Assembly: GCF_000299935.1 (NCBI RefSeq)
Contig: NZ_AMRL01000002.1
Location: 124,001-188,000 of the forward strand
Length of the DNA stretch: 64,000 bases
Direction: 5' to 3'
Source of the DNA: Oceanibaculum indicum P24
GTDB lineage: Bacteria; Pseudomonadota; Alphaproteobacteria; Oceanibaculales; Oceanibaculaceae
Shown: positions 1 to 64,000 of the stretch, piece after piece
Layout: the number at the start of each line of letters is the position of its first letter
Position numbering within the stretch: the first letter of the stretch is position 1
The notes under the pieces: generated by a model
Told to the model about the DNA's origin: nothing
Databases searched by the model: none
Seen by the model: only the letters and a program-made list of their open reading frames with translations
Translations under genes and position numbers: made by a program

Positions 1-892
1 GCGCCAGCGCACGCTTCGAGGCCTCGTCGTCGCGCCCGGCGAGCCTGGCCTTCTCTCCCGCCAGCGCGCGCTTGCGCTGGTCGTAATCGGCGAACTGCCG
101 GGCAATCGCGGTGAAATCGCCGGTGCCGGGATTGTACAGGGTGGCGCGCACGATCGCCGCGCCGGCGCCCTGCGTGGTGTCCTGTAGCGCGCGCGTGACC
201 GTCCGGCCATAGGGCGTGTCAGGGGCCAGCGCGGCAAAGCGCGTGATGCCCTGCGCCGTGGCGTAGCGCACCACCCGTGCCACCTGGTCGCGCGGCAGGA
301 AACCCAGTACGAAGATGCCGCGGTCAGCGACCGCCTCGTCATTCGAGAAGCTGAGGACCGGCACGCCGGCCTGATGCGCATGCGGGGCGACCGCCGTCGT
401 CGCCGCGGCGAACAGCGGCCCCAGAATGACTTCCGCGCCATCGGCCAGCGCCTGCTGCGCCACCGTGCCGGCCTCCATCGGATCGCCGCCCGTATCATAG
501 GGGCGCAGCTGGAAATCGGCATCGGCCACATCGAAGAGGGCCAGCTGCGCCGCGTTCAGCAGTGACTGGCCGATGCGCGCCTCCGGGCCGCTCAGCGGCA
601 GAAGGATGGCGACCTTGATCTTGTCGCCGGGCGCGCGGACCGGCGGCGGGATCAGCGACGGCGCGGCCGGAACGGTGGACAATGGCCCCTGGGTGGCGGT
701 CTGCGGTACCGCCGGCGCAGAGGGGGCGGGCGTGGCAACGACCGGTCCGCTTTCAGTGCTGCCGCCTCCGCCCCGCGACCCGCCACAGCCGGCCAGCAGC
801 GGCAGGGCCAGCGCGCAGACGAGAAGAATCGCCCGGCTGGTGACATGCTTTTGCGGCACGCCGCGACGCTTTAGCGTAGAAAGGCCAAACAC
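1..892 (-). CDS. LpoA-like penicillin-binding protein activator lipoprotein (partial)
   Basis: Its C-terminus lies outside the window. Reading from a GTG at 892, preceded by TTGGAGAA, the protein has a basic N-terminus, a hydrophobic stretch and a lipobox LLAGC with Cys near residue 36, then a low-complexity Gly/Pro/Ala linker. The following domain (KVAILLPLSGPEARIGQSLL, then ADGAEVILGPLFAAATTAV) is a periplasmic type I binding-protein fold as in LpoA/YraM and branched-chain amino-acid receptors. The family is an outer-membrane-anchored activator of peptidoglycan synthases. It diverges from rsmI with only 30 bp between the starts, the same pairing as yraM/yraL in E. coli. Whether it activates PBP1A here is inferred from family and synteny. 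The first in-frame ATG would lie after the lipobox, so the GTG start is favoured. Confidence 0.85.
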   Translation of the reverse strand, partial: MFGLSTLKRRGVPQKHVTSRAILLVCALALPLLAGCGGSRGGGGSTESGPVVATPAPSAPAVPQTATQGPLSTVPAAPSLIPPPVRAPGDKIKVAILLPLSGPEARIGQSLLNAAQLALFDVADADFQLRPYDTGGDPMEAGTVAQQALADGAEVILGPLFAAATTAVAPHAHQAGVPVLSFSNDEAVADRGIFVLGFLPRDQVARVVRYATAQGITRFAALAPDTPYGRTVTRALQDTTQGAGAAIVRATLYNPGTGDFTAIARQFADYDQRKRALAGEKARLAGRDDEASKRALA

Positions 893-922
893 CTGTTTCT
901 CCAAGCTGCCATCGGTAAACCC

Positions 923-1825
923 ATGTCGCGCTCCCAGACCGACCGTAAAATCACATCGGCCGCGTCGCTGACGCCGGCACTCTACATCGTCGCCACGCCG
1001 ATCGGAAACCTGGGCGATCTTACCATGCGTGCCCGCGACATTCTCGCCTCCGCCGATCTGGTGGCCTGCGAGGATACCAGGGTCACCGGCAAGCTGCTGT
1101 CCGCCTTCGGCCTGAAGCGTCCGCTTATCGCCTATAACGACCACAACGCCGATAAGGTTCGCCCGACCCTGCTGGACGCGGTGCGGCAGGGCAAGGCGGT
1201 GGCGCTGGTCAGCGATGCCGGCACGCCGCTTATCTCCGACCCCGGCTACAAGCTGGTGCGCGACGCGGCGGAAGCCGGGCTGGCTGTCACTGCGGCCCCC
1301 GGCCCCTCAGCGCTGCTGGCGGCGCTGGTGCTGGCCGGGCTGCCGACCGACCGTTTCCTGTTCGCCGGCTTCCTGCCGCCGAAATCCGGCGCCCGGCGCA
1401 CCGCGCTGGGCGAACTGGCCAGCGTGCCGGCAACGCTGGTGTTTTACGAATCCGGGCCGCGCCTCGCCGCCAGCCTCGCCGACATGGCTGCCGTGCTGGG
1501 CGACCGCCCCGGTGCTGTCGCCCGCGAACTGACCAAGCTGTTCGAGGAGGTGCGGCGCGACCCGCTCTCCGCGCTGGCCGCGCATTACGCCGAGGCCGGC
1601 CCGCCCAAGGGCGAGATCGTCATCGTGGTCGGCGCCCCGGCGGAGCAGGAAGCCAGCGCCGATACGCTGGATGCGGCCCTGCGCCGCGCCCTTGCCGGCA
1701 ACAGCACGCGCGATGCCGCCGCCCTGGTGGCCGGCGAGACTGGCCTGCCGCGCAAACAGGTCTATGCTCGCGCCCTCGAACTCGCCCAGGAGAGAGACGG
1801 GGAAAGTACCGGGGAGAAAGGATGA
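923..1825 (+). CDS. rsmI: 16S rRNA (cytidine1402-2'-O)-methyltransferase RsmI
   Basis: A 300-residue SAM-dependent methyltransferase of the tetrapyrrole-methylase fold. The hallmark IVATPIGNLGDLTMRA lies near residue 22, followed by the family motifs EDTRVTGKLL, ALVSDAGTPLISDPGY and the Pro/Gly-rich APGPSALLAALVLAGLP. Length matches the RsmI family (about 285-300). It 2'-O-methylates C1402 in the decoding centre of 16S rRNA. The next gene starts inside its stop codon (ATGA at 1822-1825), so it is translationally coupled to yraN. Confidence 0.95.
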   Translation: MSRSQTDRKITSAASLTPALYIVATPIGNLGDLTMRARDILASADLVACEDTRVTGKLLSAFGLKRPLIAYNDHNADKVRPTLLDAVRQGKAVALVSDAGTPLISDPGYKLVRDAAEAGLAVTAAPGPSALLAALVLAGLPTDRFLFAGFLPPKSGARRTALGELASVPATLVFYESGPRLAASLADMAAVLGDRPGAVARELTKLFEEVRRDPLSALAAHYAEAGPPKGEIVIVVGAPAEQEASADTLDAALRRALAGNSTRDAAALVAGETGLPRKQVYARALELAQERDGESTGEKG

Positions 1826-2199
1826 AGCCCCGCAGCCGGCAGGATCGCCAGCAGGCACGGCGCAGGGGTATCGCGGCGGAGACGCTCTGCCTCTGGCTGC
1901 TGCGGCTGAAGGGCTACCGCATCCTGGCGCGCGACCTGCGGACCCCGGTCGGCGAGATCGACATCGTCGCCCGGCGCGGCAATACGCTGGTCGCCGTCGA
2001 GGTGAAGCGGCGCGGAACGCTGGAGGACGCCGCCGACGCCATCGGCCGGGACCAGCGCCGGCGCATCCTGCGCGCGCTCGGCTGGTTCGCCCAGCGCCAG
2101 GCGGACGGGGAGCGGCTGGCGCTGCGTTTCGACGCCATGCTGCTGGATGGCGGGCTGCTGCCCCGCCACATAAGCGATGCCTGGCGGGACGACGGATAG
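1822..2199 (+). CDS. yraN: YraN family (UPF0102) endonuclease-like protein
   Basis: A 125-residue basic protein with the UPF0102 pattern: an N-terminal GIAAETLCLWLL helix, then GEIDIVARRG (44-53) and VAVEVKRR (57-64). These acidic and lysine residues form a PD-(D/E)XK-like core related to Holliday-junction resolvases. The exact activity of the family is unproven. It overlaps rsmI by 4 bp, as in many proteobacteria, which supports both the start and the family call. Confidence 0.9.
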   Translation: MKPRSRQDRQQARRRGIAAETLCLWLLRLKGYRILARDLRTPVGEIDIVARRGNTLVAVEVKRRGTLEDAADAIGRDQRRRILRALGWFAQRQADGERLALRFDAMLLDGGLLPRHISDAWRDDG

Positions 2200-2305
2200 C
2201 CGCCATAATCTTACCGGCTGCAAGACGGCCCTTTTTCTGCGACATTTCAGAAGCACAGTGCCGCCCATCATCGTCCCACGCGCCGATTCGGGAACCACAG
2301 ACTCC

Positions 2306-3043
2306 ATGATCCGCTCTCGTTTCCTGCTGCTTTCCCTGCTTTTCGCCCTTTCTGTCCCGGTCCTCTCCGCCTGCACGCCGCTTGGCGTTGCCGTGGGGGC
2401 GGGTGCCACCGCCGGCGTTGCCGCGCAGCAGGAGGGCGGGCTGAACACCGCCGCCAACGACACCGGCATCCGCGCACAGATCAACCGGCTGTGGTTCGAG
2501 AAGGACATCGAGATGATGCGCCGTGTCGGCCTGTCGGTCTCCAACGGTCGCGTGCTGCTGACCGGCATTGTGCCGAAGGCGGAGGACAGGGTGGAGGCGG
2601 TGCGGCTGGTCTGGCAGGTCCAGGGCGTGCGCGAGGTGATCAACGAAATCCGTGTCGATGGCGAGGAAGGCTCGCGTGGCGGCAGCTATGCCACCGATGT
2701 GTGGATCAGCACGCAGCTGCGCAGCAAGCTGCTGTTCGACAGCCAGATCAACGCCATCAACTACAGTGTCGAGACCATCCACAGCATCGTCTATCTGATG
2801 GGCGTGGCGGTTAGCCGCGAGGAGCTGGAGCGTGTGATCAACCACGCCCGCAACATCAGCGGCGTGAACAGGGTCGTGAACCATGTGCTGCTGAAGGGTG
2901 ATCCGCAGATACGCACGCCGTCCAGCGCACCGGAAAGCGGCCCCGTGCCGGCCACGGCCCCCGCGCAGTCCGAACCCGCGCCGCGCATCGAGCCGGCGCC
3001 TTCCACGCAATCGGCGCCGATCCAGCGCGTGCCGCTGCAATAG
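2306..3043 (+). CDS. BON-domain lipoprotein (DolP/YraP-like)
   Basis: A 245-residue protein starting at the ATG at 2306, followed by a lipoprotein signal (RFLLLSLLFALSVPVLSAC, Cys at residue 22). Two BON domains follow: the first around residues 48-115 (GRVLLTGIVPKAEDRVEAV and VINEIRVDG), the second around 125-195 (YLMGVAVSREELERVINHAR and GVNRVVNHVL). The last 45 residues are Pro/Ser/Ala-rich. Related E. coli DolP is an outer-membrane lipoprotein that binds anionic phospholipid and supports envelope integrity. Its position after rsmI-yraN matches yraP. Upstream in-frame ATGs exist, but they would bury the signal peptide. Confidence 0.87.
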   Translation: MIRSRFLLLSLLFALSVPVLSACTPLGVAVGAGATAGVAAQQEGGLNTAANDTGIRAQINRLWFEKDIEMMRRVGLSVSNGRVLLTGIVPKAEDRVEAVRLVWQVQGVREVINEIRVDGEEGSRGGSYATDVWISTQLRSKLLFDSQINAINYSVETIHSIVYLMGVAVSREELERVINHARNISGVNRVVNHVLLKGDPQIRTPSSAPESGPVPATAPAQSEPAPRIEPAPSTQSAPIQRVPLQ

Positions 3044-3046
3044 ACG

Positions 3047-3880
3047 ATGGCGGACGGCACGGAAGCGCACGCCCTCCTTGCCGGCCTCGCCGGGGCTGGC
3101 ACAGCGCCTCTGGACCTTGCCGGTGCCGCCCTGGCGCTGGCCAGCTTCGACCGACCCGGCGTCGGCTTTGGCTGGTACCGCCAGCATCTGGGCGAACTGG
3201 CGGACGCGCTCCACGGGACCGCCGCCAGCCGGAACAGCGATATCGCCGGCTGCGCCGGGACGCTGAGCGCGGTGATGGCCGAGCGCTTCGGCTATCGCGG
3301 CGACGATCTCACCTATGACGACATGCAGAATGCCAATCTGATGCGCGTGATCGAGCGCCGGCGCGGCCTGCCAGTTGCACTCGGTATCCTCTATATCCAT
3401 GCCGCGCGCAGCCAGGGCTGGCGGGCCGAGGGGCTGAACTTCCCCGGCCATTTCCTGATCCGCCTGCAGGCCGCCGGCGGCCGCGCCATTCTCGATCCAT
3501 TTAATGGCGGGCGGATGCTGGAAGCGGTCGATCTGCGCCAGCTGCTGACCGCCATCGCCGGACAGGATGCCGGACTGCTGCCCGATTATTATGAACCGGT
3601 AACCGACAAGGACATTCTGTTACGCCTGCAAAACAATATTCTGCTGCGGGCGGTCCGGCAGGGTGCGTTCGAGCGTGCGCTGTCGGTCATCGACCGCATG
3701 CTGCTGTTCGCGCCGGACCATGTGCCGCTGTGGCGCGAGGCAGCCCTGGTCAACGCCCGGCTGGAACGGATGGGGGCGGCCATCGAGGCGCTGGAGCGCT
3801 TTGTCGAACTGGCCCCCTCCAGTGAGGAGCGGCATGAGGCGGCGGCCCTGCTGCAGGCCTGGCGGGGGCGTCTCAACTAG
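3047..3880 (+). CDS. SirB1-type transglutaminase-like/TPR protein
   Basis: A 277-residue protein starting 3 bp after the preceding stop. The N-terminal half holds the SirB1/transglutaminase-like region (TYDDMQNANLMRVIERRRG, PVALGILYIHAARSQGW, GLNFPGHFLIRL, ILDPFNGGRML). The C-terminal part (about residues 195-275) reads as helical TPR-like repeats (NNILLRAVRQGAFERALSVI, then APDHVPLWREAALVNARLE). The molecular function of this widespread family is not settled. Confidence 0.85.
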   Translation: MADGTEAHALLAGLAGAGTAPLDLAGAALALASFDRPGVGFGWYRQHLGELADALHGTAASRNSDIAGCAGTLSAVMAERFGYRGDDLTYDDMQNANLMRVIERRRGLPVALGILYIHAARSQGWRAEGLNFPGHFLIRLQAAGGRAILDPFNGGRMLEAVDLRQLLTAIAGQDAGLLPDYYEPVTDKDILLRLQNNILLRAVRQGAFERALSVIDRMLLFAPDHVPLWREAALVNARLERMGAAIEALERFVELAPSSEERHEAAALLQAWRGRLN

Positions 3881-3950
3881 CGTTTGGGCGGCCGGACAAG
3901 CACCGCTATAGTGCCGGCAAAACCATTCCTCTTTGGGAGTTATGCCGGCC

Positions 3951-4916
3951 ATGAGCCTTGCCGTCGCCATCCAGATGGACCCGATCGAGCCGATCAACAT
4001 CGACGCCGACAGCACCTTCGTGCTGGCGCTGGAGGCCCAGCGCCGGGGCCACGCGCTGTTCCACTACACGCCACAGGATCTGTCGCTGAAGGGCAACCGC
4101 GCCATCGCCCGCGCAAGGCCGCTGACTGTGCGGCGCGAGAAGGGCAACCACGCCACGCTGGGCAGCGCGGAGAGCATCGACCTCGCCACCGTCGATGTGG
4201 TGCTGCTGCGCCAGGACCCGCCCTTCGACATGAGCTACATCACCACCACCCACATTCTGGAGCATGTGCATCCGCAGACGCTGGTGGTGAACGACCCCGT
4301 GCATGTGCGCAACGCGCCGGAAAAGCTGTTCGTCACCCATTTCGCCGAGCTGATGCCGCCGACGCTGATCACCACCGACCGCCGGGAAATCCTGGCCTTC
4401 CGGGCGGAGCACAAGGACATCATCGTGAAGCCGCTGTTCGGCAATGGCGGGGCCGGCGTGTTTCACCTGAAACCGGATGACGAGAATCTCTCGGCGCTGC
4501 TGGAAACCTTCACCCAGCTCTACCGCGAGCCGGTCATCGTGCAGCGCTACCTGCCGGAAATCCGCCAGGGCGACAAGCGCATCATCCTGATCGACGGCGA
4601 GCCGGCCGGCGCCATCAACCGCATCCCCGCCGAGGGCGAGGCGCGCGCCAACATGCATGCCGGCGGCCAGGCGGTGAAGAGCGAGTTGACCAGCCGCGAG
4701 CGCGACATCTGCGCCGCCATCGGCCCGGCCCTGCGCGAGCGCGGGCTGCTGTTCGTCGGCATCGATGTGATCGGCGACTATCTGACCGAGATCAACGTCA
4801 CCTCGCCGACCGGCCTGCAGGAGATCGGTCGCTATGACAGCGTCAGCCTGGAGGCGAAGATCTGGGACGCCATCGAGGGCAAGCTGACCGGCCGCACCGG
4901 GGTTGCTTCGGCTTAA
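3951..4916 (+). CDS. gshB: Glutathione synthetase
   Basis: A 321-residue ATP-grasp ligase joining gamma-glutamylcysteine and glycine in the cytoplasm. Family motifs include the N-terminal [18 protein letters not shown], the substrate loop [11 protein letters not shown], the ATP-grasp segment [15 protein letters not shown], and the C-terminal [20 protein letters not shown] with its metal-binding acidic residues. The ATG at 3951 aligns with the E. coli N-terminus and lies 11 bp after a GGGAG. An ATG at 3942 is too close to that ribosome site. Confidence 0.96.
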
Positions 4917-4922
4917 GGAACA

Positions 4923-5026
4923 TTCTTCTTCGTCATGGTCGGGCTTGACCCGACCATCAATTGACCGAGTGATTGGCACGGTCCGATGGACCCTCGGGTC
5001 AAGCCCGAGGGTGACGAAAGAGGAAG
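4923..5026. repeat. Bipartite palindromic repeat element
   Basis: Two hairpins sit between gshB and yifB. The first has arms ATGGTCGGG (4935-4943) and CCCGACCAT (4949-4957) around CTTGA. The second has arms ACCCTCGGG (4990-4998) and CCCGAGGGT (5004-5012) around TCAAG. The second is an inverted copy of the first: same GGGCTTGACCC core, but different outer stem bases that still pair. Outer flanks (TTCTTCGTCA and TGACGAAAG) are also inverted. This looks like a REP-type interspersed element; it may end gshB transcription. Confidence 0.8.
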
Positions 5027-5095
5027 ACTGCAAACTTTCTTCTGGCCCGAACTCTGTCCACCCCATACCATCGCAGGTAGCAGCGGGGAGGGCGG

Positions 5096-6604
5096 ATGGT
5101 CGCGCGGGTCAACACGGTCGCGTTCCAGGGCATCGAGGTGCTGCCGGTCGATGTCCAGGTGCAGATGGCGGCCGGCCTGCCCGCCTTCACCATCGTCGGA
5201 CTGCCGGACAAGGCGGTCGGCGAAAGCCGGGAGCGGGTACGCGCCGCCCTGGGCGCCATGGGGCTGGCGCTGCCGCCCAAACGCATCACCGTGAACCTCG
5301 CCCCCGCCGATCTGCTGAAGGAAGGCAGCCATTTCGATCTGCCGATTGCCGTCGGGCTGCTGGTCGCCATGGGCGTGCTGCCGGGCGAGGAGATATCCGG
5401 CTATACCGTGCTGGGCGAACTGGGGCTGGACGGCTCCATAGCATCCGTGGCTGGAGTGCTGCCCGCCGCCATCGGCGCCAGTGCGGAGGATCGCGGGCTG
5501 ATCTGCCCGGCGGCCTGCGGCGGCGAGGCGGCCTGGGCCGGGCGCATCGAGATCCTGGCCGCCCCCACGCTCCTGTCGCTCATCAACCATTTCAAGGGCA
5601 CGCAGGTTCTGACCCCGCCCGAGGCCAGGCTGGCCGCGGAGGAGGAACGCTATCCCGATCTGCGCGACATCAAGGGGCAGGAGACGGCGAAGCGCGCGCT
5701 GGAGGTGGCGGCGGCCGGCGGCCACAATCTATTGATGATCGGCCCGCCCGGCTCCGGCAAGTCGATGCTGGCGCAGCGCCTGCCGGGCCTGCTGCCGCCG
5801 CTCGACCCGGCGGAGGCGCTGGAGGTCAGCATGATCCATTCCATCGCCGGCCATCTGGAGGGCGGGCGGATGCGCCGGCGGCGGCCCTTCCGCGACCCGC
5901 ATCATTCCGCCTCGCTGCCCGCCCTGGTCGGCGGCGGCATAAGAGCGAAGCCGGGAGAGATCAGCCTCGCCCACAACGGAGTTTTGTTTTTAGACGAACT
6001 CCCCGAATTCGCGCGGGGCACTCTGGAATCCCTGCGCCAGCCGCTCGAATCCGGCCGTGCCGTGGTCGCGCGGGCCAATGCGCATGTGACCTATCCGGCA
6101 CGGGTGCAGCTGGTGGCGGCGATGAATCCCTGCCGCTGCGGCCATCTGGACGATCCGTCACTGACCTGCGGTCGCGCGCCGCGCTGTGCGCTGGACTATC
6201 AGTCGAAGATTTCCGGCCCGCTGTTCGACCGTATCGACCTGCATGTGGAGGTGCCGGCGGTCAGCCCTGCCGATCTGGCCCTGCCCAGCCCGCGCGAGGG
6301 ATCGGCGGAGGTGGCAGTGCGCATTGCGGCGGCGCGGGCGATCCAGCGCACACGCTATGACGGCACTGAAATCAGGGTGAACGCGCAGGCCGACGGCACG
6401 CTGCTGGAGGAGGTCGCAACCCCCGATGCCGCCGGCAAGGCGCTGCTGACCGAGGCGGCGGAGCGGATGAAGCTGTCAGCGCGCGGCTATCACCGGGTGC
6501 TGCGCGTGGCCCGCACGCTGGCCGATCTCGCCGGTGTGGAGCAGGTGGGGCGTATCCAGATCGCGGAGGCGCTCAGCTACCGCCGCATCGCGCCCGGACG
6601 GTAA
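5096..6604 (+). CDS. YifB-family Mg-chelatase-like ATPase (ComM-type)
   Basis: A 502-residue AAA+ protein with the three-part YifB/ComM layout. The N-terminal Lon-protease-like fold runs to about residue 180 (AFTIVGLPDKAVGESRERVR). The central ATPase has Walker A IGPPGSGKSMLAQRLP and Walker B NGVLFLDELPEF, then AAMNPCRCG, and the protein ends in the C-terminal Mg-chelatase domain (ARGYHRVLRVARTLADL). ComM is a branch-migration helicase used in natural transformation. The start follows GGGGAGGGCGG closely. Confidence 0.93.
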   Translation: MVARVNTVAFQGIEVLPVDVQVQMAAGLPAFTIVGLPDKAVGESRERVRAALGAMGLALPPKRITVNLAPADLLKEGSHFDLPIAVGLLVAMGVLPGEEISGYTVLGELGLDGSIASVAGVLPAAIGASAEDRGLICPAACGGEAAWAGRIEILAAPTLLSLINHFKGTQVLTPPEARLAAEEERYPDLRDIKGQETAKRALEVAAAGGHNLLMIGPPGSGKSMLAQRLPGLLPPLDPAEALEVSMIHSIAGHLEGGRMRRRRPFRDPHHSASLPALVGGGIRAKPGEISLAHNGVLFLDELPEFARGTLESLRQPLESGRAVVARANAHVTYPARVQLVAAMNPCRCGHLDDPSLTCGRAPRCALDYQSKISGPLFDRIDLHVEVPAVSPADLALPSPREGSAEVAVRIAAARAIQRTRYDGTEIRVNAQADGTLLEEVATPDAAGKALLTEAAERMKLSARGYHRVLRVARTLADLAGVEQVGRIQIAEALSYRRIAPGR

Positions 6605-6622
6605 AAAGGGGACGGTAGAGTT

Positions 6623-7780
6623 TCAGCCCAGCAGTGCCGGCAGCAGGGCGTTCAGCCGCTGGCGGCCCTCAGCCGTGGCGCGCAGGCCGGCGGCATCGGC
6701 GATCAGGAACCCGCCCGCGACCAGCCGGTCCAGCCGCACGGAATCGAGGGCGGCGCGCATCTCCCGGCCGGTCTCGCGGATGAAGCGGTCCGCCGGCACG
6801 CCTTCCACCGTGCGCAGCCCCATCATCAGCATCTCGGTCAGCCGTTCCTCAGGGGCGACGGGCAGCTCGGCCTGGGTCGCATGGCCGTCGCGCTCCACCC
6901 GTTCCAGCCAGATCTGCGGCGCGCGGTGCTGGCGCGTCGCGATCTTGCCCTCCTGCAACGTCAACCTTCCATGCGCGCCGGGGCCGATGCCGGCATAATC
7001 GGCATAGCGCCAATAGGCGAGGTTGTGCCGCGATTCCTCGCCCGGCCTTGCATGGTTGGAAATCTCGTAGGAAGGCAGGCCGGCCGCGTCCAGCACCGCC
7101 TGCGTTGCCTCATAGAGGGCGGCACCGGTATCCTCGTCCGGGATTTGGAACTCGCCGCGCGCATGACGCAGATGGAAGGGCGTGCCCTCCTCGATGGTCA
7201 GCTGATAGGCCGAGATATGGCCGACCGCATGGGACAGCGCCTGACGCAGCTCCGCCTCCCAGCCCGCGACCGTCTGGCCGGGCCGGGCATAGATCAGATC
7301 GAAACTGAAACGATCGAACAGGCTGGCGGCGATATCGACCGCCGCCAGCGCCTCGCGCGCCGAATGCTCGCGGCCGAGGAATTTCAGGTCGGCATCGTTT
7401 AGCGCCTGCACACCGAGCGAGACGCGGTTCACCCCGGCGCTACGGAAGCCCGCCAGCAGCGCCGCCTCCACCGAGGTCGGGTTGGCCTCCAGCGTGATCT
7501 CCACGCCAGCATCCAGGCGCCAGCGCCGGCCGATATGCTCGATGACAGAAGCCGCCGTCGCCGGCTCCATCAGCGAAGGGGTGCCGCCGCCGAAGAAGAC
7601 CGAGGTGACGGTCCGGCCCGGGGTGCGGTCGGCATAATGGTCGATCTCACGCAGCAAGGCGGCCCGCCAGCGCGCATGGTCGATGCTCGCCGAGACGTGA
7701 GAATTGAAGTCGCAATAGGGGCATTTCGACCGGCAGAACGGCCAGTGGACATAGACCGCCAGAGTGTCCGGCGCCGTCAT
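6623..7780 (-). CDS. hemW: Radical SAM heme chaperone HemW
   Basis: A 385-residue radical-SAM protein. The N-terminus has the cluster motif CRSKCPYCDF (CX3CX2CxF) and the SAM-binding VFFGGGTPSLM. HNLAYWRY, the HemW signature that separates it from coproporphyrinogen oxidase HemN, lies in the second half, and the C-terminus is winged-helix-like. HemW binds heme and delivers it to respiratory proteins. It starts 3 bp after the rdgB stop, so rph-rdgB-hemW form one transcription unit. Confidence 0.93.
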   Translation of the reverse strand: MTAPDTLAVYVHWPFCRSKCPYCDFNSHVSASIDHARWRAALLREIDHYADRTPGRTVTSVFFGGGTPSLMEPATAASVIEHIGRRWRLDAGVEITLEANPTSVEAALLAGFRSAGVNRVSLGVQALNDADLKFLGREHSAREALAAVDIAASLFDRFSFDLIYARPGQTVAGWEAELRQALSHAVGHISAYQLTIEEGTPFHLRHARGEFQIPDEDTGAALYEATQAVLDAAGLPSYEISNHARPGEESRHNLAYWRYADYAGIGPGAHGRLTLQEGKIATRQHRAPQIWLERVERDGHATQAELPVAPEERLTEMLMMGLRTVEGVPADRFIRETGREMRAALDSVRLDRLVAGGFLIADAAGLRATAEGRQRLNALLPALLG

Positions 7781-7783
7781 GTC

Positions 7784-8383
7784 TCAGTCCTTGAAGCAGG
7801 CCTCGACCAGCTGCCGGAACGCCGCCGCCCGGTGGCTGGTCGCGTGCTTCTCGTCCGGGTCGATCTCGCCATAGGTCAAGGCTTCCCCTGCCGGGCGGAA
7901 CATCGGATCGTAGCCGAAGCCCTTGTCCCCGCGTGGCGGCCAGACCAGATCGCCCGCGACCGTGCCCTCGAAAATCTCCACATGCCCATCCGGCCAGGCC
8001 AGCGCCAGCGCGCAGACGAAGCGGGCCGACCGGTCCGTCTTGCCGGCGAGCGCCTCCTCGACCTTTTGCATGGCGTGGCCGAAATCCTTCGACGGGCCGG
8101 CCCAGCGCGCCGAATAGATGCCGGGATCGCCATTCAGCGCGGTGACCGCAAGGCCGGAATCGTCGGCCAGCGCCGGCAGGCCGGAGGCTTCCGCCGAATG
8201 CCTTGCCTTCAGCTCCGCATTGGCGCGGAAGGTCATGCCGGTCTCCTCCGGCTCGGAGATGCCAAGGTCGCCGGCGGAGACCACCTCGACCGAGAAGGGG
8301 CGCAGCAGATCGCCGATCTCCCGCACCTTGCCGGGATTGTGGCTCGCGATGACCAGCTTTTTCTCTGCAAACCGGCGCGCCAT
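7784..8383 (-). CDS. rdgB: RdgB/HAM1 non-canonical purine NTP pyrophosphatase
   Basis: A 199-residue Ham1 family enzyme that hydrolyses dITP, XTP and ITP to monophosphates. Clear motifs are [13 protein letters not shown] near residue 11, [12 protein letters not shown], the [20 protein letters not shown] signature, and [13 protein letters not shown]. It follows rph after 4 bp, a common alphaproteobacterial arrangement. Confidence 0.95.
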
Positions 8384-8387
8384 GACG

Positions 8388-9104
8388 CTAAAGCCCCAGC
8401 GCCTTGCGCTGCAGGATCGCCAGCTCGCCGATGCCCTTGTTGGCGAGGCCCAGCAGCTCGCCCAGCTGCGCCTGGCTGAACGGCGCGCCCTCGGCGGTGC
8501 CCTGCACCTCCACGATGCCGCCGGTGCCGGTCAGCACGAAATTGGCATCGGCATCGCAGTCGGAATCCTCGGCATAGTCGAGGTCCAGCACCGGCTGGCC
8601 CTTGTAGATACCGCAGGAGATCGCCCCCACCGAATCGGTGAAGGGCAGCGCCTTGACCATGCCCAGCTTCAGCAGATGCTGGCAGGCCTGATGCAACGCC
8701 ACATAGGCGCCGGTAATCGCCGCCGTGCGGGTGCCGCCATCGGCCTGCAGCACGTCGCAATCCACCTTGATGGTGATCTCGCCCAGCTTTTCCAGATCGA
8801 CGATGGCGCGCAGCGAGCGGCCGATCAGCCGCTGGATTTCCTGGGTGCGGCCACTCTGCTTGCCCTTCGCCGCCTCGCGGTCGGTGCGGGTGTGGGTGGA
8901 ACGCGGCAACATGCCGTATTCCGCCGTCACCCAGCCCTTGCCGGAATTGCGCAGGAAGGGCGGCACCCGGTCCTCGATGGATGCGGCGCACAGCACATGC
9001 GTGTCGCCGAACCGGGCAAGGCAGGAGCCTTCGGCGTACTTGCTGGCGCCCGGTTCCAGGGTAACGGCGCGCATCTGGTCCGGCGCGCGGCCCGAAGGTC
9101 GCAT
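8388..9104 (-). CDS. rph: Ribonuclease PH
   Basis: A 238-residue phosphorolytic 3'-to-5' exoribonuclease that trims tRNA 3' ends. The start at 9104 ([12 protein letters not shown]) is preceded by GGAGGA and gives the usual family length; a longer upstream ORF adds 26 non-conserved residues. Motifs include the phosphate-binding [31 protein letters not shown] and [13 protein letters not shown]. It diverges from hrcA. Confidence 0.96.
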
Positions 9105-9238
9105 GGTATCCTCCATGGGGATGGCTGGTTCGCATTTCGGCGCGCAAGCTAGCCCCCTGCGCGCGCTGCGTCGAGGACACATTGACGCTGTGCCAGGGCG
9201 TACCTAGATTCGGAAGGCTTCGAACAACCCGAAAGCAA

Positions 9239-10312
9239 ATGGATTTGTACGGAATTTCAACGCCTTCACCGATGTCAGCCGTCACCAAGCTGAATGAGAG
9301 GTCGCGGGAGATATTCCGCCTTATCGTCGATGCCTATATGGAAACCGGCGAACCGGTCGGCTCGCGCACCCTGTCGCGCCGGCTCGATCTGGCGCTGTCG
9401 CCGGCGACGATCCGCAATGTGATGTCCGACCTGGAAGAGGCCGGGCTACTGTTCGCGCCCCACACCTCGGCAGGCCGGCTGCCGACCGAGGCCGGCCTGC
9501 GCATGTTCGTGAACGGGCTGCTGGAGGTTGGCCGGCTGACCGAGAATGAGCGCACCGCCATCGAGGCGAAATGCGCCGCCCTCGGCCGCTCCTATGGCGA
9601 TGTGCTGGAACAGGCGACCACCACCCTGTCGGGCCTGGCGAACTGCGCAGGCCTCGTCATGGCGCCGAAGCAGGATGACCGGCTGAAGCATATGGAGTTC
9701 GTCAGCCTGGGGCCGAACCGGGCGCTGGTCGTCATGGTGTCCGACAATGGCATGGTCGAGAACCGCGTGATCGAGCTGCCCGCCGGCCTGCCGCCCTCGG
9801 CACTGATGGAGGCTGGCAATTACGTGAATGCCCGTCTGAACGGCCGCACCATCGAGGAGGCCAAGCTGTTCATCCAGCACGAGCTGGAACAGCACCGCGC
9901 CCAGCTGGATGCGCTGTCGCAGAAGGTGGTGGAGGCCGGGCTGGCGACCTGGACCGGCGGCGACGATGCCGGCTATCTGATCGTGCGCGGCCAGGCCCGC
10001 CTGCTGGAGGATGTGACCGCGCTGGAGGATCTGGAGCGTATCCGCACCCTGTTCCAGACGCTGGAAACCAAAGAGAGCCTGATGCGCCTCCTGGAAGCCA
10101 CCAACAAGGGCGAGGGGGTGCAGATTTTCATCGGGTCCGAGAACGAGCTGTTCGGCCTGGCCGGCTGCTCGATGATCGTCGCCCCCTATGCCAACAGCCG
10201 CGAGCAGGTGCTGGGCGCCATCGGCGTCATCGGCCCGACCCGCATGAACTATGCCCGCATCATCCCGATGGTCGATTACACGGCCAAGATCATCGGCCGC
10301 ATGATAGGGTAA
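9239..10312 (+). CDS. hrcA: Heat-inducible transcription repressor HrcA
   Basis: A 357-residue repressor. The N-terminal winged helix contains LNERSREIFRLIVDAYMETG, GEPVGSRTLSRR and SPATIRNVMSDLEEAGLL; the C-terminal GAF-like part holds VQIFIGSENE and GAIGVIGPTRMNYARIIP. HrcA binds CIRCE operators, mainly at groESL. I found no CIRCE consensus (TTAGCACTC-N9-GAGTGCTAA) in this window, so its targets probably lie elsewhere. The start at 9239 has only a weak GAAAG; an ATG at 9272 is the alternative. Confidence 0.94.
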   Translation: MDLYGISTPSPMSAVTKLNERSREIFRLIVDAYMETGEPVGSRTLSRRLDLALSPATIRNVMSDLEEAGLLFAPHTSAGRLPTEAGLRMFVNGLLEVGRLTENERTAIEAKCAALGRSYGDVLEQATTTLSGLANCAGLVMAPKQDDRLKHMEFVSLGPNRALVVMVSDNGMVENRVIELPAGLPPSALMEAGNYVNARLNGRTIEEAKLFIQHELEQHRAQLDALSQKVVEAGLATWTGGDDAGYLIVRGQARLLEDVTALEDLERIRTLFQTLETKESLMRLLEATNKGEGVQIFIGSENELFGLAGCSMIVAPYANSREQVLGAIGVIGPTRMNYARIIPMVDYTAKIIGRMIG

Positions 10313-10357
10313 ATGAACCCGACGACAGACCGAAGAACCGGAAGCTAGCAGCAAGCC

Positions 10358-11005
10358 ATGACCCAGAATACCAAGCCGCAGAACGATGCCTCAGACACCC
10401 AGGAACCGGAGGTGACCGCCCCCGAGACCGCTTCTGGCACCGAGTCGCCGGAGACGCTGGACGAGGTCGGCGTCGGCGAGGAAGCGGAGTCGATGGACAT
10501 CGACGACGCCACCCGCGCGCTGGCCCAGGAGCTGGCGGATACCCGCGACAAGCTGCTGCGTGCCGTCGCCGAGACCGAGAATGTGCGCAAGCGTGCAGAG
10601 CGCGACCGCGAGCAGGACCGCAAGTTCGGCATCGCCAATTTCGCCGGGGACGTGGCCGGCGTGGCCGACGATCTGCGCCGCGCCCTTTCTTCCGTGCCGG
10701 CCGAGGCCGCGCACGAGCCTGCCGTGAAGGCACTGATGGAAGGCGTGGAGATGACCGAGCGCACCCTGCTGGCGGCGCTGGAGAAACACGGCGTGCGCCG
10801 GGTGGCGCCGGAGCCGGGCGATCCCTTCGACTACAACTACCATCAGGCGATGTTCGAGGTGGAGAACAGCGGCCACCCGGCCGGCACCGTCGTGCAGTTG
10901 CTGCAGCCGGGCTATGTCATCCATGATCGGCTGCTGAAGGCCGCCATGGTCGGCGTCGCCAAGGGCGAGGCGAAGGCAGCCGGGCGCGTCGATACCTCGG
11001 CCTGA
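10358..11005 (+). CDS. grpE: Nucleotide exchange factor GrpE
   Basis: A 215-residue DnaK co-chaperone. An acidic, disordered N-terminus (to about residue 50) leads into the long coiled coil (LAQELADTRDKLLRAVAETE, NVRKRAERDREQDRKFGIAN) and the beta-wing domain with GDPFDYNYHQAMFEVE and VVQLLQPGYVIHDRLLKAA. It releases ADP from DnaK. It follows hrcA by 45 bp and probably shares its transcript. Confidence 0.96.
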   Translation: MTQNTKPQNDASDTQEPEVTAPETASGTESPETLDEVGVGEEAESMDIDDATRALAQELADTRDKLLRAVAETENVRKRAERDREQDRKFGIANFAGDVAGVADDLRRALSSVPAEAAHEPAVKALMEGVEMTERTLLAALEKHGVRRVAPEPGDPFDYNYHQAMFEVENSGHPAGTVVQLLQPGYVIHDRLLKAAMVGVAKGEAKAAGRVDTSA

Positions 11006-11007
11006 GC

Positions 11008-11892
11008 CTAATTTCCCATCGGCGACAGACTCTCCGCCGCCGGGTCATGCGCCCGGTGACTGCGACGCGCCTTGTCGTGATCGGCCACCGCATAGCAATA
11101 GGCACAGCCATGCGGGCAGGTGTCATAGGCGCCGATATCCCGCGATTCGGCGCACAGGCAGCCCGGCCGGTTACCCTTCGTGCGGGCGGTGATATCCCGC
11201 CCCGCGACATCCGACAGGCGCGCGGCATCAATGCAGGCGGCGGGCGACACTCCCGCCGTCAGCCGGTCGGGCTGAGCACACAGGGTCAGGCGCATGCCAG
11301 CGCCCTGGGCAATCTCCGCCAGATCGGCCAGCAAGGCGGCGGACTGGTCCGGGTCCGGCACCTGCCAGGCAAGACCGGTGCGCTGGGTCATGCGGTCCAG
11401 ATTGCGCGCCGTCTTGCGGTAGGGCGAGAGGATAGAGACCACCGCCTCGTCCACCGTGCCGGCCAGCGCTGTGGCCATCCGGCAGAAATTGGCACGGTGC
11501 CAGTCGGCATCCATTCCACCCGCAAACAGGATGGGGTCATAGCGCCAGACCACCGAACGCCTGCCATAGGTTGCCGCCAGCGTGCGCATCTGCGCGATGG
11601 CGCCCTCGGCAGGCAGCGTGGCGCGTTCCAGCGCGCGGCCATAGCCGGTGGCGGTGTACTGTACGATGAAGGGCATGCCGCACGCCTGTACCTCTTCCAG
11701 CGCTGGCAGGAAGGGGCCGGCATTGCGCGTCCAGAACACGAAGCCGTCCACCGCCTCCGCCGTCAGCGCCACCCGGTAGGGCTTTCCGCCATAGGGGCTG
11801 GCGACCAGGCAATAGCCGGCACGCAGGCGCATCCGGAACCAGTCGCCATGGAAGGCCGGGATGTCGGTTCGGTAGCTCGCAGAGACGATCAT
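11008..11892 (-). CDS. DUF1848 family protein
   Basis: A 294-residue conserved protein. The N-terminus (VSASYRTDIPAFHGDWF) is the DUF1848 hallmark, and the C-terminus carries a cysteine cluster GCLCAESRDIGAYDTCPHGC followed by AYCYA, which resembles a metal-cluster site although it is at the wrong end for a standard radical-SAM protein. WRYDPILF and WTRN are also typical. Function is unknown. It lies on the opposite strand between grpE and dnaK and meets grpE tail to tail with 2 bp between them. Confidence 0.85.
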   Translation of the reverse strand: MIVSASYRTDIPAFHGDWFRMRLRAGYCLVASPYGGKPYRVALTAEAVDGFVFWTRNAGPFLPALEEVQACGMPFIVQYTATGYGRALERATLPAEGAIAQMRTLAATYGRRSVVWRYDPILFAGGMDADWHRANFCRMATALAGTVDEAVVSILSPYRKTARNLDRMTQRTGLAWQVPDPDQSAALLADLAEIAQGAGMRLTLCAQPDRLTAGVSPAACIDAARLSDVAGRDITARTKGNRPGCLCAESRDIGAYDTCPHGCAYCYAVADHDKARRSHRAHDPAAESLSPMGN

Positions 11893-11938
11893 GTGCCTTT
11901 TTGCCGTTTTTCGTGCCCGAATTGGCGGATTTTCACCG

Positions 11939-11966
11939 TTGCAGCACCAAGTTTCGCTGCCTATAT
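11939..11966 (+). promoter_or_regulatory. Candidate dnaK promoter
   Basis: TTGCAG (11939-11944) and CTATAT (11961-11966) are separated by 16 bp and lie about 105 bp before dnaK, in the only AT-rich part of the gap. The boxes fit a housekeeping or heat-shock sigma promoter of alphaproteobacteria; which sigma factor uses it cannot be told from the sequence. Confidence 0.45.
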
Positions 11967-12069
11967 ACCCTTGCAGTTCCGTCAGGTCAGCTTAACCCCA
12001 TCCCAATAGGGGGCTCCGACCGGTGCCTTGACGGGCCGAGTGAGCCCTGCTGAAGAAAGGAAATAGAGC

Positions 12070-14010
<1,941 letters not shown>

Positions 14011-14055
14011 AACCGATGACCGCGAACGGCACATTCCGTTACGCTATCGAAATGC

Positions 14056-14091
14056 CCATGTCCTCCGGGGTCAGCACCCCGGGGGACATGG
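14056..14091 (+). terminator. Strong hairpin between dnaK and dnaJ
   Basis: CCATGTCCTCCGGGG (14056-14070) pairs with CCCCGGGGGACATGG (14077-14091) around a six-base loop; all 15 positions pair, one as a G-U. No clean T-run follows. It could be a partial terminator, a processing site or a 3'-end stabiliser that keeps DnaK above DnaJ. Confidence 0.75.
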
Positions 14092-14126
14092 CGTCTTCTC
14101 ATCGCCAGTCCAGGGGCCGCTGAATC

Positions 14127-15269
14127 ATGGCGAAGCGGGACTATTACGAGACGCTCGGCGCCGATAAGGGCGCCGACAAGGAAGCGCTGAAGCGGGCCTA
14201 TCGCAAGCTCGCCATGCAGTATCATCCGGACCGCAACCCGGACGATCCGGAAGCCGAGGCCAAGTTCAAGGAAGTGAACGAGGCCTATGATGTTCTGAAG
14301 GATGACGAGAAGCGAGCTGCCTATGACCGCTTTGGCCATGCCGCCTTCGAGAATGGCGGCGGTCCGCGCGGCAACGGCCGCGCCGGCGGCTTCGATTTCG
14401 GCGGCGGCTTCGCCGACATCTTCGACGAGATGTTCGGCGAGTTCATGGGCGGCCAGCGTGGGCGCGGCGGCCAGCGCGGCCGCGGCGCCGACCTCAGGCT
14501 CAATCTGGAGATCACCCTGGAGGACGCCTTCGCCGGCGCCACCAAGGACCTCCGCATCCCGACCTCCGTGGCCTGCGATACCTGCCATGGCAGCGGGGCG
14601 GAGGCCGATTCCCAGCCGGTTACCTGCAGCACCTGCGGTGGCGCCGGAAAGGTGCGCGCGCAGCAGGGCTTCTTCACCATTGAGCGCAGCTGCCCGACCT
14701 GCGGCGGGGCTGGCAAGGTGATTGAGAAGCCGTGCCGTTCCTGCGGCGGCAGTGGCCGCCAGCAGCGCGAGAAGGCGCTGTCCGTTTCCATCCCCGCCGG
14801 TGTCGAGGAAGGCACGCGCATCCGCCTGTCCGGCGAGGGTGAGGCCGGGCTGCGCGGGGCCGCCAGCGGCGATCTCTATATCTTCCTGACTATCGCGCCG
14901 CACCGCTTCTTCCAGCGCGACGGGGCGGACATCCATTGCCGTGTGCCGATCCCGATGACGAGGGCGACGCTGGGCGGCTCCATCGAGGTACCGACACTGG
15001 AAGGCAAGCGGGTGAAGGTTAGCGTGCCCGAGGGCACCCAGAACGGCCATCAGTTCCGCCTGCGCGGCAAGGGCATGACCGTGCTGAACAGCAATCTGCG
15101 CGGCGATCTGTATATTGAAGTTACCGTCGAGACCCCGGTGAACCTGACCAAGCAGCAGAAGGAGCTGCTGAAGCAGTTCGAGGAGACCGGCAACCGCGAC
15201 AAGACCAGCCCGGAATCGGCCGGCTTCTTCGCCAAGGTGAAGGAGCTGTGGGAGGACCTGCGGGACTAG
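14127..15269 (+). CDS. dnaJ: Chaperone protein DnaJ (Hsp40)
   Basis: A 380-residue type I J-protein. The J domain holds [13 protein letters not shown] with HPD at 33-35. A Gly/Phe-rich linker follows, then four zinc motifs ([32 protein letters not shown]) and the C-terminal substrate domains. It stimulates DnaK ATPase and delivers substrates. It lies 116 bp after dnaK, behind the hairpin. Confidence 0.98.
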
Positions 15270-15297
15270 ACACTTCCGCCGCAGCGGAGAGGTATCG

Positions 15298-15331
15298 CTG
15301 GGGAGTAGCGCTGCTGCTCCCCGGCTTTTTT
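15298..15331 (+). terminator. Rho-independent terminator after dnaJ
   Basis: CTGGGGAG (15298-15305) pairs with CTCCCCGG (15317-15324), one pair G-U, and is followed at once by CTTTTTTAT. It ends the dnaK-dnaJ unit. The next 140 bp to the PadR stop hold nothing I recognise. Confidence 0.85.
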
Positions 15332-15474
15332 ATCAGCCTAGAGCGGCCTTCCGAAGCCTCTGTTTCAGCTTCCGTCGACACCACAGCGGCCTCAGCCGTA
15401 GTGCAGGTTAATCTATTGATTCCAATAGAAGTAATACCGAGAAGCGAGGCCCTTTCCGGGCGCTTTCAACCTGC

Positions 15475-16011
15475 CTAGCGCGCCTTGCGGTCACGCTCGA
15501 TGGCGTTCACGATGGCGCGGCCCTCGCCCTGCAGGAAGTCGATCGCGGCGCGCGCCATCACCTGCCCGAAGCGGCCAACGAAACGCTGCCCTTCGGTCGG
15601 CGGACTACCGCGATAGGTCTGGAAATGCGCCAGCACACCGCGCAACTCCGCCAGCCTTTCATCCACCAGCCGGTCCAGTGTGTCGCGATCCAGCATGTCG
15701 GCGAAGAACATGGCGGCCAGGAACTCGGAGCGCGTCTGCTCCTGCCCCTTCGCCCGAATCAGGCTGGAATGCAGGGATTCCCGCCCTTTTTCGGTCAGCC
15801 GGTAGGTGCGCTTGTCGAGTGCCGATACCCGGTCACCATCCAGGCTCTCGACCTCGCCGGCAGCCAGCAATTTCGCCAGTGCCGGGTACAATGCGCCGTA
15901 GCTCATGCCCTGATAGGGGCCGAAACTGTCTTTCAGCCGCTTTCTGATCTCGTAACCGGTGGCATCGCCAAGGCTGAGCACGCCGAGACAGAGGCAACGA
16001 ATATCGATCAT
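15475..16011 (-). CDS. PadR family transcriptional regulator
   Basis: A 178-residue regulator. The N-terminal winged helix has the PadR pattern: CLGVLSLGDATGYEIRKRL, then MSYGALYPALAKLLAAGEVE and RTYRLTEKGRESL. The C-terminal half is the helical dimerisation/ligand region. PadR proteins are usually repressors relieved by small molecules. No transporter or enzyme gene is coupled to it, so its target is unknown; the AT-rich upstream region carries an inverted repeat that could be its operator. Confidence 0.88.
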   Translation of the reverse strand: MIDIRCLCLGVLSLGDATGYEIRKRLKDSFGPYQGMSYGALYPALAKLLAAGEVESLDGDRVSALDKRTYRLTEKGRESLHSSLIRAKGQEQTRSEFLAAMFFADMLDRDTLDRLVDERLAELRGVLAHFQTYRGSPPTEGQRFVGRFGQVMARAAIDFLQGEGRAIVNAIERDRKAR

Positions 16012-16039
16012 ACCGGAATCCTGCGTTTCTGGTCAGCAT

Positions 16040-16082
16040 ATCGGAAAGATTTTATTATATATTTCAATTAACATCTTCCGAT
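16040..16082. promoter_or_regulatory. Inverted repeat upstream of padR-type gene
   Basis: ATCGGAAAGAT (16040-16050) and ATCTTCCGAT (16073-16082) are inverted copies differing by one inserted A, separated by a 22-bp AT-rich spacer. The element starts 29 bp before the PadR gene start, where its promoter should lie. An autoregulatory operator is the simplest reading. Confidence 0.5.
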
Positions 16083-16236
16083 TTCACTGGATAGCCCGAA
16101 ATGACGGAGTGCCGCTCCGTCAAGCGCCGGCAGGCACCGCGATGCCGCTACAAGCCGGAAGTGCCGCTTGGTAATCCACCGGAAAACCGGCTATAACCGG
16201 CGCTGGGCAAGGCGCTACCGGGCAGGAGGATGCGAA

Positions 16237-17049
16237 ATGGCCACCATGAAGATCGGAATAGTCGGTGCGGGCGGCGTCATGGGCCGCATGCTGATCCAGG
16301 CCGTGGCGCGCTCGGACAAGACCCAGCTTGCGGGCGCCACCGACCGTCCCGACACGCCGCAGATCGGCAAGGATGCCGGTCTGGTCGCGGGTATCGAAGC
16401 GCTGCAGGTGCCGATTACCGAGGATGCCGAGGCGCTGTTCGCTGCAGCCGAAACGATCATCGATTTCACCGCGCCGGCCGCCAGCCTGGCGCATGCCGAG
16501 CTGGCTGCCCGCCATGGCACCGCACTGGTGATCGGCACCACCGGCCTGTCGGAGGCGGACCGCGCCGTTCTGGAGATTCACGCCGCGAAGATCCCGCTGG
16601 TTTTCGCCCCGAATATGAGCATTGGCGTGAATCTGATGTTCGCGCTGACGCGCCAGATCGCCGCTGTCCTGGATAATAGTTACGATATCGAAATTGTTGA
16701 AATGCATCATCGCCGCAAGGTGGATGCCCCGTCCGGCACGGCACTGGGACTGGGCGAGGCGGCGGCGACCGGGCGGGGCGTCGGGCTTGCCGAGGTGCAG
16801 CAGCGCGCCCGCGACGGCCATACCGGCCCGCGCAAGCCTGGCGATATCGGCTTCGCCGTGCTGCGGGGCGGCGATGTGGTCGGCGACCATACGGTGGTGT
16901 TCGCCGCCGAGGGGGAGCGGATCGAGCTGACCCACAAGGCCAGCAACCGTACGATCTATGCCGATGGTGCGCTGCGCGCTGCCCTCTGGACGAAGGGCCG
17001 CGCCCCCGGCCTCTACGGCATGGATGACGTGCTGGGGCTTAACTCGTAG
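16237..17049 (+). CDS. dapB: 4-Hydroxy-tetrahydrodipicolinate reductase
   Basis: A 270-residue NAD(P)H-dependent enzyme of the lysine/diaminopimelate pathway. The nucleotide motif GIVGAGGVMGRML is at the N-terminus; the catalytic segment EMHHRRKVDAPSGTALGLGE carries the family His, Lys and SGT residues. The start at 16237 follows CAGGAGGATGCGAA; an ORF extension to 16168 lacks similarity to the family. Its end overlaps the convergent DUF2244 gene by 11 bp. Confidence 0.96.
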   Translation: MATMKIGIVGAGGVMGRMLIQAVARSDKTQLAGATDRPDTPQIGKDAGLVAGIEALQVPITEDAEALFAAAETIIDFTAPAASLAHAELAARHGTALVIGTTGLSEADRAVLEIHAAKIPLVFAPNMSIGVNLMFALTRQIAAVLDNSYDIEIVEMHHRRKVDAPSGTALGLGEAAATGRGVGLAEVQQRARDGHTGPRKPGDIGFAVLRGGDVVGDHTVVFAAEGERIELTHKASNRTIYADGALRAALWTKGRAPGLYGMDDVLGLNS

Positions 17050-17551
17050 GAAGGTCCGGCGCGCGGCTGCGCGCCAGCGCCTCTCGTAGCGCCTCGGCGA
17101 GTTCCGTCTTTTCCGGCTGGCTCAGGAAGCTGGCGATCTCCAGCCGCCTTCCATGGCTCGCCAGCACCAGCGGCACCGGATATTCGCTGGCCGCCTCATG
17201 TAGCACTTTCAACCAGTAGGGCTGGAAGCTCCAGCGCCGGACATGGCCCGCCGGGCTGAAGCGCTGCACCGCCAGTTCCGTCTCGTCCAGCCGGACAGTC
17301 TCCCGGGCCAGTGCCGCGCGGTAATTCATTCTGAAGGCGAAATAGAGCAGCGCGACATCGAGCCCCAGAAAGCCGAAAACCGGCCAGGCGCCCACGATCA
17401 GGAACATGATCCCCATGGTCAGCGACACGCCGCCGACCATCCCCATCAGCAGGTAGAAGCCGGCAGGCGGCAGGCTGCGATGCGGCGTCAGCGTCACATC
17501 GAGATAGGGACGGCGCGGCGCGGCGGCCTCAAGAGTTTCCGCGATCTCCAT
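17039..17551 (-). CDS. DUF2244 domain membrane protein
   Basis: A 170-residue protein with two adjacent transmembrane segments (about residues 30-78: GFYLLMGMVGGVSLTMGIMF and PVFGFLGLDVALLYFAF) and a cytoplasmic C-terminal part with WSFQPYWLKV and HGRRLEIASFL, which match the alphaproteobacterial DUF2244 family. Function unknown. It is divergent from nth and convergent with dapB. Confidence 0.85.
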   Translation of the reverse strand: MEIAETLEAAAPRRPYLDVTLTPHRSLPPAGFYLLMGMVGGVSLTMGIMFLIVGAWPVFGFLGLDVALLYFAFRMNYRAALARETVRLDETELAVQRFSPAGHVRRWSFQPYWLKVLHEAASEYPVPLVLASHGRRLEIASFLSQPEKTELAEALREALARSRAPDLPTS

Positions 17552-17653
17552 GGCATCAAATTAGGATTGCGCAGCCATTGCGTAAAGCCTGCCCGTTAAG
17601 GTCCCACAGCAGCCCGCTTGCCCGCGGCCGGCCGGGCAGCTAGAAAATCCTCC

Positions 17654-18310
17654 ATGGCACGCATGACCAAGGCTGACATCGAAGGGTTTTTTACCCGGCT
17701 CCAGAACGCCAACCCGGAGCCGGTGGGCGAGCTGAACTATGTGAACCCCTATACGCTGCTGGTGGCTGTCGCGCTGTCGGCGCAGGCGACCGACGTGTCA
17801 GTGAACAAAGCGACCGAGAAGCTGTTCCCCATCGCCGATACGCCGGAGAAGATGCTGGCGCTGGGCGAGGACGGGCTGAAGCAGCACATCAAGACCATCG
17901 GCCTGTTCAATTCTAAGGCGAAGAACGTCATCGAGATGAGCCGCCTGCTGATCGAGCGGCATGGCGGCGAGGTGCCGGCCGACCGCCTGGCGCTGGAGGC
18001 GTTGCCCGGCGTTGGCCGCAAGACAGCGAATGTGGTGCTGAACATCGCCTTCGGCCAGCCGACCATCGCCGTGGACACGCATCTGTTCCGGGTCTCAAAC
18101 CGCACCGGCCTTGCCCCCGGCAAGACGCCGCTGGCGGTAGAGCTGGCACTGGAAAAGCGTATTCCCAAGCCCTACCTGCGGCATGCGCATCACTGGCTGA
18201 TCCTGCACGGGCGCTATATCTGCAAGGCGCGCAAGCCGGATTGCTGGCGCTGTATCGTCTCGGAATTCTGCAAGTTCAAGGAAAAGACGCCGGACCCGGC
18301 GCTGCGCTAG
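17654..18310 (+). CDS. nth: Endonuclease III
   Basis: A 218-residue DNA glycosylase/AP lyase for oxidised pyrimidines. The helix-hairpin-helix ALPGVGRKTANVVLN holds the catalytic Lys; the catalytic Asp is in AVDTHLFRVSNR. Four C-terminal cysteines have the canonical C-x6-C-x2-C-x5-C spacing (CKARKPDCWRCIVSEFC) for the [4Fe-4S] cluster. The start is taken at 17654; 17663 is also possible, and neither has a strong ribosome site. Confidence 0.96.
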   Translation: MARMTKADIEGFFTRLQNANPEPVGELNYVNPYTLLVAVALSAQATDVSVNKATEKLFPIADTPEKMLALGEDGLKQHIKTIGLFNSKAKNVIEMSRLLIERHGGEVPADRLALEALPGVGRKTANVVLNIAFGQPTIAVDTHLFRVSNRTGLAPGKTPLAVELALEKRIPKPYLRHAHHWLILHGRYICKARKPDCWRCIVSEFCKFKEKTPDPALR

Positions 18311-18317
18311 TGCCTTC

Positions 18318-18935
18318 TCAGCTGCCGCGCAGCGAGGCGGGCAGCACAGCCAGACCGTTCAGGCAGGAGCCGACATTCAGCGCCGACAGGCTGCGCGGAT
18401 CGCGTGTCTCCACATGCACGACACGGTATTCGCCATGCTCGGGATACAGGAAGATGTCGAGGATGCAACGGCGGTCGGTATATTGCCAGACCTGTGCCGG
18501 CGCTTCCCGCCGCAGATAGCGCGGCTGGCCAAGCAGGCCGCCCAGCTGCTGCGCCGTCATGCCGACGAGGTCGGGCGCGGGGGCGGCTGCCTGCGGCGCC
18601 AGGGACATATTGTCCGGCCGGGGCGGTTCCGGCAGCAACCCGGCCAGACCGCCCGACAGCCCCGCCGCAAGGCCAGGCTTCACGGAGCTGGCAGAGGCAT
18701 CGGCGCCCTTCGATCCCGCAGCCTGTAACGGCGCGGCAGCAAGCGATGGACCGGAAGGCGCATCGGTCGCACAAGCGGACAGCAGCAGCGAAACGACCAG
18801 GGCCGAGAGCATCGCCGGCGCTGACAGAAGAGCCGGCTGCAGGCCGCTGCAACGGCCCGTCCGCCTGTCCTGCCCGATATGCCTGCCCGTCATCTCCATG
18901 CCGTCCCTGCCAGAATCCCGCACGTCTTTACTCAT
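18318..18935 (-). CDS. Conserved hypothetical lipoprotein
   Basis: A 205-residue protein with a lipobox (SALVVSLLLSAC) unusually far in, near residue 54, so the real start may be an internal Met such as the one at 18899. A Pro/Ala-rich linker precedes a C-terminal domain (about 120-190) containing LVGMTAQQLGGLLGQPRYLR, WQYTDRRCILDIFLYP and YRVVHVETRD, which resembles the SmpA/BamE-type small outer-membrane lipoprotein fold in outline. No function is assigned. Confidence 0.7.
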   Translation of the reverse strand: MSKDVRDSGRDGMEMTGRHIGQDRRTGRCSGLQPALLSAPAMLSALVVSLLLSACATDAPSGPSLAAAPLQAAGSKGADASASSVKPGLAAGLSGGLAGLLPEPPRPDNMSLAPQAAAPAPDLVGMTAQQLGGLLGQPRYLRREAPAQVWQYTDRRCILDIFLYPEHGEYRVVHVETRDPRSLSALNVGSCLNGLAVLPASLRGS

Positions 18936-18970
18936 GGGCCTTATTTCATGGGCCCCGCCACCAGCCCGCT

Positions 18971-19576
18971 TTACGGCGTGGCAGTCGGCCGGTCTTCCGC
19001 CTTGGCCGCGGCTTTGGCATCTGCCTTGGCCGGTGTGGCGGACTGCAGATCACCATTGATCTCGCCGCCGGCCTCAACCTCCAGCTGGCCATAGCGCACC
19101 GTGCCCTGAATGCGCCCGCCATTGCGGACGGTCAGCCGGCCCCGCACCGTGAGAACGCCATCGAAGCTGCCGCTGATATCGGCCTCCTCGATCTCCGCCT
19201 CGCCCTTGAACACGCCCGACGGCGTGATCTCGATGGCCTGGCAGTTCTTCAGCTTCGCATCCACGCGGCCTTCCACCACCAGCACCTCACAGGCGGTGAT
19301 GTCACCGCTCAGCACAATCTCCCGGCCGACGGTCAAACGGCGGCTGTCCGATACGTTGCTGCGCACGGCGCCCTCGCCACGGCGCCCGGCACCCGGAATA
19401 TCCAGGCTGCGGCGCGGCAATTCCGGTACGAAACCCGGCGAACTCGGCTTGATCGTTGACATGGTGCTCCCCCGTTTTCCCTCGGCACCCGCCGGCTCCC
19501 CCGCTTTTTCGGGCTGGCCCGAAACCGCATTCTGCGTGGCGATTACTTCAGGAGATACTTTTTTGCGCCCAAACAT
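18971..19576 (-). CDS. Bactofilin family cytoskeletal protein
   Basis: A 201-residue protein with the bactofilin core (about 75-165): VGREIVLSGDITACEVLVVE, GRVDAKLKNCQAIEITPSG, VFKGEAEIEEADISGSFDG and RLTVRNGGRIQGTVRYG, a right-handed beta-helix repeat. The tails are disordered and the C-terminus is Ala/Lys-rich. Bactofilins polymerise without nucleotide at the membrane and organise cell-wall enzymes. No M23 peptidase gene, a common partner, is adjacent. Confidence 0.88.
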   Translation of the reverse strand: MFGRKKVSPEVIATQNAVSGQPEKAGEPAGAEGKRGSTMSTIKPSSPGFVPELPRRSLDIPGAGRRGEGAVRSNVSDSRRLTVGREIVLSGDITACEVLVVEGRVDAKLKNCQAIEITPSGVFKGEAEIEEADISGSFDGVLTVRGRLTVRNGGRIQGTVRYGQLEVEAGGEINGDLQSATPAKADAKAAAKAEDRPTATP

Positions 19577-19637
19577 GTAAATAAACTATTAATCGTTTCC
19601 GTGCGGCTGCAGCAAGCCGAACATTATGGCTTCGAAA

Positions 19638-20345
19638 TTATGCCGGATTTGCTTGGCGCCGCAAGCCCTCGAATAGATGAATCATCGCTGCGGTTGCGAA
19701 AACAGGTGCCGCCAGATTCACCAGGGGAATCGTCATGAGGAAGGCGAACAGCGCCCCGAAGGTCACGATCCGGCCACCGTACCGCTTCCGCAACGCGGCA
19801 GCCTCCGCCGGGTCCAGCCGCCGCAAAGCGGCCATCTCGAAATACTCGCGGCCGATCAGATAGCCGTTCAGTAAATAAAAAAGCAAAAAATTCACGGCGG
19901 GAAAAAGCAGATAGACCGGCAGGGCCAGAAGATTGAGCAAAAGCGACAGGGCAAGGAACCGCGCCGCCATGCCCACTGCTTCGCCGATGCCTTGCTCCCG
20001 CGCCGCCGGCAGGCCCGGATAGTGGCGGCCCTCCACGGCGACTGCGACGCGTTCCAGGAAAATTCCGGTTACCGCCGTCGCCACCACGGGGAACAGCAGC
20101 CAGGTCAGCCCCAGTACCGCCAGCCCGCCCAGCACATCGACCAGCAGGCGGAAGGGATATTCGAAGGGCGACGCGGTTTCCGGCGACAGGCCGAGATCCG
20201 TGAGGCTGACGCCAGACAGCAGCCAGCCGATTCCCCAGAACAGCAGGGCGAACACCAGCGCGGCCGCGCCGATACCCAGCCAGACCACGCCGCGCAACCG
20301 CGGATCGGAGAATTGCCTGAGGGCTTTCACAAGTGCATCGATCAT
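19638..20345 (-). CDS. EI24/CysZ-type integral membrane protein
   Basis: A 235-residue protein with about five hydrophobic segments. The N-terminus (MIDALVKALRQFSDPRLRGV) and the later FPAVNFLLFYLLNGYLIGREYFEMAALRR region are typical of the EI24/CysZ family, whose E. coli member imports sulfate. The ATG at 20345 matches this conserved start. The 152 bp before the divergent kinase gene hold both promoters. Substrate is unknown. Confidence 0.85.
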   Translation of the reverse strand: MIDALVKALRQFSDPRLRGVVWLGIGAAALVFALLFWGIGWLLSGVSLTDLGLSPETASPFEYPFRLLVDVLGGLAVLGLTWLLFPVVATAVTGIFLERVAVAVEGRHYPGLPAAREQGIGEAVGMAARFLALSLLLNLLALPVYLLFPAVNFLLFYLLNGYLIGREYFEMAALRRLDPAEAAALRKRYGGRIVTFGALFAFLMTIPLVNLAAPVFATAAMIHLFEGLRRQANPA

Positions 20346-20497
20346 CGGGTGGCTTTCGAAACGGGAAGAATGGGCTAGAGATCGGAAATACAAGGCGTAA
20401 CGGCAAGCGCCGCTTGTTGCCGGCAGCGCGGCGGTTATACTGCCACGCCATCGATCGTGATTCCGCAAGCTTGGCACTGCGCCGGGAAGATATAGTG

Positions 20498-21493
20498 ATG
20501 ACAGACACACGCTTCGACGTTCTCGGCATCGGCAATGCCATCGTGGATGTGCTCAGCCGCACCGACGATGCCTTCCTGGAGGCGCATGGGCTCGACAAGG
20601 GCGCGATGCGGCTGATCGATGCGGAACAGGCGGAGCGTCTTTACGGCCAGATGGGGCCGGGCATGGAAATGTCCGGCGGGTCGGCGGCCAACACGCTGCA
20701 CGGCATCGCCTCGCTGGGCGGGCGCGCGGCCTTCATCGGCAAGGTGCGCAACGACACGCTGGGGAACATCTTCCGCCACGACATTAAGGCGGCCGGCGTC
20801 AGCTTCGAAACCGCCGCCGCCAGCGACGGCCCGCCGACGGCGCGCTGCCTGATCCTGGTGACACCGGACGCGCAGCGCACCATGAACACTTTCCTTGGCG
20901 CCTGCGTCGAGCTGACGCCTGATGATGTGGATACCGATCTCGTCGCCGCCTCCGCCTATACCTATCTCGAAGGCTATCTGTGGGACCCGCCGCAGGCCAA
21001 GGCCGCCTTCCTGAAGGCGGCGAATGCGGCACATGCCGCTGGCCGCAAGGTGGCGCTGTCACTGTCCGACGCCTTCTGCGTGGAACGCCATCGCCGCGAA
21101 TTCCGCGCGCTGGTGGAAAAGCATGTCGATGTGCTGTTCGCCAACGAGGTTGAGATCAAGGCGCTGTTCGAGGTCGCCAGCTTCGACGATGCGATGCAGG
21201 CGATCCGCGGCAAGGTCGAGGTAGCCGCGCTCACCCGCAGCGAGAAGGGGGCGGTCATCGTCACCGCCAATGAGGTGCATGTGCTGGACGCCGAGCCGGT
21301 CGAGGCGGTGGTGGACACCACCGGCGCTGGCGACCTCTATGCCAGCGGCTTTCTTTACGGGCTGACGCGCGGCATGCCGGTCGCGGTCTGCGGGTCGCTG
21401 GGGGCGCTGGCCGCCGCCGAGGTGATCTCGCATTTCGGCGCCCGGCCGGAACGCTCCCTGGCAGAGCTGGTGGCGGACAAGGTGCATGGGTGA
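20498..21493 (+). CDS. PfkB family carbohydrate/adenosine kinase
   Basis: A 331-residue ribokinase-fold enzyme starting at 20498 (MTDTRFDVLGIGNAIVDVLS). The Gly-rich GGSAANTLHGIASLGGRAAF and the C-terminal signature DTTGAGDLYASGFLYGL with its catalytic Asp are clear. Its closest group by eye is the adenosine-kinase-like branch of alphaproteobacteria, but the substrate cannot be fixed. It shares GTGA with the next gene. Confidence 0.9.
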   Translation: MTDTRFDVLGIGNAIVDVLSRTDDAFLEAHGLDKGAMRLIDAEQAERLYGQMGPGMEMSGGSAANTLHGIASLGGRAAFIGKVRNDTLGNIFRHDIKAAGVSFETAAASDGPPTARCLILVTPDAQRTMNTFLGACVELTPDDVDTDLVAASAYTYLEGYLWDPPQAKAAFLKAANAAHAAGRKVALSLSDAFCVERHRREFRALVEKHVDVLFANEVEIKALFEVASFDDAMQAIRGKVEVAALTRSEKGAVIVTANEVHVLDAEPVEAVVDTTGAGDLYASGFLYGLTRGMPVAVCGSLGALAAAEVISHFGARPERSLAELVADKVHG

Positions 21494-22821
21494 GCGCAAA
21501 CGCCCGTTTCGTCCATAGCCTGAAGGGCTGGCTGGCCGAGTCCAGAATCTATCTGGAACGGCCAGTCCTCACCCAGTTCTTCCTGGGCTTCGCCAGCGGC
21601 CTGCCGCTGCTGCTGACGCTGTCCACCCTGACGGTCTGGCTGGCCGAGGCCGGCGTGTCGAAGACCGCCATCGGGCTGTTCGCCCTGGTCGGCGCGCCCT
21701 ATACCTTCAAGTTCGTCTGGGCGCCGCTGATTGACCGGCTGCCGATCCCGGGGCTGACCCGGCTGTTCGGCCGGCGGCGCGGCTGGATGCTGGCCTGTCA
21801 GGCCGGCCTTGTGCTGGCGATCCTCGGCCTCGGCGCCAGCGACCCCGCCGTGGATGCCGGCCAGACCGCGATCTTCGCGCTGCTGGTCGCCTTCTTCTCT
21901 GCCAGCCAGGATATTGTGATCGACGCCTTCCGCGTGGAAAGCCTGGAGGCCCGCCAGCAAGGTGCGGGTGCCGGCATCCTGGTGTTCGGCTACCGCATGG
22001 GCATGCTGGTGGCTGGTGCCGGGTCGCTCTATCTCGCGGCCTTCCATGGCTGGTTCGCGACCTACGCCATCATGGCGGTCCTCGCCCTGACCGGCAGCCT
22101 TGCCATCCTGCTGAGTCCGGAACCGGCGGATGGCCAGCTGGCAGCAGACGGCAAGCCGGGCCTCGGCGCCTGGCTGCATGGCGCGGTCGTCGCCCCCTTC
22201 GCCGATTTCATGCGCAGGCCGGTCTGGCTCGGCATCCTGCTGTTCATCGTGCTCTACAAGTTCGGCGATGCGCTGGCCGGGGTGATGGCCAACCCGTTCT
22301 ATATCGAGATGGGCTTCTCCAAGATCGAGATCGCCAACATCTCCAAACTGTTCGGCCTGGTGGCGACGCTGGCCGGCGGGCTGATCGGCGGCATCATGGT
22401 GGCCAGGCTCGGCTTGCTGAAAAGCCTGCTGGTCTGCGGCGTGCTGCAGATGGCCTCCAACCTGATGTTCGCGGTACAGGCGATGGCCGGCTATGACCTG
22501 GCGCTGCTGACCGTGACCATCGGGCTGGAGAATCTGACCGGCGGCATGGGCACGGCAGCCTTCGTCGCCTACCTCTCCAGCCTGTGCAACGTCGCCTATA
22601 CGGCGACGCAATATGCGCTGCTGAGTTCACTGATGGCCTTTGCGCGCACGCTGCTCGCCTCCTCGGGCGGCTGGCTGGCCGATCACATGGACTGGGTCGC
22701 CTTCTTCCTGCTGTCGGCGGCGGCCGCGCTGCCCGGCCTGCTGATGCTGCTCTGGCTTATGCGCGCCCTGCCGGCCAGCACCCGCGCCGGCCCGGTGCGG
22801 CAGGACAGCGCGGCGGACTGA
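21490..22821 (+). CDS. AmpG-like MFS permease
   Basis: A 443-residue, roughly 12-helix major facilitator protein starting with GTG inside the stop of the kinase gene. FFLGFASGLPLLLTLSTLTV, the APYTFKFVWAPLIDRLPIPG loop and SASQDIVIDAFRVE are AmpG signatures. AmpG imports anhydromuropeptides for cell-wall recycling. Coupling to a PfkB kinase is unusual for that role, so another sugar-containing substrate is possible. Confidence 0.85.
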   Translation: MSANARFVHSLKGWLAESRIYLERPVLTQFFLGFASGLPLLLTLSTLTVWLAEAGVSKTAIGLFALVGAPYTFKFVWAPLIDRLPIPGLTRLFGRRRGWMLACQAGLVLAILGLGASDPAVDAGQTAIFALLVAFFSASQDIVIDAFRVESLEARQQGAGAGILVFGYRMGMLVAGAGSLYLAAFHGWFATYAIMAVLALTGSLAILLSPEPADGQLAADGKPGLGAWLHGAVVAPFADFMRRPVWLGILLFIVLYKFGDALAGVMANPFYIEMGFSKIEIANISKLFGLVATLAGGLIGGIMVARLGLLKSLLVCGVLQMASNLMFAVQAMAGYDLALLTVTIGLENLTGGMGTAAFVAYLSSLCNVAYTATQYALLSSLMAFARTLLASSGGWLADHMDWVAFFLLSAAAALPGLLMLLWLMRALPASTRAGPVRQDSAAD

Positions 22822-22930
22822 ATTTTCGGCGGAATCCCCAGACGGCACTTGCTGCGCCGCAACAAATGCGTAGGATGCGCGCAAACTCCGGCCCCTGAGG
22901 CCTGAAGTCTATTCAGCCAGCGAGACCAAT

Positions 22931-23464
22931 ATGGACATCAGCAAGATTGCGATCGGCAAGAACCCGCCCTACGACGTGAACGTCATTGTCGAGATTCCGC
23001 TGGGCGGCGCACCCGTGAAGTACGAGGTGGACAAGGAGTCGGGCGCGATGTTCGTCGACCGTTTCCTGCACACCGCCATGTATTACCCGGCCAATTACGG
23101 CTTCGTACCGCACACCTTGTCCGAGGATGGCGATCCGGTCGATGTGCTGGTGCTGGGCAATGTGCCGGTGGTGCCGGGCTCCGTCATGCGCTCGCGTCCG
23201 GTCGGCGTCATGATGATGGAAGACGAGAAGGGGCCGGACGAGAAGATTCTGGCCGTCCCCGTGGACGACCTGCATCCCTATTACAACAACATCGCCAGCT
23301 ACAAGGATGTGCGCGAGGTGCTGCTGCACCAGATCGAGCACTTCTTCACCCACTACAAGGATCTGGAGCCGAACAAGTGGGTGCGGGTGAATGGCTGGGG
23401 CGAGGCCGAACAGGCCCGCGACATGATCACCGCTGCCATCGAGCGCGCCAAGACCGCGAAGTAA
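22931..23464 (+). CDS. ppa: Inorganic pyrophosphatase
   Basis: A 177-residue family I soluble pyrophosphatase. The catalytic segment [13 protein letters not shown] gives the three metal-binding Asp residues; [20 protein letters not shown] and the [13 protein letters not shown] loop are canonical. It hydrolyses PPi to drive biosynthesis. The 109 bp before it contain no other gene. Confidence 0.97.
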
Positions 23465-23479
23465 TCAGAAGGATCAGCG

Positions 23480-23905
23480 TCAGCCGGGCAGGCTGACGCT
23501 GCCATCCGCCGCGATGGGGAAGCCAGGATTCCAGGCGATTTCCCACAGATGGCCGTCAGGATCGGCGGCATAGCCGGAATAGCCGCCCCAGGAGGCCTCG
23601 GCCGCCGGCTTCACCAGCGCCGCCCCCGCCGCGACCATTTCCGCCAGCACCCGGTCCACCTCTTCCCGGCTGCGGCTGTTATAGGCCAGCGCGATGCCGC
23701 GAAAGCCGGTGCCCTCGGCGGATACGCCCGCATCCGTCGCTAGGTCGATTCGGCCGAACAGGCTGAAGATCATGCCGCCGGCCTGAAAGAAGGCAACTTC
23801 GCCATCGCCGATGCCCGATACCGTCCAGCCCAGCGCCTCATAGAAGGCCCGGCTGCGGGCGATATCGGCCACGCCCAGCGTGATCAGGCTGAGCCGCTGT
23901 TCCAT
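23480..23905 (-). CDS. VOC (glyoxalase/bleomycin resistance) family protein
   Basis: A 141-residue protein with the vicinal-oxygen-chelate fold: [20 protein letters not shown] at the N-terminus and a second half ending [16 protein letters not shown], which carries the usual metal-ligand Glu. The substrate is not predictable. It is the last gene of the minus-strand run that begins at hisB, 5 bp after the HIT gene. Confidence 0.88.
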
Positions 23906-23910
23906 CGCCG

Positions 23911-24279
23911 CTATGCCGTCACCTTGTTGATCATGCGGCCAAGCGAGGCGCCACCGAACACATGGATATGGAGGTGCGGCACCTCCTGATGGCCATGCTG
24001 GCCGATGTTAGAGAGGATACGGTAGCCATCCGCTGCGCAGCCCAGATCGCGCGCCACCTTGCCGACCATGCGCGTCAGCGCCGCGATTTCCGCGTCCGAT
24101 GCCTTTTCCGAGAAATCGTCGAAGGAGACATAGGCTCCCTTCGGAATCACCAGCGCGTGCACCGGCGCTTGCGGGTTGATGTCGTGGAAGGCGAGCGTGT
24201 GCTCGTCCTCGGCGATCTTCTTGCAGGGAATCTCGCCGCGCAGGATGCGGGCGAAGATATTGTTCGGATCATAGGCCAT
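23911..24279 (-). CDS. HIT family (HINT-type) protein
   Basis: A 122-residue histidine-triad protein. [19 protein letters not shown] is the HINT N-terminus; the triad is HLHIHVFGG near residue 102. HINT proteins hydrolyse purine nucleoside phosphoramidates. It follows hisE by 12 bp, a linkage seen in many alphaproteobacteria. Confidence 0.93.
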
Positions 24280-24291
24280 CGTGCTTCCCCC

Positions 24292-24612
24292 TTATTCCGC
24301 CTTGCGCGACTTCTTCTCGTCGATGCCGGAGCGCCCCATGCGTGCCTCCAGCGCCTGCCAGACCTCGTCCGGCTGGATGCCCAGCGCCACCCAGGCGACC
24401 AGCAGATGATAGAGCACATCGGCGCTTTCGGAGACCAGCTTGTCGCGGTCACCCTGCAGCACTTCCAGCGCCGCCTCGACGCCTTCCTCGCCCAGCTTCT
24501 TGGCGATCTTCTTGCGGTCGCCCAGCAGCTTCGCCGTATAGCTGACGGCAGGGTCTGCGTCCTTGCGCGATTCCAGGATACGGAACAGATCGTCCAGCGT
24601 GCTCTGGCTCAT
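24292..24612 (-). CDS. hisE: Phosphoribosyl-ATP pyrophosphohydrolase
   Basis: A 106-residue MazG-like enzyme for the second step of histidine synthesis (PR-ATP to PR-AMP). Motifs: [20 protein letters not shown] and [14 protein letters not shown], which carry the metal-binding acidic residues. It overlaps hisF by 4 bp (ATGA). Confidence 0.95.
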
Positions 24613-25385
24613 GCCGCCTGCCTTTCCGGGGTCAGCCTGACGGGAATACCGGCGGCCTCCATCGCCGCCTTCACCTCGGATATCCGGTATTCGCCGAAAT
24701 GGAAGATCGAGGCGGCCAGCACCGCCGAGGCATGGCCCTCGGTCACGCCCTCGATCAGATGTTTCAGATTGCCGACCCCGCCGGAGGCGATGACCGGGAT
24801 GGTGACGGCATCCGCGATGGCACGGGTCAACGACAGGTCGAAGCCCTGCTTGGTGCCGTCGCGGTCCATCGAGGTCAGCAGGATTTCGCCGGCGCCATAC
24901 TCCATCATGCGCCGCGCCCAGCCGACCGCCTCGATGCCCGTCGCATTGCGGCCGCCATGGGTGAACACCTCGAAGCCATCGCCCGCGCGCTTGGCGTCCA
25001 CCGCGACGGTGATGCACTGGCTGCCGAACTTCTCCGCCGCCTGGCGCACGAAATCCGGGTCCTTCACCGCCGCCGTGTTGATCGACACCTTGTCGGCACC
25101 GGCCAGCAGCAGCCGGCGGATATCGTCCAGCGTGCGCACGCCGCCGCCGACGGTCAGTGGCATGAAGCACTGCTCGGCGGTGCGGGACACCACGTCGAGG
25201 ATGATGCCGCGATTGTCGGACGAGGCGGTGATGTCGAGGAAGCACAGCTCGTCGGCCCCCTCGCGGTCATAGAGCCGGGCCTGCTCTACCGGATCGCCGG
25301 CATCGCGCAGATCGACGAAGTTCACGCCCTTCACGACGCGCCCGTCCTTCACGTCGAGGCACGGGATGATGCGGGTTTTCAGCAT
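24609..25385 (-). CDS. hisF: Imidazole glycerol phosphate synthase, cyclase subunit
   Basis: A 258-residue (beta-alpha)8 barrel. It starts [20 protein letters not shown] with the first catalytic Asp; the second lies in [14 protein letters not shown]. Phosphate-binding motifs are [12 protein letters not shown] and [13 protein letters not shown]. It takes ammonia from HisH and forms IGP and AICAR. It begins 1 bp after the hisA stop. Confidence 0.97.
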
Positions 25386-25386
25386 G

Positions 25387-26124
25387 TCAGGCGGCCTCCT
25401 TCCCATCGAGAACGGCAATCGCCTGCGCCAGGTCAATACGCCCGTCATAGAGCGCGCGACCGCTGATCACGCCTTCGATACCGGAGTCGGCGACCGCCAT
25501 CAGCCCGCGCAGATCGTCCAACGAGGCGACCCCGCCCGAGGCGATGACCGGAATCGAAATGGCGCGGGCGAGATCGGCAGTCGCCTGCACATTCACGCCG
25601 GTCAAGGCACCGTCACGGTCGATATCGGTATAGATGATGGCGGCAACGCCGGCATCCTCGAAGCGGCGCGCAAGGTCCAGCGCGCTGACATCCGACGTCT
25701 CGGCCCAGCCTTCCACCGCCACCATGCCGCCGCGGGCGTCGATGCCGACCGCAATCTTGCCCGGATGCGCCTTGCAGGCCGCGATGACCAGCTGCGGGTC
25801 ACGCAGCGCCGCCGTGCCCAGGATGACGCGGGAGATTCCGGCCTCCAGCCAGCGCTCGATGCCGGCATGGTCACGGATGCCGCCGCCAAGCTGCACCGGC
25901 ACGGTGACGGCGCCGAGGATGGAGCGCACCGCCGCCTCGTTCACCGCCTTGCCGGCGAAGGCGCCATCGAGATCGACCACATGCAGCCAGCGGCAGCCGG
26001 CGGCCTGGAACTTCGCGGCCTGCGCGCCTGGGTTGTCGCTGAACACGGTGGCCTTGTCCATCTCGCCATGCAGCAGGCGGACGCACTGGCCGCCCTTCAG
26101 ATCGATGGCGGGGTAGAGGATCAT
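25387..26124 (-). CDS. hisA: ProFAR isomerase
   Basis: A 245-residue barrel homologous to His[16 protein letters not shown] at the N-terminus and [14 protein letters not shown] carry the catalytic Asp pair; [17 protein letters not shown] and [13 protein letters not shown] bind phosphate. It isomerises ProFAR to PRFAR. Its start overlaps the GNAT gene stop (ATGA). Confidence 0.97.
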
Positions 26125-26687
26125 GACAGCGGTATCTCCTGCTTCGGCGCTTCTGTCTCGCTGAGATTCTTGTAATAGAAGTGGCCGGCGACGATGTCGC
26201 CCTCCACCCGGGCATAATAGGGATGCGTGCCCCAGCGCACATAGCCCAGCGATTCGTATAGCTTGATCGCCGCCGACTGGCTGTCGCGCACATCCAGGTT
26301 GATGCTGCGGAAGCCCCAGGCCCGCGCCGCCTGCTCGGCGGCCACGACAATGGCCCGCGCCAGCCCGTGGCCACGCGCCCAGGGGGCCACGAAATGCCCG
26401 GTCAGCTGCAGGGCGAAGGCCTGCGCCTCATTGTTGCGGGCCGGGCGCAGGGTCTGCGCCGCCGCCGCGATGGTGCCGTCCAGCCGGCCGACGAACAGGT
26501 GCCGTTCGGGCACCAGCAGCACGCCGCGCCAATAGGCCTCCAGCACATGGCGGGCTGGCGGGGTGACCCAGCCGAAGCCGCCGCCATCCAGGATGGCGCC
26601 CTCGGTGGCGTCGCACAGATCCTCAAGGTCGTTGCCCGAGAATTCCTCCAGCCGCTCGGCCGATACCCTGACCGCGATTTCCGTCAT
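26121..26687 (-). CDS. GNAT family N-acetyltransferase in the his operon
   Basis: A 188-residue acetyltransferase. The core includes [17 protein letters not shown], the acetyl-CoA loop [19 protein letters not shown] and [20 protein letters not shown]. It sits between hisH and hisA with 4-bp overlaps on both sides, so it is translated with histidine enzymes, but no family knowledge ties it to the pathway. Substrate unknown. Confidence 0.88.
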
Positions 26688-27340
26688 GGCGTCCAGCCCA
26701 GGAAATTGGCGATCAGCCGCAAACCCGCCTCCTGGCTCTTTTCCGGGTGGAACTGGGTGCCGACCAGATTGTCCCGGCCGACGATGGCCGTGACCGGCCC
26801 GCCATAATCGACAGTCGCCAGGATCTGCGCGGGATCGGACGCAGCCAGATGGTAGGAATGCACGAAATAGGCATGGTCGCCGGAGCTGATGCCGGCCAGC
26901 ACCGGGTGGTCGGTATTCGCCAGCTGCAGTTCGTTCCAACCCATATGCGGCACCTTCAGCGTCTTGTCCGACGGTGTCAGCGCCACCACGTCGCCGGGAA
27001 TCCAGCCCAGCCCCTGGCTGGTCTCGAATTCCAGGCCACGATCCGCCATCAGCTGCATGCCGACACAGATGCCGAGGAACGGCTTGCCGCCGCTTATCAC
27101 CTGTTCCTCCAGCGCCTCGATCATGCCCGGCACCGCCGCCAGCCCGCGCTTGCAGTCGGCGAAGGCACCGACGCCGGGCAGCACGATGTGGCTGGCGCCG
27201 GCCAGCGCCGCCGCCTCGGCGGTCACGATCACCTCGGCCTCGATGCCATTGTCGCGTGCCGAACGCTCGAAGGCCTTGGCGGCCGAACGGAGGTTTCCGG
27301 AGCCGTAATCGATGATGACGGCCCGCTTCTTCCCTGTCAT
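26684..27340 (-). CDS. hisH: Imidazole glycerol phosphate synthase, glutaminase subunit
   Basis: A 218-residue class I glutamine amidotransferase. [16 protein letters not shown] is the HisH N-terminus, [13 protein letters not shown] holds the nucleophilic Cys, and [10 protein letters not shown] the catalytic His-x-Glu. It passes ammonia to HisF. The fifth gene order position after hisB is typical of alphaproteobacteria. Confidence 0.97.
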
Positions 27341-27349
27341 CGCTGCCTC

Positions 27350-27949
27350 CTAGAGTGTGCCGCCGAGGACACCCTTGGTCGAGGGCACGGCATCGGCCTT
27401 GCGCGGATCGATCTCGATGGCCTGGCGCAGGCTGCGGGCCAGCGCCTTGTAGCAGCTCTCGACGATATGGTGGTTGTTCTCGCCGTACAGATTCTCGACG
27501 TGCAGCGTCACACCGCCGGCCTGCGCGAAGGCCTGGAACCATTCCTTGAACAGCTCGGTATCCATCTCGCCCAGCTTCGGCCGGGTGAAATTCACCTTCC
27601 AGATCAGGTAGGGCCGGTTCGAGCAGTCCAGAGCCACGCGGGTCAGCGTCTCATCCATCGGAATGAGCGCCGAGCCATAGCGGGTGATGCCCTTGCGCTC
27701 GCCCAGCGCCTTGGTGAAGGCCTCGCCGATGGCGATCCCGCTATCCTCGGTGGTGTGGTGATAGTCGATGTGTAGATCGCCTTCCGCGCGCACCTTCAGG
27801 TCGATCAGCGAATGCCGCGACAGCTGCTCCAGCATATGGTCGAGGAAGCCGATCCCGGTATGCACGTCATACACGCCGGTTCCGTCGAGATTCAGCTCGA
27901 CAGAGATACGGGTTTCCTTGGTGTTGCGCACGACGCTGCCCACGCGCAT
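27350..27949 (-). CDS. hisB: Imidazoleglycerol-phosphate dehydratase
   Basis: A 199-residue monofunctional HisB. Metal-binding His repeats are [31 protein letters not shown], and [20 protein letters not shown]. It lacks the phosphatase half found in enterobacteria, as usual in this class. The start at 27949 follows AGGAGAG; an ORF reaching 28402 is not part of the protein. It heads the his operon and diverges from hslV. Confidence 0.96.
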
Positions 27950-28118
27950 CGGCACTCTCCTCGCTGGAATGGATAGGACGGGGCTTATGTAGCAGTTGCG
28001 GGCCTCCGGGCCAAGGGCGGCGGGCATCTTGACCGCACAGTCGCGGCAACCAACATGCTCTGCTAGTTTCGGCGGGTCTCCCAGGACGCCCGCCCACCCG
28101 CAACGAAAGCAAGCCTCC

Positions 28119-28667
28119 ATGTCGGAAAACAACCAGGCCGTCTGGCACGGCACCACGATCCTTTCCGTTCGCAAGGGCGGCCGTGTGGTCGTTGCCGGCG
28201 ACGGCCAGGTCAGCCTCGGCCAGACCGTCATCAAGTCGAATGCCCGCAAGGTGCGCCCGCTGGCTGGCGGCGCCGTGCTGGCCGGCTTCGCCGGCGCCAC
28301 GGCCGACGCCTTTACCCTGTTCGAGCGGCTGGAAGCCAAGTTGGAACAGTACCCGACCCAGCTGACCCGCGCCTGCGTGGAGCTGGCGAAGGACTGGCGC
28401 ACCGACCGCTATCTGCGCCGGCTGGAGGCGATGATGGCGGTGGCCGACCAGAATGTGTCGCTGATCCTGTCGGGAACCGGCGACGTGCTGGAGCCGGAGG
28501 ATGGCATCATCGCCATCGGGTCCGGCGGCATGTACGCGCTTGCTGCCGCCCGCGCGCTGATCGACCGCGAGGATATGGACGCCGAGATGGTGGCCCGCCG
28601 CGCCATGGGCATCGCCGCCGATATCTGCGTCTATACCAACACCAACCTGACGGTCGAAAGCCTGTGA
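28119..28667 (+). CDS. hslV: ATP-dependent protease subunit HslV
   Basis: A 182-residue proteasome-like peptidase. The active Thr is internal: [11 protein letters not shown] precedes [20 protein letters not shown], so an 11-residue propeptide must be removed to free the N-terminal Thr, unlike E. coli where only Met is lost. Downstream motifs ([34 protein letters not shown]) are canonical. Its stop overlaps the following phosphodiesterase gene. Confidence 0.96.
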
Positions 28668-29659
28668 CGGGACAGGTGAGGAGTCTCGCCGCCGCCGGCC
28701 TGGCGCTTGTGCTGGCCAGCGGTCCCGCGCTCGCCTTCGACCTGCAGGGCCATCGCGGCGCCCGCGGGCTGATGCCGGAAAACTCCCTGCCCGGTTTCGC
28801 GAAGGCGCTGAGCCTGGGCGTGACTACGCTGGAGCTTGACCTGGCGATGACCACCGACGGGCAGCTCGTCATCACCCACGACCCGAAGCTGAATGGCGAT
28901 CTGGTGCAGGGGCCGGACGGCGCCTATGTCGGCGAGGACGGGCCGCTGGTCCGTGAGCTGACGCTGGATCAGGTGAAGGCCTATGATGTCGGCACGCTGC
29001 GTCCCGGCAGTGCCTATGCGGGCAATTTCCGGGACCAGCAGCCGGTGCCCGGCACATCCATGCCGACGCTGGCCGAGGTGGTCGCGCTGACCGAGCGGGC
29101 CGGTGCCGGCGCCATGCGCTTCAACATCGAGGTGAAGGTGAACCCGACACGGCCGGAGCTGACCGCCAGCCGCGAGGACTTCACCCGCGCGGCGGTGGCG
29201 GAGATCGTGCGGCTGGGCATTGTCGAACGCACCACCCTGCAATCCTTCGACTGGGCGGTGCCGATGCAGGCGCAGCAGCTGGAGCCGGCGCTGAAGACCG
29301 CCTATCTGACCATCGCGCGCGGCCGCAACGACAATGTCCAGCGCGGCCGGCCCGGCGCCTCACTCTGGATGGGCGGGCTGGATATCGACGATTTCGCCGG
29401 CTCCGCGCCGAAAGCCGTGAAGGCCGCCGGCGGGGCGATCTGGTCGCCCTTCTTCCGCGATGTGACCGATGAGGATATCGGGCAAGCGCATGCGCTCGGC
29501 CTTCAGGTCATCCCCTGGACGGTGAACGACCCGCAGGACATGGCCAACCTGATCGCGCGCGGCGTGGACGGCATCATCACCGATTACCCCGACCGGCTGC
29601 GCACCGTGCTGGCGGAAAAGGGCCTGCCGCTGCCCGCCGCCTATCCGGTCCAGCCCTAG
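28664..29659 (+). CDS. Glycerophosphodiester phosphodiesterase, secreted type
   Basis: A 331-residue protein starting with GTG in the hslV stop (GTGA). A signal peptide ([20 protein letters not shown]) precedes the catalytic core: [20 protein letters not shown] with the first His and Arg, [19 protein letters not shown] with metal and second His residues, and a C-terminal [20 protein letters not shown]. It should release glycerol-3-phosphate from deacylated phospholipids in the periplasm. It lies inside hslVU, an odd place for a periplasmic enzyme. Confidence 0.9.
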
Positions 29660-29717
29660 TTTCAGCCCGAAAAGGGCCCATCTAACGCATTCCGATCCGA
29701 CAGAGACAGAACCCGTC

Positions 29718-31028
29718 ATGACCGCTTTCAGCCCCCGCGAGATCGTCTCCGAACTCGACCGCTACATCGTCGGCCAGAAGGACGCCAAGCGCGCCGTCGC
29801 CATCGCGCTGCGCAACCGCTGGCGCCGCCAGCAGCTGCCCGAGCATCTGCGCGAGGAGGTGCTGCCGAAGAACATCCTGATGATCGGCCCGACCGGTGTC
29901 GGCAAGACCGAGATCGCCCGCCGCCTCGCCAAGCTGGCGCAGGCTCCGTTCATGAAGGTCGAGGCGACCAAATTCACCGAGGTCGGCTATGTCGGCCGCG
30001 ATGTCGAGCAGATCATCCGCGACCTGGTGGAGATCGCCCTGACCCAGACCCGCGAGCGGCTGCGCCAGGAAGTACAGGCCAAGGCGGAGCTTGCCGCCGA
30101 GGAGCGCGTGATCACCGCGCTGGTCGGCGAGGGCGCGGCGGCCGATACCCGCCACCGCTTCCGCAAGATGCTGCGCGAGGGCCAGCTCGACAGCCGCGAG
30201 ATCGAGGTGGAGGTGGCCGACAATGCCGGTGCGTCCATGCCGACCATGGATATTCCCGGCATGCCCGGCGCACAGATGGGCATGATCAACCTGAACGACA
30301 TCTTCGGAAAGGCGTTCGGCCAGCGCACCCGCAAGAAGAAGCTGAGTGTCGCCGACAGCTACGCCGTGCTGACCGAGGAGGAGGCCGACAAGCTGCTGGA
30401 CGAGGAAGCGGTGACCCGCGAGGCGATCCAGTCGGTGGAGCAGAACGGTATCGTCTTCCTGGACGAGATCGACAAGATCTGCGCGCGCTCCGAACGGTCC
30501 GGCGCCGATGTCAGCCGTGAGGGCGTGCAGCGCGATTTGCTGCCGCTGATTGAGGGCACGACGGTCGCCACCAAGCGCGGGCCGGTGAAGACCGACCATA
30601 TCTTGTTCATCGCGTCCGGCGCCTTCCATCTGGCGAAGCCCTCCGACCTGCTGCCGGAGTTGCAGGGCCGCCTGCCGATCCGCGTCGAGTTGCAGGCGCT
30701 GACCCGCGACGATTTCAAGCGCATCCTGACCGAGCCGGAGGCCAGCCTGATCAAGCAGTATGTGGCGCTGCTGGCGACCGAGCAGGTGACGTTGGATTTC
30801 CGGGAGGATGCCATCGACGCGCTGGCCACCCTGTCGGCGGAGGTGAATGCCTCGGTCGAGAATATCGGCGCGCGCCGACTGCACACCGTCATGGAGCGGC
30901 TGCTGGAGGAGGTAAGCTTCACCGCCACCGACAAGCCGGGCGAGACGATCACCGTGGATGCCGCCTTCGTGCAGAAGCATGTCGGCGACCTCGCCAAGAA
31001 CGCCGACCTCAGCAAGTTTATTCTGTAG
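29718..31028 (+). CDS. hslU: ATP-dependent protease ATPase subunit HslU
   Basis: A 436-residue AAA+ unfoldase. [20 protein letters not shown] begins the protein, Walker A is [18 protein letters not shown], the I domain spans roughly 110-235, Walker B is [11 protein letters not shown], and the C-terminal ...NADLSKFIL tail docks into HslV. It unfolds substrates for HslV. It is the last chromosomal gene before the prophage end and appears intact. Confidence 0.97.
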
Positions 31029-31109
31029 AGGACGGCGGCGTTTTCTCGCCACCCTCGGGCTAGATCCCGCAAAGACAGCGCCTTTGCTGCAACCCACTCC
31101 GTCCGTCAC

Positions 31110-31190
31110 TGTAGCGCGCCACCTGGTTTGCGGAATCGCGCCACCTGGTTTGAACACTCCTCCCCGCTCCTTTGAAGCGGTTTTAAACAC
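31110..31190. repeat. Candidate prophage right end with tandem transposase sites
   Basis: TG at 31110-31111 is followed by two identical 16-mers CGCGCCACCTGGTTTG (31115-31130 and 31137-31152), spacing 22 bp, the same spacing as the tandem R1/R2 MuA sites. GGTTTGAACAC (31146-31156) recurs loosely as GGTTTTAAACAC (31179-31190). The five bases before TG (GTCAC) would be the target duplication if this is the true edge. Confidence 0.65.
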
Positions 31191-31278
31191 CCTTCAGCCT
31201 GCCTGCAATCAGCCCCATTGACTCTGGCCGGGCGGCAGCGGAGAACAATGAGAACAAACCAGCAACAAATATACCGCC

Positions 31279-31542
31279 ATGCCGGCCATCGAAATCATCG
31301 AGCTGTTGAGCGAGGTCGCTACCTATGACGGACGGCTCACGGCTGTCTGCAGCTGCGGCCACCAAGGCGATATCGATGTGCCGGCGATCCTGCGGAAGCC
31401 CCGCGTGCCTGTCTCGGAGATCAAGCGGCTGGGCGGCTGGATCAGGTGCAAGCGCTGCGGCGGCCGTCACCCGACGCTGCGCCTCACCCTGCCCGATGGT
31501 CAGCAGCGGGACTATTACCGTGCCTTCGGCGCCGCTCACTAG
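31279..31542 (+). CDS. Small zinc-ribbon-like phage protein
   Basis: An 87-residue protein with two cysteine pairs, VCSCGHQGD near 23 and IRCKRCGGRHP near 55, suggesting one zinc site. It ends in a charged segment (GQQRDYYRAF). It lies at the extreme right end of the prophage, convergent with the methylase gene and overlapping it by 4 bp. Position and zinc motif recall Mu Com, the translational activator of mom, but the sequence is not recognisably Com and the strand differs. Confidence 0.65.
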   Translation: MPAIEIIELLSEVATYDGRLTAVCSCGHQGDIDVPAILRKPRVPVSEIKRLGGWIRCKRCGGRHPTLRLTLPDGQQRDYYRAFGAAH

Positions 31543-32342
31543 CCGCCGGTGATGATCAGCTCGCCAACGCGCTTCGAGTGACCGCCCCCCGGCAATGAGT
31601 ACGTCGTTTCGACCTCCTCCATGGCGAAGCCCGCGAAGATACGGCGCACTTCCGGGTGATCGTTGATGGAGAGCAGGAACTTGCCCTCGCGCCTCCGCAG
31701 GCTGTCTGCCATCTGCTCGAATTGGCTGCGGTCGAACAGCGGCCCGTAATCGCCCTCGCTGCCGTAGTAGGGCGGGTCGAGATAGAACAGCGTGCCCGGC
31801 CGGTCGTACCGCTCCAGGAAGGCCTGCCAGGGCAGCGCTTCGATGACCACGCCGGACAGGCGCGCATGCACGTCCTCGAGCATCGGCACCAGCTTGGTGA
31901 TATCGAACCGGCCAGCAGCACCCGGCGCTACGCCGAAAGTCCGGCCAGCGACCTTGCCGCCGAACGCGGCGCGCTGCAGATACAGGAAGCGCGCGCTGCG
32001 CTCCAGGTCCGTCAGCGTGTCCGGATCGGTCGCCAGCAACCGCTCGAAATCCGCCCGCGTGGTCAGTTGCCAGCGGATCATGTCCAGGAAGGCCTGGTAA
32101 TGGCGCTGCAGTACCCGGAAGAAGGTGCTGACATCCCGGCTGTAGTCGTTGATCACCTCGGCCTTCGGCTGTCGGGTGCGCCGCAGGAAGATGCCGCCCA
32201 TGCCGACGAACACCTCGGCATAGGTCTCGCAGGGGATGGCATCGATCATCGCGACCAGGCGCTTCGCCAGGTTGCGCTTGCCGCCGATATAGGGGGCCAC
32301 CGGCCGCACCGGGCGGACGGGCTGATAGTTGATGGACTCCAC
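31539..32342 (-). CDS. DNA adenine N6-methyltransferase (Dam/D12 class)
   Basis: A 267-residue orphan methylase. PYIGGKRNLAKRLVAMID at residue 17 is the SAM-binding motif, EVFVGMGGIFLRR and EVINDYSRDVSTFF follow, and the catalytic motif is FYLDPPYYGSEGDY. This is the alpha-class layout of Dam and phage D12 methylases. No restriction enzyme is adjacent, so it probably protects phage DNA from host nucleases, filling the position occupied by mom in Mu. The recognition sequence is unknown. Confidence 0.92.
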   Translation of the reverse strand: MESINYQPVRPVRPVAPYIGGKRNLAKRLVAMIDAIPCETYAEVFVGMGGIFLRRTRQPKAEVINDYSRDVSTFFRVLQRHYQAFLDMIRWQLTTRADFERLLATDPDTLTDLERSARFLYLQRAAFGGKVAGRTFGVAPGAAGRFDITKLVPMLEDVHARLSGVVIEALPWQAFLERYDRPGTLFYLDPPYYGSEGDYGPLFDRSQFEQMADSLRRREGKFLLSINDHPEVRRIFAGFAMEEVETTYSLPGGGHSKRVGELIITGG

Positions 32343-32364
32343 GATATGCCCTCAATAGGCTTGT

Positions 32365-32391
32365 CCCGCCAGTGATCGCTGGTGTGGCGGG
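32365..32391. repeat. Hairpin upstream of the methylase gene
   Basis: CCCGCCA (32365-32371) pairs with TGGCGGG (32385-32391) around a 13-base loop that itself contains the near-palindrome CCAGTGATCGCTGG. It sits between the divergent methylase and AT-rich gene. Role unknown; a transcription stop or regulator site is possible. Confidence 0.4.
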
Positions 32392-32497
32392 CCGACCGAT
32401 CAGCGGCCGGGATCGATAGGGCGAGTTGACGCTCGCGGTGAGGGCGTTGGCGCGCCCGAGCCCCCGCCGGCCGGAAAGCAGCAGACGGAGAAATGCT

Positions 32498-32941
32498 ATG
32501 GCAAGAGGAGACTTCCTAGAAAAGAAAAAATCATTACAGGAAGCAAATAGAACAATACAATCAACATTAGAAAAATATGTAACCGCGACATCAATTGGTG
32601 GATTGGTTTTATCGGCGCAGCTAATTTTTCTTTTTGACGAAAATTCCTCAGATTTTTTGAAAATACTATCCTCTATCACGGTTACATTATTTTCTCTATC
32701 AACTATATCTTCTGTTGTTTCTGTTATTATTACAAAAAAACTTAATGATGTGTACTTGCGTCTTATGAAAAATGACGACGAACTTGATTTTTCAATAAGG
32801 TATTCTGTAGAAATTCTTTCTAATGATAGAATATTGTATTTAGAAAAAATGCACGAATTTCTATCATCAATATCAATAATTTTCTGCTCTATCGGATTTG
32901 TCATAGGAATTATCTGTTTAATAATTAAGATTTGGTCTTAG
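32498..32941 (+). CDS. AT-rich membrane protein, probable prophage cargo (moron)
   Basis: A 147-residue protein of no family I recognise. The start at 32498 has a well-placed GGAG 7 bp before it. About three hydrophobic segments: residues 30-46 (TSIGGLVLSAQLIFLF), 56-78 (ILSSITVTLFSLSTISSVVS) and the C-terminal 121-147 (SSISIIFCSIGFVIGIICLI). Between the last two is a charged helical region (KKLNDVYLRLMKNDDELDF). Base composition is strikingly AT-rich, with many Ile, Lys, Ser and AT-ending codons, against very GC-rich neighbours, and it is on the strand opposite to the late genes. This suggests recent acquisition as lysogeny cargo; small multi-helix membrane proteins of this kind include exclusion and defence effectors. 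Confidence 0.75.
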   Translation: MARGDFLEKKKSLQEANRTIQSTLEKYVTATSIGGLVLSAQLIFLFDENSSDFLKILSSITVTLFSLSTISSVVSVIITKKLNDVYLRLMKNDDELDFSIRYSVEILSNDRILYLEKMHEFLSSISIIFCSIGFVIGIICLIIKIWS

Positions 32942-32986
32942 GATTTTCCGACGGTGATACTTTTAATTTATAGGGCTATTCATTCT

Positions 32987-33484
32987 TTAAAATTCCGGTT
33001 CGGCCGGCAGCTCCTCGCCGGCCAGGGCGGCGGTGTAGGCCGCCCGCGCCCAGGCGACGCAGGCCGCAACCTCGGCCGGCGTCTCCGCCAGCGTCGCCAG
33101 CCTCTTCCCACGTAGCCTCACGCGCTCGATGAGCGCGCCCAGGTTGGTCCAGGCGTCCGACACCATCATGACCACCGCCGCAGCCTCGGCGACGGTGGCG
33201 ACCAGCTGGCCAGCGTTCGGATGGCCGGCCGGGTAAGCGTCAGCACCGACGCTGGCCTGCAGAAGCGGATAGTCGTTGTCGTCGGGGTCGCCATCGGCCA
33301 GATAGGCGCGTGCCTGGTCTTCCTTGCGGAGGTAGGTCATCTCCTGGCCGGGCACCATCGTCAGCACCGAGGCGCGCGCCGCGCCAGCCACGATGTCGAT
33401 GGTCTCGTGAGCACGCAGCTTGGCCTCCTCCAGCGTAGCTGCAGGTGGCGTGACCAGCGCCTGGTTGTTGTGCCTGAAAGCCAT
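32987..33484 (-). CDS. Phage tail-fibre-associated protein (possible fibre chaperone)
   Basis: A 165-residue protein directly after the fibre gene. ATLEEAKLRAHETIDIVAGA, TYLRKEDQARAYLA and the long Ala-rich C-terminal helix (ETPAEVAACVAWARAAYTAA) resemble the C-terminal part of phage tail-fibre assembly proteins (DUF4376 style). The call rests on pattern and position only. Confidence 0.55.
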   Translation of the reverse strand: MAFRHNNQALVTPPAATLEEAKLRAHETIDIVAGAARASVLTMVPGQEMTYLRKEDQARAYLADGDPDDNDYPLLQASVGADAYPAGHPNAGQLVATVAEAAAVVMMVSDAWTNLGALIERVRLRGKRLATLAETPAEVAACVAWARAAYTAALAGEELPAEPEF

Positions 33485-33493
33485 ATGCCCTCC

Positions 33494-35173
33494 TTATGCC
33501 GGCGGCGTCAGGGCCACGTCGGCCTGCACGCCCCATTTGTGGATAGTGACGATCTCGCCCTCGGCCGTGGCGGCGCGAATGCGAACGTCGGTGCCGGTCT
33601 GGCCGGTCACGTCGGCGGTACCGAAGACCAGCAGCCGGCCGCCGGCAGCGGCATAGGTCTGGTAGGCCGCGACCTCTTCCCAGGAGGCACCATCGTCGAT
33701 GGAGCCATAGAGCATCAGGTCCGTGCCCAACGTGATCAGGGCCGGCACCTCGATCTCCGCGCCGATGACCAGCGACGTCGGATCGCTGGCGGCCGTCAGG
33801 GGGACCGAGACCAGGTCGCGGGCGCCAGAAACCATACGCCCGAAAACAGCGGCGGCTGCAGTGTTCTGGCCGCCGCCGGAGTTATCCTGAGCAGTCACCC
33901 CGTATCCTGGACCTGCGGTGCCGGGCGTTACATCCGCGCCGCTGTAGATGACTGAAATTCCCATAGTTGTGGTGTTGTCGAATCGCTCTGACGCGCCGCT
34001 CCAGGTGAAATTACCCGTCGCGATTGCCATCGCCGCGATCACGCAGCCAGCAGGGACATCAACGGATAGCGCATTGGTGTCGCTGCCAACGCTGGCCGCA
34101 TCCACGTCTGCTACCTGGAGCGGCCCATAGACTGCCCATACGCCGACGGCACAGCCAGCCTGTATATTCGAGCATGTGACGACCACATCGCCACTCGCGC
34201 CCTCGGGGACCAGCACATGCCAAATGCTTACGCCTTCATTTTCGGCGCCTGTCCAAGTCTCAACCGCCAAGGCCGCAGATTCGCCGGCGATGGTCACAGC
34301 CGTTGGTTTGCTGCCATTTGTGTTCCGGCTTGCCACACCAACGACGATTGTTCTGTCAGGCGCGGCCGTACCGAGAGGCTGGGCTGCAAAAGTGTAGGTA
34401 AATAGCGCGCTAGAGGATGTAGCAGCTGTCTGATAGCTGATGGACAGCTGGTCCACTACAGACTTCCAGCTGGCCGTGCCTGGGTTATATACCGCGAAAG
34501 TGGTTTCCTCGGCGTCAATGCCAGAATCATCCTCGAAAGCGTCAACCACCATGTTCGCATATCCGGTCAGGGCCGCGCCCTGCAGCTCGGCGACAGTCCA
34601 GGCCAGGGCCATGATGTTGCCGATCAGATCGGTGAGCGGCGGCACGGTCAGCAGCAGTTTCTCATTCCCGCCAGGCGCGCTGATTTCCTTCGTCAGTCCA
34701 CCGCCGACCTCTATCTTGTCGAACAGACCGCCGGCAATCGTATCGGTGGCGCTCACGCGCGCTCCGCCGACGGCCGCCTGCGCTTCGTTGCGGAAGATTT
34801 GCGTCTCGTCGCGGAAGCCCTCCGCCTCTCCAGCAAAGCCTGACGCCGCCGCAGCAGCACCAGGTGCCGCGAGGATCGCAGCCATATTGGCCGCTGCCGC
34901 CAGCACGGCCGCGATGTCCTCAGCGACGATGACGATATCGTCGCCGGCAGCGACCACCGCATTGATCTGCGCCTGCAGCGCCAGCACCTCGTCAGCCAGC
35001 TCGCCCTGGGTGCCGGCGAAAGCACCGACAACACCCAGCGCCTCGGCCAGCGCCGGCAGGTTGTCGACATGGCCGTTGGCGCCGAAGCCGCCCGGATTTG
35101 CCTCGGTACGGGCGTTCTTGTTCCAGTAGCCTGTCGTCAGCTTCGTGATGGCATCTTCTACGGTGATGGCCAT
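33494..35173 (-). CDS. Tail fibre / receptor-binding protein
   Basis: A 559-residue protein, last large tail gene before the host-range end. The N-terminal 60 residues (TVEDAITKLTTGYWNKNARTE) are followed by an Ala-rich helical stalk (about 65-135), then beta-rich sandwich-like domains (residues 200-450, many Gly/Thr/Val) and a C-terminal discoidin/jelly-roll-like part (DLMLYGSIDDGASWEEVAAY). Base use in parts of the middle is less GC-biased than in other late genes, fitting exchange of receptor-binding modules. Confidence 0.7.
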   Translation of the reverse strand: MAITVEDAITKLTTGYWNKNARTEANPGGFGANGHVDNLPALAEALGVVGAFAGTQGELADEVLALQAQINAVVAAGDDIVIVAEDIAAVLAAAANMAAILAAPGAAAAASGFAGEAEGFRDETQIFRNEAQAAVGGARVSATDTIAGGLFDKIEVGGGLTKEISAPGGNEKLLLTVPPLTDLIGNIMALAWTVAELQGAALTGYANMVVDAFEDDSGIDAEETTFAVYNPGTASWKSVVDQLSISYQTAATSSSALFTYTFAAQPLGTAAPDRTIVVGVASRNTNGSKPTAVTIAGESAALAVETWTGAENEGVSIWHVLVPEGASGDVVVTCSNIQAGCAVGVWAVYGPLQVADVDAASVGSDTNALSVDVPAGCVIAAMAIATGNFTWSGASERFDNTTTMGISVIYSGADVTPGTAGPGYGVTAQDNSGGGQNTAAAAVFGRMVSGARDLVSVPLTAASDPTSLVIGAEIEVPALITLGTDLMLYGSIDDGASWEEVAAYQTYAAAGGRLLVFGTADVTGQTGTDVRIRAATAEGEIVTIHKWGVQADVALTPPA

Positions 35174-35176
35174 GGC

Positions 35177-36022
35177 TTACCCCTGCATCTCTTCCAGGTT
35201 GATGGTGATCGACCATTCGTCCTTCACGCTGGTCTGGCGCGGCGCGCTGACCACGGACAGCCAGGCCGGGAACACTTCGCGGAACTCATGGACGTTGTCG
35301 TTCGGGTCCGGCACGAAAATCGCCGGGTGGATGTCCTCGCGCAGCGCGTAGTCATAGAGCCGCGCGGCCTCGCCCTTGCTCAGGTGCTGGAAGGTCACGC
35401 GCTGGGTGCGCGCGCCGGTGCGGCGGCTCAGTATCTGCCGGCCGCCAGCGGTGCGGTCGCGCAGCGTGTTGCTGCGGATGCCCATCTCCCGGCTGCGGCT
35501 GTAGGTCCAGCGCGGCGACAGCGGGTTGCCGGCGAACAGATATCCCAGGTCGAAATCCACCGCGTTCGTGGTGACGTCGAACTCCAGCTCGATGCTGGTC
35601 GGCGCGATCAGCTCCGGCCAGCGGATGCGCAGGTGCCGGGCATAGCCGGCTATGTCCTGCTCGCGCGGCTTGCCGGTGAACCAGTTGCTCTGCTCCCAGG
35701 GCAGGTCGCTGGTGTCATAGATGCGCCCGAAGATGTCCGTCCAGTCGATCTGCGCGATCTGCGCCTCGCCCTCATAGGCGGTGGCACGGTACCGGCCGTC
35801 CAGCCCGCCCGTGTGGCCGCACACCACCAGATCGGTGCAGTACCGGGCGCTCTCCCAGGTCATCGTGATCTTGGTATCGGCCAGCGTCAGGCCTGCCGCG
35901 CGCGCCGGGGCGCTCTCGATGCGCGGATCGAGCATGTCGCCCTCGGTATCGTTCCAGTTGCCGCCGGTCAGCTCGGCATCGAGCGCGAGGTTCTCCAGTA
36001 GCAGATATCCCAGCAGCGCCAT
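35177..36022 (-). CDS. Siphovirus-type tail tip protein
   Basis: A 281-residue protein starting 2 bp after the upstream stop. GYLLLENLALDAELTGGNWN, EQSNWFTGKPREQDIAGY and the closing VFPAWLSVVSAPRQTSVKDE read like distal tail/baseplate-hub components of siphophages. WTYSRSREMGIRSNTLRDRT is a distinctive basic stretch. Exact position in the tail tip is not known. Confidence 0.55.
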   Translation of the reverse strand: MALLGYLLLENLALDAELTGGNWNDTEGDMLDPRIESAPARAAGLTLADTKITMTWESARYCTDLVVCGHTGGLDGRYRATAYEGEAQIAQIDWTDIFGRIYDTSDLPWEQSNWFTGKPREQDIAGYARHLRIRWPELIAPTSIELEFDVTTNAVDFDLGYLFAGNPLSPRWTYSRSREMGIRSNTLRDRTAGGRQILSRRTGARTQRVTFQHLSKGEAARLYDYALREDIHPAIFVPDPNDNVHEFREVFPAWLSVVSAPRQTSVKDEWSITINLEEMQG

Positions 36023-36024
36023 CG

Positions 36025-37626
36025 TCACCCCCACACCCGCAGCGTGATCTGATGGCCTGCCGGCCGGCCCGGTGCCGCCCCCATCACGATCATCAGGCGG
36101 TCGATGCCGTCAGGCGGGTAGATCAGCTGCACATGCGCCTTACCGAGGCCGGGCGTAGCGACCAGGTCCAGCCACTCCTCGTCCATTTCCAGCGTGACCA
36201 GATACTCCTCCCAGGGCGTCTCATCAGGCCGCACCGACATCACGTCGAACAGCAGATCGGCGACCAGCTGCATGTCGGCCGGATCGCGCAGCGCGGTGTC
36301 CACCACCACCTCTCGGACGTTCGGCCACCAGCGGTCCCGCAGGGCCGTATCCTCTGCCACGGCCTCGCGCCATTCCTCGCGCAGCCGGGCCTCGTCCTCG
36401 GTGTCCCACAGCGATTCGGCCAGCGACTGCCGCGTGTGCGTGCGGTAGTAACGCTCGCCGCGCACCGTCACTTTCCAGCAGGGGATGCTGACCTGCCGGT
36501 CGCCAGGCGTGATGGAGATCACATCCACCGGCCTGATAATGCGGTCGGCCGTGCCGGAAGGCAGGCGCAGCTTGCCGATCTGCCAGGTGCCCAGCGGGTC
36601 CGGCAGCACCCAGCCGGGAAGCCCGGCCGCGAACAGCTGCACGGCCTGCCGCACGGCCATGCGATCCGGGATGTACAGGCCGGCCTTGGCGGTTTCCGTG
36701 GCGGTCAGCGCTGTGAAGCTGGTACCGATGCTGGCCTCTGGATTGCGCCGCAGGATCAGCGCGCGGATCTGCGGCGGCACCGTGTCCAGGTAACCGGCGG
36801 CAGGCACCAGGTCGACCGCGCCCTTCACACCCACGGTCACATCGCCGCCGAAATCCTGGTTGACCTTCACCAGCCCCCGGCCGAGATCGGTGACCAGGTG
36901 CCCGGCATCCGGCTCGGCGTCGTCGAAGTCCACGCCCGATTCGTCGCCATCCTCGATCAGATTGGCATCAGCGCCCCGGTCATAGAGGCCGGACAGCTCC
37001 TCGATCTCGCCGTCATGCACCTGGCCGACCTGGGCAGGGCCATTCACCCAGACCAGCGGGATGTTCGCGGTGACCAGGTCGCCCAGCGCCAGCGGCTTCA
37101 CCCGGTTGCGCAGATCATCCGGCCCACCTTCATAGCCGTCAGGGCCGACATTCGTGCCGGCGAAGGTCGTCTCCTGGATGTCCCGCTCCAGATCGAGCCT
37201 GGCATCGTAAACCGGCACCACCAGCCGGCTGGGCTGGCTGGCGCTGATCGCCCAGGTCGGCGTCTCCGCCCGCCCGGCGAGGAACGGCCGGAAGGCGGCG
37301 AAGCTGCGCTGTGCAGGTTCACCCCACCAGACGCGCACGGTCCTGAAGGCCCAGCCGCGATACTGGTTCAGCGCGCCGTCCGCGTTCGACAGGGTCAGCC
37401 GGCCGACACCCAGATTGCCGGCCAGGCGGCTGGCATCAGCGAAGATGTCCAGCGACATCGAGGGCGCTTCCAGCAGCCGGTTGTCATAGCGCTGGTTCGG
37501 CCGGTCAGGATCGGTCGACGGGAAGGGCCGCACCGGTATGTCGCTGAAGTACAGCGTCACCTCCTGGTCGGCCGGGCCGAGCAGGTCCAGCTCGACCAGA
37601 TAGGCCATGATCCTGCGCTGGCTCAT
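36025..37626 (-). CDS. Tail hub/baseplate protein
   Basis: A 533-residue protein overlapping the tape-measure gene by 4 bp. It is beta-rich and contains RPFLAGRAETPTWAISASQP, VKPLALGDLVTANIPLVWVN and an acidic segment (LIEDGDESGVDFDDAEPDAG). Placement directly after the tape measure fits a hub or tail-associated structural protein. I do not recognise a catalytic motif. Confidence 0.55.
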   Translation of the reverse strand: MSQRRIMAYLVELDLLGPADQEVTLYFSDIPVRPFPSTDPDRPNQRYDNRLLEAPSMSLDIFADASRLAGNLGVGRLTLSNADGALNQYRGWAFRTVRVWWGEPAQRSFAAFRPFLAGRAETPTWAISASQPSRLVVPVYDARLDLERDIQETTFAGTNVGPDGYEGGPDDLRNRVKPLALGDLVTANIPLVWVNGPAQVGQVHDGEIEELSGLYDRGADANLIEDGDESGVDFDDAEPDAGHLVTDLGRGLVKVNQDFGGDVTVGVKGAVDLVPAAGYLDTVPPQIRALILRRNPEASIGTSFTALTATETAKAGLYIPDRMAVRQAVQLFAAGLPGWVLPDPLGTWQIGKLRLPSGTADRIIRPVDVISITPGDRQVSIPCWKVTVRGERYYRTHTRQSLAESLWDTEDEARLREEWREAVAEDTALRDRWWPNVREVVVDTALRDPADMQLVADLLFDVMSVRPDETPWEEYLVTLEMDEEWLDLVATPGLGKAHVQLIYPPDGIDRLMIVMGAAPGRPAGHQITLRVWG

Positions 37627-40600
37627 GCTACCCGCCTTTTTTCAAGCTTCTGGGCCAGGTCGGCGATCTGCGCGCCCTGCGCGGCAATCGCCTGCTTCAT
37701 GCCGGCCATCTCATCCGCCAGTGCAGCCGTGGCGGCAGCCTGGGCGTCTCCGGCCGCCATCACCGCGTCCGTGGTCTGGCCGATGGCGCCGACCAGCGGC
37801 GACAGGTCGGAACCACCATTGCCGGTGCCCGGCAGGGTGCCGGTGCGGTTCATCTGCTCCAGCGCATCGAAGCCGATCCGCCGCGCGCTGGCGCTGCGGA
37901 TGACGAACTCGTCCGGCATGGTCATAACCGGTACACTGTCCACGCCGGCAATGCCGCCGGTGATGCGGCCGCCAGAAGCATAGCCGGCCAGGTTCTTGAA
38001 CGGGTTATCGGTGGCGGACCAGTTGTCGATATCCAGCATCCCGCCGACCGTGGCCCGGTCCTCGGGCGCCAGCTCTGCCAGGATCGCGCTCAGGGCCGCG
38101 TCACGCTGCTCCTTGCTGATGCCATCGCCACCGGCCTTGCCAACGCGGTACTGGTCGATCACCGCCTCGACGTTGCGAGCGGCGGCGTCAAGTCCGCTGG
38201 TCGGATAGACATAGCCGCTGCCGCCGGCATTGGACGGCACGCCTTTCTGCGGTGTGGCCAGCGCATCGAGCGCGGCCTTGATCCCGTCCAGGATGCCGAT
38301 GGCCTGCTCGAAGCTGGTGACCAGCAGCCGCTCCGTATCCAGCTGCTCGCGCAGCAGGGCGATCTGGCTGTCCAGCCGGCCGAGCTGCTGCTCGGCGGTG
38401 GTCAGGTGGCGCTGGGCAACCGACTTGGTTTCTTCCAGCACGTCCTGGCCACGTTGGAAGTCGGCATTATAGGCCTGCGCATCCCCGAAATAGGCCCGGC
38501 TCGCTTCCAGGAACGCCCGCACAATCTCCGGCAGCTGCTCGGCCGCGTCCTGGTCACCCAGCCGCGCGCGTCGCGCCATCTCCTCGAACTGCCGCTCCGC
38601 CTCCTGATAGCGGGCCTGCGGTGACAGAGGCGACAGGTCACTGTCCAGCAGCAGCGACAGCTGCGTGCGGTTCATGCTGTCGATGATCCGCCGGAAATCA
38701 TCCGCCTTGCGGGCCAGATCATCGCGGAAGGCCGTCACCGCCGAGATCTGATCGAGGTACAGCGTGCGGGTCGCCTCGGTCAGGACGGACACATTCTCCG
38801 CGACCTCGCCGGTGATCGCCTGCAGCCGGATGGCGTACAGCTCCTGAATGGCGGCCAGCGCCTCGCTGCTGGCGCCGACGCGGCCGTTGGCCTGGCCAAT
38901 AGCCTCGGCGTTGCGGATCTGTGCGGCCCGCCACTTGTCCAGCTCGGCAACCTGCGCGGCGGCCGGATCGGTCAGCTGCAGGATTTGGTCGCGCAGCCCA
39001 TCCACAAAGCCGCTCTCCAGCTCCGCCAGCGCATCCGCCTGCGCCTCTGTCACCTTGTCCAGTGCCAGGCCGTAGCGCTCGGCGAACTCAGTCAGCGTCT
39101 CGAACTGGCTGTTGATCGCGTCGATGGCGGCTTGCGCCTCCGGCACGGTTTCCGCGACCTGGCCCAGCTCCTCATAGACACGGGCCAGCTGCAGGTCGTT
39201 CACCGCGCTTTCAATGTCGCTGAAATCGACCTGGTCCAGGACCGTTTGCATCACGGCCGACAGCCCTTCGACCTGGTCGGTGATCGCCTTCACGATAGCG
39301 CCCAGCAGCGCCTCGGCACTGTCGAAGGTGCCGCTGGCAATCGCCTCCGGCCGGGCGCTGGCCGGTTGGCCGGCAAGGTCCGCGCCACCGGTGTCGTACA
39401 GCCAGAAGCGGTTGCCGTCGCGCTGGCCCGTCGCGGCGTCCAGGTAGAAGCGCGACATATCGGTCAGGCTGCTGCCCAGCAGCGTCAGCACCGCCGGCAC
39501 AGCGGTCTCGACGGCCGTCTGCATGGCATCGCGGTTCTGCCGGCTGGCGTCGTCAGCGCCATCCTCGGTCTTCAGGAAGTCGCTGCCCAGCAAGCCCTGG
39601 AAGCTGGCCGTCTTGTCGCTCGGCTTGCTGTTGCCCAGCAGGCCGCCGAGCGCGGTGCCCAGGAAGCTGCCCAGCACCGCGCCCACCGGCCCGGCGGCCG
39701 AGCCAAGGATCGTGCCCAGCAAGGCGCTGCCGGCCGCACCACCGCCAATGCTGCCCACGACACCGCCGATAGTCCCGCCGATACCGCCACCAAGCCCCAG
39801 CGCATTGGCGCCAAGGCTGCCCAGGATGCCCCAGGGCGAAGCGGCAAAGCCGTCACCCAGGGCGCTGCCCAGCCCTGTCATCTGAGCGAAGCCGCCACCT
39901 ACGCCGTCATCGACCAGTGTCGACAGCCCAAGGAAGCGGCCGACACTGCCGGTCGCGAAGCTGTTGTACAGGCCGGCACCACCGCCTGGCAGCTGCCCCA
40001 ACCCGAATCCGCTACCGCCGCCCAGATTGTTGGTAACGCCATTGATCGCCTGCTGGCCGACACCCATGAAGCTGCCGAGCTGCTGCACCATCGGCACGAT
40101 GATCGGTCGCGCGATCGCCAGCGTCGCCATCTCGCCCAGCGTGCGGGCGAAGATGTCCTTGATCGAATCGCCCAGCTCGTCGAAGCGAAGCCGGCCATTG
40201 CGGAAGATCGAGGTGAAGGCATCGCTGAAGCTGCGCTGGATGCTTTCGGCCGCTGTCTCGAAGGCCTTGGCGAGCGGGTTGGCCTGCGCCTGAATGCGCT
40301 CAAGCTGCTTGACCTGGCCCTCATCCATGATGGCGTCGCGCAGCCGGTCATAGGCGGCATTGATGGCCGCATACTGCTCCGGCTGGGCGGCCAGCAGCGC
40401 CTGCGTCCGCTCGATCTCCAGCCGCTCAAGCTCGCGCGCCGTGGTCAGCTCGATGATCTTCTGCCGCGACTGCTCCGTGCCCTCCAGCTCCAGCCGGCGC
40501 AGCTGGTTCGACAGCTCCATATCCTCGGCTTGCCGGCGCACGGAAGTGCTGGCCGCGTCCTGCTCGCGCGACCACAGCTCGACCTCCCGGCCGATAGCCT

Positions 40601-42215
40601 CGATCAGATCGAGATACTGCTCATAGGTGATGGCGCCGGCCGCCAGCCCTTGCTCCAGCAGCCGCGCCTGCTTGTCCACCTCGCGCCATTTGGCGGCAAC
40701 GGGGTCCAGCTGGTCGCGCAGCGTCTGCAGCTGCTTGCCCTGTTCGGCGGTCAGCTGGGCGGTGCGCGCGGCGCTGCCGCCAAGCCCATCCAGCGCGCCG
40801 GCCGTGTCTTCTGCGGCCGGTGGGGCGGCACGGAACTGCTCGATCACTTCCCGCACGCTGTCGGCGATCCGCCGCAGCCGCTCCGAAACGGTGGTGGTCA
40901 GCCCTTCATTGACGGCAGAATCGATCCCCTCCGCAACATTCCCGCCATTGGCGCCGATGCTGTTCAGCTCGCCCATCAGGGCGTTCATCTCGGCGAGATA
41001 GCCATCCCGGATTGAGGAACGCCGGTCGAGGACGTTCGGCGCTTCCCTTTCTTCCAGCCCGAACAGCCGGCGCGACTGGTTCTGCAGCCAGGTGATCGAA
41101 TCGGCGACGCGTTGGTCGAACCAGTCCAGCATCGACTGCACGGCACCGAGGCCTGCAACGGCGATGACGCCAATCTTGCCGAACAGGATGGCCGCCAGGA
41201 TGCCCCAGCTTGGGTCCACGCCCAGAGACGTGGCCAGGGACGCCCAGCCGCTCCACAACCCCATAACCAGATCGCCAGCGGCGCCCACTACGGGCTCCAG
41301 CACCTCGACACTGGTCGCGCCGACCAGCAGCAGGCTTTCCAGCCCTTCGGCCAGGCCGAAACTTAGCTGCGTCCCGAAGTCCCGGATAGCCTTGCCGCTT
41401 TCAGCTATCTGATCGTTCAGATCTCCGATGGCCGCTGAGATCGCCGGGACGAATGCGCCGCCCCCGACCAGCCGCACAAATTTCGCGTATTCGTCTGCAA
41501 GATTACTGATGCGGCCTGTCAGCCGAGCCATCTGAAGTTCGCTCGCACCAGCGAAGTTGACCTGGCCAAGCCGGATCAGGAACGTCTCGATCTCCGCGGC
41601 CGACTTGCCTATCTCGGTGGTGATACCCTTGAAAGTTAACCGCACGCGGTCGCCGTCCTGGCTGGCGCGGATGCCGAACTCCTTCAGCCGCTCGAACTCG
41701 CCGGTGACGGCGTCGGCGACAGCCTCCACCCACTGCATGATGTCGCGGCCCATCCCGGCGGAGATGTCACTATAGCTGAGTAGTGCCTCCTCACTGGCCT
41801 TAAGCCCCAAATTGTTCAGCCGGATGAAGGCCTCGGTGATTTGGTCAAGGCTGAACGGCGTCCGCGCCGCAAACTTCTCCAGTTCCGCGAAGGCATTGCG
41901 CGCGCCGGTGACGGAGCCGGTGGTGGTCTCCAGCTGCGCGGAGAGACGCTCGGCAGTCAGATTGACGTTGAAGAACTCCCGCGCCGCGAGACCCAGGCCA
42001 AGCGCGGCGAAGGCAGTGCGCAGGTTGAACAGCCGGCCGCGCAGCGTATCGGTACTGCGGCCTACACGGTCCAGCGCCTGGCCTGTACCGCCGGCCTCCT
42101 GGCTGACCTGTCGCGCCTCCTGCCGCAGCTTGCCCATCTCGGCCTGCGTCATGCGCAGCTCGCCCTTCAGCCCATCGGCTGTGGCGGTCAGCAGCACATT
42201 TAAACGCAGGGCCAT
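37623..42215 (-). CDS. Tail tape measure protein
   Basis: A 1530-residue protein, the longest in the window. The N-terminal coiled coil (DGLKGELRMTQAEMGKLRQE) leads into the tape-measure core (about 60-260, LSAQLETTTGSVTGARNAFA). Hydrophobic segments occur near 340-370 (GILAAILFGKIGVIAVAGLG) and a Gly-rich membrane-like region near 790-860. The C-terminal 600 residues are coiled coil and end KLEKRRVA. It should set tail length and enter the cell during ejection. By the usual 1.5 angstrom per residue rule the tail would be about 230 nm minus processed parts, an inference. Confidence 0.9.
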   Translation of the reverse strand: MALRLNVLLTATADGLKGELRMTQAEMGKLRQEARQVSQEAGGTGQALDRVGRSTDTLRGRLFNLRTAFAALGLGLAAREFFNVNLTAERLSAQLETTTGSVTGARNAFAELEKFAARTPFSLDQITEAFIRLNNLGLKASEEALLSYSDISAGMGRDIMQWVEAVADAVTGEFERLKEFGIRASQDGDRVRLTFKGITTEIGKSAAEIETFLIRLGQVNFAGASELQMARLTGRISNLADEYAKFVRLVGGGAFVPAISAAIGDLNDQIAESGKAIRDFGTQLSFGLAEGLESLLLVGATSVEVLEPVVGAAGDLVMGLWSGWASLATSLGVDPSWGILAAILFGKIGVIAVAGLGAVQSMLDWFDQRVADSITWLQNQSRRLFGLEEREAPNVLDRRSSIRDGYLAEMNALMGELNSIGANGGNVAEGIDSAVNEGLTTTVSERLRRIADSVREVIEQFRAAPPAAEDTAGALDGLGGSAARTAQLTAEQGKQLQTLRDQLDPVAAKWREVDKQARLLEQGLAAGAITYEQYLDLIEAIGREVELWSREQDAASTSVRRQAEDMELSNQLRRLELEGTEQSRQKIIELTTARELERLEIERTQALLAAQPEQYAAINAAYDRLRDAIMDEGQVKQLERIQAQANPLAKAFETAAESIQRSFSDAFTSIFRNGRLRFDELGDSIKDIFARTLGEMATLAIARPIIVPMVQQLGSFMGVGQQAINGVTNNLGGGSGFGLGQLPGGGAGLYNSFATGSVGRFLGLSTLVDDGVGGGFAQMTGLGSALGDGFAASPWGILGSLGANALGLGGGIGGTIGGVVGSIGGGAAGSALLGTILGSAAGPVGAVLGSFLGTALGGLLGNSKPSDKTASFQGLLGSDFLKTEDGADDASRQNRDAMQTAVETAVPAVLTLLGSSLTDMSRFYLDAATGQRDGNRFWLYDTGGADLAGQPASARPEAIASGTFDSAEALLGAIVKAITDQVEGLSAVMQTVLDQVDFSDIESAVNDLQLARVYEELGQVAETVPEAQAAIDAINSQFETLTEFAERYGLALDKVTEAQADALAELESGFVDGLRDQILQLTDPAAAQVAELDKWRAAQIRNAEAIGQANGRVGASSEALAAIQELYAIRLQAITGEVAENVSVLTEATRTLYLDQISAVTAFRDDLARKADDFRRIIDSMNRTQLSLLLDSDLSPLSPQARYQEAERQFEEMARRARLGDQDAAEQLPEIVRAFLEASRAYFGDAQAYNADFQRGQDVLEETKSVAQRHLTTAEQQLGRLDSQIALLREQLDTERLLVTSFEQAIGILDGIKAALDALATPQKGVPSNAGGSGYVYPTSGLDAAARNVEAVIDQYRVGKAGGDGISKEQRDAALSAILAELAPEDRATVGGMLDIDNWSATDNPFKNLAGYASGGRITGGIAGVDSVPVMTMPDEFVIRSASARRIGFDALEQMNRTGTLPGTGNGGSDLSPLVGAIGQTTDAVMAAGDAQAAATAALADEMAGMKQAIAAQGAQIADLAQKLEKRRVA

Positions 42216-42227
42216 GTGAACGTCCGT

Positions 42228-42991
42228 TTAATGCCGGTTCAGAACTTCAAGGGCGCCGGTCTCCAGCGCTCGGACCTGGTCGAACAGGTCTTTCGTATGG
42301 CGGATGTCCCGCTCCTGCCGGATGGCCCGAACAGCTGGCCAGTCCAGCCCCTGCCAGACAAGCAGCAGGCCGCCCGGATGGGCGACGTAGTGGACTCGCC
42401 AGGCGCGGTCGCAGGAGAGGAAGAGAACAAGGGCGTCCCAGCAGTCGCCCGGAATCGGAAACCCTTCCTCTTCCGCGTCTGCCGGAACGCCCGCCGGCGC
42501 CAGGTCCAGTACCGCAGGATCGATGCCCCAGAAGGCCAGATCGTCCAGCAGCTCCTGGTCTGGCGACGGCGCCTGGCCGGCATCGCCCCGCGCCCAAAGC
42601 CGGCCGGCCTCGATCAGTTTCCCAGGCGACGGTTCCGGCGGCTTTCCGGCTGCAGGCTGCCGACATAGGCATCGAACAGCGCTGTCACCGCGAACTGGTT
42701 GTCCAGGATCAGCGTCAGGTTCTCGTCGTTGAACGGGACTTCCTTGCCGTCCGCATCCTTGATGTCGCGCCAGCCCAGGATCGCCTCGCGCAGGGTCTCG
42801 CGCGCCAGGCCGGCCAGTTCGTCCTCGGTGGACGAACGCGCCTTGCGGCGAAGCTCTTCCGCCTCGGAGATCGAGAGGGCGCGGAAGGTGGCGTAGAAGC
42901 TCTCCTTCAGCCGCCGGGACGCCTTCTCCGGGTCCGGCATGTCGACGGTGATCCGCAGCTCGTACTTCAGCTCTTCGCGCAGGGTGAACAT
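42228..42991 (-). CDS. Tail assembly chaperone gpGT, -1 frameshift product
   Basis: If ribosomes slip by -1 at 42617-42623, the 125 residues of gpG continue for 129 more (LIEAGRLWARGDAGQAPSPD onward) to a TAA at 42228-42230, giving 254 residues. The extension is protein-like throughout and matches the DUF1799 pattern seen before tape-measure genes in other phages (CWDALVLFLSCDRAWRVHYV and GLDWPAVRAIRQ). It has no ATG, GTG or TTG near its beginning, so it can hardly be made separately. The G/GT pair of lambda works the same way. Confidence 0.8.
42614..42991 (-). CDS. Tail assembly chaperone gpG
   Basis: A 125-residue acidic-helical protein (MFTLREELKYELRITVDMPD, LSISEAEELRRKARSSTEDE, FNDENLTLILDNQFAVTALF) between the tail tube and the tape-measure gene, the usual place for gpG. 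It ends ...RRNRRLGN, where the last two codons are the slippery GGA AAC followed by TGA. It should coat the tape measure during tail assembly and then leave. Confidence 0.8.
   Translation of the reverse strand: MFTLREELKYELRITVDMPDPEKASRRLKESFYATFRALSISEAEELRRKARSSTEDELAGLARETLREAILGWRDIKDADGKEVPFNDENLTLILDNQFAVTALFDAYVGSLQPESRRNRRLGN
42617..42623 (-). other. Programmed -1 frameshift slippery site G-GGA-AAC
   Basis: On the minus strand the heptamer GGGAAAC is in the correct X-XXY-YYZ phase (ctG GGA AAC TGA) and the zero-frame stop follows directly. It differs from the lambda G/GT site GGGAAAG only in the last base. Both P- and A-site tRNAs can re-pair after slipping. Confidence 0.8.
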
Positions 42992-43003
42992 GGAAGTTTC
43001 TCC

Positions 43004-43936
43004 TTACTTCACGATGATGGCGATCTCGTCGTCGCCGGTGTTGGGCAGCATGCGGAAGGGCTGCGATACCTCGGTAATGCCCTGCTGCTGGCTATAGGTC
43101 GGCCGGCCCAGCTCCACCTTCGCGCCCGAGATTTCGACGATGTTCCCGGCCGTGGTGCCATGGACGCAGGACAGCGCCACCAGGGTCCGCGCTTCGGCCA
43201 GGGCGAACGGGTTGAAGGTAGCCAGCGCCGGCATCTCATAGACCACCGTGCCGGTGACAGCGCGGTCGGGCGTGACGATCTCCTCCTGGTTGACCAGGAA
43301 CCGGCCCGCCTGCTGGTTGTTCACGTTGATGCGCAGGGAGCGCATCACCAGGTCAACGCCGTTCAGCTGGAAGGTCGGGGTGTCGGCATTGGTCACCGGA
43401 CGCGGCGTCTTGAAGCCGGTCAGGGTCACCGCCGGCAGCGCCGTATCGGTCACCGTCTGGAACAGGCCCAGAAACTGGAAGTTGAACAGCGGCAGCTCGC
43501 CGACCGCGAGGTTGATGTCGAAGCTGCCCCGGCTGCCCAGCAGGGCGTGCTTCACGCCGTCCAGCTGGAAATACTGCGTCGCCGACTCCTCGTCGGTGGA
43601 CACCGGGTCGTACTGCACGTCGGTAGCCTCGGTCACCGTCTCGGCGAAGCCGCAGGCGCGCATCAGGGCGGCCCAGGCCGGTGCGGTACCGGCCGCGCCG
43701 CTGCCGGCGATCTCCACGCCGTAGTTCAGGCCGACATGGGTGTTGACCAGGATTTCCGGCCGCGCGCCCTTGTACGGCTGGTCGACCGCACGCTCGACGC
43801 TGCTGCCTTCCATCGGCCGGATTTCGGCATTGACCGACAGGATCGCGTCGGTGGCGCCGGCCGGCTCCGCATCGACGCCATAGGTATCCTCGACCTTGGC
43901 CAGGATCGCCTTCAGCCGCCACTTCTTGCCCGCCAT
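43004..43936 (-). CDS. Major tail tube protein
   Basis: A 310-residue beta-rich protein (KWRLKAILAKVEDTYGVDAE, APAWAALMRACGFAETVTEA, GTVVYEMPALATFNPFALAE). ALMRACGFAE and the N-terminal AILAKVEDTYG are typical of tail tube proteins of siphophages and of B3-like transposable phages. No sheath gene accompanies it, supporting a non-contractile tail. Confidence 0.75.
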   Translation of the reverse strand: MAGKKWRLKAILAKVEDTYGVDAEPAGATDAILSVNAEIRPMEGSSVERAVDQPYKGARPEILVNTHVGLNYGVEIAGSGAAGTAPAWAALMRACGFAETVTEATDVQYDPVSTDEESATQYFQLDGVKHALLGSRGSFDINLAVGELPLFNFQFLGLFQTVTDTALPAVTLTGFKTPRPVTNADTPTFQLNGVDLVMRSLRINVNNQQAGRFLVNQEEIVTPDRAVTGTVVYEMPALATFNPFALAEARTLVALSCVHGTTAGNIVEISGAKVELGRPTYSQQQGITEVSQPFRMLPNTGDDEIAIIVK

Positions 43937-43942
43937 GGTGCC

Positions 43943-44167
43943 TTACTCCTTCGCAGTGTTGGTTTCGGCGCGTGCCGGCTCCGCGCGCTCCGCCTTGATG
44001 GCGGCAGCAGCCTTCGGTGCTTCGGCCGGCGCCGGCAGCGTGGCGCGGCGCAGCGGTGCGCCATCGGCCGCGCGGGCCATGTTGCCGCCCTTGTGATCCT
44101 GGGTGCCGCCGAGGCGCTTCGGCGTGGCATCCTTCTTCTTGCGTGAGTAGCTTCCGCCCTGGCGCAT
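43943..44167 (-). CDS. Small Lys/Ala-rich phage protein
   Basis: A 74-residue basic, low-complexity protein (RQGGSYSRKKKDATPKRLGG, then an Ala/Pro/Glu-rich tail). It lies between gp37-like and tube genes with 1- and 6-bp gaps. No family is recognised; it may be a minor tail component. Confidence 0.6.
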   Translation of the reverse strand: MRQGGSYSRKKKDATPKRLGGTQDHKGGNMARAADGAPLRRATLPAPAEAPKAAAAIKAERAEPARAETNTAKE

Positions 44168-44168
44168 A

Positions 44169-44630
44169 TCAGGCCTCCTGTCGGGTTTCGGTTCGCAGAT
44201 ACCAGGCCGACTGGAAGTCGAGCTGGTAGAAGACTCCGGCGGCATTGACCGCGACCAGACGGCCGCGCCGGTATTGCAGCGGATCGTTGCTCTCGCCCGG
44301 CTTCCAGTTGTGCAGGGCATCGAAGACGCTGTGCTTCAGAGGCACGATGCCGCGTGACCAGCTCTTGCCGCCCCTGGCATCGCCGGACACCTTGTCGATG
44401 ACCAGCACGGCGACGGTCTCGGTCACCTGCTGCGACATCAGGCCGGTGGCATAGGCGTCTCCGCCCGCGTCATCGCCCAGCGGCAGCACGAAGGCGGCCG
44501 GAAGGCGCGCCGGCATGATCTTCTTGCCCAGCAGCTCGCTCAGCTCGGCAGCACCCTCGACAGACCGCAGATCGGTGACCTCGGCACGCAGGCGGGTGGT
44601 GACGCTATCGACCAGGTCCGCGCCGCTCAT
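44169..44630 (-). CDS. Mu gp37-like tail completion/terminator protein
   Basis: A 153-residue protein in the gp37 slot between gpG-type and tube genes. LVDSVTTRLRAEVTDLRSVE, MPARLPAAFVLPLGDDAGGD and QQVTETVAVLVIDKVS match the phage Gp37/tail-terminator style of Mu-like phages. It overlaps the preceding gene by 4 bp. Confidence 0.7.
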   Translation of the reverse strand: MSGADLVDSVTTRLRAEVTDLRSVEGAAELSELLGKKIMPARLPAAFVLPLGDDAGGDAYATGLMSQQVTETVAVLVIDKVSGDARGGKSWSRGIVPLKHSVFDALHNWKPGESNDPLQYRRGRLVAVNAAGVFYQLDFQSAWYLRTETRQEA

Positions 44631-45118
44631 TGCGCGGCCTCGCCGACATGATCGGTCAGGATCGCGCCGATCTCCGCCTCATCAGCCTCGTCGATGCCCA
44701 GAAAGGGTCGCGCCGGAATCGTGACTTCCTTCGCGGTCACCCAGGCAGCGCCGATACGAAAGGTCAGCGCCTGCGCCGACACCGGCTTGATCGTCTTGCC
44801 GTCCTGGTGGACGCCGGCATAGGCGACATCGGTCCCGACCTCGACCGAGGCGGGCGCGGCGATATAGGTGATCGACTGCCGCAGCCTGGCGCTTTCCGTC
44901 AGTGTCTGGCCGCCCTCGGCCAGCGCGCGGACGCTCTTCGGCCAGGGTGACCCATCCGGTCCTTCCTCGATCTCGAAGCGGCGCACAGTGCTGGTCACTA
45001 GGCTGGCGCCGATATCGCGCATGGCCGGGGTCATATCCTCGCCAGCGGCGATCATCGCGGCGACAGTGTCGCTAACACCGATATCCAGCAGGCGGATGTC
45101 GATCTGCGCGCTCATCAC
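44627..45118 (-). CDS. Phage virion morphogenesis protein (Mu gpG-like)
   Basis: A 163-residue protein of the Phage_tail_S/virion morphogenesis family: MTPAMRDIGASLVTSTVRRF, EGPDGSPWPKSVRALAEGGQ, TLTESARLRQSITY and the C-terminal TIPARPFLGIDEADEAEI. In Mu this protein (G) is involved in joining head and tail. Name clash: it is unrelated to the lambda-type gpG chaperone at 42614. Confidence 0.85.
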   Translation of the reverse strand: MMSAQIDIRLLDIGVSDTVAAMIAAGEDMTPAMRDIGASLVTSTVRRFEIEEGPDGSPWPKSVRALAEGGQTLTESARLRQSITYIAAPASVEVGTDVAYAGVHQDGKTIKPVSAQALTFRIGAAWVTAKEVTIPARPFLGIDEADEAEIGAILTDHVGEAAQ

Positions 45119-45588
45119 CAGCGATCCCCGCGCCCGGTGCCGCCCCGGCCCAGCCCACCATCCTCGTAGTCGGCCAGCATGCTGTCCGTGACCTGCCGCC
45201 CACCGGTGGAGACCAGCACCTTGCCGGCGCCGGCCGGCGCGGACTGGCCCGGCAGGCCGGGCAGCGTGATCTTGCCGGTGGCGATATCGGTCAGCTTCGC
45301 GATGGCCGCCTTGTAGTCGGCCGCCACCTTGTCCGGCGCGGTCTCGACATGCAGCTGGTAGAAGACGATGGCCGCCGCGATCTGCGTCAGCAGCTCAGGC
45401 ACCACGGGCAGCGGCAGCGCATGGCGAACGCCGACATAGCCATTAACCGCCGCTTCCGCGTCGGCGATGGCGCGGTCCAGCGCCTCCTGGTCGATCTGGT
45501 CGCCGTCCTGGCGCTGGTTGGTCAGATCGACCAGCCGCTCTTCCGTATAGCGCTCGATCAGCTGCTGTTGCGTGATGTAGGCCGCCAT
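45115..45588 (-). CDS. Mu gp36-like head-tail connector (DUF1320)
   Basis: A 157-residue helical protein: YITQQQLIERYTEERLVDLT at the N-terminus, DRAIADAEAAVNGYVGVRHA, then LTQIAAAIVFYQLHVETAPD. This is the DUF1320 pattern of Mu gp36 and of head-completion proteins. It overlaps the next gene by 4 bp. Confidence 0.85.
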   Translation of the reverse strand: MAAYITQQQLIERYTEERLVDLTNQRQDGDQIDQEALDRAIADAEAAVNGYVGVRHALPLPVVPELLTQIAAAIVFYQLHVETAPDKVAADYKAAIAKLTDIATGKITLPGLPGQSAPAGAGKVLVSTGGRQVTDSMLADYEDGGLGRGGTGRGDRW

Positions 45589-45610
45589 AGTCCTTCAGGG
45601 TCCTTCAGGC

Positions 45611-46069
45611 TCAGCTTTCGGACTTCTTGCCGCCGCGCTTCGGCTTGTCGGCCGCGCCGGCAGCTTCCTTCTCAGCTGCGGCCTTGTCGGCGGCCTCCTT
45701 CTCGGCAGCGGCGCGAGCAGCGGCTTCCTTCTCCTCTGCCTCCTTGGCGGCAGCCTGGTCAGCAGCCTCCTTCTCAGCAGCAGGCCGCTCGGCGGCCTCC
45801 TTCTCGGCAGCGGCGCGCTCGGCGGCTTCCTTCTCCGCCGCCGCCTTTTCCGCAGCTGCTTTCTCGGCGGCAGACTGGTCGGCGGCCTTCTTGCCGTCCT
45901 TGCCCTCATATCCAGGCGACGGATCGTCCTTCGTCAGCTCGATGGCGCGGGCGCCCACCAGCGCCGCCCCGTCGCGCTCCGACAGATCGATGACGCCAGG
46001 GGCGATGACCGTGCCGGCGGGGATGATCTCCCCGCCGTGCTTCAAGGGCGTGTTGATGCGGATGTTCAT
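45611..46069 (-). CDS. Phage protein with Ala-Glu-Lys repeats
   Basis: A 152-residue protein. The first 50 residues form a small folded head (NTPLKHGGEIIPAGTVIAPG, VIDLSERDGAALVGARAIEL) common to minor phage structural proteins; residues about 65-140 are tandem variants of AAAEKEAAER, a predicted long charged helix, ending in a basic tail (PKRGGKKSES). The repetitive DNA is coding repeat, not CRISPR. Confidence 0.7.
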   Translation of the reverse strand: MNIRINTPLKHGGEIIPAGTVIAPGVIDLSERDGAALVGARAIELTKDDPSPGYEGKDGKKAADQSAAEKAAAEKAAAEKEAAERAAAEKEAAERPAAEKEAADQAAAKEAEEKEAAARAAAEKEAADKAAAEKEAAGAADKPKRGGKKSES

Positions 46070-46079
46070 GGCGCCGGCC

Positions 46080-47015
46080 TCAGTTGGGGTTCTGGATCAG
46101 GTAGCCCGCCGCCATGCCGGTCAGCACCGGGGCGCGCTCCATGGTCACGCCGTAGATCCAGCTCTTCGAGCGCTGGTCCCAATAGGCCTGCTCGACCGCC
46201 GGATGACCGCGCATCCGGTAGGTGTAGCCATAGCTCGGCTGCTCCATCCCGGCGGGGCTGGCGGGCACATAGGCCACAACGGCGTTGTTACCCCAGATGT
46301 CACTGAAGGCGCCTGCATCGTCGGCGCTGATGGCGCGGCCGACCACGACGCGCTCCACGTCCCACAGCTTCGCGAGCATGTCGGCCGTGACCGAGTCGGA
46401 GCTGGTGTACTTGAAGCGCTCCAGAACGTTCGCATTGTTGCGGGCCGCATTGAAGGCGACCGCCGACAGCAGAACCGTGTTGGCGATCATGCCGGTGGAG
46501 GCGCGCACCGCCTCCTTGGCAGTGTCGATGTCGGCGCTCGGCGTGCCGGTCTCCGCAGACCACTTGTCGCCGGACGTCAGCGCGACCTTGTGGTCATTGT
46601 CGTAGTTGGCGGCATTCAGGGCGATGGCTGCGCGGTCAACCTCCAGCGCCTGCATCACGATCCGCATCCCGAAATTCACCGCCCGCGTGCCGAGATCGAT
46701 GCCGGGCATGACCGACGCATCGCGCTGATGCTCGCGCGGCACCGGCACCTCAATCGCATCCTGCACCAGGGAATAGGGCGCGCCCTGATAGCCGAAGCTG
46801 ACACGCGGCGTGTCCGCGCCTGGCGCACGGCGCAGGCTGTATTGCTGGAACGCCTCCTTGCCGAAGGTCAGCACCTTGCCGCCGGAGATATCGACATCCA
46901 CGAAGGGGAACAGGATGCCGCCGACGAAGTCGGGGCTGACATAACCGTGGGCAACGGTGGAGAGGACCGGATCGACGACGCGGACCTGGCCGGTATTCAT
47001 GTTGGCAGTGCTCAT
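46080..47015 (-). CDS. Major capsid protein
   Basis: A 311-residue protein in the capsid slot after the scaffold and decoration genes. TGQVRVVDPVLSTVAHGYVS, GGKVLTFGKEAFQQYSLRRA, MQALEVDRAAIALNAANYDN and RPVVVGRAIS-like VERVVVGRAISADD match capsid proteins of B3-like and other transposable phages (HK97-type fold expected). No large N-terminal cleaved arm is visible. Confidence 0.82.
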   Translation of the reverse strand: MSTANMNTGQVRVVDPVLSTVAHGYVSPDFVGGILFPFVDVDISGGKVLTFGKEAFQQYSLRRAPGADTPRVSFGYQGAPYSLVQDAIEVPVPREHQRDASVMPGIDLGTRAVNFGMRIVMQALEVDRAAIALNAANYDNDHKVALTSGDKWSAETGTPSADIDTAKEAVRASTGMIANTVLLSAVAFNAARNNANVLERFKYTSSDSVTADMLAKLWDVERVVVGRAISADDAGAFSDIWGNNAVVAYVPASPAGMEQPSYGYTYRMRGHPAVEQAYWDQRSKSWIYGVTMERAPVLTGMAAGYLIQNPN

Positions 47016-47027
47016 GGTCGCGCCTCC

Positions 47028-47444
47028 TTAGCGCAGCTTGACTTCGATGAACTCGCCCGCGCCGCTGGCCGCCTGCAGGGCGTCCGCAAACACGAACTCC
47101 GGCAGGTCGCCGCCGGTCAGGATCGCGCCGTTCGCGGCGGAGCTGGTGACCTGCGTGGCGCCGGCGCCGATGGCGATCTCGCCGCTGACCGGAATGGCGC
47201 GGCCGGAGCTGTCCACGATCAGCGAATCGCCGACCGCGATCTCGTCGCCGGTCTCGATGACGGTCGTGCCGGCCGTATCGGCGGCAAAGGCCTCACCGGT
47301 GGCCGCCGCATAGCGGGACACGCCGATGATCTTCTGGCCCTGGACCGTGGCCTGCGCGCCGTCGTAGCCGACGCCACGATGAACCGCGACCGCACCATCG
47401 GCGGTCAGGGTCAGGGACTGAAGCGGGAAAGACTGCTTGCTCAT
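47028..47444 (-). CDS. Capsid decoration/cement protein
   Basis: A 138-residue beta-rich protein: VAVHRGVGYDGAQATVQGQK, GDEIAVGDSLIVDSSGRAIP and a C-terminal EFVFADALQAASGAGEFIEV. The alternation of Gly and Val with VGDSLIVDSSG resembles DUF2190-type capsid stabilising proteins, which lie directly before the capsid gene. Confidence 0.7.
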   Translation of the reverse strand: MSKQSFPLQSLTLTADGAVAVHRGVGYDGAQATVQGQKIIGVSRYAAATGEAFAADTAGTTVIETGDEIAVGDSLIVDSSGRAIPVSGEIAIGAGATQVTSSAANGAILTGGDLPEFVFADALQAASGAGEFIEVKLR

Positions 47445-47453
47445 GTCAGCTCC

Positions 47454-47939
47454 TTAGGCAGCCCGCTCGACCTTGCGGGCGGCGGTGAGGTAATCGGTTT
47501 CGGGATGGGCCTCCATGAAGGCCAGCGCCTTGTTGTGGACGGCGAGCCGCGCCGGATCGACGGGAACGCCAGCCGGACCGGAGAAGCCAGCCGCCGAGGC
47601 GCCCGGCTCTTCGCCATTCGCGCGCTCGCCGAAATCGACCGACTTCGGCAGGGCGGCCAGCAGCTTGCGGAACGCCGCCTGGGCGGTGCCCTCGAACCTG
47701 GCATCGCCCTCGCCGAAGCTGACCGCCTGGTCGCCGTCCAGCTGCTCCATCAGGTCAAGCGTCAGGCCGGCCAGCCCCTGCGGCAGCTGCGCAGATGCCA
47801 CCAGGCCGTCGACGAAGCTCTTGTTGCCCTCGCGGCGGCTGGTCTTCAGCGCCTCGGCCGTTGCCTTCTCGCGCTCGGCGAACGCCGCCTCCTTTTCCGC
47901 CAGGGCGGCTTCCCGCGCGGCGATATCCTTGTCGCTCAT
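47454..47939 (-). CDS. Internal scaffold protein (gpZ-like), in-frame start
   Basis: Inside the gpI-like gene an ATG at 47939 (MSDKDIAAREAALAEKEAA) is preceded by CGGGAGACCAAGAGT, giving a 161-residue product identical to the scaffold half. In Mu, gene Z is made in the same way from inside gene I. Translation from this start is inferred. Confidence 0.6.
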   Translation of the reverse strand: MSDKDIAAREAALAEKEAAFAEREKATAEALKTSRREGNKSFVDGLVASAQLPQGLAGLTLDLMEQLDGDQAVSFGEGDARFEGTAQAAFRKLLAALPKSVDFGERANGEEPGASAAGFSGPAGVPVDPARLAVHNKALAFMEAHPETDYLTAARKVERAA

Positions 47940-48620
47940 ACTCTTGGTCTCCCGAGTGGTGGGGGTGGTGGGGTCGGCGAAAGCCGGCGACGTGCCGGGG
48001 CTGTCGATGCGGCCGGCCTGCTCGTTCAGCTCGTCGAGCCGCCAGGACGGCAGGACTTCGTCGGCGCGTTCCGCGCCCTTGTCCTCGATCAGCATGTCGC
48101 GCACGCCGCGCAGCAGGGCGGCAATGTTGCGCAGCGACCAGGCGGCGGCCCGGTCGCCGTCACCCAGATCGACGGGCGGCTCAATGTCGCCCAGCTCGAT
48201 GGTGACGGCCTGGTCGGCCTCGCCCAGCTCGATGGGCCGCAGACCCTTCACGGCTGGCGGCTGCGCACCCAGGAAGCCGACATGGCGCAGGTAGTAGCTG
48301 CCCGGCTTCGGGTTGTTCGCCGCATCGGGCGTGTAGAAGCTGGCGCTGATCTTCTTGAACTTGCCGGCCTTGACCATCTCGGCCAGCTCGACCGACACCT
48401 GGCGCGGCTCGGCGTACAGGCCGGCCTTGTCCGCCTTCAGCTCGCCGACCCAGCCATAGGCCGGAGCATCATGCTTCGGATGACCAATGACCAGCGGGGC
48501 TTCATGCACCGCCGGGTCATAGGCGGCGGCGATGCCGGCAATGACCGCTTCGCCAAAGGCGATGGTCGCGCCGCTCATGGCGGTGTGGGTGCCGGCCTGG
48601 AAGATGTGGATGCGCTTCAA
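47454..48620 (-). CDS. Mu gpI-like prohead protease/scaffold
   Basis: A 388-residue protein. The TTG at 48620 (LKRIHIFQAGTHTAMSG) matches the family N-terminus and has GAGG 8 bp upstream; a longer ORF to 48728 would place the start inside a palindromic promoter element, so I reject it. N-terminal protease domain to about residue 160 (HEAPLVIGHPKHDAPAYGWV, FKKISASFYTPD); C-terminal helical scaffold (SDKDIAAREAALAEKEAAFA). It should shape and mature the prohead. Confidence 0.82.
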   Translation of the reverse strand: MKRIHIFQAGTHTAMSGATIAFGEAVIAGIAAAYDPAVHEAPLVIGHPKHDAPAYGWVGELKADKAGLYAEPRQVSVELAEMVKAGKFKKISASFYTPDAANNPKPGSYYLRHVGFLGAQPPAVKGLRPIELGEADQAVTIELGDIEPPVDLGDGDRAAAWSLRNIAALLRGVRDMLIEDKGAERADEVLPSWRLDELNEQAGRIDSPGTSPAFADPTTPTTRETKSMSDKDIAAREAALAEKEAAFAEREKATAEALKTSRREGNKSFVDGLVASAQLPQGLAGLTLDLMEQLDGDQAVSFGEGDARFEGTAQAAFRKLLAALPKSVDFGERANGEEPGASAAGFSGPAGVPVDPARLAVHNKALAFMEAHPETDYLTAARKVERAA

Positions 48621-48710
48621 CGCCGCCTCGCTCTGCTCGAACAGGGCCGCGTAATGCCGGCCCGCTGCATCTGTGAAGCTGCAGAATGAAGGGCGAGGAT
48701 GCGCAAAACA

Positions 48711-48731
48711 GGGGTGACAGCCTGTCACCCC
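48711..48731. promoter_or_regulatory. Palindromic late-activator site 1 (PI position)
   Basis: GGGGTGACAG-C-CTGTCACCCC is a perfect 10-bp inverted repeat with one central base, centred 101 bp before the gpI-like start. With the flanking CAAAACA it is nearly identical to site 2 at 56296. TTCATT (minus strand, 48685-48690) lies where a -10 box would be if the activator binds near -40. Confidence 0.65.
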
Positions 48732-48894
48732 TCGGGATGGTCGTGTGATCGGGATTGCATCGGCCGGAAAGCCGGACCTGGTCCGGTGGCGGATGTGGGC
48801 ACAGCATGCCGCGATGCTAGCGCGCTGTCACCCCCCCTGTCGGATGGGCAGCGCGAAGCATGCGCTAATCGCTCAGAGCGCGTTCAAATTGCCG

Positions 48895-48924
48895 TTTAAA
48901 AGAATCGCACGCCCGAAGGGGCGT
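48895..48924 (-). terminator. Rho-independent terminator after the gpF-like gene
   Basis: On the minus strand ACGCCC-CTTC-GGGCGT (48924 to 48909) is followed by GCGATTCTTTT. It would end the transcript of lysis, packaging and gpF-like genes just before the gpI promoter region. A second hairpin (GCCCG-TCAG-CGGGC type, about 48938-48951) precedes it. Confidence 0.75.
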
Positions 48925-49099
48925 TGATCGGCCAGCGCCCGTCAGCGGGCTTCCTGTGCGGCGGAATGGCCAAGTCCAAAAGATACTGCTATATTGCCTT
49001 CAGCTGGTCGGAGCTGGGCCGTGACCCTGCAGCTGCGACGAGCGGCGCGGTCCGGCACGGAGGGCCGCAGTCTCATTCCCCCGTCATTCCCGAAAGACG

Positions 49100-50332
49100 T
49101 CACTCCCGATAGATCAACAGCCCCTTGCGGATGTTGCCGAGCGCGCGCGCCGAACCGCGAAAGAAAGTCATCGCCTGCCACAGGCCGCCTTCGGCATCGG
49201 CGACGAGGGCGACGGCGCGGTCCTTGTCCAGCGCCACCATCCGAACATAGCGGCGGCGCAGCCCAACCCTGCCAGATGCCGTGGACCTGGCGAAGCCGAC
49301 CCAGATTTCCTGGGGCGCGGTCAGCAGCTCCGGGATCAGCGGCCAATAGGTTTCACGGCCGTCCCAGCGCTTACTGTCGGCGACAATATGATCGGCAACG
49401 GCCTGGGTGACGGCGACAGCAGCGCCGGACGGATCGGCGAATATCCGCTCGTCACCGCCGATGGACCGACGCAGAAGCGTCCTCAGAGCGACCTCGTCGC
49501 CCTGGCGCACACGCGGGGCAAGCTGCGCGCGCGGCGCGGTGGCAGACAGCGGGTCGAGACTGTAGGAGGGCGCGCCCGGCGCCACCAGCTCATCCCAGCC
49601 GCCATGGCGTTCCATGGCCACCGATTGCGCACCGCGCCCCCAGGCCGCCTGGCCGGGATTGTAGGCGAAGCCGGGATCGACGCCTTTTGGAACCGTGACG
49701 GTGACCTGGCCGTCAGGCGTGTTGATCTGCCGCGCCTCTTCCTCGATCTCCGGCGCGGTGCCGACCTCATAGCCATAGCGCTCCAGGTCGCGGGCGTTCA
49801 GGCTCTGCACCGTGCAGCGGCAATTCCAGCCGTTCGGCGGGTACATGCGCTCCCAGAAAGGGTCATCCGCCGGCAGCACCAGCCCGTGCAGTGCCATATG
49901 CTCCGGCCGGGTGCGGCTGTCCTTCACCGCCAGGTAACGCAGATAGGGGCGGGTGCGCTTGTTCTCCTGGACCTGTTTCCAGCGGCCGGCGGCATAGGCC
50001 ATCCGCATGTTGGTCTGGAAGATGACGCGGCTGCGCCAGCCCCGGCTGCCATTGTAGCTCCAGCCATGGGCGGCAACGATCCGGTCGAAATCCTCCCGGA
50101 ACTGCTGAAGGGTCCGCCCTTCGGCAGTGGCGCGGGTGACCGCCTGGTGGAAGTCAGCGAGCAGCGCATCGGTCTGCGCGCCGGCAACGACGAAGCCCCG
50201 CGCATGCTGCCCTTCCCACAGATCGGTCCAGGCGCGCGTCGGCAGGCGCACCTTGCCGCGCAGATAGTCGATGGCCTCGGTGAAGTGGACCGGCGCGGCC
50301 GGGGCCGCCGGCAAGCCCTCGCCGATGGTCAT
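49100..50332 (-). CDS. Mu gpF-like minor head protein with C-terminal RNase-like domain
   Basis: A 410-residue protein whose ATG overlaps the portal stop (ATGA). The head-morphogenesis domain (about 30-230) has QTNMRMAYAAGRWKQVQENK, TRPEHMALHGLVLPADDPFW and YPPNGWNCRCTVQSLNARDL, the Mu F/SPP1 gp7 signature. The C-terminal 100 residues (HIVADSKRWDGRETYWPLIP, LLTAPQEIWVGFA, TFFRGSARALGNIRKGLLIY) resemble the PBECR (phage Barnase-EndoU-ColicinE5/D-RelE-like) nuclease domains fused to such proteins. That activity is inferred from pattern. Confidence 0.85.
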   Translation of the reverse strand: MTIGEGLPAAPAAPVHFTEAIDYLRGKVRLPTRAWTDLWEGQHARGFVVAGAQTDALLADFHQAVTRATAEGRTLQQFREDFDRIVAAHGWSYNGSRGWRSRVIFQTNMRMAYAAGRWKQVQENKRTRPYLRYLAVKDSRTRPEHMALHGLVLPADDPFWERMYPPNGWNCRCTVQSLNARDLERYGYEVGTAPEIEEEARQINTPDGQVTVTVPKGVDPGFAYNPGQAAWGRGAQSVAMERHGGWDELVAPGAPSYSLDPLSATAPRAQLAPRVRQGDEVALRTLLRRSIGGDERIFADPSGAAVAVTQAVADHIVADSKRWDGRETYWPLIPELLTAPQEIWVGFARSTASGRVGLRRRYVRMVALDKDRAVALVADAEGGLWQAMTFFRGSARALGNIRKGLLIYRE

Positions 50333-51858
50333 CAGTTGCCGTCCAGGATATCGGCCCGGCCGGACAGCTCGGCCGCCGTCAGCGCCTCGCCCATCAGCCG
50401 GGCGAACTCGGCCGACGGCAGGGACGGGTACAGCGCCAGCAGCTTTTCGCTGAACTCGGCCAGGCTGGCGGATTCGTCCAGGGCGGCCCGGATGATGTCG
50501 ACCTGGCGCGCCTGCATCCCGGCCGAGGCATCGTCCAGCTGGTCCGCCAGCTCGTCGGCCGCGTCGCGCTCCTCTTCTGCGAAGGCGGCGGGATCTGCAA
50601 CGGCCTCGGGTGCGGGCACCGCGCCCGGCTTCGGCGCTACTGGCGCGGCCTTCTTCTGCCACTCGCCGCCATAAGTCTCGTGGATGTAATCCAGCGACGG
50701 CTCGAAGCCCATCTCGCAGATCGTCTTGTCGCGCGTGGCGCGCACCGACAGATCCTCGTCGTCGGCGGAATGGCGCCAGAGGCTGGGCGGCGTGGCGCTG
50801 GGCAGGTTGATCTCGACAATCCAGCGGACCAGCTGATCGTTCAGCGCCCCGCACAGCAGATCGGCATCGGCGTCCGTCAGCTCGGCGCGCACCTCATTGT
50901 GCGTCTCGCTGGCCGCCCGGCTGCCTGTGTCGCCGATATTGGTGGACAGCGTTTCGCCCAGGACGGCTTCCGAGATCTGTTCGTCGCACCAGCGCGCCAG
51001 CTGCTCATAGGTGTTGACCGTGCCGGAGCGCTGGGCTTCCAGGAAACGGATCTCCATCCCTTCCGGTATGACGACGCCGGTGTCCTGGGCAAGAGCGCGC
51101 AGCGCCTCCAACAGCTTCAGCTGCTCTTCGTCGGTGGCGCCGGCCGGATAGGTGCCGACGCTGGTCGGCGCACCGAACTTGTCCGCGAAGGTCAGCCAAT
51201 AGCCCACACCCTTGCGCTTGAAGAACACCGGCCAGAACAGCGCATTGCCAAGGCCGAGGCCATAAGGGTCTTCAGTCTCCTCCTCGCCGTCGCGGGTCAC
51301 CACGAACTTGCGCGGCGGCAGCTCCTCGCCCTGCAGCATGTTCGACCAGGTCAGCAGGCGCAGATCGCCGGCAGGGCCGAAGACGAAACGGCTGGCGTTC
51401 TTCGGCTTCACCGCCTGCGGCAGCACCCAGGTCCGCCCCTCAATGGTGACCGGCGCCCAGATCACCTCCGCCACGGCATAGCCGTCGCGGATCGCCTGCA
51501 GCAGCCCCTTGCACGTCTTGTCGAACGGGAAGCGCAGCAGCGCGGCGCGCACCAGCTCGGCCGCCGCCTCATCCTCCGGCCTGTCACTGGCCGGCTCCAC
51601 CGTCCATTCGCGGGCGATGACGGCCAGGATGCGCTTGCGCATCACCGCCTTCACATGCGGGTCGCGCATCAGGTCGCGATAGATCGCCAGCCCGCGGCCG
51701 CGCCCCCGGCTGACCAGCACGTCGTCGCGCGGCTGCATTACATAGCCGTTAAGGGGGGCTGTCACATCGTTGTAAACGGTGGCGATCTCGCGCCGGTCCG
51801 GCGGCATGACGACCACCTTACCGGCCTGTTTCTGCCTGGGCTGTCGCGCCATCACCAT
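50332..51858 (-). CDS. Portal protein (Mu gp29-like, DUF935)
   Basis: A 508-residue portal. DVLVSRGRGRGLAIYRDLMR, DPHVKAVMRKRILAVIAREW, DGYAVAEVIWAPV, FADKFGAPTSVGTYPAGATD and LGETLSTNIGDTGSRAASET are DUF935 signatures. It forms the dodecameric DNA channel at one capsid vertex. Its start overlaps the terminase end by 7 bp. Confidence 0.93.
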   Translation of the reverse strand: MVMARQPRQKQAGKVVVMPPDRREIATVYNDVTAPLNGYVMQPRDDVLVSRGRGRGLAIYRDLMRDPHVKAVMRKRILAVIAREWTVEPASDRPEDEAAAELVRAALLRFPFDKTCKGLLQAIRDGYAVAEVIWAPVTIEGRTWVLPQAVKPKNASRFVFGPAGDLRLLTWSNMLQGEELPPRKFVVTRDGEEETEDPYGLGLGNALFWPVFFKRKGVGYWLTFADKFGAPTSVGTYPAGATDEEQLKLLEALRALAQDTGVVIPEGMEIRFLEAQRSGTVNTYEQLARWCDEQISEAVLGETLSTNIGDTGSRAASETHNEVRAELTDADADLLCGALNDQLVRWIVEINLPSATPPSLWRHSADDEDLSVRATRDKTICEMGFEPSLDYIHETYGGEWQKKAAPVAPKPGAVPAPEAVADPAAFAEEERDAADELADQLDDASAGMQARQVDIIRAALDESASLAEFSEKLLALYPSLPSAEFARLMGEALTAAELSGRADILDGN

Positions 51859-53381
51859 CCTCCGCCAAAGTAGTCGCCGATGCCGCTGGAGCTGCGCGCC
51901 TGGCCAAGCGCCTTGAACTCGATGGGTCCGCCTTCCTGCAGGCTGGCATGCCAGGCCAGCATGCCGGCGACGGCCGAGTCGCCATGGCGGTCGCCCTGCT
52001 TGGTGTTGTCCGGGATGCGCGGCACGCCCCGGATGACCTCAATGGCGCGCAGATCGTCGCGCACCAGCTCGTCGGCCGGCAGATCGAGCTGATCATCATC
52101 CAGTGCCGCCTTGAACTTCGGCATGGCCTCTCCGTAGATGCGCTCGGTCAGCATGACCTGGCTGATCCGCGCCGTGCCGTAGCGCTGCATCGCGACCTCG
52201 GCCAGGTACTGGCCGTTGCCGCGCGCATCGAGCGCGCCATGCACGAAGCGCGGCAGGCGGTCGACCAGGTAGAAAAGGATCTGTTCCTGTTGCCGGAACG
52301 GCACGTTGCGCAACTCGACAAGGGCCGGCGTATGGCGCTGCAGGTTAGGCATCAGCAGCAGTGGCCAGATCACGGTAAGGTCGCCAGAGCGGCCGAAGTC
52401 CTGCCCGAAATAGCTGCGGCGGTCCTGCGGCAGCGCCTGCAGCAGAGGCCGCAGCTCGCGCTCGCACCAGGCGAGGCAATCGGCATGGCGCACATGGTCG
52501 GACAGATGCACATAGCTGTCATCGCAGGACCAGCGCAGCACCGGGATATCCGGCTTTGCGCGCGCCTCGATCAGTGTCAGCGGGATATACTTGCCGCCGC
52601 TGTTGCGCGGGATGCAGAACAGCTCCTCGTCGGCGCCATCGCCGTAGAAGTCGATGATGCCCTGCCGCCACTTGGCTTCGGCCTCCGGCGACCAGTCAGT
52701 GCCGGAGATCATGCAGATGCGGCGGTACAGCCCGTCCTCCAGCGCCTGGTCGAAGGTCACCGTGATCAGCTCGTAAGGCTTCTTCTTTGTTCGCGCCTCG
52801 GTGACCAGCTGGTTGTAGTAATTGTCCACGCCGTTATGGGTGGAAATCACCAGCACCTTGCCGCCCCAGATCAGCAGCGCCAGGGCGGCCTTCATGACCT
52901 CTTCGAGATCGTCGTGGAAGGCCGCCTCGTCGATGATGACATAGCCCTGACGGCCGCGCAGGTTACGCGGCCGGCTGGACAGGGCGACGATCTCGAAGCC
53001 GCTGGCGAAGGTGATCCTGAAGGCCAAGATGCGGTTGTCCGGGCTGTCGTCGAACACGACCTCCTCGGCCACGCTGCAGGCCTTGTCGAACAGCCGCGCC
53101 CATTGCGCGCAAGTGTCGATGAACTCCCGCGTCATCTCCTTTTCATAGGCGATGTAATAGACATCCATGCCACCGGCAGACTTCTGGCTGGCAGCGGTCA
53201 GCACCGCGTCGGCGGCGATGGCCCAGGTGAAGCCGATCCGGCGGCTCTTCTCGCAGATGACAACCTGCGAGATCGCGGTGGTCGCCAGCAGGTTCTGCTG
53301 GTAGTCGAGCAGCAGCTTGGTGTCGGGACCGAACTTCTCTCCCAGGATCGACGGCCCGGCCTTGTCCAGGACCGCGATCAT
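51852..53381 (-). CDS. Terminase large subunit (Mu gp28-like)
   Basis: A 509-residue packaging motor. The ATPase has a Walker A-type segment VICEKSRRIGFTWAIAADAV and Walker B GYVIIDEAAFHDD, then VLVISTHNGVDNYYNQ; the RNase H-like nuclease half holds FGQDFGRSGDLTVIWPL with acidic residues. In Mu this enzyme packages by a headful from one prophage end into host DNA. Overlaps the small subunit by 4 bp. Confidence 0.93.
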   Translation of the reverse strand: MIAVLDKAGPSILGEKFGPDTKLLLDYQQNLLATTAISQVVICEKSRRIGFTWAIAADAVLTAASQKSAGGMDVYYIAYEKEMTREFIDTCAQWARLFDKACSVAEEVVFDDSPDNRILAFRITFASGFEIVALSSRPRNLRGRQGYVIIDEAAFHDDLEEVMKAALALLIWGGKVLVISTHNGVDNYYNQLVTEARTKKKPYELITVTFDQALEDGLYRRICMISGTDWSPEAEAKWRQGIIDFYGDGADEELFCIPRNSGGKYIPLTLIEARAKPDIPVLRWSCDDSYVHLSDHVRHADCLAWCERELRPLLQALPQDRRSYFGQDFGRSGDLTVIWPLLLMPNLQRHTPALVELRNVPFRQQEQILFYLVDRLPRFVHGALDARGNGQYLAEVAMQRYGTARISQVMLTERIYGEAMPKFKAALDDDQLDLPADELVRDDLRAIEVIRGVPRIPDNTKQGDRHGDSAVAGMLAWHASLQEGGPIEFKALGQARSSSGIGDYFGGGW

Positions 53382-53920
53382 TTCTTCGCCATGCCGAGGA
53401 ACTCGGCCTTCAGGTCGGCCTTGCCCTTGTCGGACAGGCCATGCTTTGCCGCCACGCTCTCGGCGAGGTCTGCCGCCTGCCGGGCGAACTCTGCGCGCAG
53501 CTTGCGCATGCGCTCGTCACTGATGGTGGCCGCCGTCTCCAGATTGGTGATGGCGCGGCTCAGCAGTTGCGCCTCCTTGGGATCAAGCTCCGGCATGTTG
53601 CCATCGTCGCCCATGGCGATCCGCTGGATGATGGTGTGCATCATCTCGATGTTCAGGCGCGCAAGCTTGCTGTCGGCGTCCTGTTCGTCCAGGCCGCGCA
53701 CCAGCGCCTCGGCCATGGCGCGGCTGGCCCGCAGCTGTTCGCCGATCTTGTCGATCTTCTGGACGTGGCGGCCCATGGCCGAGCGCGAGACCTCGACGTC
53801 CAGCTTGTTCAGGTGATCGAGGATTTCGTCGATGGTGGCGCCGGCCTGCCGCAAAGCGCCGACCTTGTCACGGATCGGCGCTGGCAGACGGTCGATGCTG
53901 GAAGGGCGCGCCATGCTCAA
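53378..53920 (-). CDS. Terminase small subunit-like protein (Mu gp27, DUF3486)
   Basis: A 180-residue helical protein: SSIDRLPAPIRDKVGALRQA, TIDEILDHLNKLDVEVSRSA and the coiled middle (RASRAMAEALVRGLDEQDAD) are the DUF3486 pattern. The first 60 residues form an HTH that would recognise packaging-site DNA. Position immediately before gp28 agrees. Confidence 0.88.
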   Translation of the reverse strand: MSMARPSSIDRLPAPIRDKVGALRQAGATIDEILDHLNKLDVEVSRSAMGRHVQKIDKIGEQLRASRAMAEALVRGLDEQDADSKLARLNIEMMHTIIQRIAMGDDGNMPELDPKEAQLLSRAITNLETAATISDERMRKLRAEFARQAADLAESVAAKHGLSDKGKADLKAEFLGMAKK

Positions 53921-54216
53921 TCCCCCGGCCGGGGCCGTTTCACGCCAGGTACTGTGGCCAGCCCCTTCGCCACATCGACGCCGCGCGAGGTCAGCTTGGC
54001 GATATGAACCCTGTCCAGGACAACCTCGACATTCAGAAGCCCGACTTCATCCAGCCAGGCGAAGTCAGCGCGCACCTGGTCGCGCGACACGGCATGGCCC
54101 AGCCGCGACAGGGCGTCCTGCACGACACTGTCGTTCAGGTGATAGCCCTGCTGGCTTTCCAGCAGGCGAAGGATCGCCAGCCGGCGATCTTCTTCCAGCA
54201 GCTTGGCAAGGCTCAT
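53917..54216 (-). CDS. Mu gp26-like winged-helix protein
   Basis: A 99-residue protein: LAKLLEEDRRLAILRLLESQ, GYHLNDSVVQDALSRLGHAV and RDQVRADFAWLDEVGLLNVE form a winged helix, ending in VHIAKLTSRGVDVAKGLA. This is the ArsR-like gp26 family always found between gp25 and gp27 in Mu-like phages; role unknown. Confidence 0.85.
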   Translation of the reverse strand: MSLAKLLEEDRRLAILRLLESQQGYHLNDSVVQDALSRLGHAVSRDQVRADFAWLDEVGLLNVEVVLDRVHIAKLTSRGVDVAKGLATVPGVKRPRPGD

Positions 54217-54566
54217 TTGCGCGCTCCCTCAAGCTCGTTCTCGGTCAGCAGCTCAACCCGGCGCGACAATGTCTCAATCGATTTGCTCAGGTGCTTGCTG
54301 GCTTCAGCCAGCGCAGCCGTGTTCTCCCGCAGGTCGGCCACGTCACGAACGGAGGGCAGGTTGTTAAGCCGCTCCGCGATCACCCTCTGTTCGGATTGCA
54401 GCATCTGGATAGCCTCCGCGCTTTTCCCATGCGCCGTCGCCAGCTCTTCGACGCTCTTCTTGCTGGCGAACACGCGGCTGAAGCGCCACATGAGCCAGCC
54501 GAAGCCGACATTGGCGGCGGCAAGAATGAGCGGCCAGTTCTCGCGAATCTGATCAAGGATGGTCAT
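54213..54566 (-). CDS. Mu gp25-like DUF2730 protein
   Basis: A 117-residue protein with an N-terminal membrane anchor (NWPLILAAANVGFGWLMWRF) and a long coiled coil (EELATAHGKSAEAIQMLQSE, ASKHLSKSIETLSRRVELLT). This is the DUF2730 layout. It may act in lysis or DNA packaging; nothing specific is known. Confidence 0.82.
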   Translation of the reverse strand: MTILDQIRENWPLILAAANVGFGWLMWRFSRVFASKKSVEELATAHGKSAEAIQMLQSEQRVIAERLNNLPSVRDVADLRENTAALAEASKHLSKSIETLSRRVELLTENELEGARK

Positions 54567-54769
54567 TTGGCCGCGCGCTCCCTCAGCTCCTGGCAGTCGA
54601 TGCAGGTGACCGCCCAGGGCGCGGCCTTCAGGCGCGCGGGCGGGATATCGTCGCCGCAGTCAGCACAGATCGAGGCCGCGCTGGCACATGGCAGGGCGCG
54701 AACAGACGCCAGCGCAGCATCGCGCTGCGCTTCTTCCAGTGCCTGCGCCTGGTCGCCGATGTCAGCCAT
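54563..54769 (-). CDS. TraR/DksA-type zinc finger protein
   Basis: A 68-residue protein starting at 54769. After a short helical arm (DQAQALEEAQRDAAL) it has ICADCGDDIPPARLKAAPWA and TCIDCQELRERAAK, the C4 zinc finger of TraR/DksA. Such phage proteins can bind the RNA polymerase secondary channel. The gene has 4-8 bp overlaps on both sides. Confidence 0.88.
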   Translation of the reverse strand: MADIGDQAQALEEAQRDAALASVRALPCASAASICADCGDDIPPARLKAAPWAVTCIDCQELRERAAK

Positions 54770-54989
54770 CCGCGTCCTCGCCGCCCTCGTCTGCGCCACC
54801 CGCGCCGTGCAGCCTGGCGCGCAGCTCGGCCGTGATCGCATTGATCTCCGCCCATTCGGCATCGGTGGGGTTGCGGCCTTCGGCGACCATCTGCTCGATG
54901 GCGGCCTTGGCGCGCAGGGCGGCCGGGATGCCGGCGCTGATCGCATTGGCGATCTGGATGCCGAGCAGCAGCAGCTGCGCGGCGTTCAT
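54762..54989 (-). CDS. Small phage protein, unknown
   Basis: A 75-residue protein with a hydrophobic N-terminal helix (AAQLLLLGIQIANAISAGIP), an amphipathic middle (DAEWAEINAITAELRARLHG) and an acidic Gly-rich tail. Between the holin-like and DksA-like genes. Could belong to the lysis set; no family recognised. Confidence 0.6.
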   Translation of the reverse strand: MNAAQLLLLGIQIANAISAGIPAALRAKAAIEQMVAEGRNPTDAEWAEINAITAELRARLHGAGGADEGGEDADG

Positions 54990-55678
54990 GTCGGGCCTCC
55001 CAGCGCGGTAAGCTTGGTCCTCTGCAGATAGGCGGACAGCTCGTCGATAGCCGCTCGGGCCAAGGCGATGGCTGCCCCCTTGGTCGCGGAGCCGCCGTGC
55101 CGCGCCTCGTACTGCGCGCGGGCCAGCGCGCTCCAGGCCAGCCGCTCCAGGCGGATGATGTTCGCCGTGACATCGGGAACGGCCAGATCGGATTCGACAT
55201 AGGTTACGGCGGCCAGCAGAGCGGCGTTGTAGTCCGCCTGCAGAGCGTACACCGTCTGCTCGGCCGTGATCTGATGCGAGGCCTGTGCCTTGTCCGCCTG
55301 CACCAGGCTAATCGTGCCGCAGGCCGATGGCCCGGCAAAGGCAAGTCCGCCGACTAGCAGAAAGGCAGCCAGCAGCTTCGTTGCCGAGCCACCGCCGCGT
55401 GCAGCGGTCTCGGGGTCGAGCGGCAGCTTGCCGGCGATCTCCTCGGCGAACTGCTGCTTCAGCGTATCGTCAACGCGACGCACCACGTCAGCGACGCTAG
55501 GCGGCACGGCGTAGAACACCAGCGCCATCACGCCGCCGGACAAGGCGGCCGCCGTCTCGGCCGGCAGCTCGACGCCGGCAGCGGCAGCGATCAGGATCAG
55601 CAGCCAGGTCACGACGCCGGCAACGCCGGCAGCGAGGAACTTGCGGTCGGGAATCCAGGTCTTTTTCAGCGCGGACAT
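54986..55678 (-). CDS. Membrane protein of the lysis region (holin- or spanin-like)
   Basis: A 230-residue protein with two early transmembrane segments (FLAAGVAGVVTWLLILIAAA and AAALSGGVMALVFYAV) typical of small phage holins, a short cytoplasmic linker, and then a third segment (TKLLAAFLLVGGLAFAGPSA) that ends in SACG like a lipobox, followed by a helical domain. It looks like a holin fused to a spanin or lipoprotein-like part. It directly follows the lysozyme-like gene. Confidence 0.6.
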   Translation of the reverse strand: MSALKKTWIPDRKFLAAGVAGVVTWLLILIAAAAGVELPAETAAALSGGVMALVFYAVPPSVADVVRRVDDTLKQQFAEEIAGKLPLDPETAARGGGSATKLLAAFLLVGGLAFAGPSACGTISLVQADKAQASHQITAEQTVYALQADYNAALLAAVTYVESDLAVPDVTANIIRLERLAWSALARAQYEARHGGSATKGAAIALARAAIDELSAYLQRTKLTALGGPT

Positions 55679-55689
55679 GATGCCCTCCT

Positions 55690-56175
55690 TCACAGCTTCG
55701 GCTGGATAAGCCGGCGATAGGCTTCGATGAACTTGGCCGGCTCTCCGGCCCCGAGAGACGTGTTGAAAACCTGCTTCCACATCCCCGCCATGCCTTCGAT
55801 GTCGTCGGCTGCGGGCAGCTTCAGCGGGCTGCGCCAATAGACCAGGCGCGCGATGGCCGTGGCGTAGGCCAGGTTGCTGGCCAGCTGCTGCGCCTCGACA
55901 GGATGGGCCGCCGCCAGCTCCATCACCCTGGAGCGCAGTGGCAACCGGTACCGCAGAAAGCTGTTGTGAATGTCTTCGGCAGTGGCCGGTTCAATCTGGT
56001 AGATGCCCTGCGCCGGCCCTGTCGGCACCTGGGCCAGATAGTGCAGCTCGCTCTCGACGGCGGCAGTGCCCAGCAGCAGCCGGACGGCCGCCTCGGACGC
56101 GAAGCCCGGCAGGCCGTCGCCGACATAGGCCAGCGTCGGCCGGATGATTTGGTTTGCCAGCTGCCGGACGTCCAT
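55690..56175 (-). CDS. Lysozyme/transglycosylase-like endolysin
   Basis: A 161-residue protein starting at 56175. RLLLGTAAVESELHYLAQVP supplies a catalytic-type Glu and PAQGIYQIEPATAEDIHNSF the second loop, in the spacing used by lytic transglycosylases. No signal peptide is seen, so export would depend on the adjacent holin-like protein. It is the first gene after the activator and its promoter site, as lys is in Mu. Confidence 0.7.
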   Translation of the reverse strand: MDVRQLANQIIRPTLAYVGDGLPGFASEAAVRLLLGTAAVESELHYLAQVPTGPAQGIYQIEPATAEDIHNSFLRYRLPLRSRVMELAAAHPVEAQQLASNLAYATAIARLVYWRSPLKLPAADDIEGMAGMWKQVFNTSLGAGEPAKFIEAYRRLIQPKL

Positions 56176-56295
56176 TTGCCTGCTCGCCTCGTTGCGGGTT
56201 GAGCGAGGTCCGGGCAGGACGTGTGCTTGACGCATACGCTGGAGATGCCCGGCCTCGCTCAGCCGTCACGATGCGCGCGGCGGAACATCAAAACA

Positions 56296-56314
56296 GGGGT
56301 GACAGACTGTCACC
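56296..56314. promoter_or_regulatory. Palindromic late-activator site 2 (Plys position)
   Basis: GGGGTGACAG-A-CTGTCACC (56296-56314) repeats site 1 except for the central base and the last two bases of one arm, and shares the flank CAAAACA. It overlaps the last codon and stop of the activator gene and is centred 131 bp before the endolysin start, the place of Mu Plys. Confidence 0.65.
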
Positions 56315-56726
56315 GGTTGCCGGATGGGAGGTCAGGAAACAGAGGCAGCGGGCGCGGCTCTTCGCGGTCGGATGCGCGATACCGGCGCACCGTGCGGATG
56401 GTGATGCCCTCCGCGCGGGCGATCTCCGAGGCGCTGGCCGGGGCACTGGCGACACGCTCCCGGAAGGCCCGCCGCTGCTGGCGCAACGAGCTGTAGGGGC
56501 CGATGGGCACGTCCATCTCGTCGTCAGGATACTTGGCGCATAGATACAGGGCCAGAGGCTCGCCGCCAACCTTTCGCACGAAGGCCGGTGTCGGCGACTT
56601 CGGAATCGACAGCCTGGTGCCGCCCAGCTCACGCGCAAAGCCCAGCGCCACGCCGACGCTGAGCTGGCGCGCGATCTCAGCCAGGACCGGCGGCAGGCTG
56701 GCGATGGTGGCCGCGTCGTCAGCCAT
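56310..56726 (-). CDS. Mor/C family transcription activator
   Basis: A 138-residue regulator. The dimerisation part SLPPVLAEIARQLSVGVALG, FARELGGTRLSIPKSPTP and the basic C-terminal HTH (SSLRQQRRAFRERVASAPAS, ASEIARAEGITIRTVRRYRA) match Mu Mor and C. It should switch on late transcription. Only one such gene is present, unlike Mu which has two. It overlaps gemA, and its own end overlaps palindrome site 2. Confidence 0.9.
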   Translation of the reverse strand: MADDAATIASLPPVLAEIARQLSVGVALGFARELGGTRLSIPKSPTPAFVRKVGGEPLALYLCAKYPDDEMDVPIGPYSSLRQQRRAFRERVASAPASASEIARAEGITIRTVRRYRASDREEPRPLPLFPDLPSGNR

Positions 56727-57432
56727 CGGCATCCTTCCGGCCGGCCTGCGCTTTGGCCAGCGCCTTGCGGATGAAGCGGCCATAGACCGCGATCACCGAA
56801 TCCCAGTCCTTCGTGGAATAGAACTGCGGTGCGGCCGGCGCGGCGCGCATGCGGTAGGCCATGTCCCACCAGCCGATATGGGGCTGGGCGATGGCGTCGA
56901 GATCCAGCAGCCGGCGCCATTGCGCCTCGACGACAGCCTGCCGGTCGCTGATCGGCGGTTGGCTGGACCAGGACACACCACCGCCGCCCTTGCCTGCGGG
57001 CCGGGCAAGCCAGCCCTTCAGCGCCTCGATAACGCCAGCGGCCTTGTCGGCTGGCAACCATTCCAGCGCGTCCACCTTGGCCTGGCGCTTCACGAAGGCC
57101 GCCAGTGCCTCTTCCGACGAATCGGCGATGCAGCCCAGGTGCCAGAGCGCAAGCCAGAGTGCGCGGATTTTCTGCGCCTGATCGCTATCCGCCAGCTTGC
57201 GGGTACGCCCCTTGAAGGCGCGCTTCGGCGGTGTCTTGCGGGCGCCCTGGCGGTGCAGCTCGTCGATGACCTTGCCCAGCTGCGGCCCGGTCATGGTGCG
57301 CAGGCTGTCCTTACCCGTCACGCGCACCAGGAGGGCGCGCCAGGCGGTGTCATCGGCCAGACCGGCAATCTGCTTTCTGCTGGCGTGGATTGCCCCAAAG
57401 GTCTTCGGATTGATCTTGCTGGCGGCGGTCAT
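56719..57432 (-). CDS. GemA-like regulatory protein (Mu gp16, DUF1018)
   Basis: A 237-residue protein: FGAIHASRKQIAGLADDTAW, RALLVRVTGKDSLRTMTGPQ, LGKVIDELHRQG and IRALWLALWHLGCIAD are the DUF1018 signature; a longer than usual C-terminal part follows. Mu GemA alters host gene expression and DNA topology. It comes just before the activator gene, as in Mu. Confidence 0.88.
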   Translation of the reverse strand: MTAASKINPKTFGAIHASRKQIAGLADDTAWRALLVRVTGKDSLRTMTGPQLGKVIDELHRQGARKTPPKRAFKGRTRKLADSDQAQKIRALWLALWHLGCIADSSEEALAAFVKRQAKVDALEWLPADKAAGVIEALKGWLARPAGKGGGGVSWSSQPPISDRQAVVEAQWRRLLDLDAIAQPHIGWWDMAYRMRAAPAAPQFYSTKDWDSVIAVYGRFIRKALAKAQAGRKDADG

Positions 57433-57728
57433 CGCACATTCTCCAGATAGTCGATGGCGCTCCAGACCGCGCGGCCGAAAGCCCGGATCGCCTCTTTGGA
57501 TTGCGGCGCCCCCAGGACGTCGTCGCGGGCGCGGGAAATCCGCGCTGTGATGTCATCGGGCAGGCGGCCCCGGCAGCTCGTGCAAAACATCAGGCCTGGC
57601 ATTGTCCGCCGGGCGCAGGCGACGCACTCGCCTTCCGGGATCATGCGGGGCTTTTCTGGCCGGCCGGCTCGCTGGTCATATCGGCCAGCCACATAGCCGC
57701 GCGCCAAGATTTCCGGCGGCACGGTCAT
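57429..57728 (-). CDS. Early phage zinc-ribbon protein
   Basis: A 99-residue protein with ECVACARRTMPGLMFCTSCR, a C4 zinc ribbon, followed by a helix (SKEAIRAFGRAVWSAIDYLE). The N-terminus (ARGYVAGRYDQRAGRP) is basic. It overlaps gemA by 4 bp. Unknown function. Confidence 0.7.
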   Translation of the reverse strand: MTVPPEILARGYVAGRYDQRAGRPEKPRMIPEGECVACARRTMPGLMFCTSCRGRLPDDITARISRARDDVLGAPQSKEAIRAFGRAVWSAIDYLENVR

Positions 57729-58039
57729 CGGGCAGGCTCCTGGTCCATGAGGGTCGAAAGGCGGAAGCCGTGATAGACCTCACCGGCTACAAGGTGTCCG
57801 GGCAGGCCTGCGGCTTCGCAGGCGGCAAGGGCTGCACGCAGCTGCTCCAGCGGGTCACCGGTGGGCCGTTTAATATTCTCGCCCTCGAATGAGGCGGCCT
57901 CGGCCGCCGCAAGCGCAGCCTCTGCGGCCGCTACGGTGCGGTTGAGCATGTCGCGATAGCGCGGCTTGCGCTGCTGGCGGGCCAGCAGGCCGGTGACCTT
58001 GATCAGCTCCTGCACGATCTTCCGCTCGGCCGGGGTCAT
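57725..58039 (-). CDS. Early phage protein, unknown
   Basis: A 104-residue helical protein starting MTPAERKIVQELIKVTGLLA, with an Ala-rich coiled coil (NRTVAAAEAALAAAEAASFE) and a C-terminal globular segment. Overlaps its neighbours by 4 bp. No family recognised. Confidence 0.65.
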   Translation of the reverse strand: MTPAERKIVQELIKVTGLLARQQRKPRYRDMLNRTVAAAEAALAAAEAASFEGENIKRPTGDPLEQLRAALAACEAAGLPGHLVAGEVYHGFRLSTLMDQEPAR

Positions 58040-58335
58040 TTGATCCACGCCCCCCGCTTTGGTGGCAGGAAGGTGACGATGATCTCCAGCTGAATGGAAA
58101 AGATCGCCAGCAGCCGGCGCTTCCTCAGGCGCAGCTCGTAGATCTGGCACAAAGATTTACGGCCATCGGCAACCCACTTGGCCTTGCCCTGCCAGATCAG
58201 CGCCTCCATGTCCCGCAGCTCGCGCTCGCTCAGGGCCAGCCCATAACGCTGCCAGGCGCGGTGCTTCGCATGCGCGCGGCAGTTGGCCCGGTGCTGGGCG
58301 GCGTCATAGTCGGCAGGGCGAGGCGCGAGCATCAT
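58036..58335 (-). CDS. Early phage protein, conserved hypothetical
   Basis: A 99-residue basic protein: RAHAKHRAWQRYGLALSERE, LRDMEALIWQGKA and a C-terminal beta part ending IQLEIIVTFLPPKRGA. The RYGL plus VTFLP pattern occurs in many proteobacterial phages as a small uncharacterised protein with a possible nuclease-like or toxin-like fold; I cannot assign it. Confidence 0.68.
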   Translation of the reverse strand: MMLAPRPADYDAAQHRANCRAHAKHRAWQRYGLALSERELRDMEALIWQGKAKWVADGRKSLCQIYELRLRKRRLLAIFSIQLEIIVTFLPPKRGAWIK

Positions 58336-58345
58336 GGCCGTGCCC

Positions 58346-58624
58346 TCAGTGCCGCGTCTCGGTCGGCGCCGGCGCACTGTCGGCCAGCCTGGCCTTCACG
58401 ATTTTCACGAACTCTTCAGCGTAGGCCTCGGCGAATTCGATCTGTTGCGCCGGGGTGTAGGCGTGCTTCAGCATCGCGTCGAGGACGCCCCACATCTTGC
58501 CCATGACATGCGCTGTCGCGGCGCCTGCTGGCTCGTTCCTCTTGTCAGGATCGAGGCGGTAAGCGGAGATTTCCTCCCCCACAAGGGCGACGACGCGGCA
58601 GACGAAGCAATCACACTCAGCCAT
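58346..58624 (-). CDS. Early phage protein, unknown
   Basis: A 92-residue protein with an N-terminal CDCFVCR motif that could bind metal and a helical remainder (AHVMGKMWGVLDAMLKHAYT, FAEAYAEEFVKIVKARLADS). It overlaps the next upstream gene by 8 bp. Confidence 0.62.
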   Translation of the reverse strand: MAECDCFVCRVVALVGEEISAYRLDPDKRNEPAGAATAHVMGKMWGVLDAMLKHAYTPAQQIEFAEAYAEEFVKIVKARLADSAPAPTETRH

Positions 58625-58790
58625 TGGCCACCGCCTTGTCGGCTTCGGCCGGCGGCAGAAGATGGCGCTCGCGATGCCTGGTGCGGGTCTCCTCCCGTGC
58701 CGCCTCGAAGGCAGCCATGCGCGCCTCGTAGGCCATCACTTCGGCCATGGAGCGGTGGCTACGGAAGGGATATTTCTCATCCGCGCGCAT
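58617..58790 (-). CDS. Small early phage protein, unknown
   Basis: A 57-residue charged protein (MRADEKYPFRSHRSMAEVMA, then an Arg/Glu-rich helix). The ATG lies 2 bp after a TGA (58793-58795) that ends the upstream gene in its likely intended frame. Confidence 0.6.
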   Translation of the reverse strand: MRADEKYPFRSHRSMAEVMAYEARMAAFEAAREETRTRHRERHLLPPAEADKAVANG

Positions 58791-58792
58791 GG

Positions 58793-59234
58793 TCAGGCGC
58801 CCTGTTCGTCGAGATCCACGACACGGTCGACGAAGGCGCACGGCATGCGCAGCACGGCATACGGTGCCCCCCCGCGTCGCTTCGAGGATCTGCGCATGGC
58901 ACCGCCCGCGCTTCACCGTCTCGCCGCTGTACCAGCTCGGCATGCTGCCGATGGTCGTGTAGAGCGTGCCGTTGCCCCGGTAGCGCTTAACGGCATGGCC
59001 GGCGCCGTCGGTGACCTCCAGCTTCAGCCGCCCCTCGTCGGCCCCGGTGCCCCAGGCCAGCGCCAGCCTGACGCCATCCTTGATGCCCAGCTTGCCGGCG
59101 ATGGCTTCGCCGAAATGCATCTGCGCATACTTCTTGCGGGCGCCCAGGCCTGACTGGCGGGTGCTGATCACGATGGCGTCGGCAGGCACCCTGGCGGACG
59201 CTGCGGGGCGCGGATCGATGGCTTCAAACGGCAT
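58793..59234 (-). pseudogene. Early phage protein with frameshift in a G7 run
   Basis: The N-terminal about 120 residues are protein-like (GARKKYAQMHFGEAIAGKLG, IKDGVRLALAWGTGADEGRL, GNGTLYTTIGSMPSWYSGET). At a run of seven G (58867-58873) the sequenced frame turns into Arg/Ala-rich shadow sequence that runs into the next gene. With one G fewer it reads APYAVLRMPCAFVDRVVDLD and stops at TGA 58793-58795, 2 bp before the next ATG. This is a real mutation, a phase-variable run or a sequencing error. Confidence 0.65.
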
Positions 59235-59235
59235 T

Positions 59236-59508
59236 TCAGTCTCCTTCGGTCGGGGGTGAAACAGCCTTCACGGCCTGGTCCGCCGCGAAGCGATAGGCGC
59301 GGCGGCGGACGAAGAACTCGTTGCTGCGATCAGGGTCGCTATAGGACCGGCGGTCTTTGGCGGCGGCCTCATAGGCGCGCCACGTCTCCCAGACAGCGTC
59401 CTTCAGCGGCTTCGGCACGCGGCGCCAGTGAGGCAAACACATCAGCTTGCCGGGCTTCTGGATGCCCTCGCAGCCGGGCACCGGGCATAGCTTGCCGACG
59501 GCGGTCAT
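59236..59508 (-). CDS. Early phage zinc-binding protein
   Basis: A 90-residue protein with LCPVPGCEGIQKPGKLMCLP followed by HWRRVP: three Cys and a His form a probable zinc site common in phage proteins. The rest is a charged helix ending QAVKAVSPPTEGD. Overlaps its upstream neighbour by 4 bp. Confidence 0.68.
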   Translation of the reverse strand: MTAVGKLCPVPGCEGIQKPGKLMCLPHWRRVPKPLKDAVWETWRAYEAAAKDRRSYSDPDRSNEFFVRRRAYRFAADQAVKAVSPPTEGD

Positions 59509-60017
59509 TCCGCACCCGCCTTGGTCACCAGCGCGGCTTCCCTGGCGGCGGCGAGTTCGGGCTGCAGAGCTTCCATACGGAGCTTCGCCTCCGCTTCATC
59601 CAGGAGGCGCACCGAGGCGTTGTTGTCGTGGAAATGCCGCAGCATCGACGCGGCTGACGTCCAGTAATAGGCGCGGTAGCTGTATGTCTGGCTGGCGAAC
59701 TCTTTGTATATCTTGCTTCGCTTGCCGACGGCGCGCACCAGGTCGGAAAGCGCCTTCGCACTATGCAGGCGCCTGGTGGCAAGGCGATAGAAGCGCCTGC
59801 CTTCCTCTGCCTCACTCGACGACAGAAGCCAGCTATGCATGCAGCACCCGTTCACATAGACGCGGATGCCAAGCTTCAGCTTGCCGATCCGCATCAGGCA
59901 TGCGGTCACCAGGTAGCCGTCGCAATCGAACCAGACCGTGTTGTACTGGTCGGCCAGCTGCTTTTTGACCGAAGCGATCTGGTCTTTTGTCAGGTGGGCG
60001 TAGGCCAGCTCGTTCAT
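59505..60017 (-). CDS. Early phage protein, unknown
   Basis: A 170-residue protein starting at 60017 (MNELAYAHLTKDQIASVKKQ). A beta-rich N-terminal half (NTVWFDCDGYLVTACLMRIG, KLKLGIRVYVNGCCMHSWLL) and a helical C-terminal half (RAVGKRSKIYKEFASQTYSY, EAEAKLRMEALQPELAAARE). No known family; less Ala-rich than its neighbours. Confidence 0.65.
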   Translation of the reverse strand: MNELAYAHLTKDQIASVKKQLADQYNTVWFDCDGYLVTACLMRIGKLKLGIRVYVNGCCMHSWLLSSSEAEEGRRFYRLATRRLHSAKALSDLVRAVGKRSKIYKEFASQTYSYRAYYWTSAASMLRHFHDNNASVRLLDEAEAKLRMEALQPELAAAREAALVTKAGAE

Positions 60018-60283
60018 GCCGCACCTGCTTTGGCGTCTTCCGCGCGCAGCCGGCGCAGGGCATCGCCCTGCACGACCTCCTCGACGCGGAGGCACAGCCG
60101 GTCCCAGGCGGTCATCGGCGCGCGCAGCAGATAGCGGTGCCGGTCGGACAGGCCGATCTCGATCTCGACGGCCTCGTACACATAGCCCGTCGCCTGGAAG
60201 CCGACGGTGGCGGCGGCAGGATCGGCCGAGGCCAGCAACACCGGCGCGCGGCGGATGATGGGGGTGCGGACCAGCTGGATCAT
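60014..60283 (-). CDS. Early phage protein, unknown
   Basis: An 89-residue protein (IQLVRTPIIRRAPVLLASAD, YEAVEIEIGLSDRHRYLLRA, MTAWDRLCLRVEEVVQGDAL). Overlaps both neighbours. Not recognised. Confidence 0.6.
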   Translation of the reverse strand: MIQLVRTPIIRRAPVLLASADPAAATVGFQATGYVYEAVEIEIGLSDRHRYLLRAPMTAWDRLCLRVEEVVQGDALRRLRAEDAKAGAA

Positions 60284-60516
60284 CAGCCGGCCCTCCTGAT
60301 GAGATCGCAGGCCGACACCGGCACTCTTGCGACTTTGTGCTTAGGCGCGGAGGTGGTGCGGTAGGTATCGTAAGGGTCGACATAGCCCACCGTCAGCATA
60401 TCGAGCTTCGGATGCAGGTGGCGGACCACGCCTTCATATGTCCTGCCGTCTATGGTCACCTCGACCTCGTCGAACCTCTCGACGGCGTATTCCTTGTCGT
60501 AGCGAAGCTCGATCAT
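60283..60516 (-). CDS. Early phage protein, unknown
   Basis: A 77-residue beta-rich protein starting at 60516 (MIELRYDKEYAVERFDEVEV, TIDGRTYEGVVRHLHPKLDM). A small SH3-like barrel is possible from the strand pattern. Not recognised. Confidence 0.6.
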   Translation of the reverse strand: MIELRYDKEYAVERFDEVEVTIDGRTYEGVVRHLHPKLDMLTVGYVDPYDTYRTTSAPKHKVARVPVSACDLIRRAG

Positions 60517-60737
60517 GCCGCACCTGCCTTGGCGTTGCCCTGCAAGGCCGCCTCGCCAGCAGCAGTGATGTTGCCGTCGCGGTCCAGATATCTGCGGCGA
60601 TGGAGGGCAACGAATGTCCCGCTCAATCCTCCGGCCGTTGAACGCCCGCCAGGGAAGCCGTGCGTTGCACTGCGGCCGGCCTTGATGTTTTCGAGCACTT
60701 TCCGCATTGCAGGGGATAGCCGCGGTGTCTTGGCCAT
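60513..60737 (-). CDS. Early phage protein, winged-helix-like
   Basis: A 74-residue protein: LSPAMRKVLENIKAGRSATH, GLSGTFVALHRRRYLDRDGN and ITAAGEAAL look like a winged helix with a terminal 'trans' strand (T-x-x-G). DNA binding is a guess from pattern. Confidence 0.6.
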   Translation of the reverse strand: MAKTPRLSPAMRKVLENIKAGRSATHGFPGGRSTAGGLSGTFVALHRRRYLDRDGNITAAGEAALQGNAKAGAA

Positions 60738-60979
60738 CAGGCACCCGCCTCGGCCTTGGCGGCCGCGATGGCGGCATCGATCACCGCAAGGTCGCGCTCG
60801 ATCCCCTCGATGCTGGGCCGGTCCTCGTCGGACAGGGTCTCGCGGAGAGGCTCAAGCGTATTAGGATTGAGGTCGCAGACGGCTTCCAGCGTGCACTGCA
60901 GGTCATTGGCGACATAGGTCCGCGCCAGCTCCAGCGCGGTCAGCAGGGCCGCTTCTGTCTCGGACAGGGCGCGGGTCAT
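60737..60979 (-). CDS. Early phage protein, unknown
   Basis: An 80-residue acidic helical protein (LSETEAALLTALELARTYVA, IEGIERDLAVIDAAIAAAKA). Overlaps the GapR-like gene by 4 bp. Not recognised. Confidence 0.6.
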   Translation of the reverse strand: MTRALSETEAALLTALELARTYVANDLQCTLEAVCDLNPNTLEPLRETLSDEDRPSIEGIERDLAVIDAAIAAAKAEAGA

Positions 60980-61275
60980 TCCTCACCCGCCCCGGCGTCG
61001 CCGCCATCGTCGTCGCCGTCAGCGGCCGGGGCCATGCCCAGCGCCTGCATGTACAGATCGAGCAGCGTCTCCTGCTCCTGCCGGTCCTCGCGGTCCAGCT
61101 TCCGCAGCTTCAGCACCTGGCGCAGGATCTTGGTATCGAAGCCAACGCCCTTGGCTTCGGCGAAAATCTCGCGGATATCGGCGGCCAGCGCTGCCTTCTC
61201 CTCCTCCAGCCGCTCGATGCGCTCGACGAACGACCGCAGCCGCTCGCCGGAAATCCCGCCGACATCAGCCATCAC
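60976..61275 (-). CDS. GapR family DNA-binding protein (DUF2312)
   Basis: A 99-residue protein: SGERLRSFVERIERLEEEKA, ALAADIREIFAEAKGVGFDT and KILRQVLKLRKLDREDRQEQ are the GapR/DUF2312 signature almost along its length. Caulobacter GapR tetramers clamp overtwisted DNA and help topoisomerases ahead of replication. A phage-borne copy sits next to a Gam-like protein and may serve replicative transposition; that role is inferred. Confidence 0.9.
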   Translation of the reverse strand: MMADVGGISGERLRSFVERIERLEEEKAALAADIREIFAEAKGVGFDTKILRQVLKLRKLDREDRQEQETLLDLYMQALGMAPAADGDDDGGDAGAGEE

Positions 61276-61811
61276 GCAGCCTCCCCGGCCGGGGCCGTCT
61301 CACCGGTCTCCGCAGCGCTCTTCAGCAGCGCATCGACCAGCTTCTCGACCTCGCCATCGGTCGGCTTGATCACAACCTGGTCGCCGGCCTCGATCACCGT
61401 GACGCCGATCTTCTTCAGCTCGGCGACGGTCAGGCCGGCGATGGCCCCCTTCACCGGCTCCTCGGTGGTCTTGATCAGCAGGTCCGCCTGTTCCGGCAGC
61501 TGCTTGCGGATCAGCTTGATCACCTGGGCCGCGTCCGGGATCTCGATCTTACCCTTGCCCTTGGCGAGGCCGATCTTGATGCCGTGCATAACGACGGTGC
61601 GCGGCCGGACGAACAGGTGCTTGTTGTCCTCGACCAGCAGCTGGATCGCCGAGCGTTCGGCCTCGGCCTCCGCCACCAGCTTCTTGATGATGGGCATCCT
61701 GCGGCGGCGGGCCTTGGCGATGTCCGCGTCCAGGTCGCCCACCACTTCGGCCAGCTTGGCCCTGGTCTTGGCGAGGCGCGCGGCGCGGGCTTCGATGTCG
61801 CTCAACTGCAT
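61272..61811 (-). CDS. Host-nuclease inhibitor Gam-like protein
   Basis: A 179-residue protein. A coiled N-terminus (LSDIEARAARLAKTRAKLAE) is followed by a core with VVMHGIKIGLAKGKGKIEIP, QVIKLIRKQLPEQADLLIKT and GAIAGLTVAELKKIGVTVIE. The order of these elements follows Mu Gam, a Ku-like protein that binds DNA ends and blocks RecBCD. Overlaps the gapR-like gene by 4 bp. Confidence 0.78.
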   Translation of the reverse strand: MQLSDIEARAARLAKTRAKLAEVVGDLDADIAKARRRRMPIIKKLVAEAEAERSAIQLLVEDNKHLFVRPRTVVMHGIKIGLAKGKGKIEIPDAAQVIKLIRKQLPEQADLLIKTTEEPVKGAIAGLTVAELKKIGVTVIEAGDQVVIKPTDGEVEKLVDALLKSAAETGETAPAGEAA

Positions 61812-61823
61812 GTTCAGGCTCCT

Positions 61824-61976
61824 TCAAAGGCGGTTGGAAGGCCGGTCAATCGGGCCGGCGATGTCGGATACGGCGCCGGAGAGCGCCAGGCGCTCGGCAT
61901 GGGGCAGCGGGGCCAGCCGGTGGCGGCGCAGCAGCCGGTCAAGCAGGCCATCAAGAAACAGGGGCAGCAGACGCAT
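61824..61976 (-). CDS. 50-residue phage ORF
   Basis: ATG at 61976 with AAGGAGA nearby upstream; sequence MRLLPLFLDGLLDRLLRRHR then LAPLPHAERLALSGAVSDIA, ending at TGA 61824-61826, 12 bp before the Gam-like start. The first part is an amphipathic Leu/Arg helix. Good ribosome site and operon spacing support it; its coding status is otherwise unproven. It overlaps the end of the DnaA-like gene by 26 bp. Confidence 0.5.
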   Translation of the reverse strand: MRLLPLFLDGLLDRLLRRHRLAPLPHAERLALSGAVSDIAGPIDRPSNRL

Positions 61977-62289
61977 GGACGGTCTCCTTCAGTTGGAGTT
62001 CGAGACGGTAGAGACGGTCGCGGACATCCGGGTCCGTCCGGCGCAGGCGCTCGATCTGCAGGACGCCATGACGGACGGTCGTGTGGTCGCGGCCGCCGAA
62101 GGCCGCGCCGAGATAGGGGTAGCTCCGGCCGGTCAGCTTACGGGCCAGCCAGTAAGCCTCTTGCCGCACCCGTGCGAGCGGCTGCTCTCGGCTTTCGCGC
62201 AGCAGCTCCGCGATACGGATACCGGCCTGTCTCGCGACCAGGCGCTGCACGTCGAAGATGCGGATGCGCGACGGGTCCATGGCGGTCAT
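61951..62289 (-). CDS. Stand-alone DnaA domain IV-like protein
   Basis: A 112-residue protein that is almost only DnaA domain IV: IFDVQRLVARQAGIRIAELL, REQPLARVRQEAYWLARKLT and the signature YPYLGAAFGGRDHTTVRHGV, which binds DnaA boxes in the full-length protein. There is no AAA+ domain. It could bind origin-type sites, in the phage or the host, without initiating. Start shares ATGA with the previous gene. Confidence 0.85.
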   Translation of the reverse strand: MTAMDPSRIRIFDVQRLVARQAGIRIAELLRESREQPLARVRQEAYWLARKLTGRSYPYLGAAFGGRDHTTVRHGVLQIERLRRTDPDVRDRLYRLELQLKETVHASAAPVS

Positions 62290-62654
62290 GACGCACCGCC
62301 GCGCAACTGGTCGCTCATGGCGATCACAGCGATGGCCAGCTGCTGCAGCTGGGCGTTCACCGGCTGGCGGGTATCAAGGCCGCCGGCAACGCGATGGGCG
62401 GTCAGTATCGCGGACGCCACGTCCACCGGTGGTGACGCCTGTGCGACTCCATCCGGCCGGATGGTGACCAGAACCGGAACGGAGGCCTGCCCCTCGCTGG
62501 CACCCTCCGGCTGGCAATAGGTCAGCAGCCGGGCGTTCTCCAGCAGCCGGTAGCTGACGACGCGGCCCCAGCTCTTGCTGCCGAGCTGCACGCGCATACC
62601 GAGCGGGCTGGTGTCCATCTGGACGGCTCCAGGGCTGTGTGCGGCGGCGCTCAT
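62286..62654 (-). CDS. Early phage protein, unknown
   Basis: A 122-residue protein starting at 62654. A beta-rich N-terminal part (GMRVQLGSKSWGRVVSYRLL) and a C-terminal helix (QPVNAQLQQLAIAVIAMSDQ). Overlaps neighbours by 4 bp. Not recognised. Confidence 0.62.
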   Translation of the reverse strand: MSAAAHSPGAVQMDTSPLGMRVQLGSKSWGRVVSYRLLENARLLTYCQPEGASEGQASVPVLVTIRPDGVAQASPPVDVASAILTAHRVAGGLDTRQPVNAQLQQLAIAVIAMSDQLRGGAS

Positions 62655-63082
62655 GCTGCGTCTCCGCCGTCCGTGGCCATGGGCCAGGTCGGATAGTGGA
62701 TGACCGCAGACCGGCCGGGGAAGTCGATGACGATCAACTCGCCAGTACCGTCTTCGGCCGGGCGGCCGGGCAGACCCTTCAGCGCCAGGTCGGCGGCAGC
62801 GCCCCATATGACCTGGGCGAGGAAGGACACGCCGCTGGGGGTAAGCCTCTGCCAATCGCCGCGACGGACACGCCCCTCAAGGCCTCCGGCCATGCGCCGC
62901 AGATCACCGGCGGCACTTGGCGACACGCCGTCCACCTGGCCGGCCACGTCCTGCAGGATGGCCGCGATCTGCTCCTCCTGCTGGCGCACGGGCGCACCGC
63001 CGTCATGCAGCATCTGGTCGATGCCCCAGGCCAGCGCGATCAGCCGGCCGGTCGGATAACTCTGTGTGTGATCAACTGGCAT
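62651..63082 (-). CDS. Early phage protein, unknown
   Basis: A 143-residue protein starting at 63082 (MPVDHTQSYPTGRLIALAWG). Helical N-terminal half (QQEEQIAAILQDVAGQVDGV) and a beta C-terminal half (GELIVIDFPGRSAVIHYPTW). The start overlaps the HTH gene by 11 bp. Not recognised. Confidence 0.62.
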   Translation of the reverse strand: MPVDHTQSYPTGRLIALAWGIDQMLHDGGAPVRQQEEQIAAILQDVAGQVDGVSPSAAGDLRRMAGGLEGRVRRGDWQRLTPSGVSFLAQVIWGAAADLALKGLPGRPAEDGTGELIVIDFPGRSAVIHYPTWPMATDGGDAA

Positions 63083-63464
63083 CGTTCTCCTCCTCGATGC
63101 GGCTGTGGGGACAACGCGGCCGGCCAATGCCCCGGCAGGCCCGCCACAAGGCAGGGCGGCCGGGCTGGGTGGCCCGCAATGGCTGGCGTTGTTCGGTGAT
63201 GCAGCGGGCGCGGCTGATCTCGCCCAGGATTGGGCATTCGACGACCAGGCCGGCGAAGGCGCCCAGCACGGCCTGTTCGACCGCGCGCAGATCGCCCTTG
63301 TACTTTCCGGCCAGCACCTGGCTGACCGCGCTGGCGCTGTAACCAAGCGCCTGCGCGACCTTCGACTGGCTGGTGCGGTCGGCCTCGCGGGCCAGCGTCT
63401 CGATCCAGGCCGGGATGCTTTCGCCCCAGGCGGCACGGGCGCGGTCGATGGCAGCGGCGTTCAT
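63072..63464 (-). CDS. HTH protein resembling the MuB N-terminal domain
   Basis: A 130-residue protein with one clear HTH: READRTSQSKVAQALGYSAS then AVSQVLAGKYKGDLRAVEQA. The pattern 'S-x-x-S-x-x-L-x-x-K-Y-x-G-D' is that of the MuB DNA-binding N-terminus, but no ATPase follows. The C-terminal half carries CPILGEISRARC and basic residues. It may regulate early genes. Confidence 0.72.
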   Translation of the reverse strand: MNAAAIDRARAAWGESIPAWIETLAREADRTSQSKVAQALGYSASAVSQVLAGKYKGDLRAVEQAVLGAFAGLVVECPILGEISRARCITEQRQPLRATQPGRPALWRACRGIGRPRCPHSRIEEENDAS

Positions 63465-64000
63465 GCGTCACCGCCATTCTGCAGCGCGATCTCCTCGCTG
63501 GTGTTCGGGTCGTAGATCGTGCCGTAGCGCGCGCTCCAGCTCGGCGCCTGCGGCCCGGTATCGCGGACCAGCAGATAACGGGCGGGCGTCGGCCGCCGCA
63601 GTACGTGGACATAGCCGGCTTGGGCGAGGATCGAGAGATAGGCCTGCACCGCCGTCTCCGGCCGCTTCTCGGCCTTGGCAGCCAGCTCGACAATGTCTGC
63701 CAGCGTGCCCTTGCGGATTTTGCGCAGCACCCACCAGGTGCGGCCGCGCAGGCCACTTGCCGATGTCAGGCGGCGGCCCTGCGGCACACCTTTGCGCGGC
63801 CCGCTGCTGACCTCTGCGTCGCCCTGCCGCGCGGCATCCGTGGCGCGGTAGCAGGCGCGGCGTGGTGTGGTGGCCAAGCCGTTGCGGGTCAGCACGTCCA
63901 GCGAGTGCTTGACCTGCTTTGACGACAGGCCGGTGCTGGAGACGATCTGCGATGGCGTCACGCAATCGCCGGTCGCGATGATCTCCCGCAGCACCAGTTC
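63461..64000 (-). CDS. Two-winged-helix phage protein (partial at window edge)
   Basis: At least 178 residues, open at the window edge; a GTG at 63994 or a start beyond 64000. Two winged-helix units: TPSQIVSSTGLSSKQVKHSL with DVLTRNGLATTPRR, and KIRKGTLADIVELAAKAEKR with QAYLSILAQAGYVHVLR. A linker of basic residues joins them. Probably a DNA-binding early regulator; family unknown. Confidence 0.65.
   Translation of the reverse strand, partial: ELVLREIIATGDCVTPSQIVSSTGLSSKQVKHSLDVLTRNGLATTPRRACYRATDAARQGDAEVSSGPRKGVPQGRRLTSASGLRGRTWWVLRKIRKGTLADIVELAAKAEKRPETAVQAYLSILAQAGYVHVLRRPTPARYLLVRDTGPQAPSWSARYGTIYDPNTSEEIALQNGGDA

Follow-up and report, generated by a model that had tools for sequence, protein, structure and literature searches.

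The G/GT frameshift, through which many tailed phages obtain two versions of a tail-assembly chaperone from a single gene, is well known, reportedly from Xu et al. 2004. In phage lambda a -1 shift on a GGGAAA-type heptamer, in a gene that lies before the tape measure gene, yields a short chaperone and an extended one. A prophage in the genome of Oceanibaculum indicum P24 carries a gene pair that shares this layout and its predicted way of working but differs in the details: the lambda chaperone belongs to the Phage_TAC_2 family and has the heptamer GGGAAAG with a stop codon 15 nt past it, whereas the prophage chaperone belongs to Phage_TAC_4 and has the heptamer GGGAAAC with the stop codon at 0 nt. 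An earlier note on this DNA, made from the sequence alone, had called the frameshift lambda-type; the term holds for the way of working and fails for family membership, and the lambda G profile (PF06894, Phage_TAC_2) gave no match to the prophage G at E 0.1, nor was any member of that family found in the P24 genome. Mean heptamer-to-stop distances in other sets are 26 and 36 nt (PMC10885494). For gp18/gp19 of Burkholderia phage KL1 (PMC3483164) and gp12/gp13 of Acinetobacter phage Loki (PMC5313236), GGGAAAC or AAAAAAC has been predicted immediately before the first chaperone stop.

Results

The stretch of DNA that we analysed (the window) comprises 64,000 nt from O. indicum P24 and contains most of a prophage related to phage Mu. 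The Mu-type identity proposed by the earlier note is borne out by a MuA-type transposase, a MuB-like ATPase, a Gam-like protein and a Mu-type portal. Judging from a copy in IMG/VR, the prophage would extend from ~31279 to ~72729 in window numbering, past the window end, its share of the window being 31279-64000. Beyond that end (L214, up to ~7300) lie the MuA-type transposase, the MuB-like ATPase and an S24-type repressor, and beyond these prophage genes is mutS (L214, 8109-10997). We also noted a DksA-like zinc-finger protein within the prophage (54563-54946, minus strand; phrog_54) and, at 45611-46069 on the minus strand, a 152 aa protein adjoining the head-tail adaptor whose C-terminal half is rich in Ala/Glu/Lys repeats (AAEKEAA units).

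Between the tail tube and tape measure genes lie two overlapping frames, G and T, in the arrangement of G/GT pairs (Table 1). Gene G ends in CTG-GGA-AAC-TGA, with no gap between GGGAAAC and TGA. Recomputing the frames reproduced what had been reported previously, namely a 125-codon G (ORF 42991-42614, TGA included) in which G-GGA-AAC lies in phase immediately before TGA, and a -1 frame that stays open over 42617-42228, encodes 129 residues and gives a 254-residue fusion (125+129=254). From the shift, this frame runs from a CTG at 42617 to a TAA at 42230-42228. The remark that no ATG, GTG or TTG lies near the start of T can be extended: there is none anywhere in the -1 frame, which is open far upstream, to 43091, and in which CTG, ATC and ATT are the sole near-start codons. 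The second part has no initiation site of its own, the near-cognate CTG at the junction not being conserved as CTG.

Table 1. Coordinates of the G/T locus and its neighbours, in window numbering.
Feature	Position	Strand	Basis
Tail tube protein (Phage_tube_2)	43004..43936	-	PF18906 1e-22; upstream of G
AGGAG ribosome-binding site of G, 8 nt before ATG	43000..43004	-	read from sequence
Gene G, tail assembly chaperone, zero-frame product 125 aa (Phage_TAC_4)	42614..42991	-	ORF; PF08748 E=2e-4; phrog_569 2e-18; AlphaFold2 pLDDT 86
Slippery heptamer G_GGA_AAC	42617..42623	-	X_XXY_YYZ phase; this heptamer type in 134/134 homologous loci
Zero-frame stop TGA of G, flush against heptamer	42614..42616	-	flush in 42/48 clusters
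Predicted 3' stem-loop, possible stimulator, begins 4 nt past heptamer	42595..42612	-	MFE fold
T part, -1 frame, 129 residues + TAA, DUF1799, without ATG/GTG/TTG	42228..42617	-	PF08809 E=4e-4, below gathering score; phrog_680 2e-10; pLDDT 85
Tape measure protein, 1530 aa	37623..42215	-	phrog_973; start 12 nt past T stop

Searches with DUF1799 and with aligned T parts as queries raised the number of loci at which both G and T were readable to 134 (a scan of genome contigs with the window T as query found no relatives by that method). At every one of these loci T is read one base back from G, in frame -1, and an in-phase slippery heptamer is likewise present at all 134. The heptamer is A_AAA_AAC or G_GGA_AAC except for one AAAAAAG, one AAAAAAT and one GGGAAAA/AAAAAAA run. 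At deviating loci profiles confirmed both G and T, with T always in the -1 frame. Loss of the heptamer where both parts are conserved, which the earlier note had said would tell against a frameshift, was found at none of the 134 loci. The conserved heptamer and the constant frame of T support the reading put forward in that note, and we regard it as very probable on the evidence of sequence that gene G is translated in two ways, giving gpG and, through a -1 slip on G_GGA_AAC, a 254-residue gpG-T. In ten sequences besides that of the window, from RC1, RS1, RcapMu, RcWaterboi, S-CBS1, Medea1, phiES15, PHB10, Vibrio vB-Vv-ZX4290 and an IMG/VR relative, TGA or TAA follows GGGAAAC or AAAAAAC with no gap.

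Three loci considered as candidates for having no heptamer (L137, L143 and L043) were rejected, as an in-phase AAAAAAC is present farther from the stop. L137 and L143 are two copies of one locus in one genome, with a G frame that continues for 96 nt past the heptamer and so adds a 32-residue tail to G. At two other loci (L131 and L132) T has an inserted low-complexity repeat of ENCLQ or QNTC type units, which separates the N-terminal part from the DUF1799 core.

To assess the placement of the stop codon, we grouped the T parts by single linkage at 60% identity into 48 clusters, 47 of them starting with Leu. The stop is flush to the heptamer in 42 of the 48 (TGA in 30, TAA in 9 and TAG in 3). 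T nearly always starts with Leu, and the C of its CTN codon is also the final base of the heptamer. From the first two residues of T and local codon usage, one would expect a flush stop in 20.6 of the Leu-starting clusters, and it is seen in 42 (P ~2e-15 with clusters taken as independent, a figure overstated because of shared ancestry). The bias is visible in a preference for AGR over CGN arginine codons, six of eight Arg cases being flush where 0.6 were expected, and also in the use of CTA, a rare Leu codon, when the following codon begins with G. Flush placement of the stop is thus under selection across the TAC_4/DUF1799 loci. In the comparison family TAC_7 the heptamer is mostly TTTTTTN and lies 3-39 nt before the stop, and in TAC_11 it is mostly absent, so flush AAC heptamers are no general feature. 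Within TAC_18, AAAAAAC or GGGAAAC is flush to TGA in two of the four loci found, as well as in phage KL1; one of the two is elsewhere in the P24 genome. This locus, L219 (G000:C20, ~5820-6053), belongs to a second prophage-like region; its T part is of the Phage_TAC_18 family and its AAAAAAC directly abuts TGA, so that the layout recurs with another T family.

The same junction codons bear on the possibility that T is a separate protein, begun by coupled re-initiation at a CTG that overlaps the stop of G (CTGA), the heptamer being incidental. CTG is indeed the first T-frame codon in the window, and the T coding sequences of phages RC1 and RS1 are annotated from that CTG, but the corresponding codon is CTA, CTC or CTT, none of them a usual start, in 17 of the 47 Leu-starting clusters. 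With these codons at the junction, and with T homology beginning at that residue, a dedicated T start codon cannot be general, and homologues with a T start codon of their own, which the earlier note had also named as contrary evidence, did not appear in a survey where T was always in the -1 frame. Re-initiation would, moreover, leave the conserved in-phase XXXAAA before the CTG unexplained, and we consider it very unlikely.

Heptamers of this kind are rare in other genes of the phage. Leaving the G/T junction out of the count, XXXYYYZ heptamers of any kind occur in phase five times in 6233 codon positions (15 prophage-region ORFs), and GGGAAAC, AAAAAAC, GGGAAAG and AAAAAAG occur in phase at none of the 6233 codon positions of the phage genes; GGA accounts for 5.6% of their Gly codons. 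The heptamer at the end of G is therefore beyond chance.

Matches to Pfam and phrog families and to structure models agree with the previous identification of G as a tail chaperone and of T as DUF1799-like. G scores 22.0 bits against PF08748 (Phage_TAC_4), barely above the cut-off of 21.1 bits, and T scores 21.1 bits against PF08809 (DUF1799), below the curated cut-off of 26 bits. The homology of T to the DUF1799 family is also backed by phrog_680, by the T of phage RC1 and by a common motif, LxxAARxW...TQWR...GLDY. Among the best viral matches of the AlphaFold2 model of T are entries named "tape measure chaperone" and "tail assembly chaperone" (E-values 0.006 and above), and two of these entries are of fusion length, at 277 and 259 residues. 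Searches of solved structures by sequence and by fold gave no significant match for G or T.

The low Pfam score of T might be taken to mean that T has decayed, that the heptamer is left over by chance and that gpG is the sole product. However, every relative keeps the frame open, the structure model is confident, and substitutions relative to the nearest relative (IMG/VR 3300032081, 86-87% identity), in which the heptamer is kept, concentrate on third positions of the T frame. In the T part, 6, 4 and 21 of them fall on the first, second and third codon positions of the -1 frame (p=2e-4), indicating that T is constrained as a protein read in that frame, and none falls between -5 and +33 around the start of the heptamer. 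That T has decayed is accordingly a reading to which we attach hardly any weight.

In the 48 clusters, the sole peak of predicted RNA stability lies in the 40 nt that follow the heptamer (mean z -1.64); at other positions z stays near -0.2 (range +0.1 to -0.6). The downstream RNA of the clusters is also more stable than synonymous variants that keep the T protein (mean z -1.88, p=5e-10), with control stretches at -0.3 to -0.55. Across the family, downstream RNA structure is thus selected beyond the needs of the protein. For the window alone the picture is mixed: z is -1.5 against synonymous variants but -0.2 to -0.4 against dinucleotide shuffles, so that its downstream RNA is no more stable than the shuffled sequences. 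RNAalifold found no consensus fold shared across clusters and pair statistics were weak, suggesting that stem registers differ between phages. A Shine-Dalgarno-like element upstream of the heptamer shows a weak family-wide excess. Polymerase stuttering on the purine run during transcription, for which the runs of six or more A in AAAAAAC relatives might speak, can be practically dismissed, as GGGAAAC in the window contains no homopolymer longer than three and as both the immediate stop and the heptamer's codon phase are conserved and the downstream RNA structure is selected.

Discussion

The sequences show the anatomy of this locus and its conservation; they also show that selection acts on the heptamer, on the flush stop and, across the family, on the RNA structure downstream. 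From these we infer that the shift occurs, and with it a likely course of events, including its efficiency and the roles of the proteins. Most ribosomes would read G through to the TGA and produce the 125-residue chaperone gpG. A minority would slip back one base on G_GGA_AAC, probably aided by the stem-loop just downstream, with tRNA-Gly and tRNA-Asn moving in tandem off GGA-AAC and onto GGG-AAA; CTG would then replace TGA as the next codon and the product would be gpG-T. By analogy with lambda, G may be expected to coat the tape measure protein and T to recruit tail tube subunits.

With a stop codon immediately after the heptamer, slippage should compete directly with the release factor. We tentatively suggest, as a possibility that we hold somewhat less probable than its opposite, that TAC_4/DUF1799 chaperones, and some TAC_18 chaperones, rely on a form of -1 frameshifting that is distinct in being termination-competed, in which a stop kept directly behind an AAC-type heptamer sets the gpG:gpGT ratio and ties it to release-factor activity. 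RF2 would then be the relevant factor where the stop is UGA, as in this prophage, and the family survey leads to a simple prediction open to test: the amount of gpGT should depend on how much release factor is present. The site A_AAA_AAC is reportedly much less slippery in E. coli than A_AAA_AAG (PMC5009743), so the rate of the shift could be low. Haloarchaeal viruses do use AAC-type sites, however, and such sites are also reported for phiCbK-type phages (PMC5009743, PMC3556154).

The survey shows an AAC-type heptamer kept flush to the stop throughout an entire class of phage tail chaperones, with selected RNA structure downstream. It also mends a gap in annotation, in that the T half, having no ordinary start codon, is missed or mis-started in deposited relatives. 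We found no statement of a family-wide flush AAC-type site in the open-access literature searched, which we do not offer as a claim of priority.

The Rhodobacter/Rhodovulum phages RC1 and RS1 have the closest named T (37% identity) and a near-identical GGGAAACTGATCGAGGCCGG junction, but there T is annotated as a separate CDS from CTG and not as a frameshift product. These deposited T genes (L005 2513 and L006 2513), which begin at the CTG in the overlap, are probably mis-annotated frameshift products. Rhodobacter phage RcapMu, and also RcWaterboi, resemble the prophage in being Mu-type and in having a pair of tail chaperone and DUF1799 genes with GGGAAAC flush to TGA; the RcapMu record carries the remark "potential -1 frameshift" on the same gene pair (gp49/gp50), although its G is only ~30% identical to that of the prophage and its T is annotated from a GTG well downstream. 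In E. coli and Klebsiella phages (Drexlerviridae, Dhillonvirus), DUF1799-type tape measure chaperones match the T part from its first residue in ~1100 records, and AAAAAAC is flush to TAA in the two loci read, but these phages are not Mu-type. Loki gp12/gp13, compared by its published prediction, is alike in its flush heptamer, and KL1 differs in that its T part is Phage_TAC_18 and not DUF1799. The prophage G/T pair is a fresh instance of the known G/GT frameshift, with a flush arrangement reported earlier singly for KL1 and Loki, and the less expected point of the case is that the flush stop is family-wide.

Follow-up and report, generated by a model that had tools for sequence, protein, structure and literature searches.

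A prophage on the minus strand of the 64,000-nucleotide stretch analysed here (the window) carries a perfect palindrome and, several kilobases away, a nearly identical second copy. Because the prophage is read from the minus strand, the first copy lies upstream of the gpI-like gene, at the position of the late promoter PI of phage Mu, and the second lies between a putative activator gene and the lysis genes, at the position of Plys. The question raised by this locus is what reads the pair. The sequence-only reading proposed that it is the binding site of a Mor/C-like activator, and three lines of evidence, namely twin palindromes in relatives, a fixed distance to a -10-type element, and covariation with the recognition helix of the activator, support this proposal. 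It is very likely that the palindrome is the operator of the prophage's single Mor/C-family late activator, whose gene lies shortly ahead of the lysis genes. The features concerned are collected in Table 1.

Table 1. Features around the two palindromes, in window coordinates.
Feature	Position	Strand	Remarks
PI operator (predicted)	48710..48732, centre 48721	minus	perfect 11+1+11 dyad AGGGGTGACAG-G-CTGTCACCCCT
Plys operator (predicted)	56298..56314, centre 56306	minus	8+1+8 dyad GGTGACAG-T-CTGTCACC
Predicted -10 of PI, CATTCT	48683..48688	minus	inferred from the fixed-offset peak
Predicted -10 of Plys, CATCGT	56268..56273	minus	offset as for PI
gpI-like head maturation protease	47454..48620	minus	phrog_976, E=1e-113; start inferred
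Late activator, Mor/C family	56310..56726	minus	phrog_836; 138 aa, C-terminal HTH, tail PLPLF
Lysis cassette gene 1	55690..56175	minus	phrog_3108; weak SLT transglycosylase match; likely start ATG 56175
Lysis cassette gene 2	54986..55837	minus	weak holin family match
GemA-like gene, early operon	56719..57432	minus	PF06252, E=3e-36
Terminator-like hairpin upstream of PI, end of lys operon	48909..48924	minus	
Isolated half-site GGGGTGACAG	48825..48834	minus	conserved in L009

The palindrome upstream of gpI is exact and one pair per arm longer than first described, reading AGGGGTGACAG-C-CTGTCACCCCT on the forward strand; the Plys dyad reads GGTGACAG-A-CTGTCACC on that strand and shares bases with the activator's stop codon. 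The two copies have the block CAAAACAGGGGTGACAGNCTGTCACC in common (at 56289-56314 in the second copy), and CCTGTTTTG follows both dyads in the minus-strand reading. Within the window, a 21-bp pattern at up to 3 mismatches was found at these two sites only, and 100 dinucleotide-shuffled versions of the window yielded no match at the same threshold. In the 3.95-Mb genome, the 17-bp core at 0-2 mismatches was likewise confined to the PI and Plys sites, so the near-identical second block noticed earlier has no third counterpart, and the host genome does not carry the palindrome widely; at 3 mismatches, 12 places matched, near the count for a reversed control pattern. The terminator previously noted before the palindrome corresponds to the hairpin upstream of PI. 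The gap before the gpI-like gene also stands, although its reported length of 479 bp is somewhat too large, since TTG 48620 is a more probable start for gpI than ATG 48578; the upstream start is preferred because a profile match counted from residue 1 begins only at profile position 45. The first gene of the lysis cassette, similarly, probably starts at ATG 56175 rather than at 56235.

Several other elements were observed nearby. An isolated half-site stands on the upstream side of the PI dyad, some 105 bp away; GGGGTGACAGCGCGC there is identical in the close relative L009, with the next ~80 bp almost unchanged. A conserved GATTCTTTTAAACGGCAATTTGAACG at 48880-48910 (minus strand), in the gap ahead of gpI, resembles the gyrase-site region between G and I of Mu, with the counterparts TTTTAAACCGGTATTT in Mu and TTTTAAACGGC also in L055; it is possible that this region is a strong gyrase site. 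At 49100-50854 (minus strand) a MuF-type head protein carries a PBECR2 nuclease-like domain fused to its C terminus (PF18810, E=2e-25), which makes it a virion protein with a toxin-like fusion.

The proposed activator belongs by homology to the Mor/C family. It matches PHROG 836, a late transcriptional activator family, with E=9.6e-21. The window protein alone scores below the Pfam Mor cut-off; the Pfam Mor model matches 18 of its 20 aligned relatives, and the family profile matches Mu C (PDB 9l0x and 9vw8; E=5e-5) and Mor (1rr7 and 9l0y; E=1.8e-4) by sequence. A structure model (pLDDT 80.5) had Mor (1rr7) as its top Foldseek match, with E=0.3, and a VIA Z of 5.2-5.3 over the HTH only; as Foldseek gave no significant match, the fold was not used as proof. 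As expected for a Mor/C activator, its gene has GemA-type early genes on one side and lysis genes on the other; it overlaps the GemA-like gene and is followed by the lysis cassette. A protein scan of the genome_contigs collection with the window activator as sole query returned no match, and relatives of the activator were gathered by whole-genome profile searches; such a search revealed no second Mor/C homologue in this genome. With no second homologue, the cascade appears to pass from early to late without a middle step.

If the palindrome is the target of this activator, phages that keep the activator would be expected to keep the pair. In L009, an IMG/VR contig whose activator is 92% identical, both palindromes are present. 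Ahead of its gpI the palindrome is intact except for the centre base (G to C), and flanking and spacer bases have changed, while the TGTTTTG tail and CATTCT are kept. Among the distant relatives, RcapMu, RcWaterboi, RR1-B, and POA1180 have a different palindrome at both places, the pair being identical within each phage; in them, as in further prophages, a palindrome after the activator gene has a twin ahead of gpI or its operon. A search of related prophages upstream of I and lys found twins in most relatives, with each phage using a sequence of its own. When activator loci were searched systematically, about 20 prophages proved to have palindrome pairs (for example GCTGACACCTGTCAGC, CCCGACACCTGTCGGG, CCATGGTGACAGGTGTCACCATGG, and CCCCTGAACTTGTTCAGGGG). 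In an ungapped comparison of the two gaps, with significance defined as at most 2 of 200 shuffles, a shared element was significant in 32 of 40 loci; the same test found no significant one in the other 8. For most of the distant Mor-like proteins that have no gpI nearby, no palindrome pair was seen. Held-out loci from two further families contained 16 palindromes after the activator gene, 14 of them with a near-identical twin 7.2-11.2 kb downstream. A first impression that one family (f71) has no twin at gpI was ruled out by searching the whole 12 kb; its twin is 580-905 bp upstream of gpI, so one more gene seems to be part of that operon. Among open-licence papers, we found no published description of these twin sites.

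Some phages depart from the simple pair. Four copies are present in RR1-B (at lys, I, tape measure, and baseplate) and three in POA1180 (at I, tail sheath, and lys); the extra copies, at 26071 and 31108 in L037 and at 19463 in L036 (RR1-B, POA1180), precede tail or baseplate genes, are comparable to the P promoter of Mu, and fit promoters at the heads of the tail and baseplate operons. L064, L066, L112 (YPCBV-1), and L115 (3927AP2) have one element of roughly 16-27 bp in both the lys and the I gap, but it is not palindromic, so that in these phages the activator probably recognises an asymmetric site. An exact palindrome scan of viral contigs returned 11 stretches, including the window's own phage and L009; the other matches were set aside, since phrog_836 was absent or marginal in them and several had GTGACA-type repeats.

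The position of the dyads relative to a possible promoter is also conserved. When sites were aligned on the dyad centre and scored with a -10-type matrix, a single peak appeared at offset 32 (38 sites from 19 lineages), where the mean score was -1.2 compared with -5.0 elsewhere; none of 2000 shuffles reached this peak. In 26 held-out sites the best offset was again 32 (0 of 1000 shuffles). The hexamers at this offset resemble CATGGT, CATTCT, and TAATCT, with position 2 (A) and position 6 (T) being kept; individual -10 matches are weak. The fixed offset would place the dyad at -44.5 to -45, with start points predicted near 48676 for PI and 56261 for Plys. The Mor dyad of Mu is centred at -43.5 and replaces the -35 element, while a -10 is present (PMC4390567). 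The predicted geometry agrees with this hallmark of a Mor/C-dependent promoter, a dyad near -43.5 in place of the -35 element, and no sigma-70 -35/-10 pair was found on the minus strand at either site. Both sites are directly upstream of the genes expected of Plys and PI, lys and I.

A connection between the palindrome and the activator itself comes from covariation. When mutual information was calculated between activator columns and the base N of N-GA[CA], two recognition-helix positions ranked first and second, one distal column also scoring high; the set comprised 20 palindromic lineages with half-sites aligned by eye, and the statistics ignore phylogeny. At position R+3, E goes with C, and Y, H, or K goes with T; R[HW]V goes with G. 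E-type and T-type proteins stand side by side at more than one place in the tree (L070 beside L036; L049 with the window clade), which indicates that the base switch was not one event. Held-out loci such as L118, L117, L121, L135, L120, L136, L042, L047, L068, and L071 followed the rule, while L143 and L139 broke it; a simple base rule linking RT[VI]RR to T failed for these same two loci. Because phylogeny was uncorrected and the distal column scored high, the covariation supports the activator as the binding protein but does not prove it.

Alternative explanations concern mainly what the hairpin-forming potential of the palindromes means. The one that survives best extends the operator reading: each element would be both a DNA operator and an RNA terminator, so that the early transcript would end at the very element that turns late transcription on. 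T-runs in several lineages, the TGTTTTG of the window, and the position of the Plys copy at the activator stop codon are in agreement with such a double role, but the arrangement is not general, and we regard it as rather unlikely. In Mu, moreover, a stretch of six T's is found within the lys and mom promoter spacers (PMC4461284), so the T's at these sites may be a promoter feature.

That the palindromes are intrinsic terminators and nothing else, ending the early (activator) and lys-operon transcripts through RNA hairpins and T-runs, is very improbable. The hairpins do fold well, the window's own copies combine hairpin and T-run, the copy at 56298 fits the terminator pattern, and the RcapMu and RR1-B sites resemble good terminators; across the family, 13 of 32 sites have at least 4 T's in a row within the next 9 bases. 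In the remaining 19 the T-run is absent, however, so it is not kept across relatives; the PI copy is near the next gene, with a separate hairpin already upstream, and the arms reach the very centre, as in DNA dyads. Termination alone also fails to account for the identical phage-specific twins, for a -10 at a constant distance, and for the covariation with the recognition helix. Another regulator as the owner of the operator (a phage repressor, a Ner-like protein, or a host factor) is hardly credible: operators are commonly perfect palindromes, but there are no further copies elsewhere in the genome, and the sites track the recognition helix of the activator.

With the palindromes taken as operators of the late activator, the switch may work as follows. 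The activator, presumably a dimer, would bind the dyad, whose centre is some 45 bp ahead of the start point where a -35 element would otherwise be, and would help RNA polymerase to open a promoter whose -10 box is poor (CATTCT at PI, CATCGT at Plys). From the Plys copy it would switch on the lysis, terminase, and portal genes, and from the PI copy the head protease, capsid, and tail genes.

This arrangement strongly recalls the C/Plys/PI system of Mu. The gene order is the same (GemA, activator, lys, gp27-gp29, F, G, I), the activators are homologous, and in both cases the activator gene is just upstream of lys, with sites at Plys and PI. The expectation that the dyads would be as in Mu held for these positions but not for the form of the sites: the C sites of Mu match over just 10 bp between lys and I and fall short of perfect palindromes (PMC4461284), whereas those of the window are perfect dyads and do not have the sequence of Mu's shared element, the non-palindromic TCCCGCACCT. 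Mu also has P and mom sites, while here there are only two sites. The Mor/Pm system of Mu is similar in its dyad near -44, its lack of a -35 element, and its -10 (PMC4390567), but Mor acts on the middle promoter, and nothing here points to a Mor/Pm middle step. RcapMu, RR1-B, and POA1180 are further close parallels: their activators are homologous and their twin palindromes occupy the corresponding places, though the palindrome sequence differs in each. Compared with Mu, the new features are a perfect dyad that is specific to the phage and used twice, the apparent single-activator cascade, and the demonstration across the family.

The C-terminal tails of these activators suggest a further connection. 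RcapMu ends in QLPLF, RR1-B in QFDLF, L054 in QISLF, L083 in QLSLF, L059 in QIDMF, and Mu C in QPDLF, while Mu Mor ends in QPSLL; tail-bearing loci include the window activator, L034 (13577-13945), and Mu C (L108, 1464-1886). The bacterial clamp-binding motif is Q-aliphatic-x-[L/M]-[F/L], which is tolerant at position 2 and often C-terminal, and in which Q is important without being indispensable (PMC11139829). Among 34 nonredundant activators with gpI, 20 have Qxx[LM]F within their final 22 residues, compared with 6 of 34 without gpI (p=0.001), and shuffled tails gave 0.3 matches in all; by the strict motif Q[AVILM]x[LM][FL] alone, Mu-like loci could not be told apart from the others (Fisher p=0.22). 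In T4 late transcription, clamp-binding tails are found on gp33 and gp55 (PMC7892883, PMC2988020). We tentatively suggest, while considering it somewhat more doubtful than probable, that Mu C and the C-type late activators of Mu-like phages bear a C-terminal clamp-binding peptide and that the activator, when at its palindrome, would touch beta clamps remaining on phage DNA that has just been replicated, so that late promoters would fire mainly on replicating genomes. The window activator ends in PLPLF, without the Q, which makes this idea weaker for this prophage than for the family. We found no paper linking Mu C to the sliding clamp. If true, the Mu-like version would be a second and independently evolved case beside the clamp-activated late transcription of T4, and the old question of how Mu late genes are tied to replication would become directly testable in E. 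coli.

For the family as a whole, the main consequence is that each phage prints its own palindrome twice, so that operators may be assigned to many late activators from sequence alone. The matched activator-operator pairs would form a natural set for working out a recognition code and for obtaining orthogonal activator-promoter pairs. The results also suggest that Mu-like phages beyond the classical Mu model commonly use a cascade of two steps, early to late, with one Mor/C protein.
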